Under the pieces are notes generated by a model. It saw nothing but the letters and a program-made list of their open reading frames with translations. It was not told the origin of the DNA and did not search any database. The translations under genes and the position numbers were made by a program. A stretch of DNA of 63,539 nt. Origin: Candidatus Geocrenenecus huangii. Lineage in GTDB: Archaea > Thermoproteota > Nitrososphaeria_A > Caldarchaeales > Wolframiiraptoraceae. This document shows positions 1 to 63,539 of the stretch, piece by piece. The stretch's first letter is position 1. Each line of letters opens with the position of its first letter. The DNA lies in contig JALNKM010000008.1 in the NCBI GenBank assembly GCA_023268155.1, forward strand, positions 1 to 63,539, read 5' to 3'.

Positions 1-354
1 AGTGCATCCTGACTCCTCTTCCTCAGTATTGCTCTGATAGCAACTATCTCTCCAGAATCCACCTCTCTAGTAGCCCATACATAGCCTATCCTTCCTTAGA
101 GCTCAATCTTCATCTCATCTACTACTACACCCTGGTAGAGCTACACCTATAATCCTGTACCACCTCCTAACACTCTCTTTACTATAGCCTACTATGGATT
201 CTATATCTCTCAAGCTGAGTCCTGAATAGTATAGTATGGTAGCTAGAACCTTAATCTTTAGAAGAGCCCTCTCTAGAGAAGACGCCGGAACTTCTAACCC
301 TATCAACCAGAAAATCAACCCAAGATATAAAACAAATACAGATGAGAAGACCAT
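1..354 (-). pseudogene. Degraded DDE transposase, cut by the window edge
   Basis: The minus strand from 354 to about 130 encodes a transposase-like N-terminus with a helix-turn-helix region (KVLATILYYSGLSLRDIE, then SVRRWYRIIG). After the residues ALPG the frame shifts by one base and continues as VVVDEMKIEL. It meets an in-frame TAA at about 96-98 and goes on as GYVWATREVDSGEIVAI to base 1. The D-E and WATREVD blocks resemble the catalytic surroundings of IS6/ISH-like DDE transposases; the family is inferred. With a frameshift, a stop and no C-terminus in view, it is very probably dead. It lies beside the G+C-rich ttr-like operon and may mark an old insertion boundary. Confidence 0.7.
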
Positions 355-648
355 AAACCTTCTTAAGTTGACAAGCCCCCACTCTTATTCAGCCTCCTCA
401 GACTCGTTAAGGAAACGGTTTGGACACAGGTTTTAGAATGGGCCTATGTTTAAAGAACGTTATTTCAAGGAATTGGATGGTAAGAAAAAAGCTTGTCGAA
501 ACAATCCTTGGAAAAAAGAAAAACATAAAACCGTAACCCCTCTCTTCGCTGCAAAAGATGTCGAATACAACAACACCGTTACGTTCAGAAAATACCTGTT
601 AGCACACAGCCAGCGAAAGACGGCAAGCCTCTGACAGACAGACGCTAC
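355..648. other. Intergenic stretch with no recognisable gene
   Basis: This lies between the transposase relic and the TorD-like gene. A 62-codon open frame (446-634, plus) is rich in Lys and Asn and shows no ribosome-binding site or family features, so I do not call it. I looked for but did not find terminal inverted repeats of the left-hand element. Confidence 0.5.
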
Positions 649-1191
649 CTATCTTCTTGTCAGCCATTTCAGAAGCATGTCGCTGTCCGCAACAACCAGC
701 TGAACAATTTTCTGGATAGCTTGATGAAGCTTCTGGTTTTGCGGTATGGCGTTGGCCAGCGCTGGTATGAGATGGGTTTTGTTGAACCTGTGCAGAATTC
801 TTTCAAGCTTTAACGCCTTCTCTCCGTCGGTTAGATGAGCCATGTAAGCGTCTATGGCGAGACGTGCTGCGAAAGCGGTCATGGTTATGATTCCGTCGAA
901 AGGCTCGTCCGCCGTGTAACCATTACTCTCGATAAACGTTTTGATGTGGAAGGGGAGGTTGGCCCGCGCCAAAGGTGGAACATCAAGCCTGACAACACTT
1001 GCCCTAAACATGTTAAGATATTCTGCGGCTTGTTCAAGGTCTTCGCCGCTGAGGTCAGGCAATTCAACTCCCAAACTTTCGAAGAAAGCCATTATCTCCG
1101 GAGGAGTCTTCTTTATGCTGGCGAGCTTTTTGAAAAAGGTTAGAATAGCCGCGTAAAGACTGGCTCTCTGGAAGGAGTCAAGCTCTAGCAT
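649..1191 (-). CDS. torD: TorD/DmsD-type molybdoenzyme chaperone
   Basis: A 180-residue, mostly helical acidic protein with no membrane segment or cofactor motif. Its size and its place four bases after the molybdopterin catalytic subunit, in the same direction, fit the TorD family. TorD-type chaperones bind the Tat signal of their partner and hold it until the Mo cofactor is loaded. The call rests on context and overall character; I cannot point to a diagnostic motif. It is the last gene of a B-C-A-D operon. Its base composition is G+C-rich like the rest of that operon and unlike the window at large. Confidence 0.7.
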   Translation of the reverse strand: MLELDSFQRASLYAAILTFFKKLASIKKTPPEIMAFFESLGVELPDLSGEDLEQAAEYLNMFRASVVRLDVPPLARANLPFHIKTFIESNGYTADEPFDGIITMTAFAARLAIDAYMAHLTDGEKALKLERILHRFNKTHLIPALANAIPQNQKLHQAIQKIVQLVVADSDMLLKWLTRR

Positions 1192-1195
1192 CTTT

Positions 1196-4100
1196 TCACC
1201 AGACTATCTGGTGCGGCATCAGCTTCTTCTGCTTTCCTGTCTTAGATATTTTTACGGGGTTGCTGTAGTAGGATTGTCCAGCGCCCAGCCATGTGAGGAG
1301 AGGCCAGCCGCCCAGCGATGGGTCGCTCAACCCTATCAAGTTAGGTGTTACGCCCGTGAACCTCCACTCATCGACCGCCAACCCTTTCTCAAAATATTCG
1401 TCCGGCCTGTTAGTGAACAATAATTTCTTGACGAGCGTGGGCAGTTGTTTGACGGGGTTAACGGCGTCTTCGGGTATCTCGACCTTCTCCGGCAAAGTAT
1501 CTAAAACCTCTCCTCCCCTCCTCAGCCTGACATAGCCCGGCTTCACTACAAGCGTCTCAGCCCACCTACCCATTCCATAAGGCACGGCTACAACACCTCT
1601 CGCAATAGCCGCCGTTACCACAGCTGGCGCCTCAAAAACACCTTCGGGAGACTCTACAGCCACGATGTCTCCTGTCTTCACGCCCAGAGCCTCAGCGTCA
1701 GACTTATTCACCAATACAAAGTTCACCGGCATGATGGTCTTTATCCAGTAGTAATTGTTGCCTCGGTGCTTTGTGTACAATGGTCCTGACTCGAACACGA
1801 GGTTTAACGGATATTGGCTTTCGGGGTAGATCTCCCTCAGCGGCGTTCCTGCGAACGAGATTGTTCTGGACGATTGTCCGACGGGGGCATACGTTGCCGG
1901 TTCAAAGTATGCGGGCCCTCCCCAGAACTTTTTTCCGGTTATGCTGTTGCGTGTTTTTGCGAGCCTTTCATTCCAGAGCTGGAGAACGCCTGTTCCAGGG
2001 ACGCTGCGTTTCGAAAACCCTGCCTCGTTGAAGGACTCCTCGTACTTTGTGAAGACCCCGCCCCTCGCAAGACAGTATGCTACAGCCCGCCATTCATCTT
2101 CGGGCAGTTTGTTCTTGAACTTTGCTATCGGATAGTTTTCCTCGACGAACTTCACGGCTTCTGTGGGGATCTCTTTAGGAACTATGCCTCTGTCTATGGC
2201 GTTTACGGCTCCATTGGCGTAAACCCTCATTATGTAGTCCCAGAAGCTGTGAAGTGGGAACCACTGGCCCTCATACTTCTTACCCTTGACTCCGGGTATA
2301 GCTTTGTCACCGTAGCCGGGTGCTTTGAGGGCTTTCCCGATATCTATGAAGAATTCCCACATACAAGCGTATCGCGGGCTCCCATCAGGCGCATCAGCTA
2401 TCTTTTCCGTCAAAGGCATTATCACCGGAGACCTCCAGGATTCGGCCAATAGCCTGCCCATGCCGCTGCTGTAGAGGAACTGGACGCCGTTGGTGCCTGT
2501 CTCAAGATAGGTTGTGTCGGGGATGATGTAGTCGGCGTACAGGCAAGTCTCATTTATGGTTGTCGTTATGCAGATGAAAAGTGGCAGCTTCCTCGTGTCC
2601 TTGAGGATTTCGGCGAACTTGAGACCGTTGTTGACTGAGAGGACCGGGTTGGCGAAATAGAGTATTAGAGCCTTCACCGGGTATGGATAGGCCTGGTCTA
2701 TTCCTGCGAAGAGCTCTGTGTAGCTTTCTTCGGGCGTCAGCGGATACCAAGGCCTTTTGGCGGGATACGGGTTTTCTCCCCTCTTAACCTTCCTATAATA
2801 ATGCAGAGTTTTCTCGTATTCTGCTCTATGCCTGTCTATCGGCGGCCCCCATCTCAAAGGCTCGCCAAAGCCGCTGGCCCCGCAGTTGTACAGGTAGTTG
2901 TTATAGCTTGTTGTTAAAGGCCTTCCCAGAAGCCCGCCCGCTCTGTGAAAGTTTCCAATCAGTATGTCGAGGCTGCGCCAAGACCAGACCGTGTATTCTC
3001 CGTTGGGATGCTGGGCTACGCCTCTGTGGATGTATGTAGCTGCTTTCGGAGCTGCTTCGCCGAAGTCCCTTGCCATCTGCCTGATGATGTCGGCTGGAAC
3101 GTCGCAGAAGCTCGCCCACTCCTCGACGGTTTTGCTGAAAGCCGTTTCCTTGAAGATTGTGAATGCTGTCTTAACTAAAACCTCTTCACCCGTTACAAGC
3201 CTAACCCTGCCCGAGAACTCCAGCTCCGCGCTGTCGACTTCTTCGTTGACCGCCAAACCTTCCTTCATGTAAACAATAGGTTTATCTTCTTCACCCAATC
3301 CTACCATCTTATCTGTGAGAATGTAACCGAAGAGGCTGTGGCCCTCCTCCATGATTACAAGCCATGTCGCGTTGCAGTGGTATGGATAGCCTATTTTTTC
3401 AGCGGCTTTTTTCGACGGCTTCTCGAGGAACGCCTTGTTTATCCAGCCGTTTTGGATGAGTATCTGCGCTATGGCGAGGGCTAGAGCTGCATCTGTGCCG
3501 GGTTTTATCGGCACCCACACGATGTTGCCGCCGGCAGAAGTCCTCGGCGACAGAGGGTTGACGTAGTAAACCTTTAGTTTGCCTTCAGCAGCCCTTTCCA
3601 CCAATAAACCCTGCCCCGTCGCTCCAGGATGCATCCTGCCCATCGCAGCACCCGCCATTATCAGAACCTTGGCATTGAAGACATCGGGGTTTATGTCGTA
3701 GTAGCCTGACCAGAGATAGTTTCCTGCGTAGAAGCCGAGCTGGCATGATGAGGTGTGGCGCAGCCAGTTGACGCTGCCGAAAGCAGTTATGAACCTGTTA
3801 GTGAAGACGTCGGCGTTGTCCTGGCCTCTGCCCCTCACGTAGACGAGTGTGTTGGCTTTTGTACCCAGATCCGGATTATCTGGGTCTACCAGCACGTCTT
3901 CTAGCTTAAGACCTTTCTCGCCGAGCATTCTAGACCATTTCTCCTTGAAGCCGTTGAGCAGACGGTCAAGCTCCTCCGCCGTAACGTTCTTGTCAGCGGC
4001 CTTAGCCATCAATTCGTCAACGTCTTTCTTGATGCTTGCGAGAACATCGTTGGGGTTTTCAAACCCTGCCTCCTTCAGTCTGCCGAAGACATATAACTCT

Positions 4101-4645
4101 TTGAGACCTAGCAGCTTCTCGCCTGTTTCCTCGATAACACCTCCTTCAACAACCTCTTTAATAAGCTGCTGCCAGCTGATTATCTTCCACTTCCCGCTCC
4201 CTCTAGGCCCCGCTCTTTTTAATGGTTTGACAACCCTGTAAGGATCGTAGACGTAGTGTATCCCATCCTGGCCGCGTGGGCACAGGGTTCCGCTTACTTT
4301 GAGGGATTGTTGCACAGGTGTTTTGTAGTCTAGTGTGTCGTATCGGTTGAGCTGATGGTCTTCCGAGACATATCTGTTGTAGGGATGGTAGGGATTGCCT
4401 TCGATTTTGTCTATGACTTCCACGCCGTCATAGGTCGAGACCCTGACCCTTATCCCGCATCTTACATTGCAGCCTAGGCATGAGGTGTAAACGTATCTCA
4501 CGCCGGCGCCTGTGAGTTTGTCGGATTTGTATAGCATTGTTGAGGGCTTTATGATTCTGTCAATGTTGTGCCAGTATCCTGCGAGGAAGACGCCTAAGGC
4601 TGCGGCGCCCAAAACACCTTTGACCGCTGTTCTTCTACTGATCAT
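1196..4645 (-). CDS. ttrA: Molybdopterin oxidoreductase catalytic subunit, tetrathionate/polysulfide reductase type
   Basis: A 1149-residue DMSO-reductase-superfamily subunit. It begins with a twin-arginine signal (SRRTAVKG, then a hydrophobic run ending near residue 23), so it should be exported by Tat. Cys56, Cys59, Cys63 and Cys122 form the N-terminal [4Fe-4S] site. Cys301 in SSCQLGF is at the position of the Mo ligand of the Psr/Phs/Ttr branch. A molybdopterin-dinucleotide domain closes the protein. The length and the order B-C-A match ttrBCA (TtrA about 1020 residues) better than PsrA or PhsA (about 760). The substrate could be tetrathionate, another sulfur oxyanion, polysulfide, arsenate or selenate. 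Its start overlaps the stop of the membrane subunit gene by four bases. Confidence 0.85.
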   Translation of the reverse strand: MISRRTAVKGVLGAAALGVFLAGYWHNIDRIIKPSTMLYKSDKLTGAGVRYVYTSCLGCNVRCGIRVRVSTYDGVEVIDKIEGNPYHPYNRYVSEDHQLNRYDTLDYKTPVQQSLKVSGTLCPRGQDGIHYVYDPYRVVKPLKRAGPRGSGKWKIISWQQLIKEVVEGGVIEETGEKLLGLKELYVFGRLKEAGFENPNDVLASIKKDVDELMAKAADKNVTAEELDRLLNGFKEKWSRMLGEKGLKLEDVLVDPDNPDLGTKANTLVYVRGRGQDNADVFTNRFITAFGSVNWLRHTSSCQLGFYAGNYLWSGYYDINPDVFNAKVLIMAGAAMGRMHPGATGQGLLVERAAEGKLKVYYVNPLSPRTSAGGNIVWVPIKPGTDAALALAIAQILIQNGWINKAFLEKPSKKAAEKIGYPYHCNATWLVIMEEGHSLFGYILTDKMVGLGEEDKPIVYMKEGLAVNEEVDSAELEFSGRVRLVTGEEVLVKTAFTIFKETAFSKTVEEWASFCDVPADIIRQMARDFGEAAPKAATYIHRGVAQHPNGEYTVWSWRSLDILIGNFHRAGGLLGRPLTTSYNNYLYNCGASGFGEPLRWGPPIDRHRAEYEKTLHYYRKVKRGENPYPAKRPWYPLTPEESYTELFAGIDQAYPYPVKALILYFANPVLSVNNGLKFAEILKDTRKLPLFICITTTINETCLYADYIIPDTTYLETGTNGVQFLYSSGMGRLLAESWRSPVIMPLTEKIADAPDGSPRYACMWEFFIDIGKALKAPGYGDKAIPGVKGKKYEGQWFPLHSFWDYIMRVYANGAVNAIDRGIVPKEIPTEAVKFVEENYPIAKFKNKLPEDEWRAVAYCLARGGVFTKYEESFNEAGFSKRSVPGTGVLQLWNERLAKTRNSITGKKFWGGPAYFEPATYAPVGQSSRTISFAGTPLREIYPESQYPLNLVFESGPLYTKHRGNNYYWIKTIMPVNFVLVNKSDAEALGVKTGDIVAVESPEGVFEAPAVVTAAIARGVVAVPYGMGRWAETLVVKPGYVRLRRGGEVLDTLPEKVEIPEDAVNPVKQLPTLVKKLLFTNRPDEYFEKGLAVDEWRFTGVTPNLIGLSDPSLGGWPLLTWLGAGQSYYSNPVKISKTGKQKKLMPHQIVW

Positions 4646-5742
4646 GCTCCCTCACCCAGCGGGAAGACAATCGAGAGCAGGATGAACAAAGCTATCCCCG
4701 CCGCTACCGGCGCCACAGTCTCTAAAACCCATGGCCCGTGGAGCTCTAATTCAAGGAATGCAAGCCCCGTTTTGGAGATTAGCTGGCCGTTAATGAGTAT
4801 GTTCCATTTGTTGGTGAGTGTTCCGGCCAGAGCTACTAAGGACACCGCTATGTTGGCTTGCAGGTATCGTATCGACAAGAGGGATAGGAAGAACGATAGA
4901 AGCAGCAGCCCGATAACAGCATACATTAGAGGGAGAAGCGGCGTAACCATCTCAGCCATGAACGGAGAAGAAAGCCACCAGAAAGCGACCTGCAGACCCG
5001 TCAAAGCAGCTACCGAAAAGGAGCCAGCAGCATGTATCTTCAGAATGGGTAATAGAGTATCGCGCTCCAGGGCTTTCAGCTTCCAGATGTAATAGACGAA
5101 GATGAAGACGGCTGTGGCCACGACAAACGTGTCAGCGAAGTAGATTACTGGAAGTAGCGGCCATCCACGCCAGACAGGGTTCCATGTTTGGGTGAGAAGC
5201 ATTGAGGCAGGATAGATCCCCCAGAGGGTTAGGGGGGGCAGCATGGCTACGGCGATGGCTTTAGCAGCAAGCTTCGCCCTCCTGTATTTCTCAGGTGTTA
5301 TTATGCCAAGGGAGAACAACTGGTAAACTGTTTTCCTAACCCCCGTGGCTGTGAGAGACGCTTGATGGGAGTAGTATGAAAACATCAGAACGGCGAAGCC
5401 TATGGAAAGGACCAGAGCTATCACCCACGCATATGTCTGCAACGCTATGAGAGAAAGGCCCGGATTGGTTGGAGTAGGTGCTATGTGGGCTGATGTGAGT
5501 ATTAGCGGGGCTCTGTGGGCTGAGCGGAGGTCTGCCAAAGGCCCCAAAAGAACCACAGCGAAGAAACCTATACCCAACATAGTCATTAAAGGTATGGCTC
5601 TTCTTAGAGAGCCGAAAAGATAGGCGAGCGAAGCCAAGATAAGCAGGTCTGCCCCCGAAATCAGCAAAGTATAGGCAAAGAGGACTGGGTGCCATAGGAG
5701 AGGCTCAGCCGCCTCGTTGGGGAAATAGTAGCCGGGAAGCAT
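4642..5742 (-). CDS. ttrC: NrfD-family membrane anchor subunit
   Basis: A 366-residue polytopic protein with about nine or ten hydrophobic segments, typical of NrfD/PsrC/TtrC subunits. These anchor the exported catalytic and iron-sulfur subunits and exchange electrons with the quinone pool. It has no cofactor-binding cysteines, as expected for this family. It starts one base after the iron-sulfur subunit gene ends and overlaps the catalytic subunit gene by four bases, so the three are translationally coupled. Which quinol it uses cannot be seen. Confidence 0.85.
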   Translation of the reverse strand: MLPGYYFPNEAAEPLLWHPVLFAYTLLISGADLLILASLAYLFGSLRRAIPLMTMLGIGFFAVVLLGPLADLRSAHRAPLILTSAHIAPTPTNPGLSLIALQTYAWVIALVLSIGFAVLMFSYYSHQASLTATGVRKTVYQLFSLGIITPEKYRRAKLAAKAIAVAMLPPLTLWGIYPASMLLTQTWNPVWRGWPLLPVIYFADTFVVATAVFIFVYYIWKLKALERDTLLPILKIHAAGSFSVAALTGLQVAFWWLSSPFMAEMVTPLLPLMYAVIGLLLLSFFLSLLSIRYLQANIAVSLVALAGTLTNKWNILINGQLISKTGLAFLELELHGPWVLETVAPVAAGIALFILLSIVFPLGEGA

Positions 5743-5743
5743 C

Positions 5744-6388
5744 TCATCTGTTCACCTCGTCGGGGAGGCTGAGATAGTATATCTGAGGCTTGGCCCCCGT
5801 ATGAGGTTTAAGGACCTGCGTAGGCTTACTTCGAACAATCGCTGTAAGCTCGTTCTCCTCAGCTAACGAGCCGAACACCCTAGCCCCCGTAGGACAAGCC
5901 TCAACACATGCGGGGAGAAGGCCGTAGGCGAGGCGGTGATCACAGAAAGTGCATTTATCGGCCACGCCTTTAACAGGGTTCATGAAACGGGCGCCGTAGG
6001 GACAGTTTTGCACGCATGCTCCACATCCTATGCAGAGCTCGTCGTTTATCAGAACAAGGCCCTTAGCTGTTTTGTAAGTAGCCCCTGTAGGACATGGCGG
6101 AATGCATGGCGGGTCGTCGCAGTGGTTACATTGCTTGGGGATGAAGATGTTTGTCCCATCGGTTTTTTCTAAGCGTTCTATCCATGTTCTAAATCTTCCG
6201 AGCGGGACGTTGTTCTCGGCGGCGCATGCAACAACGCAGGCCATACAGCCAAAGCATTTATTAACGTCAATCAGCATGGCGTACCTTTTTGAAGCTCCTT
6301 CAGCCGCGGAAGAAGTCAAGGATAGGGGAAGAACGAGCAGAGAAGCCGAAGTCATTTTTAAAAATTCTCTTCGCGTATGGCTCGACAT
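5744..6388 (-). CDS. ttrB: Exported four-cluster ferredoxin-like subunit
   Basis: About 214 residues. A Tat signal (TRREFLK followed by a hydrophobic stretch) is followed by four cysteine groups: CFGCMACVVAC, CNHCDDPPCIPPC, CIGCGACVQNC, and CTFC with a later CVEAC. Together these can hold four [4Fe-4S] clusters, as in PsrB/DmsB/TtrB, and would pass electrons between the membrane subunit and the molybdenum subunit. I chose the ATG at 6388; a GTG sits one codon upstream. A TATA-like element is centred about 26 bases upstream of the ATG, which suggests a leaderless transcript. It is the first gene of the operon. Confidence 0.87.
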   Translation of the reverse strand: MSSHTRREFLKMTSASLLVLPLSLTSSAAEGASKRYAMLIDVNKCFGCMACVVACAAENNVPLGRFRTWIERLEKTDGTNIFIPKQCNHCDDPPCIPPCPTGATYKTAKGLVLINDELCIGCGACVQNCPYGARFMNPVKGVADKCTFCDHRLAYGLLPACVEACPTGARVFGSLAEENELTAIVRSKPTQVLKPHTGAKPQIYYLSLPDEVNR

Positions 6389-6410
6389 CACATATATACA
6401 ACTACTTTTT

Positions 6411-6418
6411 TATTTAAA
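6411..6418 (-). promoter_or_regulatory. TATA box of the ttr-like operon
   Basis: On the minus strand the sequence reads TTTAAATA, flanked by A/T. Its centre lies about 26 bases before the ttrB-like ATG, the usual archaeal TATA-to-start spacing. The first G+C-rich operon therefore appears to be expressed from a normal host-type archaeal promoter. Confidence 0.55.
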
Positions 6419-6457
6419 ATTTTTGTTTATATTTAGTTTTTAGTGTGTATAATACTA

Positions 6458-6670
6458 ATGCTCCAGAAGGATGATGCCCGAAAGGGGTGGGGCTTAGGCC
6501 CTCCTACTCACATTGTAACTGTCATCATTATAGGAATGATTCTCTTGAGACTTATTCTATTCGCTTTTCGACAAAATTTTATGGATATGGACTTAGATTA
6601 AATACCTGGCGGTGTAATTGCTTTAGCGATAGTGCACCTAGTTGTACCAATATTACTAGGATACCTATAA
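6458..6670 (+). pseudogene. Small two-helix membrane ORF interrupted by an in-frame TAA
   Basis: From ATG 6458 the frame encodes 47 residues: a polar start (MLQKDDARKGWGLG), then a hydrophobic helix (THIVTVIIIGMILLRLILF), ending at TAA 6599-6601. The same frame continues straight on as a second hydrophobic helix (VIALAIVHLVVPILLGYL) to TAA 6668-6670. Two consecutive membrane segments in one frame suggest a roughly 70-residue membrane protein broken by one nonsense change. Alternatively the first 47 codons are a functional one-helix protein. A TATA-like TTTATATTT at about 6426-6434 is well placed for a leaderless start. It is divergent from the ttr-like operon. I do not recognise the family. 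Confidence 0.4.
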
Positions 6671-6681
6671 ATTCAGCGATT

Positions 6682-6787
6682 ACCCACCCCAACATCCCCG
6701 CCTCCACCACAATTCTAGGAGGCCCCGCTCTATTTCAAGCGGGTGAAAAAATTAAGGGATGTTGGGGTGGGTCTCGCCCCAGCATCC
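6682..6787 (+). repeat. Nested, mutually exclusive inverted repeats
   Basis: A perfect 17-base inverted repeat pairs 6682-6698 (ACCCACCCCAACATCCC) with 6756-6772. The right arm can instead pair with 6777-6787 (CCCCAGCATCC) in a short hairpin with one G-U pair. A smaller hairpin (CCCGCT...AGCGGG) lies inside the large loop. The two main pairings exclude each other, as in attenuators. It lies downstream of the broken membrane ORF and 136 bases before the next gene. It could also be a small mobile-element remnant. Confidence 0.5.
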
Positions 6788-6922
6788 AGGGTATAGGCGG
6801 CCTCCAGGCGGTTCTGCCTGAGTGCGACGAGATATCTACATGGTTCATATCTAGGAATGGTTCATGGAATTGCCCGAGGTGCTCTGAGAGAACACTATAG
6901 GATACATCATGGAGGTGTCTAG

Positions 6923-7729
6923 ATGGGCATAACGATACATTACACGTTGATAACACGAGACTATAAAACCGTTGTACTGTCGATACTTACAGCGAAGAAG
7001 CTGGCTGGAGAATCAGGATACGCTGTTAGAGAGATATCTGAGAAAGCGTATGTAAGCTATTCGTCGTTCACACTACCATTGAAGCTGAGGAAACCGGACT
7101 ACGATAAAGAATATTTGAGAGAGGTGTGGAGAGGTTATAGAGAAGAGGTTTTGACAGATGTTCCAGACGAACCTCCATGGCCATGGATTGCAATAGACTA
7201 TCCAGAACCTGGATACCATACATATGCGACTCCATGGATAATATCCGGATATGGGAAGCCTGCAATTTATGAAGGTGTCGAAGTATCTATACCTACTGCC
7301 GAGCCGTTTACGATGGCTTTCTACAGGATCGGAGAATACTATATATGCGATAACTTCACTAAGACGCAGGCATTCACTGTAGATGAAGTTAAACCAAACA
7401 CAGAGTTCCATAAATGGATATGCAGTCTACTGAAGTTCCTGGAACAGGAAGGTGATTGGTGGAGCTTCTTCGTAGGAGATGAAGCAGAATACTATTATAC
7501 ACTAGATGAATCAAAGATCGTAGATAGCTATGAATCAGTAGCAAGAATAATCTACACGATAGCAGTAAGCCTAGACAAGTATGCTGAGAAGATAGGTGGA
7601 TCTGTTGAAGTTGGTGGAAGGATAGATATAAGGAGGTTGAGGAAGAAGTGTGAAGAAGCATTAGGGAGACAGGTATACCAATCATCGCTAGACGAGTTCA
7701 TGAGTAGGAGGCTTGATAGAGATGGGTGA
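6923..7729 (+). CDS. Hypothetical protein, 268 residues
   Basis: I do not recognise this protein. It is soluble, rich in Tyr, Trp and acidic residues, and has no signal peptide, membrane segment or cysteine cluster. The N-terminus (MGITIHYTLITRDYKT) looks like a beta-strand start, and the middle is rich in aromatic and proline residues. A strong Shine-Dalgarno (GGAGGTG at about 6910-6916) precedes the ATG. Its last eight bases overlap the next gene, so it is translationally coupled to the zinc-ribbon protein and then to a coiled-coil protein. The trio sits between ttr-like genes and an IS110-like relic, so a mobile or viral origin is possible. Confidence 0.7.
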   Translation: MGITIHYTLITRDYKTVVLSILTAKKLAGESGYAVREISEKAYVSYSSFTLPLKLRKPDYDKEYLREVWRGYREEVLTDVPDEPPWPWIAIDYPEPGYHTYATPWIISGYGKPAIYEGVEVSIPTAEPFTMAFYRIGEYYICDNFTKTQAFTVDEVKPNTEFHKWICSLLKFLEQEGDWWSFFVGDEAEYYYTLDESKIVDSYESVARIIYTIAVSLDKYAEKIGGSVEVGGRIDIRRLRKKCEEALGRQVYQSSLDEFMSRRLDRDG

Positions 7730-7985
7730 CTACAAGATAAGAGTTAAAGCTGAAGAATACAAGAAGCTGGTATCAGCATTCCCAAAACTTTTAGAGAAGT
7801 ATGGTATGAAGATGGGTCTAGGCAATAAAATGATGGAGTGGAAGTACTGCTATAGTTGCGGATACTATTTTACGAAGAATTTAGAGAATCTTTACAGATG
7901 TCCAATATGTGGGAGAGTTTTGAAGAGCGGTAGCAAGATACCGAAGAAGGCGATAGACCCTGAAAAGATTCTTGGAGGCGGATGA
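7722..7985 (+). CDS. Small zinc-ribbon protein
   Basis: 87 residues from the ATG at 7722. That start is preceded by AGGAGG at 7706-7711 with a ten-base spacer, and ATGGGTGA overlaps the stop of the gene before. A single zinc ribbon is seen in the second half (CYSCGYYF ... YRCPICGRVL). The N-terminal half is helical and basic. Function unknown; such ribbons bind nucleic acid or other proteins. The stop overlaps the start of the next gene by four bases, which argues for one operon. Confidence 0.7.
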   Translation: MGDYKIRVKAEEYKKLVSAFPKLLEKYGMKMGLGNKMMEWKYCYSCGYYFTKNLENLYRCPICGRVLKSGSKIPKKAIDPEKILGGG

Positions 7986-8266
7986 TCATGGAAAAAGATA
8001 TTAGAGACTTAGCATATGTAACATTAGAACAGTTCTTGGCATTAGATCAGAGAGTAACACTGCTTGAGCAGAGGCTTACAGGAATAGAAGAGAGGCTGGC
8101 GAGAGTAGAAGGAAGACTAGAAGAATTAAGCAAAAGAATAGACAATATAAACGATTCATTAAACAAGAGGATAGACAATTTGAGTAATTCATTAAATAAA
8201 AGGATAGACGATTTAAGCGATTCACTAAATAAGAGGATAGATGATCTAAACAAATCGAGGAATTGA
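7982..8266 (+). CDS. Coiled-coil protein with 11-residue repeats
   Basis: A 94-residue protein that is coiled coil nearly throughout. After heptads around LEQRLTGIEERLARVEGRLEE, the C-terminal half is four near-identical 11-residue units of the type LNKRIDDLSDS, encoded by four 33-base direct repeats at 8126-8257. The pattern predicts a right-handed or straight helical bundle. No function is recognised. It is coupled to the zinc-ribbon gene upstream and overlaps the IS110-like relic by four bases. The repeat number could vary between strains. Confidence 0.6.
   Translation: MIMEKDIRDLAYVTLEQFLALDQRVTLLEQRLTGIEERLARVEGRLEELSKRIDNINDSLNKRIDNLSNSLNKRIDDLSDSLNKRIDDLNKSRN
8126..8257 (+). repeat. 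Four tandem 33-bp repeats inside a coding region
   Basis: Units start at 8126, 8159, 8192 and 8225. Each encodes an 11-residue unit of the form L-x-K-R-I-D-(N/D)-x-x-x-S. The units differ mainly at third codon positions, so selection on the protein is likely. Confidence 0.85.
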
Positions 8267-8983
8267 TTAGCAACGATGTAAAAGTGTATCTATTAAGAGA
8301 GGGGAAGCTAATAAAACAGAAAAGAGTTGAGAACAATTTCAGGAAAACCGACGAAAACGATGCTATAGTGTTATCAATGATCTCTAAGGAATTCTTCAGA
8401 GAGCTAAAGCTAGAAGAGATCCAGGTGAAGAAGCAGTTGCAACCATTGATCTCAAGATATGAGGTTTTAACTAAAAGGATACTGATACTGAAGCAGTGGT
8501 TGAAAGACTCAGATAATTCTCAGCTGAAGAGCCTCATTAAAGAACTTGAAAAAGAGAAAACGAAGATAGGCGATGAGATACATGAGAAGGTCATGGATGA
8601 TAGATTGTATAGTGAAGCTTTGAGATACTTTGGATTGAAGAAAAGCATCCGACCTAGCAATTCTAGTAACAGAAATAGATTTCAATAGGGGGAGACATAA
8701 GATCAAGGATTATCTAGGACTACATACAAAAGAACAAAAATATTTAAAGAATTATAATCATAGATTGAGGAGACGTCTTTCAAGATTTTCACAAATGTAC
8801 TACGTAAATATAAACAAAATGAAGATGAATGTACCACAGAAATACGTTGAGATCATAGAGAAATACAAAGGTAAGAAAAAGAAGGTATTCTATGAGATAC
8901 AATGCCAAGTAGTAGAAGACCTACGAAGATTATGGAAGACAATAAAGGAAACAAATAAACCCCTACCAGCCGATGAGCGGTAA
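8263..8983 (+). pseudogene. Frameshifted IS110-like transposase relic
   Basis: Two open frames join if one base is removed near 8651. The first (8263 to about 8650) contains KVYLLREGKLIKQKRV followed by RKTDENDAIVLSMI, the K-T-D-x-x-D-A block of IS110-family DEDD recombinases. The second continues as DLAILVTEIDFNRGRHKIKDYLGL, then a long basic helical tail ending in KPLPADER at 8983. The first catalytic region expected upstream is missing, so the element is both 5'-truncated and frameshifted. The family is inferred from these blocks only. The 3' end runs into a strongly structured segment. Confidence 0.5.
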
Positions 8984-9089
8984 AACTAGGAGGCTAGTAG
9001 GGGTTTAAGAAACTAACTCTATCATTTAGATGATGGGTTACAATCTACGTACTCCCTGCTAGCCTTTTACGCCGATACTCATCGGCTGG
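8956..9089 (+). repeat. Structured 3' flank of the IS110-like relic
   Basis: Several inverted repeats overlap here. TAAACCCCTAC (8956-8966) is perfectly complementary to 8997-9007. CCAGCCGATGAG (8966-8977) is perfectly complementary to 9078-9089. GGCTAGTAGGG (8992-9002) pairs with CCCTGCTAGCC (9054-9064) with one wobble. The first pairing competes with the other two. A T-rich run at about 9103-9120 follows and could end a transcript. The structure could be a terminator, or a noncoding RNA or end structure of the mobile element. Confidence 0.55.
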
Positions 9090-9315
9090 CCCCCAATCCC
9101 ACCCTATTTTTTATTCTTTTATTGAGTTTTATCAGTCTTTCTATAGATCAGAGGGGGTAGATATCTATGAAAATAGTATCTTAAGTTTATTGAAGAGTTT
9201 AAGACTTGAAGATACTTTATTATTAAAAATGTAAATGAAGCGTTAAGATAAGTTAGATTAAATAGAAGACCCCTTTCCCGATATTGAGTTAAAAGTATTC
9301 CTATTCTTTTATAAG

Positions 9316-9510
9316 ATGTTCTCCATACTATACGTAGATGTAGCGATAGTCTGGGTCGGCCCATATTCTAAAACTGGAAAAGTAATCAAAAAATTATCAA
9401 GAGACCAAAAGTGTTTAGTTGTTGAGGCATGGGGGGATGCGATAGCGGTATTCTGGAAAACGAGGAAGCATAAAACACTTCTAGAGAAAGCCATTAAGTA
9501 TGTTGGGTGA
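9316..9510 (+). CDS. Small hypothetical protein, 64 residues
   Basis: The frame encodes a compact basic alpha/beta-looking protein (VDVAIVWVGPYSKTG, then a central Lys-rich part and a hydrophobic strand VEAWGDAIAVFW, ending in a basic helix). It reads like real protein but matches no family I know. A TATA-like TTTTATAAG lies only a few bases before the ATG, so the start or the promoter assignment is uncertain. The gene stands alone between the IS110-like relic and the ATP synthase operon. Confidence 0.4.
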   Translation: MFSILYVDVAIVWVGPYSKTGKVIKKLSRDQKCLVVEAWGDAIAVFWKTRKHKTLLEKAIKYVG

Positions 9511-9564
9511 AGTAGTTATTCAAGAGTTAAATAAAGAATGTACTCTCAAGTTATTGGAGAGAAT

Positions 9565-9654
9565 ATGGGTGGAAGACAGGTAAATCCGTATCTACCTACA
9601 GGTCACAGCGGTGAGGAAGAAGAGAAAAAGAAGAAAGAGAAAAAGAAGAAGTAG
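9565..9654 (+). CDS. Tiny ORF with a lysine-rich tail
   Basis: A 29-codon frame (MGGRQVNPYLPTGHSG, then four Glu and a run of Lys broken by one Glu) is preceded by TTGGAGAG five bases before the ATG. It ends 17 bases before the convergent atpB stop. The purine-rich end could be a low-complexity artefact. The Shine-Dalgarno and the non-repetitive first half make a small expressed protein possible. No function can be given. Confidence 0.3.
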   Translation: MGGRQVNPYLPTGHSGEEEEKKKKEKKKK

Positions 9655-9670
9655 CCTGCTCCTATAATAT

Positions 9671-11074
9671 TTATGCTTGGATTATTAGCTTCTTCTTGTA
9701 ATGCTTCCTTAAGGTTTCTTCTTTAATCTTTGTAAGCTCAGATTCTGGAAGTATAGAGAATATCTCCCAACCGATGTCCAGCGTCTGGTCTAAAGTCCTA
9801 TTTTCATCATATCCCTGTTTAAGGAAACGTTGCTCAAACAAGTCTCCAAACTCTAGATACTTTAAGTCAATATCGCTTAACCCTGATTTGCCTACAATCT
9901 CTGATAGAGCTCTCAGCTGTACCGCTCTAGCATAACTTGCGTAGAGCTGATTGCTGACCTCTCCATGGTCTAGTCTCGTCCTCTTCTCAGCTATTATACC
10001 TGGTCCCATCAACCTTGATAGACTCATCAAGACGTTTATCGGAGGATAGATACCTTTTCTATATAAGTCTCTACTAAGTACGATCTGACCCTCAGTGATG
10101 TATCCTGTAAGGTCTGGTATAGGATGAGTGATGTCGTCGCTGGGCATGGTGAGGATTGGCATCTGGGTTAGCGAGCCTTTTCTACCCTTAATCCTGCCAG
10201 CCCTCTCATGGATACTTGCTAGATCTGTATACATGTACCCCGGGTAACCTTTCCTCCCTGGAACTTCTTCTCTAGCAGCACTTATTTCTCTTAGGCTTTC
10301 TGCATAGTTAGTCATATCTGTTATTACTACTAGGACGTGGTAGTCTTTCTCAAACGCTAGGTATTCTGCGAGTGTTAATGCTACTCTCGGCGTGATGACC
10401 CTCTCAACAGCTGGGTCGTCTGCAAGGTTAAGGAATAATGCACTACGTGATATGGCTCCACTATCCTCAAGGCTTCTCCTAAAGAATCTAGCTTCATCGT
10501 TCTGCACGCCTACTGCTGCAAAGATTACAGCAAACTCTTCTTCTTTTCCAGGGACTGTAGCTTGACGGGCTATCTGGGCAGCTAGGAGATTATGCGGTAG
10601 CCCTGCTCCACTAAATATCGGAAGTTTCTGGCCTCTAACTAAGCTATTCATACCATCTATAGCCGATATACCTGTCTGGATAAAATCGCTAGGATAATCT
10701 CTTTCATTCGGGTTTATTGGGTCGCCGTTGATATCTCTATATTCTTCAGCTACTGGTTCGGGTAATCCATCTATCGGTCTTCCAAGACCGTCAAATATTC
10801 TTCCAAGCATATCTTCTGATACTCCTAGCTCCATGGTTTTTCCTAGAAATCTCGCTCTAGTCTCAGAGATGGAGAGACCCTGCGTACCTTCAAAAACCTG
10901 TACTACAGCTCTTCCTCGACCTACTTCTATAACTCTTCCTAGTCTTCTCTCTCCTGTCCCCGTTTCTATCTCTACAAGCTCATCGTATGCAACACTACTA
11001 ACGTTCTCTACGATCATTAATGGACCTTTAATCTCTCTTATAGTAGAGTACTCTACTCCTGATACTCTAGCCAT
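9671..11074 (-). CDS. atpB: A-type ATP synthase subunit B
   Basis: 467 residues: the regulatory, non-catalytic subunit of the A1 head, with the beta-barrel N-terminus, the central nucleotide-binding fold lacking a true P-loop ([17 protein letters not shown]), and the [10 protein letters not shown] stretch typical of the B subunit. I place the start at ATG 11074. It lies one base after the atpA stop and has GGAGG eight bases before it; an upstream ATG at 11095 would overlap atpA. It forms a two-gene operon with atpA. No other subunit gene (C, D, E, F, I or K) is in the window. Confidence 0.95.
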
Positions 11075-11075
11075 A

Positions 11076-14000
11076 CTATCTACCTCCCACTCCAACTTCA
11101 GAGCTAATAGAAACCATTAATTGTCTAAACTCTTCCTCCATCTTCTTCTCCAGCTCGTCGAATAAGTCGAGTCTATCGTTAAGTATAGTCGACTTAGACC
11201 TTATCAGCTCCGCAATAATCTTCATAGCTCTTATGTCTTTCAATTGTACACCTCTCTCAAGAGCGTGCGCAGCCAATCTTTGGAATTTAACATATAGTTG
11301 AAGCATTTTAACTTGTTTCTCAGGTTTGCATACAGAGTCTACTTCATCATATGCAGACTGCTGTAGGAACCCTTCCCTAATCATTCTGGCAACGTCCAAT
11401 ATGAGCTTTTCATCATCTGGCAATGCTTCCGGTCCTAGAAGCCTAACAATCTCAAGTAGCTCATCTTCACGTCTAAGAATCTGGTAGAATTCGTGCCTAA
11501 GCTTAAACCATTCTTTATCGATGTTCTCTTCCCACCATCTCGCTACAGTCTCAACGTACGCGCTGTAAGACTGTATCCAGTTTATAGCTGGATAATGTCT
11601 AGAATATGCAAGGTTCGGGTCTAGAGCCCAGAACACTCTTACAAATCTAAGTGTATGGGTTGTTACAGGCTCTGTGAAGTCGCCTCCAGGAGGTGAGACA
11701 GCTCCAACAATTGTTACTGACCCGATCCTTTCAGGTCTACCCCACGTCTTAACTCTACCGGCCCTCTCATAGAATTCTGCAAGTCTAGAGCTTAGATAAC
11801 TTGGATAACCTTCTTCAGCGGGCAACTCCTCCAGCCTCCCACTAATCTCCCTTAATGCTTCAGCCCACCTACTCGTCGAGTCAGCTACGAGCAAGACATC
11901 GTAACCCATATCTCTATAGTATTCTGCGATGGTCACTCCAGTGTATATGCTTGCTTCTCTAGCAGCTACAGGCATATTGCTGGTATTAGCTATAAGTATA
12001 GTTCTCTCCATTAATGGTCTACCAGAGTAGGGGTCGATCATCTCGGGGAACTTTATCAGGATCTCGGATTCTTCATTCCCTCTCTCCCCACATCCAATAT
12101 GTAAAATAACCTTGGCATCACTCCACTTGGCGAGTTGGTGTAGGGTAACTGTATTGTGGAGTAGGCATGGAATGTGGCCTCCGACAAAATTGTGCACGTA
12201 GGGGACTGTCAAATCATAGACTGTGAAGTCTCCAAAGATAATATCAACATCTTTTACCTCGTCGAAGAATACATCTTCTAATGCTCTAATCAACGTTGAT
12301 ACGAGGATACACGAATGCTCTCCTTCAAGTTGGAATATTGGCAAAGCTTCTCCCAGAGAAGCCTGAACCTCAGTATGGGTTTCAACATATTCTCTGATGA
12401 TGGAAGCTTTCTCCAAATCTTTAACTTCTTCAAGTATATTCAAATAAAATCTCTTGAGCTCGTTCATCCCTGAAATCAATATTTTATTTTCTCTGCCTTC
12501 ATTCTCCTCTCTCCCGATCACGACTTTATAGAGTATGTTAAGCCTAGTCAGCAAATATGAGAGCAACTCTATGAGTTCTCTTGATGTAGAAGATATCTCT
12601 ACCGTGCCCTTGTTGAACGACCCTCCACCTAAGTAGTATCCCCTAATAAATCCTGCAATTACATCATCAGGCGACATAAGAATTATCTTCGGGATAGCCG
12701 GCTTCCCAGATTTCCCTACTACTGGAAATCCAATAGAACTAAGAATCTTCACTAGAGATATATTGTTTATTTCGGTCCCTCTCTTATCCTTGAATATCTT
12801 TTCTCTACCATTTACCTTGAATATCTCTCTAAGCAGCTGGTTGAAACGGGAGACAACGAGTCTATTACGATTCGTAAATCTTAAGCCATGTTTCGTAATT
12901 ACTCCGCTAGACATCATCAACCCTATGAACTCGGCAAACTTGGAAGTCATGTACCGGGGCAGTCTTACTCTTTTTCCTCTACCATGACTTTTAACAGTAA
13001 ATTCAAGTGGGAGTTCTCTACCGAGATGTCTGGATAGTTTTATTAAGAATCCTAACGTTGGCTTATGCCTACTGCTACGATATGATATAAGAGTCCAATA
13101 GTTTACGTTGATGGCTTTTGCTAAAGCTTTGAGCGACATAGCTTCTTGCTCAGCTTCTCTGAACATTTCTTTAACAAGCTTGAGATCTTCTTCTCCACAT
13201 AAATGCAAGTCATGGATTTCTTCCAGCGGGATAGGTTGGTAGATGTTTTTGATAGATAATTTACGAGGCATAGCTAAAAGATCTCCCTTAGATATGCTAT
13301 AAGCAGGCATCTCCAATATTCTACCTGTCTCGGGATCAAGCTTGAACAATTTATGTAATGGTGTAATCTTAATCTCTCTACCGGAAGAAGTAACTAATCT
13401 TACCAGACACTTGGATCTCCCTCTATAGATGTGGGATACCTCGAGTTCTCTTAACCTCTCTCCATCGAAACCTATAATCTTCAACCCCTCTACAGGAATT
13501 AACACTTCTTCTAAACCATCATTCATGCTAGTGCCGGCGGAAGCTTTCCTAAACAATTCATCTATCGGTACAATTGTTCCATCAGAAAGTAGGATTGGTG
13601 TTCCAGGTGGTACGCATTTCCCTGTTCCGAAAGCTCCTGGAATACATCCTGTCCCCCCTTTCGCCATCGGGAATAATGTGTCCAAAACTCTTTGACCCGT
13701 TATGAGCGGGACCACGGGATCCAATCTTTCCCTAAAAGGTCTAGGCTGTCTTACTGGCCATCTATGATACATTTTTAATTGTTCTTCACCTCTGTTCGTT
13801 CTTATCGTCGCTATCGTTTCTTCAACAGTGTATTCTCCTTCATCAGCGATCCCCACTATTTCTCCTCCTTTACTATCTGGTGGAACCATGACTTTATGCT
13901 GTATCAATGGGGTTTCCTCAACTACTCCAATAGTATCTCCAGCTCCAACTCTCTGACCCTTCTTGACCGTTGGCGTAAACTTCCACTTCTTATCTAGAGC

Positions 14001-14336
14001 TATAGGCGGTACGTGTACTCCACGTTTAATGAATGGACCGACAGTTCTAGCTATGCTTAGTAATGGTCTCTGAACTCCATCGTAGATGCTTCCAATTAAC
14101 CCGGGGCCAAGCGCTACAGTTAATGGCTGTCCTGTCCCATAGACTGGCTCACCAGGCCTAAGACCACTTGTATTCTCGTAGACCTGTATGAAGGCCACGT
14201 CTCCTGTTAGCTTTATTATCTCTCCGATAAGCCTCTCTTCACCTACGTACACTGTTTCATACATTCTTGCACCCATCATCCCCTCTGCTCGGACAGCTGG
14301 ACCTGCAACCCATATTATCCTACCATGTACAGTCAT
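11076..14336 (-). CDS. atpA: A-type ATP synthase catalytic subunit A, intein-containing
   Basis: A 1086-residue precursor. The exteins (residues 1-240 and 729-1086, 598 residues after splicing) form the catalytic A subunit, which hydrolyses or makes ATP in the A1 head. The P-loop GAFGTGK (234-240) is split from the following Thr729 by a 488-residue intein beginning at Cys241, so the enzyme cannot bind nucleotide until splicing has occurred. Typical A-subunit features follow: [20 protein letters not shown] and the [13 protein letters not shown] region. The gene is transcribed away from the hydrogenase operon end and is followed at once by atpB. Confidence 0.95.
12153..13616 (-). other. Intein in AtpA at the P-loop (VMA) site
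   Basis: Residues 241-728 of the precursor. Splicing motifs are intact: Cys241 ([10 protein letters not shown]), block B with TPLH (about residues 325-328), and the C-terminal HNFVGG block ending His727-Asn728 before Thr729. The central part has the layout of a LAGLIDADG endonuclease, but the two helices read FIGLMMSSG and [10 protein letters not shown]. The conserved acidic residues before the final Gly are replaced by Ser and Gly. A predicted small helix-turn-helix (about 400-440) lies before the endonuclease part. It should splice but not cut DNA. Confidence 0.9.
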
Positions 14337-14490
14337 ACCCTATCCTCCACAACTGTCTATACATTGCCGATCTTCTCTATTTATCTTATGAAGTATGCAT
14401 CAAAAATAGACTTATTTAGAAGATGCTGGGTTGAGGAGGCGAATAATGTTCTTAGAAGCTTGTAGGGAGTATTTCTTCATCTATGGCAGG

Positions 14491-15966
14491 TTATATAGAA
14501 GAGTATGTTAGGAGGCGGAGTATGAAGTCTGGGTATACGCCGAATAAGATGGAGATCGCTGAGAGAATGAATAACGGAATTACCATCATAGGGGGTTCCT
14601 TCTTCACTGAGTTGGATTCGAAAGATGGCTGCCCAAAAAATACTCTCTTTATAGGCCAGAATGTATAGACTAGTGTTAGGAAGGTTGCAAATATCCCTGT
14701 GAAGGCAACAAGGTATCCTATCTCAACACTTTTCTCAAATATTCCTATGAACATCGCCCATTCTGCCTGGAAGCCGCTCAGAGGGGGTATGGCTGAGAGT
14801 ATCATCGATCCAAGAATTGCGAGGATGGCCGTCGATGGAGCGAGCTTGGCTAATCCGCTAATCTTCCTCATATCTCTCACCTCTGAAAGGTAAACTACTA
14901 TTCCGGCCACTGAGAAGAGAATACATTTTCCAATCATGTGGCTGATGAAGTAGAAGATCCCGCCTACTACTCCAAGTGTTGTACAGCTTGCTATACCTAG
15001 GATGGAGTAAGCATTCTGGCTTATAGTTGAACATGCATACAATCTCTTAATATCATCTTGCGCTAAAGTCAGAAAGGCACCGTACACCATCGTAACCAAG
15101 GACCAAATCATCAGCGGTAATCCGAAGAGCTGAAACGCGTTAAACATGTTGTTAACAAGCAATCTTACTATTGCGTAGTTTCCTAGGCCTACAATTGTAG
15201 CGATTATCGCAGCAATGGATGTTGGATGCTCTCCATGTGCATGGGGCAACCATACATGGAACCCGAAGATAGCCATCTTGATAAGCCAGCCTAAAAGAAT
15301 AAAGAAGCATACCCAAAAAGCTGATCCGCCTTGAACCTTCGCTAAGTCAAATATGTTGAAGCTACCCCCATTACTGAAATATGCCAAGACTATTCCAGCT
15401 AGGAAAAGCCCTGCACCTAGATGATTCCATATAAAGTACATCATAGCTATCCTATGTCTATCATGGTAACCGTATAAGTCTATCATGAAGTAGGAGGGGA
15501 TTAAGACAAGCTCAAGGAAAAGATACATAGTAATCAAATCTGTTGATAGTGCGACCCCGGTTAATCCAACCGCAAAGAAGAGATATATTGCGAAATACAA
15601 GTTTAGCAACTTATCGTTCTCTCCACCATACAATATCTCGATCCTATGTGTGATGTAGGGAATAGAATAGAAAGCGCATACAGTACACAGAAGGTTCATA
15701 ATGAGAGCGATCGGTAGGCTTAGACCATCGGCTAATAAACCAAGCTTTAATCTTAGAAACTGGCTCCAAGAATATTCCTCATAGATAGATGTTAGACTAC
15801 TCCATAACTGTATATAGAGAGAGACTAGAATGAGAGATGTATAGGTTAAGGATGCACAGGCAATGTATGCTCCAGCTTTACCCAATCTACCTCTTGTAAG
15901 CAATATAATGATTGAGACAATAATCGGGATGACTATTACTTGAAGGAGCAGGTTAGACGACCACAT
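14491..15966 (-). CDS. nuoM: Complex-I-like antiporter subunit, NuoM type
   Basis: 491 residues with about 14 membrane helices. It contains the ion-translocation core HVWLPHAHGEHPTSIAAI, the archaeal FpoM/NuoM version of the conserved helix 7-8 region. It is the last gene of the minus-strand J1-J2-K-N-L-M operon and starts one base after the L subunit stop. It should be one of three antiporter-like channels that move H+ or Na+ across the membrane. Confidence 0.88.
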   Translation of the reverse strand: MWSSNLLLQVIVIPIIVSIIILLTRGRLGKAGAYIACASLTYTSLILVSLYIQLWSSLTSIYEEYSWSQFLRLKLGLLADGLSLPIALIMNLLCTVCAFYSIPYITHRIEILYGGENDKLLNLYFAIYLFFAVGLTGVALSTDLITMYLFLELVLIPSYFMIDLYGYHDRHRIAMMYFIWNHLGAGLFLAGIVLAYFSNGGSFNIFDLAKVQGGSAFWVCFFILLGWLIKMAIFGFHVWLPHAHGEHPTSIAAIIATIVGLGNYAIVRLLVNNMFNAFQLFGLPLMIWSLVTMVYGAFLTLAQDDIKRLYACSTISQNAYSILGIASCTTLGVVGGIFYFISHMIGKCILFSVAGIVVYLSEVRDMRKISGLAKLAPSTAILAILGSMILSAIPPLSGFQAEWAMFIGIFEKSVEIGYLVAFTGIFATFLTLVYTFWPIKRVFFGQPSFESNSVKKEPPMMVIPLFILSAISILFGVYPDFILRLLTYSSI

Positions 15967-15967
15967 C

Positions 15968-17971
15968 TTACCCCACCAGTAGGAAGATCATCATGACGGC
16001 TAAGAAGATCAGCACGTACAACATATTCACAGATAGCAAACCCGTCTGCATGCTTCTCAATATCTGACTCATCCTGCTGAATATCCCTGGGACACCTATA
16101 TTCAATAACACGTCCATGGACGTTTCTAGCTTACCCTGGATGCCCGATCTTACAGATAGTATACTTCTAACAAACACCGATTCATAGAATTTATCAATAT
16201 ACCATCTATTCCAAAAGACTTTATGCAGCTTCTCCAATATAGGATTCCTGACTATAAGATTCACGTAATCCGCTCTATACTTGACATAATAGAAGTAGCT
16301 AGCCACTGAAGCTATTGCGATGACTGAGATAGAAGATAATGGGATTAGAGTTGACTCCACCCATTCTCCTCTCGGATATGTTTCCAATCTTAGACTCATC
16401 GATAAGAATCCATGAAAGATCTCTTTGAACAAGTTTTTAAACCAGTATCCTAGGATGCCTATTATTAGAGACAACCCTGAAAGAACGCCTATTGGCGCAA
16501 CCATCACCGGTTCTTCCTCGGAGTGCGTATGTCCTCCTCCATCATGTACCTTTGCATCAACGCGGAATACATGGTACATCATTCTTATAGAATATAGGCA
16601 GGTAACAAAAGCTGTCAGTAATCCGAGACTGAATAATAAGATTTGACCCGACTCTAAGCAGGCTGCAAGTACTTCATCCTTACTCCAGAAACCTGAGAAC
16701 GGTGGAACGCCAATAAGAGATAATACAGACACCCACGTAAAGAACCATATAAGCCGGGTTCTCCGTTTATCGAGACTCTTCTCATGTATGTATATTGAGC
16801 CCGTCAAATGTATCACTGCGCCCGCCGACATGAATAATGCTGCCTTGAATAATGCGTGACTAAGCAAGTGGAGCATACTTCCACTGTAACCAGCTATAGT
16901 AGCTTCTTGGCTTAACCCGGCGGCACCCAGCCCCATCATCATGTAGCCTATCTGGCTCATAGTTGAATAAGCTAGAATCTTCTTAATCTCTAAAGCAGTA
17001 ACGGCTTCTGTAGCTGTTAGAAAGGCAGTAGCTACTCCCAAGAAGGCAACTATCTGGAAAAAGAATCTAGCTTCTTGAATTCCAACGATCCAGTATGTAT
17101 TATAGTATAATGGGAATAGTCGGGCGACTATGTATACTCCTGCTTTAACCATTGTAGCGGCATGTATTAATGCAGAGACAGGTGCTGGCCCAGCCATAGC
17201 TTCAGGTAACCAAATATGAAGTGGGAATTGAGCTGATTTCCCAGCAACACCCAGCAGTAACAATATTATAGATGCCAGGATCAATCCAGGCGATTGAGCC
17301 ATCTTAAGCATCCATTCCGGAGACGAATTAAGCAGTGTTACAAAATTAAAAGTTTTAGAGTATACAAATATTAGTATTATTCCAGATAGCATGGCCACAT
17401 CTCCGAAAGATGTTACAAGTAATGCCTTCAGAGCACATGTTGAGGGCTTCTGGAAAGGGCTGGGCGGAGGTCCACCGATCCAGTATCTTTCTTCATCTCT
17501 ATAGTAGTGGCCTATCAATGCAAAACTACATAATCCAACCATTTTCCACCCAATGAAGAAAAGTATGAAGTTATCTGCTAAAACTAGTAGAAGCATACTT
17601 GATGTAAAAAGAGACATAAGAGCCCAAAATCTCGTCTGACCATCTTCTCTCCTCATATACCATGTAGAGTACACTAGTATTAGGAAGCTGACAAAAGATA
17701 CTATGTTCACCATAATTATAGATAGTGAGTCGACAAGCATTCCTAAACTAGTAGGTTCGCCTTCTGGGAGATAGATCCAGCCACTCTTAACATTCAGTGC
17801 TTGATTAGTAGAAACCATTGGCACCATAAGCAGAGCCGAGATCCATGATACCAAAACTGAGGATGAAGCGGCCACTCCTTTTACAGTATTATCCCTGGAG
17901 AGAAGAGTGAGCAATGCTCCAATTAAGGGGGATATCCAGCAAATCCAGGGAGCAAAATCAGTAATGTTCAT
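15968..17971 (-). CDS. nuoL: Complex-I-like antiporter subunit, NuoL type
   Basis: 667 residues. The core motif PLHIWLPEAMAGPAPVSALI and the long C-terminal extension with further hydrophobic helices identify the L subunit, the distal antiporter with the lateral helix that clamps the membrane arm. A GGGHTHSEEE segment around residue 485 forms a hydrophilic loop. The gene is eight bases downstream of the N-like gene and one base upstream of the M-like gene. Confidence 0.9.
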   Translation of the reverse strand: MNITDFAPWICWISPLIGALLTLLSRDNTVKGVAASSSVLVSWISALLMVPMVSTNQALNVKSGWIYLPEGEPTSLGMLVDSLSIIMVNIVSFVSFLILVYSTWYMRREDGQTRFWALMSLFTSSMLLLVLADNFILFFIGWKMVGLCSFALIGHYYRDEERYWIGGPPPSPFQKPSTCALKALLVTSFGDVAMLSGIILIFVYSKTFNFVTLLNSSPEWMLKMAQSPGLILASIILLLLGVAGKSAQFPLHIWLPEAMAGPAPVSALIHAATMVKAGVYIVARLFPLYYNTYWIVGIQEARFFFQIVAFLGVATAFLTATEAVTALEIKKILAYSTMSQIGYMMMGLGAAGLSQEATIAGYSGSMLHLLSHALFKAALFMSAGAVIHLTGSIYIHEKSLDKRRTRLIWFFTWVSVLSLIGVPPFSGFWSKDEVLAACLESGQILLFSLGLLTAFVTCLYSIRMMYHVFRVDAKVHDGGGHTHSEEEPVMVAPIGVLSGLSLIIGILGYWFKNLFKEIFHGFLSMSLRLETYPRGEWVESTLIPLSSISVIAIASVASYFYYVKYRADYVNLIVRNPILEKLHKVFWNRWYIDKFYESVFVRSILSVRSGIQGKLETSMDVLLNIGVPGIFSRMSQILRSMQTGLLSVNMLYVLIFLAVMMIFLLVG

Positions 17972-17979
17972 CTCCGCAT

Positions 17980-19452
17980 CTACCCCTCCCCTAGACTTAA
18001 GATATGTGAGGCGGCCGATTGGGCAAGACTGAAAACAGGGTCAGGATATAATCCGAAGAATATGATAAAGACTGTAGCAGCATATATTGGGACAACTATC
18101 TGTATTGGAGCTTCCTTCATCTTCTCCATGTTTTCGGATTTAGGAGCCATCAGTACTCTTATTATTCTAAGATAGTATCCTGCTGATATTGCGCTGTTGA
18201 TTACGAGAGATAGGCCAAGCCAGAGCATTCCAGAATTCATAGATGCCAAGAACAAGTAGAGTTTGCTGATGAACCCATTGAGAGGCGGCATACCTATAGA
18301 TGATAGCAGAGAGATTATCAATGCTGACGTGGTTAATGGCATCACTCGACCTACACCATGCATCTCCGCTAGTTTCCTAGTACCTAGCCGGTACACAAAT
18401 GCTCCAGCACAAAAGAAAGATACACATTTAATGAATGCGTGGTTGAACAAGTGTAGTAGAGAAGCTGTTATGCCTGGAAGCGTCCACACGGAAACACCTA
18501 TCAACATGTAGCCTACGTGAGCTATGCTAGAGTATGCGAGCATCCTCTTTAGGTCATCTTGAAGAAGAGCTGCAATATTACCGAAAAACATATTCAGCAC
18601 GCTTAGAACGCTTATTAACCAGATAGAATGGATGTCTACAGCATAACTTAGAACTGAGAATGAGCGGATCATCGCATACAATCCTGTTACGGTAACTATC
18701 CCAGACATGAATGCAGAGATGGATGAGGGCGCCGCCATGTAGGCGTCTGGAAGCCATGTATGCAATGGAAACAACGCCGTCTTTATGCCGAAACCAACTA
18801 GTAGGAAAACTAACGCAACGTAGATCAAGGGATTGAAGGAGATGGCCTTGAGGGCTGAAGCTACACCTTGAAAGTTTAGCGTTCCTGTAACAGTATAGAT
18901 CAATGTTAAACCGAAGAGGATGGTCGCCGACCCTGCACTACTCATAATTGTATACTTTATTCCCGCCTCGATAGATTCCGACTCGCTCTTCCTAAAAGCC
19001 ACAAGCATGTATGATGAAACACACATTAATTCCCAGAAGACGAAGAGTGTGAAGAAATCGTAAGAAGAAGCTAAACCTAGTATCCCTGCAACATTCAAGA
19101 ATAGTAGAGAATAGTAGATTGGGAGTCCAGAATCTCTCTCCATATATTTAAGTGAGTATATGGAAGTTAGAAGCCCGAGGCTATTGGCCACCAAGAAGAT
19201 TAGGATCTCTGAAGAATCAAAAGCTGAGATTATTCCGTAGGGATTAGAACTTGGAAGTATGTTCTGGAGCACGAGCCGAATCTTCTCCAAGATGTCTAGA
19301 GAGAAGATGATTAAAGCTGAGGAAAACCCTATTATCGAGAGAATGTTACATGCTAAGTGGATCTTATGCGTAGATACGATAAACTTGATGAAAGGCATGA
19401 CTATCGAGAATGCGAAGATGATTATTAGAGAAGGAGTAAACATTTTTATCAC
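17980..19452 (-). CDS. nuoN: Complex-I-like antiporter subunit, NuoN/MrpD type
   Basis: 490 residues with about 14 helices. The channel motif is PLHTWLPDAYMAAPSSISAF and the first half contains the ELMCVSSYMLVAF region. In sequence it is close to MrpD/HyfB/NuoN-like subunits. Its start overlaps the K subunit gene by four bases. In complex I the N subunit sits next to the K and J subunits at the proximal side of the arm, which fits the gene order. Confidence 0.85.
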   Translation of the reverse strand: MIKMFTPSLIIIFAFSIVMPFIKFIVSTHKIHLACNILSIIGFSSALIIFSLDILEKIRLVLQNILPSSNPYGIISAFDSSEILIFLVANSLGLLTSIYSLKYMERDSGLPIYYSLLFLNVAGILGLASSYDFFTLFVFWELMCVSSYMLVAFRKSESESIEAGIKYTIMSSAGSATILFGLTLIYTVTGTLNFQGVASALKAISFNPLIYVALVFLLVGFGIKTALFPLHTWLPDAYMAAPSSISAFMSGIVTVTGLYAMIRSFSVLSYAVDIHSIWLISVLSVLNMFFGNIAALLQDDLKRMLAYSSIAHVGYMLIGVSVWTLPGITASLLHLFNHAFIKCVSFFCAGAFVYRLGTRKLAEMHGVGRVMPLTTSALIISLLSSIGMPPLNGFISKLYLFLASMNSGMLWLGLSLVINSAISAGYYLRIIRVLMAPKSENMEKMKEAPIQIVVPIYAATVFIIFFGLYPDPVFSLAQSAASHILSLGEG

Positions 19453-19763
19453 CCCCTTAGCCTACGCATAACACGGATATCTAGTGTCCTGTAGCATTTG
19501 TAGGCTTGATATGCAAGGGCTAGAAGCACTGCACTAACAGAGGCGGCCAGACCTATCGAAATTATCACTATTGAACTGACGGAAGGATCGATGAAGCCTC
19601 CCTTCCAGTAAGAAGAAACTGCTATAAAATTTACATGTGCACCATTAACCATTATCTCTATACCTAGAATGAGCCGTATCAGGTTTCTCTTCGTTATGAG
19701 AGCGTATATTCCAACTGAATAGAGGATGAATGCCGTAGTGATATACCATAGGACTGGAAGCAT
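19449..19763 (-). CDS. nuoK: Complex-I-like subunit NuoK
   Basis: 104 residues from ATG 19763, with three hydrophobic helices. The glutamate in LILGIEIMVNGAHVNFIA is in the position of the conserved membrane Glu of NuoK/MrpC. I chose 19763 because GGTGA lies five bases before it and it begins four bases after the J2 stop; an upstream alternative start would overlap J2. It is part of the proton path between the J and N subunits. Confidence 0.88.
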   Translation of the reverse strand: MLPVLWYITTAFILYSVGIYALITKRNLIRLILGIEIMVNGAHVNFIAVSSYWKGGFIDPSVSSIVIISIGLAASVSAVLLALAYQAYKCYRTLDIRVMRRLRG

Positions 19764-19767
19764 TATC

Positions 19768-20028
19768 TCACCATCCTCCTGCTTTAAAGAATAATAGACC
19801 ACCTAACGTAGCCGAAAATAATATGAAGGCTTGGACAACTACATCTTGGGATCTATCAGTCCAAAGATATGAAGAGATCGCTGGGCCTGCAAGCTCTACT
19901 TCTACCAAACTTCTAGGAGGAGAGATCTCTGCAAACGTAGAAGACCGTGAAATATACACTACAAAGAAAACTAACGCGGTGAGCAGTAGTAGTAGAGTAA
20001 TTAATCCGAGGAATCTTTCAATCTTCAC
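19768..20028 (-). CDS. nuoJ: Complex-I-like subunit NuoJ, C-terminal half
   Basis: 86 residues with two hydrophobic helices. The second (VVQAFILFSATLGGLLFF) corresponds to the end of NuoJ. As in archaeal Fpo clusters, J is split in two: this gene overlaps the N-terminal-half gene by four bases and precedes K. Together they equal one NuoJ of about 165 residues. Confidence 0.8.
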   Translation of the reverse strand: MKIERFLGLITLLLLLTALVFFVVYISRSSTFAEISPPRSLVEVELAGPAISSYLWTDRSQDVVVQAFILFSATLGGLLFFKAGGW

Positions 20029-20276
20029 TTCATTTCACGCTCCTCTCCAGCTGTAAGAGCTATAACCGCTATAAGCAATACGACCATAGCTCCAGCATAG
20101 ATTAGAAGCTGGAATATTGCAACATAGTAGGCTCCGAGCAACCAGAACAAAACACCGATAGACGTACACATAACTGCGAAGACTAATGTAGCCCTGAATA
20201 AGCTTCTAATCTCGATAGCAATTATGGAAAGAACCAAAATCAAACCAATGAGAAAAAATTCCAAGTAATGATACAA
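20025..20276 (-). CDS. nuoJ: Complex-I-like subunit NuoJ, N-terminal half
   Basis: 83 residues with three hydrophobic helices. It includes the helix-3 motif VAIFQLLIYAGAMVVLL, which in complex I forms the pi-bulge that switches during turnover. It apparently begins with TTG at 20276; a second TTG four codons later is possible. It is the first gene of the minus-strand operon and faces the A-B-C-D-H-I operon across a short A/T-rich promoter region. Confidence 0.83.
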   Translation of the reverse strand: MYHYLEFFLIGLILVLSIIAIEIRSLFRATLVFAVMCTSIGVLFWLLGAYYVAIFQLLIYAGAMVVLLIAVIALTAGEEREMK

Positions 20277-20430
20277 ACCGAACCCCCATTATATGTATCG
20301 AAGGTATATTTTTAAGATTCGATATATATATCATATATATAGAAAACAGTCTTAGCTGGCCTTTATTCATACTAGTATATACCTTATATGCGATATTCTT
20401 ATCAAAGAAAAATATGAATAATCTATTGGT
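20277..20430. promoter_or_regulatory. Divergent promoter region of the two hydrogenase operons
   Basis: This 154-base A/T-rich spacer separates the left (J-K-N-L-M) and right (A-B-C-D-H-I) operons. It holds several TATA-like stretches, including alternating TA runs at about 20321-20341 and CTTATATG at about 20391-20398. One shared regulator could control both halves. I see no clear operator palindrome. Confidence 0.5.
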
Positions 20431-20772
20431 ATGAATCCAGGACCGGCTTCATTTTTTATTATATTCGGGTTAAGCTTAATGTTAGGAATATTAATATTTA
20501 TCTTAGGTAAGAGGAGCGTAGTGGTTAACTCAAGACTTGTTCATAATGGTAGTGGAATTATTAAGCTTATGCCATATTCTTGCGGTGAAAACTTTCCATT
20601 TGATGTAAGATCTAGAATAGATCTTGAGAGGTTCATGATATATGCTATTTACTTTCTCGTCCTCGATGTGGCCGCTTTCATCCTAGCTATCTCTTTTAAC
20701 CTACTTTCTCTAGCGGTTATAACATACTCAGCATTAATACTCGCTTCAATATCGTTGATGGTAAAAAGGTGA
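20431..20772 (+). CDS. nuoA: Complex-I-like subunit NuoA
   Basis: 113 residues with three helices. The loop after the first helix contains PYSCGENFPFDVRSR, matching the NuoA pattern (YECG-x-P, with a conserved Cys). The third helix region (YFLVLDVAAFILAISF) carries the acidic residue of NuoA. NuoA is generally missing from classical energy-converting hydrogenases (Ech, Hyf, Hyc), so its presence beside a hydrogenase-type D subunit is notable. First gene of the A-B-C-D-H-I operon. Confidence 0.87.
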   Translation: MNPGPASFFIIFGLSLMLGILIFILGKRSVVVNSRLVHNGSGIIKLMPYSCGENFPFDVRSRIDLERFMIYAIYFLVLDVAAFILAISFNLLSLAVITYSALILASISLMVKR

Positions 20773-20782
20773 ACAATATTCT

Positions 20783-21235
20783 ATGAAGGCAAAACTCGCC
20801 GACAAAATCCTAAAATGGGCTAGGACGAGGTCTCTATGGGTCACCCACTTTAATACAGGCGGATGTAATGGATGCGATATAGAGCTTGTAGCAATATTTA
20901 CTCCTAGATATGATGTTGAAAGGTTCGGTATAATGCTTAAGGGAAGCCCGAGGCATGCTGATGTACTAGCTGTCACAGGTCCAGTTACAAGACAAGTAAG
21001 AGATAGGCTTCTAACAATCTATGAACAGATTCCTGAGCCGAAACATGTCATCGCCATTGGAACATGTGCTGTAAGCGGCGCTCCATTCTGGGATGGATAC
21101 AACGTAATAGGTGGAGTCGACAAGATAGTGCCGATTGACGTATATGTTCCAGGTTGTCCGCCTAGACCTGAAGCAATAATCTATGGATTCAAGAAGCTCA
21201 TAAAAAAGATGGAGGCTGAGGAAGATATTGAATGA
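20783..21235 (+). CDS. nuoB: [NiFe]-hydrogenase small subunit / NuoB-like
   Basis: 150 residues. Cys28 and Cys31 (GGCNGCDIE), Cys95 (GTCAVSG) and Cys125 (VPGCPPRPE) bind the proximal [4Fe-4S] cluster. The C-x-x-C-D-I-E form is that of group 4 hydrogenase small subunits (EchC, MbhJ), not the adjacent Cys-Cys pair of complex I NuoB. The protein hands electrons between the NiFe site and NuoI. It overlaps the next gene by eight bases. Confidence 0.9.
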   Translation: MKAKLADKILKWARTRSLWVTHFNTGGCNGCDIELVAIFTPRYDVERFGIMLKGSPRHADVLAVTGPVTRQVRDRLLTIYEQIPEPKHVIAIGTCAVSGAPFWDGYNVIGGVDKIVPIDVYVPGCPPRPEAIIYGFKKLIKKMEAEEDIE

Positions 21236-21728
21236 AGATGAGATTATAACAAGCTTGAAGAACAGGTTTGGAGAGAGAGTCCATAATTCAAAGATTGCTA
21301 AACCTAGAAGAGTGTACGTTGAAGTTGATGCATCTATTATTAGAGAAGCATTATCTTATATGAGGGGTAGCTTAGGCTTCGACCATTTATCAACTATTAC
21401 AGGACTTGATTCAGAAGAGAGAATCGAACTCATATACCACATCGTATGCGGGAATTCTATAGTGGTCTCTATGAAAACCAACGTGCTCAAGACAAATCCA
21501 AAAATAGGTTCTATATCTGATATATATGTTACAGCTGAACTCTACGAACGAGAAGTCTACGATCTCCTAGGAGTTAGATTCGAAGAACATCCAAACCTCT
21601 CTAGATTAATACTTCCAGAAGATTGGCCTGAAAATCTTCACCCATTAAGAAAAGAAGCAACATTAGAGCAGATTAAATCAAGATTAAGTATGAATGGGGA
21701 TGGGATTAATGAGCGGTTCAATGATTAA
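21228..21728 (+). CDS. nuoC: Complex-I-like subunit NuoC
   Basis: 166 residues of the 30-kDa-subunit family. The signature is in the second half (ELYEREVYDLLGVRFEEHPN, then RLILPEDWPENLHPLRK). It packs against the D subunit and has no cofactor. C and D are separate genes here, as in Fpo and many archaeal enzymes, whereas in Hyf and Hyc they are fused. It overlaps the start of the D gene. Confidence 0.9.
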   Translation: MNEDEIITSLKNRFGERVHNSKIAKPRRVYVEVDASIIREALSYMRGSLGFDHLSTITGLDSEERIELIYHIVCGNSIVVSMKTNVLKTNPKIGSISDIYVTAELYEREVYDLLGVRFEEHPNLSRLILPEDWPENLHPLRKEATLEQIKSRLSMNGDGINERFND

Positions 21729-22887
21729 GGTTGTAATAGGGCCTCAGCATCCAGCCTTGAAGGAACCTGAAAGATTCATCATCGAAGTTGAGGGGGAGCA
21801 GGTCGTCCAAGTTACTCCTAGGATCGGCTATGTACATAGAGGGATAGAGAAAGCTATGGAGAATAGAACATATATTCAGAATCTCTACTTGGCTGAAAGA
21901 ATATGCGGTATCTGTTCTCATGCACATACGACATGCTACGTTCAAGCAGTTGAAGACCTGCTGAGTGTAGAAGCTCCGCCTAGAGCCAAGTATATTAGAA
22001 CAGTAATCGCAGAACTAGAGAGAATACATAGCCACCTTCTCTGGCTTGGGATACTAGCTCATGAAGTAGGATTTGATACATTCTTCATGTACGTGTGGAG
22101 AGACAGAGAGGTAATCATGGATCTACTAGAAGAAATCTCTGGAAATAGAGTTAACTACGCTATGAACACTATTGGAGGAGTTAGAAGAGATCTAGATCAA
22201 GAGAAGATTTCCAAAATCTTGAAGGGGTTAGAGGTAATAGAAGAGAAAGCCAAGAAATATATTCAAATGATCCAGAAAGAACCTACTATTCTTAAGAGGA
22301 CGGTCGGGGTAGGATACCTCAGTAGTATAGACGCCGTCAGATATAATGCTGTCGGACCATTAGCTAGAGCAAGCGGAGTAAAAAGGGATGTTAGAAAAGA
22401 CGATCCATACATAGCGTATGATGACATTTCTTTCAATATAGTAACTAGGGATGAGGGGGACTGCTTTAGTAGAATGATGATTAGAGCTGAAGAGATCCTA
22501 GAAAGCATAAATATTGTAAGAGAGGCATTATCAAAACTCCCAGTTGGAGACATAAGTGTAAAAACTAGATTAGTTATACCTCCCTCTGAGACCGTCTCAA
22601 GAGTGGAGGCACCGAGAGGTGAACTAATACATTATGCTAGATCGAATGGAACCGATAAACCTGAACGCTATAAGATTAGAGCTCCGACTCTAGCAAACCT
22701 AAAAGCTCTATGCAAGATGCTCACTGGGATTTATCTAGCAGATGTACCCGTTATACTTGCAGGAATTGACCCCTGCTTCTCATGCATGGATAGAATGCAG
22801 ATAATAGACTGCGAGAAAAAAGAGAAACAGTCTTGGACACTTGATGATCTAAGGAGGTATGCGAGAGAATGGTATCAGAAACACTAA
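21709..22887 (+). CDS. nuoD: [NiFe]-hydrogenase large subunit / NuoD-like, group 4
   Basis: 392 residues from ATG 21709 (other ATGs at 21694 and 21721 are possible). Both metal motifs are complete: Cys66 and Cys69 with His73 in RICGICSHAH, and Cys356 and Cys359 in DPCFSCMDR. Four such cysteines bind the Ni-Fe centre in group 4 hydrogenases. NuoD of true complex I has lost them. The IGPQHPAL start is shared by NuoD and Ech/Mbh large subunits. About 30 residues follow the second Cys pair, so C-terminal processing is uncertain. HypA, HypD and HypF encoded in this window would supply the cofactor. Confidence 0.9.
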   Translation: MSGSMIKVVIGPQHPALKEPERFIIEVEGEQVVQVTPRIGYVHRGIEKAMENRTYIQNLYLAERICGICSHAHTTCYVQAVEDLLSVEAPPRAKYIRTVIAELERIHSHLLWLGILAHEVGFDTFFMYVWRDREVIMDLLEEISGNRVNYAMNTIGGVRRDLDQEKISKILKGLEVIEEKAKKYIQMIQKEPTILKRTVGVGYLSSIDAVRYNAVGPLARASGVKRDVRKDDPYIAYDDISFNIVTRDEGDCFSRMMIRAEEILESINIVREALSKLPVGDISVKTRLVIPPSETVSRVEAPRGELIHYARSNGTDKPERYKIRAPTLANLKALCKMLTGIYLADVPVILAGIDPCFSCMDRMQIIDCEKKEKQSWTLDDLRRYAREWYQKH

Positions 22888-23831
22888 TTTTCTTAGGGCA
22901 GGTTCTAATCTTCCCTGGATTCTTATTCATAATACTCTTAGCATTCTTTGCTGAGTGGGCTGTAAGAAAGATAACTGGGAGAATACAGAACCGTCTAGGG
23001 CCAACCTACACAGGATACATGGGTATACTTCAGCCTATCGCAGACTTCATCAAGCTTTTAAGAAAAGAGGATATCACGCCAACTATGGCCGACAAAATTT
23101 TCTTCTTAATCTTTCCGATAATGTATTTCTCTCTACCTCTAACAGCCTTCAGCCTTATACCCATGACCGAAGTACAAGCATTAACGTATTTCGAGGGAGA
23201 TCTAATCCTTCTCACATTCATATTCACAATAATTACCGCGATGGTTTTCCTCGGAGGATTCTCCTCAGGCAACATCTTCAGCATAGTAGGAGGGACGAGG
23301 TCCGCTACCCAGCTACTAGGATACGAGATACCCCTAGTCTTCACTCTGCTCTGCCCTGCAATACCTGCTGGAAGTTTTTCATTAACTACGATAGTTGAGT
23401 GGCAGCAGAATAATAGCTGGATTATCTGGACCCAACCATTGGGTTTCGGGATCATTCTTACATGTATGCTGGCCGAGCTTGAACTAACACCTTTCGATGC
23501 CCCAGAAGCTGAAACAGAGATAGTTGCAGGATCGATTACTGAGTTCAGCGGTGTCAAACTAGCATTGATAAGATTGGGTAAGAACATAAAGTTGGTTCTC
23601 GCTTCATCTCTGATCTCAGCACTCTATCTAGGTGGACCTGAACAACTCTGGATACTGCCACCGATAATGATATTCCTTATTAAGGTATTCGTAGTCTTAT
23701 TCTTGATGGTGTCTCTTAGAGCGATATTTGCAAGATTTAGAATAGACCAGATACTTGCAGGCATGTGGAAATACTTGATCCCCCTAGCGGTAACCCAGTT
23801 CTTACTCACGAAGATATTATGGGGGTGGTGA
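22869..23831 (+). CDS. nuoH: Complex-I-like membrane subunit NuoH
   Basis: 320 residues with about eight helices. The signature RIQNRLGPTYTGYMGILQPIAD and the loop ELTPFDAPEAETEIVAGSITEFSG are those of NuoH/EchB/HyfC. The latter carries the acidic residues that link the peripheral arm to the ion channel. The start overlaps the D gene by 19 bases and the end overlaps the I gene by 13 bases. Confidence 0.92.
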   Translation: MVSETLIFLGQVLIFPGFLFIILLAFFAEWAVRKITGRIQNRLGPTYTGYMGILQPIADFIKLLRKEDITPTMADKIFFLIFPIMYFSLPLTAFSLIPMTEVQALTYFEGDLILLTFIFTIITAMVFLGGFSSGNIFSIVGGTRSATQLLGYEIPLVFTLLCPAIPAGSFSLTTIVEWQQNNSWIIWTQPLGFGIILTCMLAELELTPFDAPEAETEIVAGSITEFSGVKLALIRLGKNIKLVLASSLISALYLGGPEQLWILPPIMIFLIKVFVVLFLMVSLRAIFARFRIDQILAGMWKYLIPLAVTQFLLTKILWGW

Positions 23832-24208
23832 AAACGCAGTTCGCATTCGAAGCTTTAAAGAGCATCTTCAAGAAACCATCAACCGAAGAATACCCTCATA
23901 AGAGAAGAGAGCCCCCTAAAGATTTCAGAGGAAGACCGGTATGGCTTATCGAGAAATGCGTAGGATGTGGTTTATGTGCTAGAGTCTGCCCCGTAAAAGC
24001 AATAAAGATAATTGGTAGAGGAAAAGAAGTAAACGTAACTTACCTCCTCGATCGTTGCATATTCTGTGCTCAATGTGCTGAATCATGTAATATCAGGGCT
24101 ATAGCCATTGTAGGTGAATTCGAGTTCGCTGGATACGATAAATCTAAGATGAGCTACATATACGATAAGAAGCAGTTAGTAGAAAAGGAAGCGGAGATTG
24201 CACGGTAG
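23819..24208 (+). CDS. nuoI: Two-cluster ferredoxin subunit NuoI
   Basis: 129 residues from ATG 23819. It contains two [4Fe-4S] motifs, CVGCGLCARVCPVKA and CIFCAQCAESCNIRA, the relay that links an external electron carrier to NuoB. No NuoE, F or G (NADH module) or FpoF gene accompanies the operon, so ferredoxin is the likely partner. Last gene of the operon; 20 bases separate its stop from the convergent Vps4-like gene. Confidence 0.9.
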   Translation: MGVVKTQFAFEALKSIFKKPSTEEYPHKRREPPKDFRGRPVWLIEKCVGCGLCARVCPVKAIKIIGRGKEVNVTYLLDRCIFCAQCAESCNIRAIAIVGEFEFAGYDKSKMSYIYDKKQLVEKEAEIAR

Positions 24209-24228
24209 GAGAGTAGGTAAAGCCTATC

Positions 24229-25359
24229 TCAAGATACCGCTCCATATCTTGCAGCCCACTCCATCATCCTCTTCAAAGACTCCATTCTTATGCTCGGTTT
24301 GACTTTCTTCATAACTTCTAGAAAGTCGTCCATTGTTATCTTTCTCGGCTTGTCGCCTCCACCTCTTTCGAAAAATTCGCTTACAACCTTAAGCTGCACC
24401 TCCATGCATACCTGGGAGATGTCTGCTCCACTGTATCCCTCCGTCAATCTTGCAAGCTCGTTAAAATCTATGCTACTATCCAAGTCAAGCCTTTTAGTAT
24501 AGTGCTTAAGCATCCTAAGCCTAGCCTCCATGTCTGGTAATGGTATGTATATCCTCTTCTGGAAACGTCTTATGAACGGTTCATCGAGAAGCCACGGCTT
24601 ATTCGTCGCAGCTATCACGTATATTCTAGGAGTTCTACCTTTATCTTGGAGACCATCCATCTCTTTTAAAAGCTGATTCCTTGCTCTAGCTTCTCCTCCA
24701 ACCTCGTTCTCTCTAAAAGCAGTTAATGAGTCAACTTCATCTATCAAGATTATGACGGGTTTCCCTTCCCTTTCATATTTTCTAGCTTCCTCAAATAGTG
24801 CAGCAATGTTTTTCTCCGATTCTCCAAGCCACTTAGACATGATCATTGATGCATCAGCCTGAAGAAAAACAGCATCTATCTCATTGGCAGCAGCAGCTGC
24901 AAGCATGGTCTTTCCACATCCAGGAGGGCCGAAAAACAGTATTCCACGGGGCCACCCGAGAGGGAAGAATTCCGGTCTTAGAGATGGATATATGATACTT
25001 TCTTTGAGAGCCTTCTTAGCTTCTTCCAATCCTATCACATCATCCCACTTTACAGGTGGAGGGTCTATTATGTGATAGCCTTCATGTTGTTTGCCATTCT
25101 TCGTTGGAGTATAAGCTGATTCCAAGCTCTTCTCAAGTAGAGCTTCAAGCCTTTCTTTATACTGCTTCGCTTTCTCCTCGTAGACTCTTTTCATTACAGG
25201 GTCCTCTGTAAATCTAATCAGTTTCAAGAGAAGCTGGATAGCTTCTTTATAGTTTGCAACCGCCTCCTCCCTCATACCCAGCTTATCATATTTTACAGCT
25301 TCACGTGCACGTTCAGCAGCCAGCTTCTCCAACTCTCTCATGTAAACCCTCAGAAACAT
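24229..25359 (-). CDS. cdvC: Vps4/CdvC-type AAA ATPase with MIT domain
   Basis: 376 residues. An N-terminal three-helix MIT domain (about 7-76) is followed by a linker and an AAA domain: Walker A GPPGCGKT (144-151), pore-loop SKWLGESEKN, Walker B ILIDEVD (204-210), and arginine fingers in FIRRFQKR. The end resembles the Vps4 C-terminal helix. Such ATPases disassemble ESCRT-III polymers in archaeal cell division and vesicle formation. No recognisable CdvA or CdvB gene is adjacent. The start could also be the second Met (residue 7). It is divergent from hypD and two genes from the E1-like gene. Confidence 0.9.
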   Translation of the reverse strand: MFLRVYMRELEKLAAERAREAVKYDKLGMREEAVANYKEAIQLLLKLIRFTEDPVMKRVYEEKAKQYKERLEALLEKSLESAYTPTKNGKQHEGYHIIDPPPVKWDDVIGLEEAKKALKESIIYPSLRPEFFPLGWPRGILFFGPPGCGKTMLAAAAANEIDAVFLQADASMIMSKWLGESEKNIAALFEEARKYEREGKPVIILIDEVDSLTAFRENEVGGEARARNQLLKEMDGLQDKGRTPRIYVIAATNKPWLLDEPFIRRFQKRIYIPLPDMEARLRMLKHYTKRLDLDSSIDFNELARLTEGYSGADISQVCMEVQLKVVSEFFERGGGDKPRKITMDDFLEVMKKVKPSIRMESLKRMMEWAARYGAVS

Positions 25360-25473
25360 ATAAAAGCTAAATTAAAATCTCTAGCTTAGAAAGCATAAAA
25401 TTCTAATACCGTGATATGTTTATGTAGATACCATCGGATGTTTAGCAGGAGGAACATTTAATTCTGCATAAAA

Positions 25474-26706
25474 ATGTTTAAGGACGGTATAGTTTTAAGA
25501 ACGACATATTTATCCATGTATGGGATGAGCTCCGTCGACCTGAGAGATGCAACCAATAGATTCTTTAGGTCAGACCGAGGATTAGCATGTAAAGTTGTAA
25601 AGATAATTGAAACATTATGGAAGAGTGTAAGATCTAAAGGCGTTGATGAATTGAAGATCATGAATTTCTGTGGAACACACGAGTGGGCCACAGTCCATTA
25701 CGGTTTAAGAACACTCCTGCCAGAAGGTATAGATATTGTAGCGGGACCAGGATGCCCCGTATGTATTACACCATCTTTCTATGTTGAGAACGCTGTCAAG
25801 CTCTCCTTAGAAGGGGTAAGAGTCTACACATATGGAGATGCTTACAAGCTTCCAGCCGTTAGGAAGATAAACGATGCCAGAAGTCTCGCCGAAGCAAGAT
25901 CCAACGGTGGTGAAGTTTCGATAGTGTATAGTCTACCCGATGCGATCAGAGATGCTAGGGAGAATACGAAGGAATCAGTATTCTTCGCGATCGGGTTTGA
26001 AACAACGTATCCAATCTATGCTTCAACAATACTGAAGAAGATGATCCCGGAAGACTTCAGCTTCATTATTGCTGGAAGATTGACTCCGCCGGCGGCAGAA
26101 TACGCTGTAGATAAGGTTGGAAGAGTCGATGCGGTAATAGCTCCTGGACATGTATCAGCAATAATTGGTGGAGAAGCTTGGAAGCCTCTATCCGAGAAGT
26201 ATAGCATACCAACTGTAGTATCCGGATTCGAGCCGCTTGACATATTGATATCTATTGCGGAAATCCTAAAACAGAAATATTATGGAAAACCTAGAGTTGT
26301 CATAGAGTATACTAGGGCTGTATCCTGGAATGGTAATAGTGTTGCTAAGAACATGGTTAAGAAGGTATTTGAAGAATGTGATGCGGCATGGAGAGGTATA
26401 GGATTTATTCCCGGAAGCGGATACAGATTAAGAGACGAATACGCTAGTTTAGATGCATTTCAGAGATATGGAATAAGAGAGCTGGACGAAACTAAATGGA
26501 GCTACGATCTATCACCTGGATGTAGATGCGGAGAAGTAATAATAGGTAAGATAAAACCAGTAGAATGCCAACTCTTCATGAAAAAATGCACACCGAATTC
26601 TCCATACGGTCCATGCATGGTATCGTCAGAGGGTGCGTGCTCTATATGGGCTAGATCTTCTCTTCAAGTTATATCCCAATCGAAGAAACTATCCCTTAAA
26701 CTCTGA
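25474..26706 (+). CDS. hypD: Hydrogenase maturation protein HypD
   Basis: 410 residues. It contains the HypD signatures FCGTHE (Cys66), GPGCPVC (Cys94, Cys97), AIGFETT, and the C-terminal cysteine-rich region that binds a [4Fe-4S] cluster (CRCGE ... CTPNSPYGPCMVSSEGAC). HypD and HypC assemble Fe(CN)2CO for the NiFe site. There is no HypC or HypE gene nearby. AGGAGG at 25448-25453 lies 20 bases before the ATG, which is farther than usual, and an in-frame TAA blocks any earlier start. Confidence 0.95.
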   Translation: MFKDGIVLRTTYLSMYGMSSVDLRDATNRFFRSDRGLACKVVKIIETLWKSVRSKGVDELKIMNFCGTHEWATVHYGLRTLLPEGIDIVAGPGCPVCITPSFYVENAVKLSLEGVRVYTYGDAYKLPAVRKINDARSLAEARSNGGEVSIVYSLPDAIRDARENTKESVFFAIGFETTYPIYASTILKKMIPEDFSFIIAGRLTPPAAEYAVDKVGRVDAVIAPGHVSAIIGGEAWKPLSEKYSIPTVVSGFEPLDILISIAEILKQKYYGKPRVVIEYTRAVSWNGNSVAKNMVKKVFEECDAAWRGIGFIPGSGYRLRDEYASLDAFQRYGIRELDETKWSYDLSPGCRCGEVIIGKIKPVECQLFMKKCTPNSPYGPCMVSSEGACSIWARSSLQVISQSKKLSLKL

Positions 26707-26949
26707 TGAGGCATGAAACCTGCGAGAACATCCTCAACGGCATCATCCGATATGAATAAGTAGATGCTTGGCAAAGTTAGAGACTTTAAAAACCTCTGAT
26801 GGTCTTGATAAGAGATTATCCAGGATAGGAAAAGATACCGCTTAAATAAGAGTTAGGCTTAGCCTACTATAAAGAAGCAGGCATCCATTTTCATCTTAAT
26901 TAGATAGTTTACTACTATAAACATCTAGATTGGAGATATATCGTGGAAG

Positions 26950-28137
26950 ATGTGGGGTATTCTGGGTATGCAGAACCTGGAGAGATATGAGAGGCAGTTA
27001 AGGATAGAGGGATGGAGACAGGATAAGCTTGCTGAATCAACTGTTATGGTTATTGGGGTTGGAGCTATAGGATGCGAGGTGGCGAAAAATCTTACTTTAA
27101 TGGGTGTTGGAAGATTGATAATAGTAGATAATGACGTAGTTGAAGTATCCAACCTCAGTAGACAGATGCTCTTCACAGATGATGATGTAGGTAGACCTAA
27201 GACTGTGGCCGCAAAAGAAAAACTTGTAAAAATGAATCCGCTGGTTATAGTAGACCAATACTATAGTGATGTCAGAGAATTGAGTGAAGATCTTTTCAGG
27301 AAAGCCGAAGTGGTCTGCTCATGTTTAGATAACTGGCCTGTAAGAAGATGGGTTAACTCAATGTGTATTGAGCTAGATAAGCCTTTAGTAGATGTAGCGA
27401 TGGAGGGACTTTACTCAAACCTCCAGGTAGTGATTCCCGGCAAAACAGCCTGCTTAGAATGTCATGGAGAAGATCTAATCCCTAGAGAGATACAGCTTGC
27501 TGAATGCACCCTAAGGAGGAGAAAGCCTGAAGACTTGAAGAAAGATCTAGAAGAACAAAAAATACATGTAAGTCTCGATCTAGTTGAAAGACTCTTCGAA
27601 GTAGGTATAAAGACTATTTTCGATATAAAATACTCTCAAGCACAGATACTTGACAAACTGGATGAAGATGTTAGAATCAAGGTTAGAGAGATACAGGAAT
27701 CACTTAAGCCTAAGATGCCTGCTCTCCAAAGTGTCGCTGCCACCATCGCGGGGATAGCAACCACGGAGATTGTAAAGATACTCCATGGAGAATCTCTTGG
27801 AAGAATACTTAACGGACTTCTAGTCTACGATGGCTACTCCACTAGATTCACTAAAGTAAAATTAATGAGGAAGATTGAGTGCTTCGCATGCGGAGAACAT
27901 GTAAAAACAGAGGGAGCCGAGATCTCTGTAAGCTTAGATGATAGGGTAATAGATTTAAAGAAGAAGATCGCTGAAAGCTTCGGTTTCCCGGATCCAGAGA
28001 TACTCTACAAGAAATGGAGGCTACAAGATGACCAAACACTGAGAGAAGTAGGAATAAAAGACGGCGATATAACATATGTAGAGACTAGTAGAAGGTTCAC
28101 TCCTCTACCATTAAAGCTAATTCTTAAAACATCATAG
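26950..28137 (+). CDS. E1-like ubiquitin-activating enzyme with C-terminal ubiquitin-fold domain
   Basis: 395 residues. The adenylation domain has the nucleotide loop GVGAIG (36-41), Asp60, NLSRQ (Arg71) and RPK (Lys84). The zinc pairs are CLEC (168-171) and CFAC (311-314). A cysteine in AECTLRRRKPEDL (Cys186) lies at the place of the thioester Cys of eukaryotic Uba2/Uba3 (which have CTI before a Pro-rich helix). Residues about 324-378 form a ubiquitin-like fold ending TLREVGIKDGD, as in the E2-binding UFD of eukaryotic E1s; a built-in modifier is the less likely reading. ThiF/MoeB relatives lack this C-terminal part. A RING gene follows 75 bases downstream. No E2, modifier or Rpn11-type protease gene is visible. 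Confidence 0.87.
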   Translation: MWGILGMQNLERYERQLRIEGWRQDKLAESTVMVIGVGAIGCEVAKNLTLMGVGRLIIVDNDVVEVSNLSRQMLFTDDDVGRPKTVAAKEKLVKMNPLVIVDQYYSDVRELSEDLFRKAEVVCSCLDNWPVRRWVNSMCIELDKPLVDVAMEGLYSNLQVVIPGKTACLECHGEDLIPREIQLAECTLRRRKPEDLKKDLEEQKIHVSLDLVERLFEVGIKTIFDIKYSQAQILDKLDEDVRIKVREIQESLKPKMPALQSVAATIAGIATTEIVKILHGESLGRILNGLLVYDGYSTRFTKVKLMRKIECFACGEHVKTEGAEISVSLDDRVIDLKKKIAESFGFPDPEILYKKWRLQDDQTLREVGIKDGDITYVETSRRFTPLPLKLILKTS

Positions 28138-28163
28138 AATAATTTATTTCTGAAGTAGAAAGA

Positions 28164-28174
28164 ATACATATATA
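28164..28174 (+). promoter_or_regulatory. TATA-like element before the RING gene
   Basis: ACATATATACT lies about 44 bases before the RING ATG. A GGTGG sequence about nine bases before the ATG can serve as ribosome-binding site. The RING gene may therefore have its own promoter as well as read-through from the E1-like gene. Confidence 0.4.
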
Positions 28175-28212
28175 CTGATAAACTAGGCCATCTATCTCGG
28201 TGGATTCACATA

Positions 28213-28473
28213 ATGAAGAGGATAAAGATAGGTAAGCCTGTAAGTAAGGGACTCTGGAATCCTTGGGCTATTGAAGAAGTTAAGAAGACCACTCCCCCTC
28301 CTCCCAAGCTTGAGACTAAGCGTATATGTGTAGTGTGTCTTTCAGAGATTAGTGAAGGAGCCCCTGTAATCGAATGTCCTTATTGTGGAGCTATTGGGCA
28401 TGAAAACTGTTTTGAGGATTGGATAACTATGAAGAGTAGATGTCCCTTATGTAGAAGACCGATAACCCTTTAA
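28213..28473 (+). CDS. Small RING-finger protein, candidate ubiquitin ligase
   Basis: 86 residues. After a basic N-terminus and a proline stretch (PPPP, 28-31) comes one RING: Cys39, Cys42, Cys55, Cys58, His63, Cys66, Cys77, Cys80 in the order C-x2-C ... C-x2-C-x4-H-x2-C ... C-x2-C. The hydrophobic and Trp positions that contact E2 in eukaryotic RINGs appear present (Val40 after the first Cys, Trp70, Pro78 in CPLC). It recalls the small RING protein of the Caldiarchaeum ubiquitin cluster. Position directly after the E1-like gene supports a role as E3. Confidence 0.83.
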   Translation: MKRIKIGKPVSKGLWNPWAIEEVKKTTPPPPKLETKRICVVCLSEISEGAPVIECPYCGAIGHENCFEDWITMKSRCPLCRRPITL

Positions 28474-28585
28474 TATATTGACCAAACTACGTAGAGAAAC
28501 AGTACCTAAACTTGATCATCACCAATATCTTCAGGGATACCATTATAAAGAATTAAATTTAATATAGTCTTGATAACATTTTAGG

Positions 28586-28978
28586 GTGGAGAAATTGTCT
28601 GGAGAATCTAGGAAAGAAGAAAAAAGAATTGAGATAGAGATTATCCCTGAATATCTAGATACTCCTAGTGGGAAGAAGGTCGCAACATTTGATTTCGTCA
28701 TGGGTGTTGCCAAGGGTTTAGAAGTCTTAGATGAGGCCGAAGCAAAACTAGAGGAAAGAATAGAAAGAATAGAGAAAGGTGAGTATTTAGCCAAACTTAT
28801 CGAGAGGCTTGATAAGTTTGAAGTAAGAATTGCGGCCATTGAGAAAACTCTATCAAATTTGGAGAAGAACATCCAGACTGAGATAGGCGATATTTCAGAT
28901 AAGGTCTCAGCATTGATTGATGCTTTTCATGAGCTAACTGAAAAACTACAGAGGATGGAAACTTTTTCTAAGGACTAA
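28586..28978 (+). CDS. Small coiled-coil protein
   Basis: 130 residues from GTG 28586 (a TTG three codons later is also possible). The first 50 residues look folded (IEIEIIPEYLDTPSGKKVATFDFVMGVAKGLEVLDEAE) and the rest is a heptad coiled coil. A TATA-like AATTTAATATAG ends about 23 bases before GTG, suggesting a leaderless transcript. The 3' end overlaps the convergent larger coiled-coil gene by 11 bases. Function unknown. It lies between the two RING genes. Confidence 0.65.
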   Translation: MEKLSGESRKEEKRIEIEIIPEYLDTPSGKKVATFDFVMGVAKGLEVLDEAEAKLEERIERIEKGEYLAKLIERLDKFEVRIAAIEKTLSNLEKNIQTEIGDISDKVSALIDAFHELTEKLQRMETFSKD

Positions 28979-29834
28979 GATAAGCTCTTCTTAATTCTCC
29001 CAAGAGCTTCTCAAGCCTAGACCTCTTATCTTCCAGTTCTCTAATCTCGGTCTCGATCCTTCTCTTCCTCTCACTTAAAGTATTTATTTCCGCTCTAAGC
29101 TGAGAGGCCTTCTTTTCTAATTCTGCTGCAGCTTCTTCTTTTTCTCTCAGCTTGGCCAGGGATTCCTTCAACTCAGCCTCTCTCCTTACAAGTCTCTCAA
29201 GCCTAATTTCTCTAAGCTTAAAATCTCTCACCATCTCTTTAATCATCTCTTCAAGTCTGCTTCTCGCTTCCTCAATGCCCGATAAATATCTCTGAGAAAG
29301 CTCAGCGACCTTCTGTTCAAGTTCTCTCTTCTTCTCCTCTAAAGTATTTATCATCTCTTCCCTCATGCTCAATTCTCTTTCTTTCTTCTCTAATTCTTCT
29401 CTCCATTTTCTCAACTCTTCCTTCATAGATTCTAGCTCCGTCCTCTCCTTGACCAGCTGCTGGGTTTCCTGCCTAATCATTTCTCTTTCCTTGGTTAATG
29501 CTTCAACTATATCTTTTATCCCCTCCTGAACTGAGAGCAGCATGTTTTCATAGTATCTAACTATTGTAAGTTCTTCGGAGACCTTTTCAAGTTCTCCTAT
29601 GAATGGCGCGATCTTTCCCTCGAAGACTGATGGAAAAGATGAAAGTGTTGACGTTAACGTTATTAGGTTATTCACATTTCTCCCAATATCTTCCAGTGAA
29701 TCGTTTAGTCTATCAACTGCCTCCGTAAGCTTCTCAATTATACCTTGCTTGGTACTTGATAGTTCTTGAGAAAACTTTTGCTCTAATTCTTCAAGCCACT
29801 TCTCCTTCTTTGAAGAAGATGAAAATATGCTCAT
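28968..29834 (-). CDS. Long coiled-coil protein
   Basis: 288 residues, almost entirely heptad coiled coil and highly charged, with no signal peptide or membrane segment. A short Ser-rich start (MSIFSSSSKKEKWLEEL) is followed by an amphipathic part and then two long coils separated near residue 105. The length suggests a filament or scaffold protein. It converges on, and overlaps by 11 bases, the smaller coiled-coil gene. I do not recognise a family. A relation to the Vps4-type ATPase or the RING proteins is only positional. Confidence 0.7.
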   Translation of the reverse strand: MSIFSSSSKKEKWLEELEQKFSQELSSTKQGIIEKLTEAVDRLNDSLEDIGRNVNNLITLTSTLSSFPSVFEGKIAPFIGELEKVSEELTIVRYYENMLLSVQEGIKDIVEALTKEREMIRQETQQLVKERTELESMKEELRKWREELEKKERELSMREEMINTLEEKKRELEQKVAELSQRYLSGIEEARSRLEEMIKEMVRDFKLREIRLERLVRREAELKESLAKLREKEEAAAELEKKASQLRAEINTLSERKRRIETEIRELEDKRSRLEKLLGELRRAYLSP

Positions 29835-30162
29835 TACACATCACTGATAGAATTGTGCTAGAGTTAGTATTGATAAATGAAATATAAGTTTTGCGATTAT
29901 AAAAGCACTAAATAAAGTGTACAACAATTATGCAGAAAGGCCGCAATGAAGTTAAGCTTGATTTAGTTGATTTAAATGTGGAAATAATGAGGTAACATCT
30001 AGTTTACTGAAATGGCCATCAAACACCAGTAATCCTCAAGATATTGGTGACGCCCACATAATCAGGAATCTAGTAAAACTTTATTTTTCTAGGTTCTCGG
30101 GAAAATTCTAAAAGAGAAGTTTATAAAAGAGATGACAGACTTATGTGTAGAGGCGTATAGTA
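29835..30162. other. Intergenic region with a possible leaderless micro-ORF
   Basis: Between the divergent coiled-coil and membrane-RING genes. A TTATAAAA element at about 29897-29904 lies about 29 bases before an ATG at 29930 that opens a 21-codon frame (MQKGRNEVKLDLVDLNVEIMR, ending at 29995). The spacing fits a leaderless transcript, but the frame is too short to be sure. A second TATA-like TTTATAAAAG at about 30119-30128 fits the membrane-RING gene. Confidence 0.35.
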
Positions 30163-30894
30163 TTGATTGTTACACATGAAGAAGTTGTATCAAGGTTTTT
30201 TAAGATTGGCGCAGGTGGGGCCGTCGCAGGAGCTATACACATCCTTACATTGCTACTAGGATGGTATATTGAGACGAATGGAGAAGCAGTCTTAACTCTT
30301 ACCGGATATAATTTCATCGAATCTTTTCTATTTTCTGTAGTTGGTGGTTTACTAGCTGGTTTCAGCTTACTTATAGCATACCTGGTTAAGAAGTTGAATG
30401 CAATTAAAGTGCTGCTCGGAGGATTAACACTGACTGGTGGACTTTTATCTCTATTCTCTCCAATATACATATATGTATTCAAGATACTTGGAGTAAATCT
30501 TAGAGGATACCCGGACATAGGGTTTTTCGCAGCAATATTTACAGCGATCATTGAGCTCGGCATAGGTGCTCTCATACTCTTGACGCCCTTGAAGAAAGAG
30601 GTAATCTATCCAATGGAGATTCCGCCAACCGTCGCGTATCCTGATACTTTATCTACTGAGCCAAGTGGGCCACAGCCTAGATTGAGGGGTGAGAGAAGTA
30701 GGACTTCTGTTGCACAAATAGAGATTGCAGAAGACGTTGAAGAAGGAGTATGCACTATATGTTATTATCCGTTAACCAGCGGGAATACTGTAAGATGTAG
30801 CGCATGCGGAGCACTCTTTCACAGAGACTGTATAGATGCATGGGTTAATCTAAATCATTCTTGTCCAAACTGTAAAGCGTTAATGTATAGCTGA
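30163..30894 (+). CDS. Membrane-anchored RING-finger protein
   Basis: 243 residues, start TTG. Four hydrophobic helices (about 15-35, 52-75, 82-107, 118-141) are followed by a Pro/Ser/Arg-rich linker (about 150-185) and a C-terminal RING: Cys197, Cys200, Cys212, Cys215, His220, Cys223, Cys234, Cys237. The RING spacing is the same type as in the small RING protein, with WVNLNHSCPNC resembling RING-H2 ends. The layout matches eukaryotic membrane ubiquitin ligases and places the RING on the cytoplasmic side if both termini are inside. A role as E3 for membrane proteins is inference from architecture and neighbourhood. Confidence 0.8.
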   Translation: MIVTHEEVVSRFFKIGAGGAVAGAIHILTLLLGWYIETNGEAVLTLTGYNFIESFLFSVVGGLLAGFSLLIAYLVKKLNAIKVLLGGLTLTGGLLSLFSPIYIYVFKILGVNLRGYPDIGFFAAIFTAIIELGIGALILLTPLKKEVIYPMEIPPTVAYPDTLSTEPSGPQPRLRGERSRTSVAQIEIAEDVEEGVCTICYYPLTSGNTVRCSACGALFHRDCIDAWVNLNHSCPNCKALMYS

Positions 30895-31009
30895 GAAGGC
30901 ATGTTTTGATTGAGCTCAGATCAGCGACAATTTTGTTTTATTGATCCTGCTAAAACGTAAGTAGATTTATATTGATGCAAGATCATGCTCAAGATCTAGG
31001 TAGACTGAA

Positions 31010-32491
31010 TTGAAGAAGATTTTAGACATTGATCAACGATACGAAGCCGTCATGAGGCTTGCATTAGAGAGGGGCTTCTTTTATCCTGCCTCGGAGATAT
31101 ATAGTGATGCACCTGCAGGTTTCTGGGATTATGGTCCTTTAGGAGCATCTCTCAAGAGGAAGTTCATCGAGCTATGGAGGAGAGAACTCGTCAGAAGAGA
31201 TAACATGCTGGAGATTGATGGAGCCCAAGTTCTCTCGAAGAACGTTTTCATGGCTTCAGGCCACTTGAAAAGCTTTGTAGACCCTATCGCAAAGTGTCCA
31301 AAATGCAACTCGGTGTACAGAATAGATAAACTGATCGAGGAAACAATAGGCTTACATATACCTGAAAGACTTGACCTAAACAAGATAGGAGAGATAGTTA
31401 AAGAAAAGGATATTCGATGCCCTAAGTGTGGAGGAGAGTTAACTGATCTCTCATACTTCAACATGATGTTTAGACTGGGAGTAGGGGCCATGGGTACAGA
31501 TGCCTACCTTCGCCCCGAAACATGCCAATCAATCTTCGTAGATTTTCTAAGATTGTTTAAAGTTATGAGATGTAAGCTCCCCATAGGCTTCGCTCAAATA
31601 GGAAAAAGCTTCAGAAACGAGATCTCTCCAAGGCAAGGATTACTCAGGATGAGAGAATTTTACCAAGCAGAGATCGAGGTGTTCTTCAACCCCAAGAAGT
31701 CTAACGACATACCTAAAGCAGAATCCTTAATCGATTATGATCTAAGATTGCAATTACTAGATTCAGATAAGATCTTGGAGCTTACTTGCAGGGAAGCATT
31801 AGAGAGAAAGATCGTGTCAAGCAAGCTCGTCGCATATTATCTAGCTCTTATCCAACAATTCTATGAAAAAGTCGGGATACCTAGAGAGAAGATAAGGCTT
31901 AGACAACTAGGAGAAGATGAGAAAGCATTCTACGCTGTAGAAGCATGGGACCTGGAAGTAGAGACTAGTCTGGGATGGATAGAGCTGGTTGCATGCAATA
32001 ATAGAGGAGACTACGACTTGGGAGGTCATCAGAAAATGAGCGGGCATGAGATGACCGTACTAGATGATGGAGAAAAGGTTCTACCCCATGTCTTCGAGCT
32101 TTCAATGGGCGTTGACAGAAGCATATACTGTATTCTGGAGACAGCTTACAGTAACGTAGATGGAAGAAACGTCTTAAAAATAAATCCTGACCTAGCTCCA
32201 ATACATGCTGCAGTACTCCCCCTAGTTTCAAAAGAACCCCTAGTAAGTAGGGCTAGACAAATACATGATATGCTTAGAGTAGATTTCGACATTGTATATG
32301 ATGAATCCGGCAGTATAGGTAGGAGGTATGCTAGGCAAGATGAGATAGGTACTCCCTACTGCATAACAGTAGATTATCAAACCCTAGTAGATGATACGGT
32401 GACAATCAGGTATAGGGATACAACGCTTCAATTTAGGATAGAAGCTTCAAAATTATACGATTTCCTTTCTAAGAGCTTCAAAATATACTAA
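31010..32491 (+). CDS. glyS: Glycyl-tRNA synthetase, archaeal/eukaryotic type
   Basis: 493 residues, start TTG. A class II synthetase: RGFFYPASEIY and GFWDYGPLGASLKRKF at the front, motif 2 around FAQIGKSFRNEISPRQGLLRMREFYQAE, motif 3 around FELSMGVDRSIY, and an anticodon-binding domain at the end. A zinc-ribbon-like insert (CPKC near residue 95 and CPKC near residue 138) is present. It is shorter than the usual 550-570 residues of archaeal GlyRS because the central insertion is reduced. It charges tRNA-Gly. Confidence 0.95.
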   Translation: MKKILDIDQRYEAVMRLALERGFFYPASEIYSDAPAGFWDYGPLGASLKRKFIELWRRELVRRDNMLEIDGAQVLSKNVFMASGHLKSFVDPIAKCPKCNSVYRIDKLIEETIGLHIPERLDLNKIGEIVKEKDIRCPKCGGELTDLSYFNMMFRLGVGAMGTDAYLRPETCQSIFVDFLRLFKVMRCKLPIGFAQIGKSFRNEISPRQGLLRMREFYQAEIEVFFNPKKSNDIPKAESLIDYDLRLQLLDSDKILELTCREALERKIVSSKLVAYYLALIQQFYEKVGIPREKIRLRQLGEDEKAFYAVEAWDLEVETSLGWIELVACNNRGDYDLGGHQKMSGHEMTVLDDGEKVLPHVFELSMGVDRSIYCILETAYSNVDGRNVLKINPDLAPIHAAVLPLVSKEPLVSRARQIHDMLRVDFDIVYDESGSIGRRYARQDEIGTPYCITVDYQTLVDDTVTIRYRDTTLQFRIEASKLYDFLSKSFKIY

Positions 32492-32874
32492 CATGGCTCA
32501 GTTAAATCTTACTCCGCCTAGAAGTAGATTATCCCCACTCTGGATAATTCTAAATCTAGAGAATTTCACTGATTGCTCATTCAACTGATTAACGTAACTC
32601 TTTTCAGCAACTTGATAAAATATCTAACACCTCGTAAAAAGCTTCTAACGGTATTTCAAGTTTCTTCATTGATTACTTCGACTTCCGCTGAATAGAGGAT
32701 GAAACTGTATAAGTGTCAAGGGGGAGTGGCCGGCTTATCCACAAGTAGTAATAACCTTCCTGGGGAAATATGAGAAGTGAACCCTTCAAGGTTGCCGGAA
32801 GAGTACCAGAATACCTATATATAATTATGGATACATATAACATGGGTAGATTAGTTTCAATGTGGTGAAATACT
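32492..32874. other. Intergenic region upstream of the DUF47 gene
   Basis: 383 bases without a convincing gene. A clear TATA (CTATATATAATT, 32815-32826) and a GGTGA ribosome-binding site at about 32863-32867 serve the next gene. I checked for a tRNA (GGTTCRA loop) and found none. A G-rich segment near 32718-32735 shows no stable hairpin that I can support. Confidence 0.5.
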
Positions 32875-33540
32875 GTGACTTTACCTAGAGATAGAGAAGA
32901 AGAATTCAGGATTAGAATTTTTACTCTGATTCAAGACCAGATCAGGAAAGTTATAGATATGTATAAGATTGCTCTAAGCATGCTTGAAAGCTTTGTACAA
33001 GATCCCAACCCCACAAAGCTTGAAGATTTCTATCAGAAGATCTTGAAAGCCGATGAGTCAGCTAAAGATACTACTAGGATGATTGAGATGGAGATGAGCA
33101 ATGTCGGCGCATTACTCACCAACAAGGAAGATTTTATCAGACTAGTAACAGAGATTGATGAAATAGCTGACACCGTTGAAGGAATAGCTTATAGAATGGT
33201 CAATCTAGCGAAGATGAAGACAAAACTTAGTAGAGAACTAAATAGTAAACTATTAGAGTTGGGCGATATGGTTCTCTCAACATTAAACAGGCTTCGAGAA
33301 ACACTACTAGCTATAACATTAAATGCGACTACATTCCAGCAGAAGATGAGGGAGACAGAAGAACACGAGAAAAAAGTCGACGATATATACCGTACACTCG
33401 ACTTATCAATACTTACAAGTGAGTTAAAGATCGCACCACTTCTACTTACAAGAGAGATTGTATGGATGCTTGAAGAAATAGCAGATACAGCTGAGAGAAT
33501 AGTCGATACTCTTAGAGCACTATCATTAACAATATTTTAG
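32875..33540 (+). CDS. DUF47/PhoU-like protein
   Basis: 221 residues, start GTG, all helical. The pattern E-x-D-E-I-A-D-T-V-E and later E-E-I-A-D-T-A-E-R-I-V-D-T-L, with acidic residues at fixed positions, is that of the TIGR00153/DUF47 branch of PhoU-like proteins, which often accompany PiT-type phosphate transporters. No transporter gene is adjacent. It probably binds metal ions and modulates phosphate uptake. It is one of four PhoU-like proteins in the window. Confidence 0.8.
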   Translation: MTLPRDREEEFRIRIFTLIQDQIRKVIDMYKIALSMLESFVQDPNPTKLEDFYQKILKADESAKDTTRMIEMEMSNVGALLTNKEDFIRLVTEIDEIADTVEGIAYRMVNLAKMKTKLSRELNSKLLELGDMVLSTLNRLRETLLAITLNATTFQQKMRETEEHEKKVDDIYRTLDLSILTSELKIAPLLLTREIVWMLEEIADTAERIVDTLRALSLTIF

Positions 33541-33568
33541 TCGAGAAAACTCTGAGAGGTTAAACCAG

Positions 33569-34111
33569 ATGATTACCGCCGAATTAATAGAAGATTCAGT
33601 AATCATCTGGAGTATAGAAGATGGTAGAAAACTCTATAGAGAAGGCTTCTATGGAAAACCTTTAGGAATACCTAAACCCAAGACGCCTGATTTCGATGCA
33701 CCTCTCATCCTAGACATAATTGAGGCCGTCTACTTAGTTGAAAAAGGCAAGATCGAAGTATATCATGCATGCAGAAAAATGAGTTTAGAGGAATTAAGAG
33801 AACATGCTTCTAGAGCTTATGCAAAATTCGAAGAAAAATATCACGTATATAGAGAACTTAGAGAGAGAGGGTTCATAGTTACTCCAGGGATAAAGTTTGG
33901 AAGTGATTTCGCGGTATATAGGCTTGGACCAGGCCTAGAGCATGCACCGTTTATAGTTCAAGTGAAAACTAGAGAGGAGAACTTGTCAGCTTTAGAGATT
34001 ATCAGGTCCGGGAGGCTCGCAACGACGGTCAGAAAATACTTTACTATAGTTGTCCCAGACATAAGAGCAAAAACAAATTCATACATACTTTTTGAGTGGT
34101 TCAAGCCATAA
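33569..34111 (+). CDS. endA: tRNA-splicing endonuclease
   Basis: 180 residues, the single-domain homotetramer size (Methanocaldococcus EndA is 179). The catalytic triad is visible as Tyr117 (FAVYRLG), His125 (EHAPFIVQV) and Lys156 (TVRKYF), at nearly the same spacing as in the M. jannaschii enzyme. It cuts bulge-helix-bulge structures in precursor tRNA and rRNA. It follows the DUF47 gene by 28 bases and may share its transcript. Confidence 0.93.
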   Translation: MITAELIEDSVIIWSIEDGRKLYREGFYGKPLGIPKPKTPDFDAPLILDIIEAVYLVEKGKIEVYHACRKMSLEELREHASRAYAKFEEKYHVYRELRERGFIVTPGIKFGSDFAVYRLGPGLEHAPFIVQVKTREENLSALEIIRSGRLATTVRKYFTIVVPDIRAKTNSYILFEWFKP

Positions 34112-34138
34112 TCCCTAAACATTATTTCTAGAATAACC

Positions 34139-35047
34139 TCACACGCTATTCTGATCCCTCAATATCCTAGCTTCTCCTCTGTAAAACCTGATGTAAACAT
34201 CTGCTAGCTTAAAGATTGCTGTATGAGTAGCTCCAGAATAGAAGCTGATGTCTCCTACATTTCTTTCCCTGAGAACCTTATCAATTTCGCCGGCTCCTAG
34301 ATCTATGGGTAGCATATTTTTCGAGCCTACGGCGAACCCCCACATAGATGAAAACGACTTGACATAACATCCATAGTAACAAGTTTTCGGGAATACTTGT
34401 GATAAAGTTTTAACGATGGAGAGGAAGGTGCCAGGCGTATGGGAGATGGATGATGCCTGCGTAACGATCATGCCGTCATCTGAGAGCTTCCTATATGCAA
34501 GCTGGTAAAACTCTAGCGTATAGAGTTTCTCTGCAGGTCCTCCCGTAACTGGATCGGTTACATCCATTACTATTATATCGTATCTACTATTAGTTTGTTC
34601 TTCAAGAAATCTTCTCCCCTCATTAATATAGAGTTTTAACCTTCTATCTTGGAAAGCCTTAGTAGACCATGGAATATATTTCTTCACTAACTCTATTAAT
34701 TCTCCATCAAGATCAACCATCGTTATCTCTTCTACAACATCATGTTTTTCTATCTCTCTAATTGTTGATCCCTCTCCACCGCCTACTACTAGTATTCTCC
34801 TAGGTCTTGGATGAGTTGCTAGAGTTGGGTGGACAAGACACTCATGATATATTCTCTCATCTATTTGAGAAGACTGCATCAATCCATCTAAGAGTAGAGC
34901 AAGACCGTAATCCTCGGTCTCAACTATGTCTACTTTCTGATATCTCGTCCGCCCTGAGTAGACTATCTTCCTAATACCGTACATTACCTTGAAGGTCGGC
35001 GAAACATTTTCCACTACATAGATCGACGGTTCAACGATATTTTCCAT
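34139..35047 (-). CDS. speE: Spermidine synthase-type aminopropyltransferase
   Basis: 302 residues from ATG 35047, chosen because GAGGTG lies seven bases before it and it follows the speD-like stop. It has the Rossmann motif VVGGGEGSTIRE, the acidic ribose-binding VDLD, and the catalytic DVTDPVTGG loop. The enzyme transfers aminopropyl from decarboxylated SAM to a diamine or triamine. In thermophilic archaea the product may be spermidine, thermospermine or longer polyamines, and the acceptor cannot be read from sequence. It is cotranscribed with the SAM decarboxylase gene. Confidence 0.93.
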   Translation of the reverse strand: MENIVEPSIYVVENVSPTFKVMYGIRKIVYSGRTRYQKVDIVETEDYGLALLLDGLMQSSQIDERIYHECLVHPTLATHPRPRRILVVGGGEGSTIREIEKHDVVEEITMVDLDGELIELVKKYIPWSTKAFQDRRLKLYINEGRRFLEEQTNSRYDIIVMDVTDPVTGGPAEKLYTLEFYQLAYRKLSDDGMIVTQASSISHTPGTFLSIVKTLSQVFPKTCYYGCYVKSFSSMWGFAVGSKNMLPIDLGAGEIDKVLRERNVGDISFYSGATHTAIFKLADVYIRFYRGEARILRDQNSV

Positions 35048-35051
35048 TATC

Positions 35052-35411
35052 CTACACCTCAACGATCCCTCTCTTGATTTCTGTCACACTCACCTTGCTC
35101 GGAGAATAATATTTGAGGAAAACGTCATATGCTCTCCAAGGATCAACCTGGTTTCCGCATGTAAATATGTCTAAGGCAGCGTACCTATGTTCGGGCCACG
35201 TATGTATAGATATATGGGATTCAGCTATCACTATTATACCGCTTACCCCTCCACCTGGAAAAAATGTATAATGCTCTCCCATAAAAGTAGCCTTACATGC
35301 TTCTACAGATTCTCTCAGCACTTTTTTAGCTAGAGATATGTCGTGGAGGAGGATGGACTGGACTCCATGCATCTCTACCACAAGATGTCTTCCAAGAGTT
35401 TTCATCCCCAA
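35052..35411 (-). CDS. speD: S-adenosylmethionine decarboxylase proenzyme
   Basis: 119 residues of the short prokaryotic class. The self-cleavage site is Glu64-Ser65 in AESHISIHTWPE, giving the pyruvoyl group at Ser65. His70 and Cys86 are the other catalytic residues. It provides decarboxylated SAM to the aminopropyltransferase encoded four bases downstream. The ATG at 35405 (third codon) is an alternative start. It is also possible that the protein decarboxylates arginine, as some crenarchaeal homologues do, but with speE adjacent SAM is more likely. Confidence 0.92.
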   Translation of the reverse strand: MGMKTLGRHLVVEMHGVQSILLHDISLAKKVLRESVEACKATFMGEHYTFFPGGGVSGIIVIAESHISIHTWPEHRYAALDIFTCGNQVDPWRAYDVFLKYYSPSKVSVTEIKRGIVEV

Positions 35412-35506
35412 TCAGATTCTCCCCTCCCCCGGTATCCGGCTTAAAAATCTGAAAACCAGCTTAAAAACATACCTAGGTTAGAGAATCCACTCTTCTAATG
35501 ATAGAC

Positions 35507-36610
35507 TTATATCAGCTCTGTTTCTTTTAAGAGCTGTAATGCTTCTTCCTCTGTAAGTCTACGTTTATGTAGAATTGTAAACTTCTCTCGTCTAATATCT
35601 GGAGAGAAGACTAAAGCCTTCACAGCTATCTCTACAGGGATTCCTAACTGATTCAAGCTTAACGGTATCCCCGCTTTCTCCATGTATCTTCTAAGCTGCC
35701 TCCATTCGTAGTCTGGATTTTTCCACCAGTTTGGATTGTATCTTTCATGATAGAGAGATGACGGTAGAGTCCCTAGAGCACATTGTATCCCATGAGGTGC
35801 CCTGCGAGACGAATACATATCTATGTAGTGGCTGAATAAATGTTCACTTCCAGAAGCCGGTCGAGAAGAACCAGCAATCATCATAGATATACCTGAATAG
35901 ATTAATGCTTCAGCAATCTTTTCATAATCTTTAACTCTTCCCATCTTCAAACAGCCAACTACTATTTCTACAGCCTTCATAGTATATTTCTCAGCCGTGT
36001 AGCAATATTTTTCTCCAGTCTCATCTCTCCCCAGCTGCCAATCTTTTATTGATACGACTTTAGCCAATAAGTCTCCAAAGCCTGAAGAGAGCAATATTTT
36101 AGGAGCTTTTGATATCAAGTCTAAATCTATTAATGAGAATATCGGTGCCTTAGTCACGATAGATCTTCTCCCACTTTCACTAAATAATGAGACTATAGGA
36201 GAAACTATACCATCATGGGATAACGCGGTTGGAATCGTGAGAAAGAAGGCTTCATTCTTGTAGGCGGTATACTTTGCTACATCTATCACTGTTCCTCCAC
36301 CTACCGCTATAACTGTCCGAGCATCTTTAGCTAGAATGGTTTTCCCTTCTGCTTCTCTGAATGTTGGTTCATTTACTATTATCCCTAGACCATCAACGAG
36401 TTCTACTATCCTCTTTCCAGCGACTTTGAAGGTATTCTCATCATAGAAGACGGCTACTGGCTTCTCAACATTCAGTATTTCCAGGAATCTCGGAAGATCT
36501 TCTACTATTCCTCTACCGACAACTACTTCTCTTAATGTTTTTTCATGGGGTAGACTGCATCCACATTCTTCCCTACTTGGGATTATTCTCCTAATATCTA
36601 GCTTCTTCAA
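35507..36610 (-). CDS. egsA: sn-Glycerol-1-phosphate dehydrogenase
   Basis: 367 residues, start TTG. It makes the glycerol-1-phosphate backbone of archaeal ether lipids from dihydroxyacetone phosphate with NAD(P)H. The nucleotide loop is AVGGGTVIDVAKY. Zinc ligands are expected in TALSHDGIVSP, SEHLFSHYID and APHGIQ, all present. A TATA-like AAATTTAAG about 26 bases before the TTG points to a leaderless transcript. Confidence 0.95.
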   Translation of the reverse strand: MKKLDIRRIIPSREECGCSLPHEKTLREVVVGRGIVEDLPRFLEILNVEKPVAVFYDENTFKVAGKRIVELVDGLGIIVNEPTFREAEGKTILAKDARTVIAVGGGTVIDVAKYTAYKNEAFFLTIPTALSHDGIVSPIVSLFSESGRRSIVTKAPIFSLIDLDLISKAPKILLSSGFGDLLAKVVSIKDWQLGRDETGEKYCYTAEKYTMKAVEIVVGCLKMGRVKDYEKIAEALIYSGISMMIAGSSRPASGSEHLFSHYIDMYSSRRAPHGIQCALGTLPSSLYHERYNPNWWKNPDYEWRQLRRYMEKAGIPLSLNQLGIPVEIAVKALVFSPDIRREKFTILHKRRLTEEEALQLLKETELI

Positions 36611-36661
36611 TTTTTATCTAGATGTACTTGCTTAAATTTTAATCTACTCTAGTTTCAGATC

Positions 36662-37294
36662 TTATTGTTTTCTTCCAGTAATTATGTATGATAGAGAGTC
36701 CGCTATGTAGCACGTATGGTCTGCTATTCTTTCAAGGTATCTCAATATCAAAGCTATCGAAAGTAGGCATCCCGTATCTATCCTCCCACCCATCTGGATT
36801 AGGTATTTAATGTTCTCAGAGTAGAACTTATCCACTTGGTCATCTCTCTTCCTTACTTCTTCGGCTTTCTTCAAATCTTTACTCAGATATGCTCTTCCAG
36901 CTTCTTCAACCATCTCTAAGACTATCTGTGAGAGTTCTCTTACCGATGTAAAATCGCATCCACTCTCAGGGATCATTGCAACGATCTCGGATATGTTTGC
37001 GGCATACCTACCGATCCTGGAGAAATCATAGGATACCTGTATTGCAGATTTTATTTCTCGGAGATCAGAAGCCACTGGCTGGAATCTCGCTATAAGCTGG
37101 ACTGCTAGCTCGCTTACTTCATCCATCATGAATAGTAACTCATCGGACATCTTCCTAACGTCTTCGATTCTGTCAACTCTCGCCAAGACAGATTCTATAC
37201 TCTTCTCTAACGTTTTCTCGGCTAAGTTGATCATATCGTTGATTAAACCGTTAAGTTTTAGTAGGCCGTAATCTATAGGTCTCTTTAAGCTCAT
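36662..37294 (-). CDS. phoU: Phosphate transport regulator PhoU
   Basis: 210 residues, six-helix PhoU fold of two repeats with the metal-binding patterns around DEVSELAVQL and the C-terminal YLERIADHTCYIADSL. In the usual role PhoU restrains the Pst transporter when phosphate is ample. It is the last gene of the pstS-C-A-B-phoU operon, 18 bases after pstB. Confidence 0.88.
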   Translation of the reverse strand: MSLKRPIDYGLLKLNGLINDMINLAEKTLEKSIESVLARVDRIEDVRKMSDELLFMMDEVSELAVQLIARFQPVASDLREIKSAIQVSYDFSRIGRYAANISEIVAMIPESGCDFTSVRELSQIVLEMVEEAGRAYLSKDLKKAEEVRKRDDQVDKFYSENIKYLIQMGGRIDTGCLLSIALILRYLERIADHTCYIADSLSYIITGRKQ

Positions 37295-37312
37295 CTTGAT
37301 TAACCTCCGAAG

Positions 37313-38074
37313 CTATCCCATCCTCCCCACAACATATTTCTCTGTTAATTCATGTCTAGGTCTAGTGAAGACCATAGAGGTTTCACCGATCTCGATTAAT
37401 TCACCCATGTATAAGAACGCTACGTAGTCACTTATTCTTGCAGCCTGCTGAGGGTTGTGTGTAACTATTATTATCGTATAGTTTTCTTTTAATTCAAGCA
37501 TCAACTCTTCAATTTTAGATGATGCCACTGGGTCTAGGTTAGCTGTAGGCTCATCCATGAGAACTATCTTCGGTTTTAACGCTAAGGCACGGGCTATACA
37601 TAGTCTCTGCTGCTGTCCACCACTAAGCATCGAGGCAGGTTTTTTTAGGTCGTTCTTCACCTCATCCCATAGGTATGCTTGCTCCAAAGCTTGTTTAACA
37701 AGTTCATCTAATTGTGATTTATTTTTTACTAGCCCATTGAGTTTAGGACCTAAAGCTACGTTCTCATATATTGAGAGATGTGGGAATGGGTTAGGTATTT
37801 GGAAGACCATCCCAAACTGTCTACGAACCCACGTAATATCAACGTTATCATTATATACATCTATGCCATCTATTCTTACCTGACCTTCTACCCTTGCATG
37901 AGGATTCAGTTCAAGCAATCTATTCATCGCTCTTAGCAAAGTACTTTTACCGCATCCGGATGGCCCCATTATAGCGAAAATTATGTTCTTAGGTATTTTG
38001 AAGCTGATATTCTTGAGTATGTGTTTATCACCATACCATACGTTTAAGTTGTTAACCTCGATAGCCCAAGTCAT
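37313..38074 (-). CDS. pstB: Phosphate ABC transporter ATP-binding protein PstB
   Basis: 253 residues from ATG 38074, chosen for the GGAGGTAAAG just upstream and the four-base overlap with pstA. Walker [10 protein letters not shown], signature [15 protein letters not shown] and Walker [15 protein letters not shown] are intact. It energises phosphate uptake by PstCA. Confidence 0.95.
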
Positions 38075-38904
38075 ATCTTTACCTCCTTTACTACTATTCT
38101 TGAGATTACGAATATCGCCAATATTATTGATAGCAGGATTGCTGACGCCCCCCATGCTACCTGATGCCATCTCTCATAAGGTGATAGTGCAAAGTTGTAT
38201 ATTAGTAATGGTATAGCATTTATAGGTTTGTCTAATCCTTCAAAGTATGAGAAAGACGTTCCTAGGATCGTAAATAGTAGGGGGGCTGTTTCACCAGCTG
38301 CTTTGGCCATCCCGATGAGTAGAGCCGTCAAAACACCACGTCTAGCAGCACTTAATAATACTCTCAGGTAAGCTTTAGGATGTGAGATGCCGAGACTGAG
38401 TGCGGCTTCCTTCAAACTGTACGGTATAGATTTGTAGGCTTCTCTAACATTTAATGCGATGTATGGAATGATGACTACGGAGAGCGCAAATGCTCCAGCG
38501 AAAGCATTAAACCTCTTAAGAGGGACTACAAGTATCGAGTATGCAAACAATCCTATAATTATCGTTGGGAATTCCACCATTATCTGGAGGAAGAGCTGAG
38601 TATACTGTGCCAGCTTTGTATGGGAGAACTCTGAGAGATATAGTCCTGTAAAGAAACCTATACATCCGCCGATCATTAATGCTAAACTCATTAAGATAAG
38701 GGACCCGGCTAATGCTGGACCTATTCCACCTGCTTTACCACCTATAGGAGGAGGTGGAAAATCTATCAAGAAAGAAAGACTTACATATCTTAAGCCTTCA
38801 GAGTATATGTTGATTATTATCATGAATATCGGGATAGCAGAGATAGTCGCTAGTAGAGAGATCGTTCCAAGCATTATCTTCTCTTTTAACTTTCTTTTAT
38901 TCAA
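38071..38904 (-). CDS. pstA: Phosphate ABC transporter permease PstA
   Basis: 277 residues with six helices and the [19 protein letters not shown] coupling loop that contacts PstB. Its ends overlap both neighbouring genes by four bases, showing tight translational coupling in the pst operon. Confidence 0.93.
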
Positions 38905-39800
38905 CCTTTTATCATCACCTTTTTTATGAAGTATAATCCTACTAGGTTTATGACTAAACCTATCAAGAAGAGTATAGTTGCTCCACCGTAAAGTGCGGGA
39001 ACCATATACTCGTACGCTTCAGCGTTTGGAAACTGGTTAGCTATCAAGCTAGAGATAGTATAACCCATATCGAATAAGCTTTTGGGAATGTTAAGAATGT
39101 TCCCAACAACCATCGCCACAGCCATGGTCTCGCCCATAGCCCTACCCAATGCGAGGAACAAACCCGCGAAGATGGCGGACTTAATATATCCGAGCATAGT
39201 TCTTACCGTCTCCCATTTTGTCATGCCAATACTGTAAGCTGCTTCCTTCAAATTGTATGGAACAGCTGTATACGCTTCACGGATTATGCTGGAGGCAAAA
39301 GGCACTATCATTATAGCTAGTAAGACTCCGGCAGTGAAGAGATTTGTCGGGGTAGGCTTAGTAGAAAATAGAGGTATGAAGCCTAGATAATTATGTAGTG
39401 GAAGCATTAAGTAATTATGAAGTATTGGTGCGAGGACGTAGAGCCCCCATAGACCATATATTACTGAGGGTAAACTCGCCATAAGGTCGGATATGCTATT
39501 CATTAAGCTTCTAAATCTTTGTGGGATAATTTCGGAGGAAAATACTGCTAAAGATATGGCTAGAGGGGTGGCGATACTTATCGCTATAGTTGAAGTTATT
39601 AGAGTCCCTAAAAGAGCTGGTAGAATACCGTAGCTCTCCTTAACAGGATTCCAGACACTACTAAAAACGAAGTCTAATCCATATTTTATGAATATTGGAC
39701 TAGAAGTAGTGACCAACGAAACTACGATCCCTACAACTATCGTTAATGTTGTGAATATGAAAAAAAATAAGAGAATTTGAAAAATCTTCTCGCTCCTCAT
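38901..39800 (-). CDS. pstC: Phosphate ABC transporter permease PstC
   Basis: 299 residues with six helices and the coupling loop EAAYSIGMTKWETVRTML. The GLALGRAMGETMAV-type sequence near residue 215 is usual for PstC. It starts seven bases after pstS and overlaps pstA by four. Confidence 0.93.
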   Translation of the reverse strand: MRSEKIFQILLFFFIFTTLTIVVGIVVSLVTTSSPIFIKYGLDFVFSSVWNPVKESYGILPALLGTLITSTIAISIATPLAISLAVFSSEIIPQRFRSLMNSISDLMASLPSVIYGLWGLYVLAPILHNYLMLPLHNYLGFIPLFSTKPTPTNLFTAGVLLAIMIVPFASSIIREAYTAVPYNLKEAAYSIGMTKWETVRTMLGYIKSAIFAGLFLALGRAMGETMAVAMVVGNILNIPKSLFDMGYTISSLIANQFPNAEAYEYMVPALYGGATILFLIGLVINLVGLYFIKKVMIKG

Positions 39801-39807
39801 ACTTCAT

Positions 39808-40950
39808 CTATCTAAGTAACTTAAGACCTTCTAAACCTATCTCCGCCACCTCTGGTGGGAGGGGATCGTATCCTGGAACAATGTTTTCCTTCTTCTGTCC
39901 TTCAGTTAATACCCATTCAAAGAATTCTTTGAGTATAGCAACTTTGACGGGATCTTTATATTCCTGCTTTAAGATAATGAAGGAGAAGGAAGTCAGAGGG
40001 TAACTATCTAAGCCGGGCGGGTCTACTGTCTCATCTGGGAATATGCTTGACCAGTCTTCATGAGCTTTTGGAAGAATCTTTGTGAGAGCTGTCAATGCGG
40101 ATCTTATTGATTTATCTGTCGGCAGAACATATTGCTCATCTCTATTCTTTATTAATGCTATCTTGAGTCCGACTTGATAGGCATATGCAGTCTCTACATA
40201 TCCTATTGAGTATTGATTCTGCTTAATGGCTGCAGCGACACCTTCATTTCCTTTTCCTCCTACACCGTTGCCGAGTTGGTCTACAGGCCACTGTACTGTA
40301 AAGTCTGACCCTACTTTTTCTTTCCAATCTTCAAGAACTTTCGATAGATAGGCTGTGAAAACCCTCGTCGTCCCACTACCATCCGACCTATGTACGGCGA
40401 TGATTTTCTCGTGCGGCAGATTTAATTCAGGATTCAATTCTTTTATACGGGGATCATCCCAATACATTATTTCTCCAAGATACATTCTCGCTACAACCTC
40501 ACCTGTCAATTTTAGCTTCTCTGACTCTACATTAGGAATATTGTGCACGACCACTACCGTACCTACGATAACTGGAAACTGGATGATTCCACCCTTCGCT
40601 TGAAATTCATTGTATATATCTTTTTTTAATGGAGGGTCGCTTCCAGCGAAGTCGATTAATCCTTCCCGAAAGTTCGATTGTCCTGCACCACTACCGATAG
40701 ATTGATAGTTTACTGAAATTCTACCCTTCGTCAGCTCGTAGAACTTCGATGCCCACGCCTGCATTTGAGGATTCAAAAAAGATGCCCCTGCACCATTAAT
40801 CGTCCCAATGTAGACTGACGTAGTCTTTATCTCAGTTTTTGTCTCGGTTACCGATGTCGTAGCGGGAGCTAGCAATCCCGAAAAGAGTAAGAGCCCGATA
40901 ACTACTATTATCACCACGGTCGCCAATATCAGGATCTTTCCTGTTTTCAT
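39808..40950 (-). CDS. pstS: Phosphate-binding protein PstS
   Basis: 380 residues. An N-terminal hydrophobic segment (about 6-28) without a lipobox anchors the protein outside the membrane, followed by a Thr-rich linker. Phosphate-binding blocks GAGASFLNP, DFAGSDPPL and HRSDGSGTTRVFTAYLS are clear. It is the first gene of the pst operon. A TATA-like TCTATATATTTG lies about 35 bases before the ATG. Confidence 0.94.
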   Translation of the reverse strand: MKTGKILILATVVIIVVIGLLLFSGLLAPATTSVTETKTEIKTTSVYIGTINGAGASFLNPQMQAWASKFYELTKGRISVNYQSIGSGAGQSNFREGLIDFAGSDPPLKKDIYNEFQAKGGIIQFPVIVGTVVVVHNIPNVESEKLKLTGEVVARMYLGEIMYWDDPRIKELNPELNLPHEKIIAVHRSDGSGTTRVFTAYLSKVLEDWKEKVGSDFTVQWPVDQLGNGVGGKGNEGVAAAIKQNQYSIGYVETAYAYQVGLKIALIKNRDEQYVLPTDKSIRSALTALTKILPKAHEDWSSIFPDETVDPPGLDSYPLTSFSFIILKQEYKDPVKVAILKEFFEWVLTEGQKKENIVPGYDPLPPEVAEIGLEGLKLLR

Positions 40951-41071
40951 CTTTTCTCAGACGAGCCTTTCTTGGTCTCAAATATATAGATTATGTCAAT
41001 AGAATATGTTTTTACGGTGATCTATATAGAAAAATATAAATCTACATAGTTACAAGTATTCTTGAGGAAAA
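40951..41071. promoter_or_regulatory. Divergent promoter region, pstS and AbrB-PhoU gene
   Basis: Two TATA elements face outward: one on the minus strand at about 40979-40990 for pstS and AAAATATAAAT at 41031-41041 on the plus strand for the AbrB-PhoU gene, with GAGG before its GTG. A shared phosphate-responsive operator is plausible; I did not find a clear palindrome. Confidence 0.5.
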
Positions 41072-42079
41072 GTGAGGGAACATATCCGGAGAGTTCAATT
41101 AACAGGTAGAACCACGTTAACGATATCTCTTCCAAAGGATTGGGTAGAAACAATAGGATTGAAACCTGGAAGCATAATGAGATTAGTACCTAGAAATAGT
41201 TTAGGATTGATTTTAATGCCTGAGGGTTTAAAAGAAAGTAGAAGAGAGGCAAGACTTTTAATTGAAGGAGATAAAGAGGCGGAGGCGCTGCTCAGAGAAA
41301 TCATATCCCTTTACCTAGCCGGATACGATATTATTAGGTTAGAGTTCTCCGTACCCCACCTCCACTTGAAACTGTATTTAAAAGAGAATATGAGGAAGAA
41401 GCTAATGGGCATGGAGATCTTGAATGAGAGCTTAACAGAGATGCTACTTCAATGTTTCGCTAAACATGTCGAGCTACCGTTAGAAGATGCATTAAAAAGA
41501 CAGTCAGAACTTGCAGCATCTATGCAGAGAGATGCGACGAACTCTCTACTCTTAGGAGGACGAGAGCTAGCTGAGGAAGTAATACAGAGAGATGACGAGG
41601 TGGATAAACTATTCTATTTCATTAGTAGACAGCTTAATCTAGCCGCTGAACTACCTCACGTATTACATGAACTTAAAATAGAGAATACGATGGCCTGCCT
41701 AAGCTACGCGATGGTGACGAAAGCGATCGAGCGAATAGGAGACCATGCATCTAACATAGCACATACATCGTTAAACATTAATGAGAAAATAGAAGAAGAA
41801 ATTGCCATGGAGATAGAGAAACTAGATGAACAGGTAAAGAACATATTTCTCGAAAGTATAACAGTTCTTCTAAAGAAAGACAGTAAAGCTGCAAATAACC
41901 TTATAAGAGAAATTGAGAAGATAAAGAAGCTGTACACGGAGGTTTTGGAAAAAGTTATGGCGAGGAAGATAGATTCTAAGACGATCCCACTGCTGAGGGG
42001 AGCTTTAGGAGACTATATAAGGATAGCAGAGTATAGTGCAGATATAGCTGAACAAGCAATATTCCTCTCGCTTCTCTAG
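41072..42079 (+). CDS. AbrB/SpoVT-PhoU fusion regulator
   Basis: 335 residues, start GTG. Residues about 1-45 form a SpoVT/AbrB-type DNA-binding swapped hairpin (RRVQLTGRTTLTISLPKDWVETIGLKPG). The rest is two PhoU-type three-helix repeats (QRDDEVDKLFYFISRQL ... KAIERIGDHASNIAH). Such fusions are common in archaea and are thought to repress phosphate uptake genes. Divergence from pstS supports that target. Confidence 0.85.
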   Translation: MREHIRRVQLTGRTTLTISLPKDWVETIGLKPGSIMRLVPRNSLGLILMPEGLKESRREARLLIEGDKEAEALLREIISLYLAGYDIIRLEFSVPHLHLKLYLKENMRKKLMGMEILNESLTEMLLQCFAKHVELPLEDALKRQSELAASMQRDATNSLLLGGRELAEEVIQRDDEVDKLFYFISRQLNLAAELPHVLHELKIENTMACLSYAMVTKAIERIGDHASNIAHTSLNINEKIEEEIAMEIEKLDEQVKNIFLESITVLLKKDSKAANNLIREIEKIKKLYTEVLEKVMARKIDSKTIPLLRGALGDYIRIAEYSADIAEQAIFLSLL

Positions 42080-42151
42080 GTATTCTTTTAGCAGAAGACT
42101 ATAACAGAAGATTTTTATAAATGGATTACAAGTAAAGAATGTTGGAATACC

Positions 42152-42961
42152 ATGCCTAAAAGAATTATTATTAAGGGTGGAGAAGTAGCCGAGGAGAAGG
42201 AAGTCCCTATCATAGAGCCTGTAAAGGTAGAAGAAAAAACTGAGAGCATGAAGATAGCTGAAACAACTATTGAAGAAGAAATATCTTTAGTGAAAACTCC
42301 TACAATAGAAGAAGACAAAGAGATAAGTGAAGCCGAGATCGATGCCGAGACCGCGTTCGAAGCATTGAAGAAGAAGATAGAAGAGGTTAGAACTAGGGAG
42401 AAGGTAACACAACAAAAATTCAAAGATCAACCTGACATGAGTATTGCCATCTTGAAGAAGATTCTGCAGAAATGGGATGCACTGAGAGAAGAAATTAGAA
42501 AAAGTGTTGCTGAAACAATCGAGAAGTATAGAAGACTGAAAGTATTGTATGAAGCAAGATTTTCAAGATTGGAGGAAGAGCTATACTTTAACCAGATAGA
42601 ACTAGATACTCTTAGAGAACTAGAAGAGCAGGGGGAGCCGATATCGATCTCGAAGAAGGAGGAACTTGAGAAGATGGTTCCAGAGCTTGCCAAAGAACTT
42701 GCGAAGACGGATGAAAAATTAAAAGAAATCGATGTTAAGATAGAGCAGCTTAGGAAGATGAGCGACAACATATATGAGGTTACAGCGTACAAGGATCTAG
42801 CTGCTAAACTCTTCGAAGAGTTAGCGACAATACTGCAGGAGAGACGTGGAGAAGAAGCTCTACCTGCATTAAGAGCACAGATAGATAGTATAGCTCAACG
42901 TGAAGGCATCTCGAGAGAATATTCAACGATATACGTATGGAAGAAGTTGAGGAAAGCCTAA
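42152..42961 (+). CDS. Coiled-coil protein with acidic N-terminus
   Basis: 269 residues. An acidic, low-complexity start (about 1-85) precedes a long coiled coil (about 90-210) and a compact C-terminal part ending ISREYSTIYVWKKLRKA, which could be a small winged-helix-like or peptide-docking module. A TATA-like TTTTTATAAA at about 42112-42121 sits about 35 bases before the ATG. Not recognised. Its layout is broadly like cell-division or chromosome-organising coiled-coil proteins, without evidence for either. Confidence 0.65.
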   Translation: MPKRIIIKGGEVAEEKEVPIIEPVKVEEKTESMKIAETTIEEEISLVKTPTIEEDKEISEAEIDAETAFEALKKKIEEVRTREKVTQQKFKDQPDMSIAILKKILQKWDALREEIRKSVAETIEKYRRLKVLYEARFSRLEEELYFNQIELDTLRELEEQGEPISISKKEELEKMVPELAKELAKTDEKLKEIDVKIEQLRKMSDNIYEVTAYKDLAAKLFEELATILQERRGEEALPALRAQIDSIAQREGISREYSTIYVWKKLRKA

Positions 42962-43070
42962 GTACCATAATCTAGATAAATGGTTAACGTTATAGACTAT
43001 TTCAGGTACTTTTATGTTTGATTCTATGGTATGAGAGAGTTGATACAACTATCGCTCATTTCATAGATTT

Positions 43071-43472
43071 CTAGACTGTGGGTCTAAACTTGTAGCAGTA
43101 AGCGATTATCTTGTCTTCATCGTCTTCTCTTATCTTCCTCAATGTTGCTTCAACCCTCATACCCTTCTTCAATTCTTCAGGATGACAATCTGTTATCTGA
43201 CTGAGGATTCTCGTCCCATCATCAAGCTCGACGATACCTACTATGTAGGGTGACTGGGCTTCAAATCCTTCAGGGGGGCTTCTAACGACAGTGTATGCTA
43301 AAAGTTTCCCTGTATCGGGTAGAGAGACCTGGTTGAACTCTCTCGACCTACATTTCCTACAGACCAGAGGTTTAAAGAAGTGGACTTCTCCACAATGATT
43401 ACATCTCCAAGCATTCAGCCTATATCTAAAATCTTTATGCCTCCAGTATCTTGGAATCTTTATCCTAAACAT
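43071..43472 (-). CDS. DUF35 OB-fold protein of the thiolase/HMG-CoA synthase complex
   Basis: 133 residues. An N-terminal zinc ribbon (CNHC ... CRKC) and an OB fold are typical of DUF35 proteins. In archaea these bridge acetoacetyl-CoA thiolase and HMG-CoA synthase so that the unstable intermediate can pass directly. The gene is four bases downstream of the thiolase gene in the order HMGS-thiolase-DUF35, exactly the expected trio. Confidence 0.92.
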   Translation of the reverse strand: MFRIKIPRYWRHKDFRYRLNAWRCNHCGEVHFFKPLVCRKCRSREFNQVSLPDTGKLLAYTVVRSPPEGFEAQSPYIVGIVELDDGTRILSQITDCHPEELKKGMRVEATLRKIREDDEDKIIAYCYKFRPTV

Positions 43473-43475
43473 TCT

Positions 43476-44633
43476 CTACACCTCTTTTAATATAGTGACA
43501 AATGCTGTTGAAGCCACGGCTCCGAGAGATTGAGCTAAACCAGCCCTCGCAGAATCTACTTGGTTTTTTCCAGCTCTATTGGTTAACTGTAGATGTAGTT
43601 CAGCTATCTGGTATACGGATGTCGCTCCAGCTGGATGCCCTCGTGCTTTTAATCCACCGAAAGTATTGCATGGAATACTTCCAGAAAGGCTCAGCTCTCC
43701 TTTCTCTAAGAGTTGCCACGCTTTACCTCTTTCAGCAAATCCCGATGACTCTAAAGATAGTATGGCCATAATTGAGGTTGCATCGAATACTTCAAGGATC
43801 TTTATGTCTCTTCTCTCAAGCTTAGCTCTACTCAAGGCTCTAGAAGTAGCGAGCTGGACGGCCGGAAACCATAAGGGGTCTTCACGCTGGAAAGGTGTAA
43901 GATAGTCTGTAGATGCTTCTATAAGTAGCTCGGTCTTAGGTGAATCTAGTTTCCTAGCAGTTTCCTCGTTTACGAGTACTAGAGCTGCTGCGCCATCTGC
44001 AATAGCGGTAGTCTCGAATCTTCTTAATGGTTCGGAGACGTATGGAGAGTTCAAGACTGTCTCAAGCTTTATCTTGAAGGGGTATTGTGCATGCGGGACA
44101 TTAACTGAGTGTTCATGGCATAGAACGGGGAAGAGAGCTATCTTCTCCTGACTGACGCCATACTTATCCATATATAGATTGTATATTAACGCATTTATAG
44201 AATAGAAGGTTGCACCGATGAATCCAGTGTATTCTTGTCTTTCGCTGGACGTCATAGCTGCTGCAACTTCTTCAGCCATCCCGTCTGACATCTTGTCTAC
44301 GCCGACTACGAGTACAGCATCAGCTCTTCCAGACTCAATCTCCCTAGCGCCTGCATAGACGGCGGCTGAGCCGGATGCGGTTGCTGCCTCGACGGCCATG
44401 GCAGGGATGCCTGATAATCCTAGTTCCTCAGCTAGTAATGCTCCTAGATGGCCCTGCTCTTGGAGTATTAGTGAGAGCATGCTTCCAACGTATATTGAGT
44501 CTATCCTGCTTAATCCTGCATCATCGAGAGCTTTGATGGATGCTTCGGTCATCAGGTTTTCAAGGGAAATCCACCAATGTTCATCAACCTTGGTTAATCC
44601 TACACCTGCAATATACACTCTACTCATTTCCAA
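43476..44633 (-). CDS. Archaeal acetyl-CoA C-acetyltransferase (thiolase), nucleophile Cys apparently replaced
   Basis: 385 residues of the SCP2-like thiolase family, expected to make acetoacetyl-CoA for the mevalonate pathway. Context (HMG-CoA synthase upstream by six bases, DUF35 downstream by four) is decisive for the role. The histidine motif GLKARGHPAGAT is present. At the usual nucleophile site (V-E-x-A-C-A-S-G in relatives) this protein reads VEAATASG with Thr85, and the DNA codon is ACC. If this is real, the enzyme lacks the acyl-carrying Cys. A sequencing error would need two base changes, so error is unlikely. The ATG at 44627 is an alternative start. Confidence 0.85.
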   Translation of the reverse strand: MEMSRVYIAGVGLTKVDEHWWISLENLMTEASIKALDDAGLSRIDSIYVGSMLSLILQEQGHLGALLAEELGLSGIPAMAVEAATASGSAAVYAGAREIESGRADAVLVVGVDKMSDGMAEEVAAAMTSSERQEYTGFIGATFYSINALIYNLYMDKYGVSQEKIALFPVLCHEHSVNVPHAQYPFKIKLETVLNSPYVSEPLRRFETTAIADGAAALVLVNEETARKLDSPKTELLIEASTDYLTPFQREDPLWFPAVQLATSRALSRAKLERRDIKILEVFDATSIMAILSLESSGFAERGKAWQLLEKGELSLSGSIPCNTFGGLKARGHPAGATSVYQIAELHLQLTNRAGKNQVDSARAGLAQSLGAVASTAFVTILKEV

Positions 44634-44639
44634 ACCACT

Positions 44640-45686
44640 CTACATCAGTATCTTCTTTCTATGCCTAGCATAGATAGCGTAATCAATATAGGTCTTTCTA
44701 TCGATAAACTTGTCAAGCGGTGGAGCGAGATCTCTCTTCAGCTTAATGTTTTCTAGAACCCTTATGATGTATGAGTCGCTTCCTGCCCCTGACCCGAAGC
44801 TTGATAGAAGTATCCTTTGACCTGGTTTAGCTTGATCTAAAACTCTTACGAGCCCGAGTAGGCTACAAGCTGCGTAAGTATTTCCAATCTGCCCAACGAC
44901 CAATCCAGGCTTAACCTTCTCTAAGTCTACTCCTAGAAGTCTTGCAGCTACTAGTGGAAACCTTGTATTAGGTTGATGGAAGACAACGTAATCTACGTCG
45001 TTTAAGGTATATCCATCATTCTCTAGAAGATTCTTGACAGAGTTTACTATGTGGTGGAAGTATGCTGGGTCTCCAGTAAATCTCGCAGTATGATGGGGAT
45101 AGCGTTCATATTCTCTCCTCCAAAAATCAGGCGTATCTGTTACATAGGATGTCCAAGCCTCTATCTCCGCAACTCCCTCATTCTTGTTTTTACCAATAAT
45201 GAATGCTGCCGCACCCGACGCAGCAGTGAATTCTAGAGCGTCTCCAGGTCTACCTTGAGCGGTGTCAGCTCCTATAGCTAGACCGTATTCTATTCTTCCA
45301 GCATCAACAAGACTAGTAATAAATTGTAGAGCCTCCGTCCCCGCCTTACATGCGAATTCGAAATCTGCCGCTGTGATTCTAGGTACAGCGCCTATTGCTT
45401 CAGCAACAATAGTCCCAGAAGGCTTTACAGCATAGGGCTTAGATTCCGTCCCCACATGTACCGCGCCTATCTTGCTTGGAGGGATTCTTGCTCTCTTAAG
45501 AGCTATTCTTGCAGCTTCTACAGCCAATGTAACCGTATCTTCATCTAACCCTGTGACTGACTTCTCTTCTGTGGGTAGCTCTGATCTATCTCTACCCCAT
45601 ATACGGGCTATCTCTTCACCCTTAATCCTATATCTTGGAACGTATCCTCCATAACCAACGATTACAACAGAGCTCATTCTAACCAT
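44640..45686 (-). CDS. Hydroxymethylglutaryl-CoA synthase
   Basis: 348 residues. It condenses acetyl-CoA with acetoacetyl-CoA to HMG-CoA for isoprenoid lipids. Catalytic Glu81 (VGTESKPYAVKP), Cys113 (FACKAGTEA) and the His in VFHQPNTRFP are present. A TAATTA element about 20-25 bases upstream suggests a leaderless start; an ATG at 45677 is an alternative. It is the first gene of the mevalonate-entry operon. Confidence 0.95.
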   Translation of the reverse strand: MVRMSSVVIVGYGGYVPRYRIKGEEIARIWGRDRSELPTEEKSVTGLDEDTVTLAVEAARIALKRARIPPSKIGAVHVGTESKPYAVKPSGTIVAEAIGAVPRITAADFEFACKAGTEALQFITSLVDAGRIEYGLAIGADTAQGRPGDALEFTAASGAAAFIIGKNKNEGVAEIEAWTSYVTDTPDFWRREYERYPHHTARFTGDPAYFHHIVNSVKNLLENDGYTLNDVDYVVFHQPNTRFPLVAARLLGVDLEKVKPGLVVGQIGNTYAACSLLGLVRVLDQAKPGQRILLSSFGSGAGSDSYIIRVLENIKLKRDLAPPLDKFIDRKTYIDYAIYARHRKKILM

Positions 45687-45870
45687 AAGACTCTAGACAT
45701 AGACTAATTATTCATGCTATAAATCTATTGTAGCGTAATTCGACGATAAGCGTTTAAAGCCCTTGAAAATTAGAGAGCTGTCATCCAGAACGTATAAGAT
45801 TGTTTCTGGAAAATGTTAAGGTCTATCAGAGATGTTAAGAAATATTTCCAAGCTCGTATTATAATATATA

Positions 45871-46323
45871 ATGGATGTGAGGATGAATTTAAATGAGAAG
45901 GATAGATTGATACTGAGAGAACTATGGTTAGATTCGAGCCAGAGTGTAAGGGAGATAGCTGAGAAGCTAGGTATGCCTAGGACCACGGTACAGGAACGAA
46001 TCAACAAGATGAAACGTGAAGGAGTAATAAAGAGATTCACGATAGAAGTAGACCATTCTAAACTCGGGAGATCTACAACCGCCTTCATTCTAGTCTCATT
46101 TATGCCTGGCCCTCAAGTCTCACAGAAAGAACTAGCTAAGAAGATCTCAGAATTGCCGGATGTAGAAGAAGTACATCTAATCACGGGGGAATGGGATATC
46201 CTCGTCAAGGTTAGAGGTTCATCCATAAAAGAGATAGGTGAACTAGTCGTGGAAAAGATTAGGTTGATGGACGGTGTGGCTAGAACAGTAACATGCGCAG
46301 CACTCTACACGGCTAAAGAATGA
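45871..46323 (+). CDS. Lrp/AsnC family transcription regulator
   Basis: 150 residues. The helix-turn-helix is in SVREIAEKLGMPRTTVQERINKMKREGVI, followed by a RAM ligand-binding domain (EEVHLITGEWDILVKVRG). A strong TATA-like TTATAATATATA ends right at the first ATG. The ATG at 45883 is therefore the more likely leaderless start. The ligand is unknown. It is divergent from the HMG-CoA synthase operon, which may be a target. Confidence 0.9.
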   Translation: MDVRMNLNEKDRLILRELWLDSSQSVREIAEKLGMPRTTVQERINKMKREGVIKRFTIEVDHSKLGRSTTAFILVSFMPGPQVSQKELAKKISELPDVEEVHLITGEWDILVKVRGSSIKEIGELVVEKIRLMDGVARTVTCAALYTAKE

Positions 46324-46361
46324 AACATAAGCCCCTCCAATCTAAAAATAAGTTAGTTAAC

Positions 46362-47111
46362 CTAGTAATTTAATTTCTTCAGGATTCCGCCCACTATATT
46401 TTCTATTTCTTTCCTGAATTCATGTATGTTTTCTAGTTTGTCTTTGATCGTCTTGAATTCTTCAAGCTTCGGGTAGTACGATACTTTGCCAAGAATATCT
46501 ACTTGGAGTTTTTCTTCAATCTGCTTGAGACCGTATCTTTTGAATAAGTCAGCCATGTTTACTATAATTCCTAGGAGTCTCAACCCCTCAGTCTTGGCAT
46601 ATTTTATTAATCTTTCAACAACGTTGAGGCTTAGCTCGGAATTCGTTGTTACCATAGCAATGCTTATCTTCTCTTTAAGGATTCGCTGAGTAAAGGTTAA
46701 CTCATCTCCCATCCCGGGTGGAAGATCGATTATCGTGAAATCAAGCTCGCCTAAGCTAAGTATTGAGAAGAAATCAGCTAAGAGGTCTATTTTATCTCTA
46801 CCAGATAGTGGGAAGGGATTATCTCCAAGGAAATAGCCTACAGATATAACTCTCACACCATTAGATGTTGGTAGCTCCAATCCTTCTTTCCCACCTTTAA
46901 ACTGTATATCTACTGGGAATAGGCTTTGACCTGCTGGACCGTGGAAATCAAGGTCTATGTAGGCTACGTCATACCCCCTCTCTGAGAGAATATACGAGGT
47001 AGCTGAAGAGATTATACTTTTACCTACCCCACCCTTCCCACTACCAAATAGTACAATGTTCTCAATATTCTTAAACTTCTTTTCAAGTAAGCTAAATCTA
47101 GGGTCAAGCAT
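46362..47111 (-). CDS. Mrp/MinD-family ATPase, likely HypB substitute
   Basis: 249 residues. Deviant Walker A SGKGGVGKS (24-32), DLDFHGP switch region and IDLPPGMGDE. Its position next to hypA and near hypF suggests the Mrp/MinD-type HypB of Thermococcales, which works with HypA in nickel insertion and replaces the GTPase HypB. It lacks the C-terminal CxxC of scaffold Mrp/Nbp35 proteins. An iron-sulfur or cell-division role cannot be ruled out. It lies about 160 bases downstream of hypA. Confidence 0.75.
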   Translation of the reverse strand: MLDPRFSLLEKKFKNIENIVLFGSGKGGVGKSIISSATSYILSERGYDVAYIDLDFHGPAGQSLFPVDIQFKGGKEGLELPTSNGVRVISVGYFLGDNPFPLSGRDKIDLLADFFSILSLGELDFTIIDLPPGMGDELTFTQRILKEKISIAMVTTNSELSLNVVERLIKYAKTEGLRLLGIIVNMADLFKRYGLKQIEEKLQVDILGKVSYYPKLEEFKTIKDKLENIHEFRKEIENIVGGILKKLNY

Positions 47112-47269
47112 CTATTCCACCAGGCATTCTATGTAGAATATCTCGAAGAATATTAAAACTTATTACCTAAAACTATGGATGGATTTTACAGCATATTCTC
47201 TAATCTCATAGTATCCTTGTACATTACGTAAGCATCACTCATCCTAGGCTTATATTGAGGGCTACGTAT

Positions 47270-47701
47270 TTAGCTTAAGTAGATTTTTGAGATTTCTAGC
47301 TCTTTCCCAGATTCTACGTCTATATCGATCCTCCCGCATCTCGGGCATCTTTGTAAGCCCGTGATCAAGCTTGGTATAAAGTGGATCGGTGGCTCAAGTT
47401 CTCCCTCCTCAACTACATATTTTTCAGTACCGAGCATCTGGTTCAAGATCTCTAAAGCCTTCTTCATCGACCACTCCTCTCTACAGTTTAAGCATTTGAA
47501 GACTGCTTTCGAAACAATTATATTAAATTTTGATCCCTCCAAGCTTGTTCCTATAGAAAGTATCTTGAGAGCTTCACCCAATACCTCTACATTCAGATCT
47601 CTTAACTCACCGACCTTTATCTCAACTTCCAATATCTTCTTGCCCTTAAACGATTCGAGCAACGTCGTAACTATGCCCTCTGCAATACTCCACTCATGCA
47701 T
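47270..47701 (-). CDS. hypA: Hydrogenase nickel-insertion protein HypA
   Basis: 143 residues from ATG 47701, giving the obligatory MHEW start with nickel-binding His2. AAGGAGA lies five bases upstream. Zinc is bound by Cys70/Cys73 and Cys119/Cys122. The 45-residue insertion between the pairs is like that of Thermococcus HypA, not the short bacterial loop. It delivers Ni to the large hydrogenase subunit together with a HypB-type ATPase. It is divergent from hypF. Confidence 0.92.
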   Translation of the reverse strand: MHEWSIAEGIVTTLLESFKGKKILEVEIKVGELRDLNVEVLGEALKILSIGTSLEGSKFNIIVSKAVFKCLNCREEWSMKKALEILNQMLGTEKYVVEEGELEPPIHFIPSLITGLQRCPRCGRIDIDVESGKELEISKIYLS

Positions 47702-47799
47702 ACTATTCTCCTTAATAACCTTAAACATCTAGAATATATCCATAATCTCTAATAGTTGTATCAAGATTATGTTAATCTAATGCTATTCATAGTTTAGGT

Positions 47800-50100
47800 A
47801 TGTTGAAGGCGGTTAAGATACTAGTCGTAGGTATAGTTCAAGGAGTCGGATTCAGACCTTATGTTTACCGTACAGCTGCTAAAACAGGCGTGAAAGGATA
47901 CGTGAAAAACATAGGGGGAAGCTCTGTGGAGATACATGTTGAGGGGAGAGCAGAGGACGTTGAAAAATTTTTAGAGCTATTCAACAATGAAAAGCCTAGC
48001 ATCATATATCTTGAAGATGTTCAGGTAATTGATGCCATGGTTGAGGGATACGATGTATTCAAGATTCTTGAAAGCGACCCGCATATCCATAGGAATTCTA
48101 TAATTCCGCCTGACTTCTCCATATGTGAAGATTGCTTAAAAGAAGTGTTAGACCCATCAAGTAGATTCCATCTATATCCATTTCATTCATGTGTGTACTG
48201 TGGCCCCAGATACTCGATGATAGAGAAGATACCATACGATAGGGAGAATACCAGCATGAAGGATTTCCCTCTATGTCCAAGATGTTTAGAAGAGTATCTT
48301 GACCCAGACAATATAAGGAGATTTCATGCGCAGGGAATAAGCTGCATAGAATGCGGCCCAAAAATAAAACTCTATACAAGAGATTATGAGTATGTTTGTG
48401 ATGGATACGATGCGATACAGTATGCGGGGAAACTTATCGATGAAGGATACATTGTGGCCGTTAAGGGTATAGGCGGATTCCATATCGCTGTCTCGGCTAC
48501 TCTAGACCACGCTCTAGAACGCTTAAGAAGGAAAAAGAAGAGACCCTCAAAACCGTTCGCCATAATGGTTCAAGGTATCAAGAATGCCTCCCAACTAGTT
48601 AAACTAGATAGTGATTCTGTAAAACTACTACAGTCTAGAGAGAGGCCTATAGTCTTGCTAGAGATACGTGATGAAGCTAAGATATCAAGTCTAGTCGCTC
48701 CAGGCTTAAAGCATCTTGGAGTCTACCTACCATATACCTCTCTCCACTACTTATTATTGATGAATACGAATGATAAATTCTCTGTGATGACCAGCGGAAA
48801 CCCGCAGGGAGAACCAATGTGCATCGATGAAGAATGTGCAAGAAAAAAGTTGTCGGAATTCGTAGATTACTTCCTAGTCCACAACAGGAGGATAATTAAT
48901 AGAGTTGACGATAGTGTTCTAAGATTCACTCGTGGAAGAATACTATTCTTAAGGAGAGGTAGAGGATATGCGCCAATGTGGACAACGCTACCCGTGAAGT
49001 TGAGGAAGCCTGTCATAGCGTTCGGAGCAATGCTTCAAAGTGCTGGAGCTGTTGGATTTGATGATAAAGCAATCTTAACACAATATATTGGAGATGTCGA
49101 TGAATATTATTGCTTCAGAGACTTGGAACGTTACCTAAAACTATTAATAGAAAACTACAAGCTAGACGTTTCCTCATCCCTAATCGTCTCAGATATGCAT
49201 CCAAGATATCCATCAACATTACTTGCAGAGGAGTGGGCCAAGAAATACAATACGCAGATCTATAGAATACAGCATCATTGGTCGCATATAGCATCAGTAA
49301 TGGCTGAATACCGTCTACAAGAAGAGGTGCTGGGGATAGCTGTAGACGGTGCAGGATACGGATTGGATAGAAGAGTGTGGGGTGGAGAAGTACTTAGAGC
49401 AAGCTATGAAGAGTTTGAAAGAATCGGGCACCTAGAATTACAGCCTATGCCTGGAGGAGACCTAGCTGTAAAATATCCTGCAAGAATGCTAGCCGCAATA
49501 CTGGGTAAGAAGCTAGGTGAAGAAGAGCTAGTTGAGACCTTGGAGAAGCTTGGCGTAATTCAAAGAGGATTTCCGAAAGGTGAGAAAGAAGTTAAGCTAA
49601 TTCTTAGACAGATTCGAGATTCTCCAGAAACCTCCAGTACTGGAAGAATACTTGATGCAGCTTCAGCTCTTCTAGGAATATGTTTTGAGAAAACCTATGA
49701 AGGTGAGCCAGCAATAAGACTAGAAGCGTCCACTAAGAAATGTGATGAAATATTCACTCCGAGAATACGTTATTCAGATAAGATCATACTAGATACAACT
49801 TCGATAATTATGGATGCTCTAGATTTGTTGATGGATGGGGTAGATGTAGGGAAGATAGCTTATATCATTCAAAAGACTATCGGGTATGGTTTAGCATTAA
49901 TAGCCGTAAAGAATGCAAAGAGGAGACACAGGCATATAATATTATCAGGCGGTGCAGCGGTAAACGAATACATTGTAGAAGGTGTCGAAGAAGCAGCTAG
50001 AGACTCAAGTCTACATGTTCTCCTACCTAGAAAGTATCCAGCTAATGATGGCGGGATAGCATTAGGTCAAGTAGTTATTGCAGCCCATCTATCCGCCTAA
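47800..50100 (+). CDS. hypF: Carbamoyltransferase HypF
   Basis: 766 residues, full length. Acylphosphatase domain (about 1-92, GIVQGVGFRPYVYR), two zinc fingers (CEDCL ... CVYC, CPRC ... CIEC), a YrdC-like domain with KGIGGFHIA and KRRPSKPFAIM-like sequence (KKKRPSKPFAIM), and the C-terminal Kae1-like domain with HHWSHIASVMAE and VDGAGYG. It makes the cyanide ligands of the NiFe site from carbamoyl phosphate, passing them to HypE, which is not in this window. Confidence 0.95.
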   Translation: MLKAVKILVVGIVQGVGFRPYVYRTAAKTGVKGYVKNIGGSSVEIHVEGRAEDVEKFLELFNNEKPSIIYLEDVQVIDAMVEGYDVFKILESDPHIHRNSIIPPDFSICEDCLKEVLDPSSRFHLYPFHSCVYCGPRYSMIEKIPYDRENTSMKDFPLCPRCLEEYLDPDNIRRFHAQGISCIECGPKIKLYTRDYEYVCDGYDAIQYAGKLIDEGYIVAVKGIGGFHIAVSATLDHALERLRRKKKRPSKPFAIMVQGIKNASQLVKLDSDSVKLLQSRERPIVLLEIRDEAKISSLVAPGLKHLGVYLPYTSLHYLLLMNTNDKFSVMTSGNPQGEPMCIDEECARKKLSEFVDYFLVHNRRIINRVDDSVLRFTRGRILFLRRGRGYAPMWTTLPVKLRKPVIAFGAMLQSAGAVGFDDKAILTQYIGDVDEYYCFRDLERYLKLLIENYKLDVSSSLIVSDMHPRYPSTLLAEEWAKKYNTQIYRIQHHWSHIASVMAEYRLQEEVLGIAVDGAGYGLDRRVWGGEVLRASYEEFERIGHLELQPMPGGDLAVKYPARMLAAILGKKLGEEELVETLEKLGVIQRGFPKGEKEVKLILRQIRDSPETSSTGRILDAASALLGICFEKTYEGEPAIRLEASTKKCDEIFTPRIRYSDKIILDTTSIIMDALDLLMDGVDVGKIAYIIQKTIGYGLALIAVKNAKRRHRHIILSGGAAVNEYIVEGVEEAARDSSLHVLLPRKYPANDGGIALGQVVIAAHLSA

Positions 50101-50136
50101 TGACTGGAAATTTATCTCCTTTCTAAATTCGTCAAC

Positions 50137-51231
50137 TTAGAAGAACTCTGTGCTGTAGAGCTTCTTTAATGCTTCATCTCCAACTATGCTTTCAGAGAAT
50201 TTACTTGGCTTCCTGATACCTCTATTTATCGCTGCTTCAGCTATCTCTGAGCCCAGCTCAGCTATCCTTACTAGTCCGAATACTATTACTCCTATCAAAG
50301 GTCCACATGGCATACATTGTACATACTCGACTAGTTTATGCATTATTCTTGAATCTCTATCTTGGTATGTTTCCTTATATTGCAGTATTACGTTGTTTGC
50401 TTCTTCGATATCTCCTGTAAATAATGCGTTAATAGCGTTAAAGCATATAGTATGCGATAGAGTACTCATCTCTACGAGGTAGTTTAACGCTTCCCCTTTT
50501 ATGTAGTTTTTATTTGGCTCTAAGTACTCGATATACTTGGACATATTCTCTATCCAATCACCTATCCTCTCCAAATTCTGAGAGATGAGTCTGTATAGTA
50601 TAAGGTCTCTTGAATCCTCTATCCCTATAGCTGAGTAGAGTTCTTTATTGGTTTGAGCAATAGTCAATAAACGTGTAATTAGGAGATGCATTTTATCAGC
50701 TTCCGGTTCTCTCAGCATTATCTGCCTAGCAAGCCCTGAATCTAGATCCTTCAATGCATCCGATAATTCTTTATGCATCGTCGAGATGATGATGTATAAT
50801 CTTCTAAGGAGTATTTGTATCGGGAATGATGATGGCTCAACCATGCATTGTAGTATTACCTGTAGAGGGGTTTCTTCAATTATTGCTGTCCCTATAAGTT
50901 TTCCCACAGTTCCCTTTATCACTTCCAAGTGTCCAGACCTAAAAGATGTTGAAGAGACAATCCTGATTATATCGTATCCGATAATGTAGTTGCCGATGAT
51001 TAATCTTTCGAGAAGAGAAGGTTCATTGCATTGGTCAGCGTATATTACTACTTCACGTTTCTGTTTTTCTTTCTCGATAAATGAACTAGGTCTAATCTTT
51101 AAAGACCCATCTTCTTCAAGAGTAAATACTATTGTATCACCCTTTTTCAACCCTAATTCCTTAACCCACTGATTCGGCAAAGTTATCGATAGAGTATTAT
51201 GTCCAACCTTCTGCAATCTCCTAACTATCAT
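50137..51231 (-). CDS. AbrB/SpoVT-PhoU fusion regulator
   Basis: 364 residues with the same layout as the protein at 41-42 kb: an N-terminal AbrB-type hairpin ([29 protein letters not shown]) and two PhoU-type repeats ([16 protein letters not shown] ... [16 protein letters not shown]). A TTAAATATT element about 25 bases before the ATG suggests a leaderless transcript. It is far from the pst operon, so it may act on another system. Confidence 0.85.
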
Positions 51232-51373
51232 ACATAATATAAATACTTGTTAATATTTAAGATTGTTCCTTAATACTAGAAGATATTCTTCCATGAATAT
51301 ATGGAAAAATATAGTATATACTTGACTCATTAACAAAATTATATACTGAAGTTATAAAAAATACGTAATGTAT

Positions 51374-51787
51374 ATGCTTATCCATCTGCAATATTTTTTA
51401 CGGTGCATACATGCAGTGATAATCAATAATATCGATTCTGAAAAAACTCTAGTTAATCTTGAAGGAAAATGGAAGAATTTGGTAGACTTCGTTGTAGATT
51501 TAAAAAAGAATAATGTAAATATTCCTCAAAAGATTATTACTGTTTTGACATTCTGTAAATCGCTTATAAATCATTGTAAGTATCATGTAAATAATAGTAG
51601 TGATTCTCTTGAGTTCCAGAAGATTTTAACACAATTATCAAAAGATATGTTAGATATTGAAAGTAGCTTAATCATAATTGCAGCTAATAGGCTTGGAGAA
51701 CAATATGCGTTAGAGTGGAGTGTAAAGCTAGGAGAGAAAGATTTGGAGAAGTTGGTGCAGAGAACAGAGGTGGATGTGCTTGGCTAA
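51374..51787 (+). CDS. Hypothetical helical protein upstream of hdrC
   Basis: About 137 residues from ATG 51374. Given a TATA-like GTTATAAAAAAT at about 51350-51361, the GTG at 51416 with GGTG upstream may be the true start (123 residues). All-helical and soluble, with one internal CKSLINHC pair. I do not recognise the family. The stop overlaps the hdrC start by 14 bases, so it is the first gene of the hdrCBA transcript and may serve the Hdr complex. Confidence 0.6.
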   Translation: MLIHLQYFLRCIHAVIINNIDSEKTLVNLEGKWKNLVDFVVDLKKNNVNIPQKIITVLTFCKSLINHCKYHVNNSSDSLEFQKILTQLSKDMLDIESSLIIIAANRLGEQYALEWSVKLGEKDLEKLVQRTEVDVLG

Positions 51788-52292
51788 TCAGAATATCTTG
51801 CTTATCGAAGATGACGGTATTGCTAGGATAGCTGCTGAGAAATGTATCCAATGTGGTACATGCTCAGCTTCATGTCCTCTAAACCGATATATGGATTATA
51901 CTCCCAGACAGATAGTAGCATTGGTTAGAGAAGGATTAGTCGAAGAGGCTTTAAAGACTAAAACGATCTGGCTATGTTCAACCTGCTATCTATGTGCTGT
52001 ACGTTGTCCAGCTAAAATAAACATCGGAGAATTTATGACCGCTTTAAAGAGGTTTGCTTTGAAGAACGGTTACTCGAATAGTCTACTTTATCCTAAGTTA
52101 ATGAAGACTTATGTTGAATACGTAAACAAGTATGGTAGAGTATCTGAGCCTAGGCTTATGGTGAGTTTCTCCCTGAAGACTAATCCACTGAAATTGTTGA
52201 AGATGCTGCCAATCTCAATAAGGTTATTAAAAAACGGGGAATTATCGATCTCGCTTGAGAAGGTGCAGAATCTAGAAGAAATCAAGTTCTAG
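51774..52292 (+). CDS. hdrC: Heterodisulfide reductase subunit C-like
   Basis: 172 residues. Two ferredoxin motifs, CIQCGTCSASCPL and CSTCYLCAVRCPAK, with the HdrC layout and length. It passes electrons from HdrA to the HdrB active site. ATG 51774 or TTG 51780 could be the start; GAGGTGG lies just before both. It is followed by hdrB after 14 bases. In an organism without evident methanogenesis genes in view, the physiological thiol is unknown. Confidence 0.9.
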   Translation: MCLANQNILLIEDDGIARIAAEKCIQCGTCSASCPLNRYMDYTPRQIVALVREGLVEEALKTKTIWLCSTCYLCAVRCPAKINIGEFMTALKRFALKNGYSNSLLYPKLMKTYVEYVNKYGRVSEPRLMVSFSLKTNPLKLLKMLPISIRLLKNGELSISLEKVQNLEEIKF

Positions 52293-52306
52293 AAAATATC
52301 AAGGTG

Positions 52307-53230
52307 ATGGATACGGCTGAGAGAAGATTAAACGGTAAGCATTTAAGCTTTTACCCGGGATGTTCATGTTCCAAGAACGGTACTGCGAGACGTTATGGCT
52401 CTTCTTCCATAGCTGTATTGAAAGCTCTAGGCATAGAAGTTTCAGAAATAAACGATTGGAATTGTTGCGGATCTAACCTTTACAGAATTATTGATGAAAG
52501 AGGCTCATACTTTCTAGGAGCAAGAAATCTTTCCAAAGCATTGGAGATGGGCCTACCTGAGATCCTTATTCTATGTCCTGCATGTTTCTTATCATTGAAT
52601 AGAACGCTAACCGAGATTTCGAGAAATACAAATCTTAAAAATGAGATAGCAAAGAAGTACAGAGTTCTCGGAGGCCCAGCCGTTTCGAGGCTACGTATAC
52701 GGCATATAATAGATTTCCTAGTAAACGATGTAGGCGAAGAAGATGTCAAGAATAGAGTTGTGAAAAGACTTGAAGGATTAAAAGTAGCGGCATACTATGG
52801 ATGCCAGATAACTAGACCATATGGCTACTTCGACGACCCAGAGTTCCCAACATCTCTTGAGAGGCTTATTTCATGGATAGGCGGTCAACCTATAGAATCA
52901 AACTTGAAGACTAAATGTTGTGGAGGAATGCTGATGCTAACAAATGAAGAAGAAGTCTTGAATGTTATTGAGAGTATACTTAGATCATATGTAAAGAGTG
53001 GGGCTGAGTGTATTGTTACAGCCTGCCCATTATGTCATCTAAACTTAGAGATTGGGAGAGCCAGGCTGAGTGGAAGAGTTGGCCTGGATGAGAACTTTCC
53101 GATAATATACTTTACCCAGTTGATAGGGCTCTCATTCAATATACCTGTTGAAGAACTAGGCCTCGGTAAAGATGATGTAGGACGGATAACCGAGAAGGTA
53201 AGGTTAACAGCTACTGTTAAAGGTGTTTGA
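52307..53230 (+). CDS. hdrB: Heterodisulfide reductase subunit B-like
   Basis: 307 residues. Two CCG domains: the first with YPGCSC, WNCCGSN and CPACF, the second with YYGCQI, TKCCGGM and CPLCH. These bind the noncubane iron-sulfur clusters that cleave disulfides in methanogen HdrB. All cysteines are present, so a disulfide-type catalytic site is likely. It overlaps or abuts the hdrA start. Confidence 0.92.
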   Translation: MDTAERRLNGKHLSFYPGCSCSKNGTARRYGSSSIAVLKALGIEVSEINDWNCCGSNLYRIIDERGSYFLGARNLSKALEMGLPEILILCPACFLSLNRTLTEISRNTNLKNEIAKKYRVLGGPAVSRLRIRHIIDFLVNDVGEEDVKNRVVKRLEGLKVAAYYGCQITRPYGYFDDPEFPTSLERLISWIGGQPIESNLKTKCCGGMLMLTNEEEVLNVIESILRSYVKSGAECIVTACPLCHLNLEIGRARLSGRVGLDENFPIIYFTQLIGLSFNIPVEELGLGKDDVGRITEKVRLTATVKGV

Positions 53231-53231
53231 A

Positions 53232-55223
53232 ATGGATAATAGAATCGGAGTATACATTTGTCATTGTGGACTGAATATTTCTTCAACAGTTGATGTCCAG
53301 AAGCTTACTGAGTTTGCCCAAGGATTAGAGGGGGTAGTGGTTGCTCGGAATTATCCCTATATGTGTTCGGATCCGGGTCAAGAGCTTATAAAGAAAGATA
53401 TCAAAGAACACGGTTTAACAAATGTAGTTGTCGCATCTTGTTCTCCAACGATGCATGGACCTACATTTCAGAGAGTCTGCGAAGAAGCGGGGTTAAATCC
53501 ATATATGTTTCAGATGGTCAATATAAGAGAACATGTTTCATGGGTGACAGATGATGTTGAGAAGGCGACTGAGAAGGCCAAGCTACTAGTGGCCGCAGCT
53601 GTAAATAGAGTAAAGTTCCATGAACCGTTAGGGAAGATCCATGTTCCATTAACCCAGTCTGTGTTAATCGTTGGAGGGGGGATAACGGGCATAGAGACTG
53701 CTCTAAAGCTCGCGAATTCAGGTAAGAAGGTATACCTAGTTGAGAAGGAACCGTCTATCGGTGGTAGAATGGCTCAGCTTGAAAAGACTTTTCCGACTCT
53801 TGACTGTGCATCCTGCATCCTTACTCCAAAGATGGTTGACGTAGCCTCTAACCCAAATATCACCATACTTGCTTACAGCGAGGTTAAAGAAGTATCAGGC
53901 TATATTGGGAACTATAAGGTCAAGGTAGTAAAGAAGCCTAGACATGTTGATGAAAGTAAATGTATTGGATGCGGATTATGTGCTACGAAGTGCCCATCGA
54001 AGGTTCCAGACGAATTTAACATGGGTCTAAGTTTTAGAAAAGCTATCTACTTGCTGTTTCCACAAGCTATACCTAGAAAATATACGATCGATAGGGAACA
54101 CTGTTTCTACTTTACTAAGGGGATATGCCGTGTATGTGAAAGATTCTGCCCAACCAGGGCGATAAACTTTGAGCAGAAACCTGAAGAGATAATTCTCGAG
54201 GTTGGAGCGATAATCCTCTCAACGGGATACGATATCTTTGATCCATCCGTTATAAAGCGGTATGGGTACGGGGTATACAAGAACGTCTATACAGGGCTTG
54301 AAGTTGAAAGACTTACAAGTGCTTCAGGACCTACGAACGGCCGGGTAATCTTAAGAGATGGCAGAACCCCGTCGACAATAGTAGTCATCCATTGTGTTGG
54401 ATCTAGAGACGAGAACTACCACGTATACTGCTCAAGAGTATGCTGTATGTATGCTATGAAGCTTGCCCACCTGATAAAAGAGAGGGTTCCCAACTCAACC
54501 GTGTATGAGCTATACATAGATATAAGAGCGCATGGTAAGGGATATGAGGAATTCTACAGGAGAGTTCAGGAAGAGGGGGTAATATTCATTAGAGGCAAGG
54601 CGGCGGAGATCACTGAAGCTGAGAATGGGAAACTAATCGTAGTCTTCGAGGATACGCTGCTAGGAAGAGTACAGCAGATAGAAGCAGACATGGTTGTGCT
54701 GGCAACAGCCTTAGAGGCGAGAAAAGATGTGAAAGAACTAGCAAGGCTCTTCAACATCCCAGTAGATAAAGATGGCTTCTTCCTAGAAAAACATCCTAAG
54801 CTTGCACCGGTCTCCACAGTTAATAGAGGAGTATTCGTCGCGGGAGCATGTCAAGGGCCTAAGGATATTCCTGACTCAGTGGCCCAGGGAGCAGCTGCTG
54901 CAGCTGAAGCACTAGCATTGCTTAGTCAAGGGTCTGTAGAAGCAGAGCCAGTTATAGCTGAAGTTAACAAAAATCTATGCTCTGGCTGTAGGATATGTGT
55001 ATCCGTCTGCCCTTATAATGCAGCCGTATTCGATAGGGAGACAAAGACTGCGAGCGTCCAAGATGTACTGTGTCAAGGATGTGGAACATGTGTTGCGTCT
55101 TGCCCCTCTGGAGCTAGAACTCTTAGACAGAGAGGGTTTACAGATAGACAGATATTGGCTGAAATAGAAGCAATTCTCCCGAAGAAGCTAGTAACTATAG
55201 AGAAAGCCATCGCTGAAGCTTAA
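53232..55223 (+). CDS. hdrA: Heterodisulfide reductase subunit A-like, flavoprotein
   Basis: 663 residues from ATG 53232. FAD-binding GGGITGIE (148-155), an N-terminal cysteine domain (Cys10, Cys12), inserted [4Fe-4S] motifs (CIGCGLCATKC, CRVCERFC), and two C-terminal clusters (CSGCRICVSVC, CQGCGTCVASC). This is full HdrA with the flavin expected for electron bifurcation or confurcation. No mvhD-like, formate dehydrogenase or F420 partner gene is in the window, so the electron source must be encoded elsewhere. Confidence 0.93.
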   Translation: MDNRIGVYICHCGLNISSTVDVQKLTEFAQGLEGVVVARNYPYMCSDPGQELIKKDIKEHGLTNVVVASCSPTMHGPTFQRVCEEAGLNPYMFQMVNIREHVSWVTDDVEKATEKAKLLVAAAVNRVKFHEPLGKIHVPLTQSVLIVGGGITGIETALKLANSGKKVYLVEKEPSIGGRMAQLEKTFPTLDCASCILTPKMVDVASNPNITILAYSEVKEVSGYIGNYKVKVVKKPRHVDESKCIGCGLCATKCPSKVPDEFNMGLSFRKAIYLLFPQAIPRKYTIDREHCFYFTKGICRVCERFCPTRAINFEQKPEEIILEVGAIILSTGYDIFDPSVIKRYGYGVYKNVYTGLEVERLTSASGPTNGRVILRDGRTPSTIVVIHCVGSRDENYHVYCSRVCCMYAMKLAHLIKERVPNSTVYELYIDIRAHGKGYEEFYRRVQEEGVIFIRGKAAEITEAENGKLIVVFEDTLLGRVQQIEADMVVLATALEARKDVKELARLFNIPVDKDGFFLEKHPKLAPVSTVNRGVFVAGACQGPKDIPDSVAQGAAAAAEALALLSQGSVEAEPVIAEVNKNLCSGCRICVSVCPYNAAVFDRETKTASVQDVLCQGCGTCVASCPSGARTLRQRGFTDRQILAEIEAILPKKLVTIEKAIAEA

Positions 55224-55330
55224 CCGAAAACGCTCCTCCTAAATCTACCATTTATCTTCATCCATCGCTCTTCCGACATGTATAATGTTTAAAAATCCTT
55301 ATTAGATATCCGAGATACTATGTCTAAGGC

Positions 55331-56293
55331 ATGGTTGAAGTATATGGACTTCTAGTTGGAGCTTACTCTAGAAGCGAGTACTTGATTAAGTCTTTCAGAG
55401 AGTTTTTTAAGAAGAAGCTGGAGAGAGATGAATTAAGGAAGAGAGTTTTAGAAGAGGCTAGAAGAATTGTTGAACTCCAGGTTGAGGCCGGCTTAAGATA
55501 CGTCATAGATGGTATGCTTGAGTGGCATGACCTTCTTAGACCTATAGCTGAGAATCTTGCAGGAGTTGAAGTAGATGGGTTGGCAAGATGGTTTGATAAC
55601 AATGCATTCTACAAAAAACCGATAATAACTGGAAGGATTTATAGAAAGGGTGGCATACTCTCGGAATATGTCTATCCTGGTTTAGTGTCTCCTGGAAGAT
55701 GGAAGCTGGTACTACCCGACCCCTACACGTTTATATCGCTTTCAGAGAATAGAAGCGGGCTGAAGAATGATGATCTGCTCTTCCAGTATGCTGAGGCTCT
55801 TAACAGCGAGCTGCTCGAGCTCCAGAAGAAATATACTTTAGGTCAGGTTCAGCTTAGTGCTCCATCTCTTGTATGGCGTAGATTGGATAAAGATGTACTG
55901 GAGGTTGTCGGCGAAGCTGTAGCGGAGATGCTTAAAGGCGTAGTTGCTGAGAAGATGTTGTATGTATATTTTGGTGATGGATTAAACGCTCTACCAACCA
56001 TTCTAGACTATGAAGTGGATGTCGTGGGATTCGATTTAACATATACGAATATTATTTTGCTCGCTGAGTATGATGTGGAAAGGATAGCTCTAGGGATAAT
56101 AGATGGCAGGAATAGTCTTAGAGAAGATGCTGAGGTGGTAATAAAGAAGATCGATAAGTATCTCGATAAGAGAGAGCCTGAAACACTATATGTTACACCC
56201 AGCTGTGAGCTGGAGTTCTTACCTGTGGATATTGCCGACGAGAAGGTCAAGTTGATCTCCGAGATATTGGGGAGAATAGGTGGTGGAGAATGA
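55331..56293 (+). CDS. MetE-like TIM-barrel paralogue without a complete zinc site
   Basis: 320 residues with weak but continuous similarity to the MetE-type protein encoded just downstream. Where that protein has LHVCYSD, this one has LYVYFGD (Tyr211, Tyr213), and SIEC is replaced by GFDL. Only Cys292 (PSCELEFLP) remains. Two such genes in tandem are common in Thermoproteota. The first may bind folate or corrinoid methyl donors or be a structural partner. It overlaps the next gene by four bases. Confidence 0.7.
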   Translation: MVEVYGLLVGAYSRSEYLIKSFREFFKKKLERDELRKRVLEEARRIVELQVEAGLRYVIDGMLEWHDLLRPIAENLAGVEVDGLARWFDNNAFYKKPIITGRIYRKGGILSEYVYPGLVSPGRWKLVLPDPYTFISLSENRSGLKNDDLLFQYAEALNSELLELQKKYTLGQVQLSAPSLVWRRLDKDVLEVVGEAVAEMLKGVVAEKMLYVYFGDGLNALPTILDYEVDVVGFDLTYTNIILLAEYDVERIALGIIDGRNSLREDAEVVIKKIDKYLDKREPETLYVTPSCELEFLPVDIADEKVKLISEILGRIGGGE

Positions 56294-57414
56294 GGCTCTT
56301 CCCAACTCAGGAAGTAGGTAGTCTATCCCGTGCACCATTCCTAAAGAAGATTACGCCTAGTGTTATAGAGGAGACGAAGAGGTGGGGTGAGAAACTAAAT
56401 GTAGAGGAGCTCGATAGACTCCTATCTATCTTGAAGAAAGGTAAGATGACGTCCGAGGATGAAGCAATACTGTATGATTATGCTTCATTGTTCGCTATAA
56501 GGTTCTTCGAGTCAGCCGGCCTAGATGTTGTGTGGGATGGTGAGCAGAAGCGTGTAGAGATGTATGAGCACCCTTTAAAATATGTTGAGGGCGTAAAGTT
56601 TCTCGGAGTAGTTAAAGTTTGGGATGCGGAGTTTTATAGGAAGGCATCTTTTACAGATTCTCCAATATTGGTTAGGCCATATCATCTAGAGGAGTTCCTG
56701 TTTGTAAAGTCTAAAGCTAGGAGGGAAGTAAAGATTCCATTGACCGGCGCGTATACTCTCGCTGACTGGTCATTTGATGAATACTATATCAGGAAGTACC
56801 TGGATCTCGATGACCCTGTGCAGGCTAGGTTGAAAGCAAAGGAGGAGATGGTTCTAGATATAGCTAGGAAGATTATTAGGCCGAATATTGTAAGCTTGGT
56901 TGAGGCTGGGGCTAGAAGGATACAGATAGATGAGCCTGCTGTAACTAGTAAGCCTTGGGAGGTCCCTCTAATGGTTGAAGCGTTGAACGAGTCTATTAAG
57001 GGGGTGAACGCTATAGTAACCCTGCATGTCTGCTATAGCGATTATACGAAGCTCTTCCCGTACATAGCTGATGCGAAGATAAACCAAGTATCAATAGAAT
57101 GCGCAAATAGAGATAGTAGAGAGCCTGGATTATCGGATGAAGCGCGGGTGGGATACGGCGTAGTAGAGTATTTTAGAGAATATGCTAGATGGCTTGAAGT
57201 AGCTCCGGGAGTAATAGATGTACATACAGATTTCGTTGAGCCTAGTGAGCTGGTTAGAGATAGGCTGGTCTACGTAGCGAAGAGGCATGGAGATGAATCG
57301 AAGATCATTGCATGTAATGATTGTGGGCTTAGAACTAGGAGTTGGGATATAGCGTACATGAAAGAGAAGAATCTTGTTAAGGGAGCAATGATGGCTGAAG
57401 AATTCTTTAAGTGA
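56290..57414 (+). CDS. metE: Core methionine synthase, MetE type
   Basis: 374 residues, corresponding to the C-terminal catalytic half of cobalamin-independent methionine synthase. Zinc ligands are His246 and Cys248 (LHVCYSD), Glu270 (SIEC) and Cys345 (NDCGLRTR). IDEPAV (213-218) is the usual homocysteine-binding region. Short archaeal core-MetE enzymes take methyl from a corrinoid or an unknown donor and not from polyglutamyl-folate. It is the last gene before the CRISPR leader. Confidence 0.9.
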   Translation: MRLFPTQEVGSLSRAPFLKKITPSVIEETKRWGEKLNVEELDRLLSILKKGKMTSEDEAILYDYASLFAIRFFESAGLDVVWDGEQKRVEMYEHPLKYVEGVKFLGVVKVWDAEFYRKASFTDSPILVRPYHLEEFLFVKSKARREVKIPLTGAYTLADWSFDEYYIRKYLDLDDPVQARLKAKEEMVLDIARKIIRPNIVSLVEAGARRIQIDEPAVTSKPWEVPLMVEALNESIKGVNAIVTLHVCYSDYTKLFPYIADAKINQVSIECANRDSREPGLSDEARVGYGVVEYFREYARWLEVAPGVIDVHTDFVEPSELVRDRLVYVAKRHGDESKIIACNDCGLRTRSWDIAYMKEKNLVKGAMMAEEFFK

Positions 57415-57680
57415 TTGAATAAAAATAAACTAGATAGATCTTGAACAAAATATACTAGTAGGTCCCTTTCTCGAGGTTACAACAGTTAACATAGTTTTCT
57501 TAGTTAACAAGTTTGAGAAGGAGATAATGTCTCTTTCAGGTAATACGTTCACTCATCATATTACGTAAGGTTTATTAACTGGCTTATTTTCTTTATAAGT
57601 GAATTCCCAGATTAGGGACTTTCTGAAGATTAGAGTTCTGAATGCTTGAATAGAGGCTTAAAAAGCCGAAAAACAATACG
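57415..57680 (+). promoter_or_regulatory. CRISPR leader
   Basis: A 266-base A/T-rich region between metE and the first repeat. The repeat 3' end ATTGAAAG matches the usual 8-base crRNA handle of crenarchaeal arrays, which orients the array on the plus strand and puts the leader here. A TTTATAAGT element at about 57592-57600 is a candidate promoter. GTTAAC occurs twice 12 bases apart (57487-57492 and about 57505-57510), and GGCTTAAAAAGCC (about 57655-57667) is a small palindrome just before the array. Confidence 0.7.
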
Positions 57681-60600
57681 GAATCTCATAAAGAGAATTG
57701 AAAGTTGGAGGAGGGCTTTGAAGAGCTGTGGAAACGTAAGCATAGAATCTCATAAAGAGAATTGAAAGAACAATAGTGATTCTTTCGACGTGGACTCGAT
57801 CATGACGGCGTGAATCTCATAAAGAGAATTGAAAGTTTCCTCATATTATATAATGTATTAACTTTATTCAGAAATTCTGAATCTCATAAAGAGAATTGAA
57901 AGGACTATTATGAGCTGGCGAGGCAAAGGGTTCTGTCGGAGGCGGAAGAATCTCATAAAGAGAATTGAAAGTAGCCCTCGCTCCAAGGCTTCTTAGGGTT
58001 CCTGATGCCGAGAATCTCATAAAGAGAATTGAAAGAATTCAACCTTAGAAATTTTGAATGCCAAAGTTATGTAGTCTTGAATCTCATAAAGAGAATTGAA
58101 AGTGGAAGGAGATTATATTTTCATAATCGATGATGATGAAAGAATCTCATAAAGAGAATTGAAAGTGGGTAAGGATATGCGTGCATGGTACTTTTTAGCG
58201 TTGTGGTGAATCTCATAAAGAGAATTGAAAGTCAAACAATACTTGTTGAGCAGGCCGAAGGCCACATCTGAGACGAATCTCATAAAGAGAATTGAAAGCG
58301 ATGATCGTGGACTTACCCGTCTGTCTGCCCGCGCAGACAACGAATCTCATAAAGAGAATTGAAAGTGAACAACGTGGATGAGGTTCTGAAACTATTGAGG
58401 AGAGAATCTCATAAAGAGAATTGAAAGAACCTATATCCACGATAGTATTCAGCTCTCTTCCTCCTCATTTGAATCTCATAAAGAGAATTGAAAGGAGACG
58501 GTAAAAATAACTGAGAGGATTTGGAGCAAAGCATTGAATCTCATAAAGAGAATTGAAAGTCCTCGACACGTATAGCCCTGGATTCGAGAAGAACGCTGAA
58601 TCTCATAAAGAGAATTGAAAGTGAGGTTGGAGAGGTTGTTGAGCATATAGTTAGCATACCTAGAATCTCATAAAGAGAATTGAAAGTCATCGACTCTTTT
58701 AACCTCTACGCCCTCGTTTTCAGGAATCTGGAATCTCATAAAGAGAATTGAAAGTGATAACGTATTTCTTTCCACCTACAGTTACTTCTTTTCGGAATCT
58801 CATAAAGAGAATTGAAAGCCTCTCAAAACATTTTTTATAATGTTTGATGCGAAAGACGAATCTCATAAAGAGAATTGAAAGAACGATTTCTGGAAGGCCA
58901 GATACCACTCATCAATGTAGTTGGAATCTCATAAAGAGAATTGAAAGTTTATTCCCGAATCAATACTTTTGCTCATGTCTTTCTCATGAATCTCATAAAG
59001 AGAATTGAAAGTATAGTCCACCATGAAAAGCTTAAATCCTTTGAAGTATTGGTAGAATCTCATAAAGAGAATTGAAAGGAGCTTCACCTCCTCTCCCTCC
59101 TGTTGCTCTTCTCGCAGAACTGGAATCTCATAAAGAGAATTGAAAGTGATTGTTATCGTGATCTTGAGGTCTGACCTCTCATTCGAATCTCATAAAGAGA
59201 ATTGAAAGTCATCTCTCGTATGATGGAAAAAGGTAGGGAATTCTATCTAGGAATCTCATAAAGAGAATTGAAAGATTTATTCATGATTTCAAAGTTTTTG
59301 CGTGTGATGGGTATTGAATCTCATAAAGAGAATTGAAAGAACACTTTAACGCCCTTGGAAAATTTAAGAATCGAAAACATGAATCTCATAAAGAGAATTG
59401 AAAGTTTTCCACGTCACCAACGCATACTTCATCATCATCAATCATGAATCTCATAAAGAGAATTGAAAGCCTCCAACATCCACTACTCCAGTAAATTCCT
59501 CTACTACCTCGAATCTCATAAAGAGAATTGAAAGTAAAATTAGTTTACTAAAGTAATAAGCCAAAATATATTATGCTGAATCTCATAAAGAGAATTGAAA
59601 GATTCCATTCCACTTGATACCACTTACCAATTTCTGCGTTTGAATCTCATAAAGAGAATTGAAAGTCAACCTTATCAATCATTCCTCTTTCTTCAAAAAA
59701 CTTTAGAATCTCATAAAGAGAATTGAAAGATATCCATTTCTAAACATCTCGTGTATTCTTTCCCCGTTGCGAATCTCATAAAGAGAATTGAAAGGCAACG
59801 AAATGCTTAGCTGTTGGTCGCTTATTCCATTGTTTTCTAGTAAGAATCTCATAAAGAGAATTGAAAGTTTTTTCTATTGGTGGTACATTTGCATTTATTG
59901 CATGGTTGAGAATCTCATAAAGAGAATTGAAAGTTATAGCATGGCCCCACATATAACAATGCAAGACCTTGAGGGGGAATCTCATAAAGAGAATTGAAAG
60001 ATTAGCCTATCAGCTAGTGGCTCGCCTCGTCCGGCCATATCGGAATCTCATAAAGAGAATTGAAAGAGATATCCCCACTCCCGCATCTTGTTGAATATGT
60101 TCGCCATGAATCTCATAAAGAGAATTGAAAGTGGACGAGGCCGCATTCATGCCAGAGGAAGTAATATCGAATCTCATAAAGAGAATTGAAAGTAAATATC
60201 TAGAAAAGAATAATGTAGATGTTAGAGTTTTCTCAGAATCTCATAAAGAGAATTGAAAGTAAGTTTACCGTCTATAATCATCTTGTATAGTTTTATGTTA
60301 TTGAATCTCATAAAGAGAATTGAAAGTTTTCCAGATGGTAGCATTATGTTCTTGTATCCTTTTGCTAGAATCTCATAAAGAGAATTGAAAGGGCCGAAGA
60401 ATAAAGCATACTGCTCGAATTGGGCTATCGTGGCCATAGAATCTCATAAAGAGAATTGAAAGATAAGGTTTCCGAGCGGGTGCCAGCTCATGGTCCACAC
60501 CGCCGCATACGGAATCTCATAAAGAGAATTGAAAGAATATCTAAAAAGCCAAGGGTGGAAAGAAATTCAATTAACGAATCTCATAAAGAGAATTGAAAGC

Positions 60601-63159
60601 GGAACTCGAGGCCACGGATCACGTTCACGCCATCGAGCTGGCGAATCTCATAAAGAGAATTGAAAGTCAAGATTGTGGCGTTATGGAGTATCGGCACATA
60701 TTTTTATGAATCTCATAAAGAGAATTGAAAGTGTAGTTGTGGCCACAACCTAAATTATGTAGTTGTGGCCACAGAATCTCATAAAGAGAATTGAAAGAGC
60801 GTGTCTTCTAAACCTTTAGTCCACTCTGGGCTAGAGGAATCTCATAAAGAGAATTGAAAGAGTAACTAGCTTTCAGGTATCCGCAACATTCACATCTATA
60901 CAGAATCTCATAAAGAGAATTGAAAGATCCTTCCAATACCCTTCTCCCCTTCTGTGCACACCCTTACGTGGAATCTCATAAAGAGAATTGAAAGTTGTTG
61001 TAAAGTGGCTCTCCATAGACTTTATTCAAGCCCTCTAGAATCTCATAAAGAGAATTGAAAGTCCATGCCATTAAACACTCTCCAGTCGTCGCCTATACCA
61101 TTCGTGAATCTCATAAAGAGAATTGAAAGCTAAATCAACTAAAGAGAATTTGGGGTTAGTTTGGGTTATGCCGAATCTCATAAAGAGAATTGAAAGACAT
61201 AGACATAACGTTGACTGTAGCTAATGACTAAACCATGCACGAATCTCATAAAGAGAATTGAAAGCTTGGATTTTTAGATGGGTCTGGTGTCAAGACGTGT
61301 GCATTGAATCTCATAAAGAGAATTGAAAGTCAACCCAAACAAGCTATTCCCGTCCCGCATAGAGTGCAAGAATCTCATAAAGAGAATTGAAAGTTACGAG
61401 AAAAGTATGGAGACGACTGTCATGATAAGCTAATGAATCTCATAAAGAGAATTGAAAGTCATCTGAAAGAAAAGTTTTGAGGTTGTTCACCTGCATGGAA
61501 TCTCATAAAGAGAATTGAAAGTCTACACGGCATGCATTTATCCCCCGCTCTTCTAACGAATCTCATAAAGAGAATTGAAAGTTCAGCTTTTGGATAGCAA
61601 TCCGCAGCTCGGTTAAGGCTGTGAATCTCATAAAGAGAATTGAAAGACGATTTGCTGTGAATTTTTTCCCCAAAACGCTACTCTGGCCATGAATCTCATA
61701 AAGAGAATTGAAAGTCTAACCCTGTACTCCAGTTCCTGAAGCTCTGGATCGCTGTCCCTAGAATCTCATAAAGAGAATTGAAAGTCAAAATGTGGTTAGA
61801 TGATTCATCAAACGCCTGCTGGATACCGAATCTCATAAAGAGAATTGAAAGTGAAATATATTATTCCATCATCCCAATTAGCCCACCAATCTGAATCTCA
61901 TAAAGAGAATTGAAAGTTTTGATAATGATGCTTTCGTTAGGTCTCTCATCTGTGAATCTCATAAAGAGAATTGAAAGTTTGGCAACTTCTGATCGTATTG
62001 TATAGGAGGGGTATATGGGAATCTCATAAAGAGAATTGAAAGCCATGAACAACAAACATAATCCATTCCTTTTTATTTACCTCGAATCTCATAAAGAGAA
62101 TTGAAAGAGGATATCCGGCAGATAATATTTGACGCTGTTGCTTCCGTTTCGAATCTCATAAAGAGAATTGAAAGTTCTCAAGTTCACTGAGCTGTTTTGA
62201 CACTGAGTATATTGACCACTTGCGAATCTCATAAAGAGAATTGAAAGTGTCCAGCTCCCGCTTGAGCCGAGTCCACAATCGCGGTTGTAGAATCTCATAA
62301 AGAGAATTGAAAGATTCTATATCGAGTCAAAAGGGGGAATGAGGGAATGAGGAATCTCATAAAGAGAATTGAAAGACGTAGTCCCCGCTCTCTGACAATA
62401 AGAACCTTCTCTTAGCGAATCTCATAAAGAGAATTGAAAGTCTTAGATATTTTGTTCGAGAAGGAACAGAAGTAATAGTAGTCATATGAATCTCATAAAG
62501 AGAATTGAAAGACGTCACGCATCCGTGGACCGTTACGGCTGGAAGCAGCTGAATCTCATAAAGAGAATTGAAAGTAGAATGTGTAGTCCTCGAACAGTAG
62601 CTCCAGCTCAGCGTCAGAATCTCATAAAGAGAATTGAAAGATTACTTCTTTACCGAGAAAAAGAAGGAGACTGAGAAGGGAATCTCATAAAGAGAATTGA
62701 AAGTCTCAATACTGCTAACCATGGTCTACTCCTACAGGCGAATCTCATAAAGAGAATTGAAAGAAAATCTTCAGCGGTTCTGAAGAAAGATGATTGTGAA
62801 AGAATCTCATAAAGAGAATTGAAAGAAAATTGTTGAAGGGAAAAGAAGAATGATGGTTACGGTCAGGTATGAATCTCATAAAGAGAATTGAAAGTTTATA
62901 TCTTCTCTTTCTTACTAAATCTTTAATTATCTGTTGAATCTCATAAAGAGAATTGAAAGATGTTTTGGGTAGAGATCCCGCCGAGTATCTTTTCCATCCA
63001 AGAATCTCATAAAGAGAATTGAAAGTCGAGACTATGTCCCCTTTGTGAACAATCTCCTCTATTTCTGGGTGAATCTCATAAAGAGAATTGAAAGAAAATG
63101 CTTTTTTTAAGCTGTTTTCCACAAATTTTTTATTCGAATCTCATAAAGAGAATTGAAAG
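57681..63159 (+). CRISPR. CRISPR array, 84 repeats and 83 spacers
   Basis: The 24-base repeat begins GAATCTCA and ends ATTGAAAG. I counted 84 copies; every one I read is exact, including the last. Spacers are about 36-49 bases. The repeat holds a weak hairpin (TCTC-ATAAA-GAGA). The repeat resembles those of Thermoproteales arrays served by type I-A or III systems; the type is inference, as no cas gene is in the window. No degenerate repeat marks the distal end. Confidence 0.98.
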
Positions 63160-63266
63160 ATAATCACATAGTTCATTTCCTCTACTTTCACTCTAATATT
63201 CTAGTACACCTGAATTTTAAAGTAATATGGAGAGGCAAGCGAAAGTTATTAATTACTTAGATTTGT

Positions 63267-63539
63267 TTATTCATTCTTCCCATCTTTTAAATTGTTGTTA
63301 GAAGTCTTACTTAGGAAGTCTTTGTCGGTTGAGTTGCTGCTTGCTGTCTTCTTGTTTATCTCCGCTTTGATCTCATCCAATGTCTTACCATATGTTTGAA
63401 TATTAAGCATTTTCGCGAACCTTATTATATGCTCATCTTGGGATTCTTGTCTATTTTCAGAGATTTGCTCCGATAGTTGAGATTCTGCCTCCTCTATTGT
63501 TCTAGATTCTTTCTCGATCTGCTCAATTAATGTTGATGA
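63267..63539 (-). CDS. Partial coiled-coil protein running off the right edge
   Basis: The minus strand is open from the edge (63539) to TAA at 63267-63269: 90 residues with no start in view. The sequence begins LIEQIEKESRTIEEAESQL and ends in a polar Ser/Asn-rich tail (SKTSNNNLKDGKNE). Highly charged, coiled-coil-prone, no cysteines. It points toward the CRISPR array. Adjacent position makes a cas-related gene conceivable but nothing in it shows that. Confidence 0.65.
   Translation of the reverse strand, partial: SSTLIEQIEKESRTIEEAESQLSEQISENRQESQDEHIIRFAKMLNIQTYGKTLDEIKAEINKKTASSNSTDKDFLSKTSNNNLKDGKNE

Follow-up and report, generated by a model that had tools for sequence, protein, structure and literature searches.

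A Caldiarchaeum-Type Ubiquitin-Activating Enzyme in Candidatus Geocrenenecus huangii, Probably Parted from Its Operon Partners by Genome Rearrangement

Results

The window analyzed here, a stretch of 63,539 nucleotides from Candidatus Geocrenenecus huangii, carries a gene for a ubiquitin-activating enzyme (E1), followed by genes for two RING proteins (Table 1). Two coiled-coil proteins sit between the RING genes, a placement conserved across much of the order. Upstream of E1 lies hypD, and adjoining hypD is an ATPase of the Vps4/CdvC type with a MIT domain (ESCRT). In one relative (G003), such an ATPase and the ubiquitin cluster are found on one contig.

Table 1. Features of the E1 locus and of the operon half on contig C16. 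Positions are those of the window unless C16 is given; residue numbers follow the listed E1 start.
Feature	Position	Strand	Basis
Vps4/CdvC-type ATPase with MIT domain	24229–25359	-	
hypD, new upstream neighbor of E1 from the rearrangement	25474–26706	+	PF01924; junction common to two sister genomes
Rearrangement junction hypD/E1	26707–26949		Counterpart E2/hypC at C16:6904–7066
CATCTTAATTAGATAGTTTAC, 21 bases	26892–26912	+	
E1 ubiquitin-activating enzyme (Caldiarchaeum E1l family)	26950–28137	+	PF00899 and PF00240; 50–84% identity across the order; fold match to UBA3
RYxRQ arginine motif of MoeB/ThiF type, residues 12–16	26983–26997	+	Alignment; UBA2 and UBA3 without the motif
Glycine-rich ATP loop GVGAIG, residues 36–41	27055–27072	+	Homolog alignment
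First zinc pair, C168/C171	27451–27462	+	Invariant (n = 22 homologs)
Cys186, predicted thioester cysteine	27505–27507	+	Invariant in 22 homologs; aligned with UBA3/UBA2/Uba1 catalytic cysteine
Second zinc pair, C311/C314	27880–27891	+	Invariant (n = 22 homologs)
C-terminal ubiquitin-fold domain (UFD), residues 322–392, predicted E2-docking	27913–28125	+	PF00240; predicted secondary structure; fold matched by UBA3 and UBA2 along the whole length
Small RING-type E3 (srfp) with C4HC3 ligands for zinc and Arg81 as linchpin	28213–28473	+	zf-RING_2, E = 1e-11; alignment
Coiled-coil protein	28586–28978	+	
Coiled-coil protein	28968–29834	-	
Second RING protein, with C-terminal C4HC3 RING and four predicted membrane helices; candidate membrane E3	30163–30894	+	Pfam; helix prediction; alignment
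Rpn11	C16:5025–5660	-	JAMM-type motif HSHP...S..D; Pfam above cut-off
Pro-ubiquitin	C16:5980–6228		C-terminus TRTVGG-VYVE; Pfam above cut-off
E2	C16:6421–6903		HPN, cysteine in ARVCES, EDWSP; Pfam above cut-off

The E1 reading frame encodes 395 residues from its listed start; judged against the relatives, the ATG at 26968 (MQNLERYERQ, 389 residues) is the more likely start. A Pfam search assigned residues 13–307 to the ThiF family (E = 2e-60) and residues 324–374 to the ubiquitin family (E = 1e-6, exceeding the curated cut-off). In an alignment of homologs from within the order, C168, C171, C186, C311 and C314 are present in 22 of 22 sequences, and R12, Y13, R15 and Q16 of the arginine motif show no variation (n = 22). 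A second alignment set the archaeal E1 beside human UBA3 and UBA2 (the sequences used are identical to the PDB chains over the length used), the active half of yeast Uba1, MoeB and ThiF from E. coli, and a set of 19 MoeB/ThiF-type proteins from archaea. Here Cys186 shares a column with the catalytic cysteines of UBA3 (FPMCTIA), UBA2 (FPGCTIR) and Uba1 (IPLCTLR), a column in which the MoeB/ThiF proteins have no conserved residue.

An AlphaFold model based on the 22-row alignment reached a mean pLDDT of 84 and a pTM of 0.77, with confidence dropping to a pLDDT of about 60 around Cys186. In a Foldseek search of the PDB, ranks 1–10 were UBA3 chains, followed by UBA2; the top UBA3 match was full-length, with a TM score of 0.72 (query length) and about 25% identity, and the ThiF match spanned a shorter stretch. 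The C-terminal domain is predicted to adopt the ubiquitin-like strand–helix–strand pattern with a last strand at residues 386–392. Since this strand corresponds in the alignment to the ends of UBA3 and UBA2, the domain looks like the UFD of an E1 and not like a fused modifier; its similarity to the genome's own ubiquitin is weak (25% over 52 residues).

Could the protein be a sulfur-transfer adenylyltransferase of the MoeB/ThiF kind that has acquired an extra C-terminal domain? It shares the RYxRQ motif with that family, and among NCBIfam models its core scores best against ThiF and MoeB, yet far below their cut-offs. Two separate MoeB/ThiF-type genes exist elsewhere in the genome, and the catalytic cysteine, the UFD and the fold speak against such an assignment, as does the tree. 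The latter was computed from 240 columns of the adenylation core in 44 rows, with Asgard and Uba5-type sequences left out. It unites the archaeal E1s in one group (91/88), separate both from a MoeB/ThiF clade (100/99) and from three eukaryotic rows (95/95), the deep branch order not being given by the tree. On the combined weight of tree, cysteine and UFD we exclude membership in the MoeB/ThiF family, to which we assign a negligible probability. A divergent ThiF-type protein from another order of the phylum (L129, G174:C17:15800-17800) sits on a long branch with no firm place between the E1s and MoeB/ThiF. The original prediction, read from the letters of the DNA, had described an adenylation core, two zinc pairs, a thioester-type cysteine at position 186 and a C-terminal ubiquitin fold in a Uba2/Uba3-type layout distinct from that of MoeB/ThiF, with a small RING protein behind the E1, and all of these elements are borne out by the searches, the alignment, the predicted fold and the tree.

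Exactly two zf-RING_2 matches occur in the genome at E values up to 0.1, and both lie inside the window. In the second RING protein, the eight C4HC3 ligands are invariant in 12 genomes, the E2-docking Trp227 is nearly invariant, and the linchpin position is mostly occupied by Lys; four long hydrophobic helices are predicted. In several families within the order, the gene keeps its place close to the cluster of ubiquitin genes.

As the original prediction had stated, no E2, ubiquitin or protease gene is found at the E1 locus. All three are present on contig C16, so the cascade is complete in the genome: E1, E2, ubiquitin, RING and Rpn11 are encoded together in one organism. In searches of the genome, made by family, protein or pattern, E2 gave a single match and ubiquitin a single strong one. 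The locus, taken by itself, would be compatible with a differently built system in which E1 and RING act on another modifier without E2 or Rpn11. We consider this exceedingly improbable and reject it because the genes for E2, ubiquitin and Rpn11 reside in the same genome, where the E2 and the strong ubiquitin match are each the only one, and because most relatives have kept the operon whole. Of the two options initially offered, a split or a differently built system, the first thus stands, as the rearrangement of an operon still whole elsewhere in the order, and the second falls to the standard E2, pro-ubiquitin and Rpn11 on C16.

The E1 is a regular component of the Caldarchaeales. Full E1 genes are found in 41 of the 44 genomes of the order and pieces in two more, and E2 matches in 44 of 44, weak in one incomplete genome. 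When 397 genomes sampled from the phylum were searched with the full-length E1 profile, the matches listed all fell inside this order. The closest named E1s are those of Candidatus Geocrenenecus arthurdayi (84% identity) and Nitrososphaerales archaeon KUA_Bin06 (a MAG; 79%), followed by Aigarchaeota archaeon SKYB24 (75%) and Ca. Geocrenenecus dongiae (70%). Of the 43 genomes having both E2 and E1, 39 carry them on one contig at most about 2.1 kb apart. The two genes are split in three, the present genome (G000), G001 and G004; in G021 both genes lie near contig ends and were counted as neither adjacent nor split. Intact loci are arranged in the order Rpn11 (minus strand), ubiquitin, E2, E1, RING, and many extend with the two coiled-coil genes, the membrane RING and GlyRS.

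In the split genomes the new joins are hypD/E1 and E2/hypC–hypE. The distance from hypD to hypE is about 0.5 kb in G002. In G003, hypD, hypC and hypE are contiguous, and E1 lies about 16 kb away on the same contig in opposite orientation; from such a layout, one inversion yields both new joins. Because the three split genomes form one clade (100/96), a single ancestral event suffices, most simply an inversion, which would have reciprocally exchanged the E2/E1 and hypD/hypC junctions in their common ancestor. A single simple inversion does not account for how the window and C16 join, so at least one further breakpoint must be assumed; in G000, one is seen at window position 36610 and C16 position 20087. 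This additional local breakpoint, together with the draft state of the genome (21 contigs), might suggest that the split is an error of assembly or binning and that the organism itself has an unbroken operon. Both new junctions, however, are internal to contigs and are seen again in two further assemblies (79–84% E1 identity), and the ancestral outer neighbors are kept on both halves. With both junctions common to three assemblies we dismiss an artefact, which is very unlikely.

The junctions differ in detail. Some 1.5 kb of extra sequence separates hypD from E1 in G004. There (L081:10740-11654, minus strand) E1 is flanked by imperfect 71-base repeats and an ORF resembling a transposase, and the srfp gene is absent between E1 and the contig end. 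Mobile elements were weighed as the cause of the split, but by eye none were seen in the short junctions of G000 and G001. In these two genomes E1 is preceded by CATCTTAATTAGATAGTTTAC, which may serve the rearranged gene as a promoter element; we looked for it as a repeated regulatory site, but it occurs as a single copy in the genome and hence does not define a regulon.

Discussion

Our analyses identify the gene, with a probability of roughly 95%, as the E1 of the known ubiquitin cascade of hot-spring Caldarchaeales (Caldiarchaeum type), in an operon that was split by rearrangement. It is a new member of a known system with a lineage-specific operon split, not a differently built one. The E1 family, its C-terminal ubiquitin-like (UBL) domain and the cascade have been published (PMC5654768, PMC6043591, PMC6053391), and the cascade of Candidatus Caldiarchaeum subterraneum was reconstituted in 2017, with the cleavage, E1, E2 and RING steps shown biochemically and a UBL domain reported in the E1 (PMC5654768). 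Geocrenenecus has been placed in the Caldarchaeales, synonymous with Aigarchaeota (PMC9246946), and a ubiquitin system was present in all six Aigarchaeota genomes of an earlier study (PMC6053391).

Judging from orthology to the C. subterraneum enzymes, we propose the following model. Rpn11 would trim pro-ubiquitin after Gly-Gly. The E1, probably as a MoeB-like homodimer, would adenylate the terminal glycine of ubiquitin and accept it as a thioester on Cys186. Its C-terminal ubiquitin-fold domain would then dock the E2, which takes over the ubiquitin, and the small RING protein, perhaps also the membrane RING, would steer the transfer to a substrate lysine. The first step need not be universal: in five genomes of the order ubiquitin stops directly at Gly-Gly (G011, G008, G012, G042 and G038; L088, L089, L090, L098 and L100), so trimming is not needed everywhere, and the tails found elsewhere range from 2 to about 20 residues. 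In structures of MoeB and Uba1, the arginine of the RYxRQ motif reaches the neighboring ATP site in the dimer. With this motif retained, the archaeal E1 is likely to be a symmetric homodimer without an Aos1/APPBP1-like subunit.

What might the second RING protein contribute? A second E3 protein beside the C. subterraneum operon has been mentioned, both being termed small RING proteins (PMC6043591); in the literature searched, mostly outside subscription journals, we found no description of it as a membrane protein. We speculate, with some doubt, that it is a four-helix membrane E3, so that membrane proteins would be ubiquitylated, and that the rearrangement in this genus also placed the E1 and both RING genes under control separate from ubiquitin and E2. 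The window thereby indicates a specific candidate for a membrane ubiquitin ligase.

The finding corrects a reading by which the ubiquitin system would have seemed to be of a new kind. Archaeal ubiquitin systems are often called by operon linkage, which can vanish while all parts persist, and searches limited to clusters would consequently miss such genomes.

Compared with the cascade of C. subterraneum (E1l, E2l, Ub, srfp and Rpn11; PMC5654768, PMC6043591), the present system has the same parts, the same E1 domain plan of a ThiF core and a C-terminal UBL domain, as seen in Pfam matches, predicted secondary structure and fold, and the same gene neighbors. It differs in that the operon lies in two halves, on contigs C20 and C16, and in the pro-ubiquitin tail, which is VYVE here and nine residues long in C. 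subterraneum. As the cluster is intact in relatives, the split is a derived state and no test of the protein's family. Orthology is indicated by full-length identity of 50% to the E1 of G024 and by common membership in the archaeal E1 group; G024 is probably C. subterraneum itself, given a ubiquitin with a 9-residue tail and srfp residues I30 and R69 that match the published protein. A close relation to eukaryotic E1s also emerged from the published E1 tree (PMC5654768).

Human UBA3 (catalytic subunit of the NEDD8 E1) and UBA2 (SUMO E1), the best fold matches, share the order of adenylation domain, zinc site, catalytic cysteine and UFD with the archaeal E1, whose Cys domain is shorter. UBA2 and UBA3 act as heterodimers with SAE1 and APPBP1, respectively. 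Both lack the RYxRQ motif, its function being supplied by the partner subunit, whereas the archaeal E1 keeps it. MoeB and ThiF have the adenylation core, the arginine motif and the zinc cysteines in common with the archaeal protein, and probably the type of dimer as well, but possess neither a catalytic cysteine at the position of Cys186 nor a UFD, both of which the archaeal E1 has.
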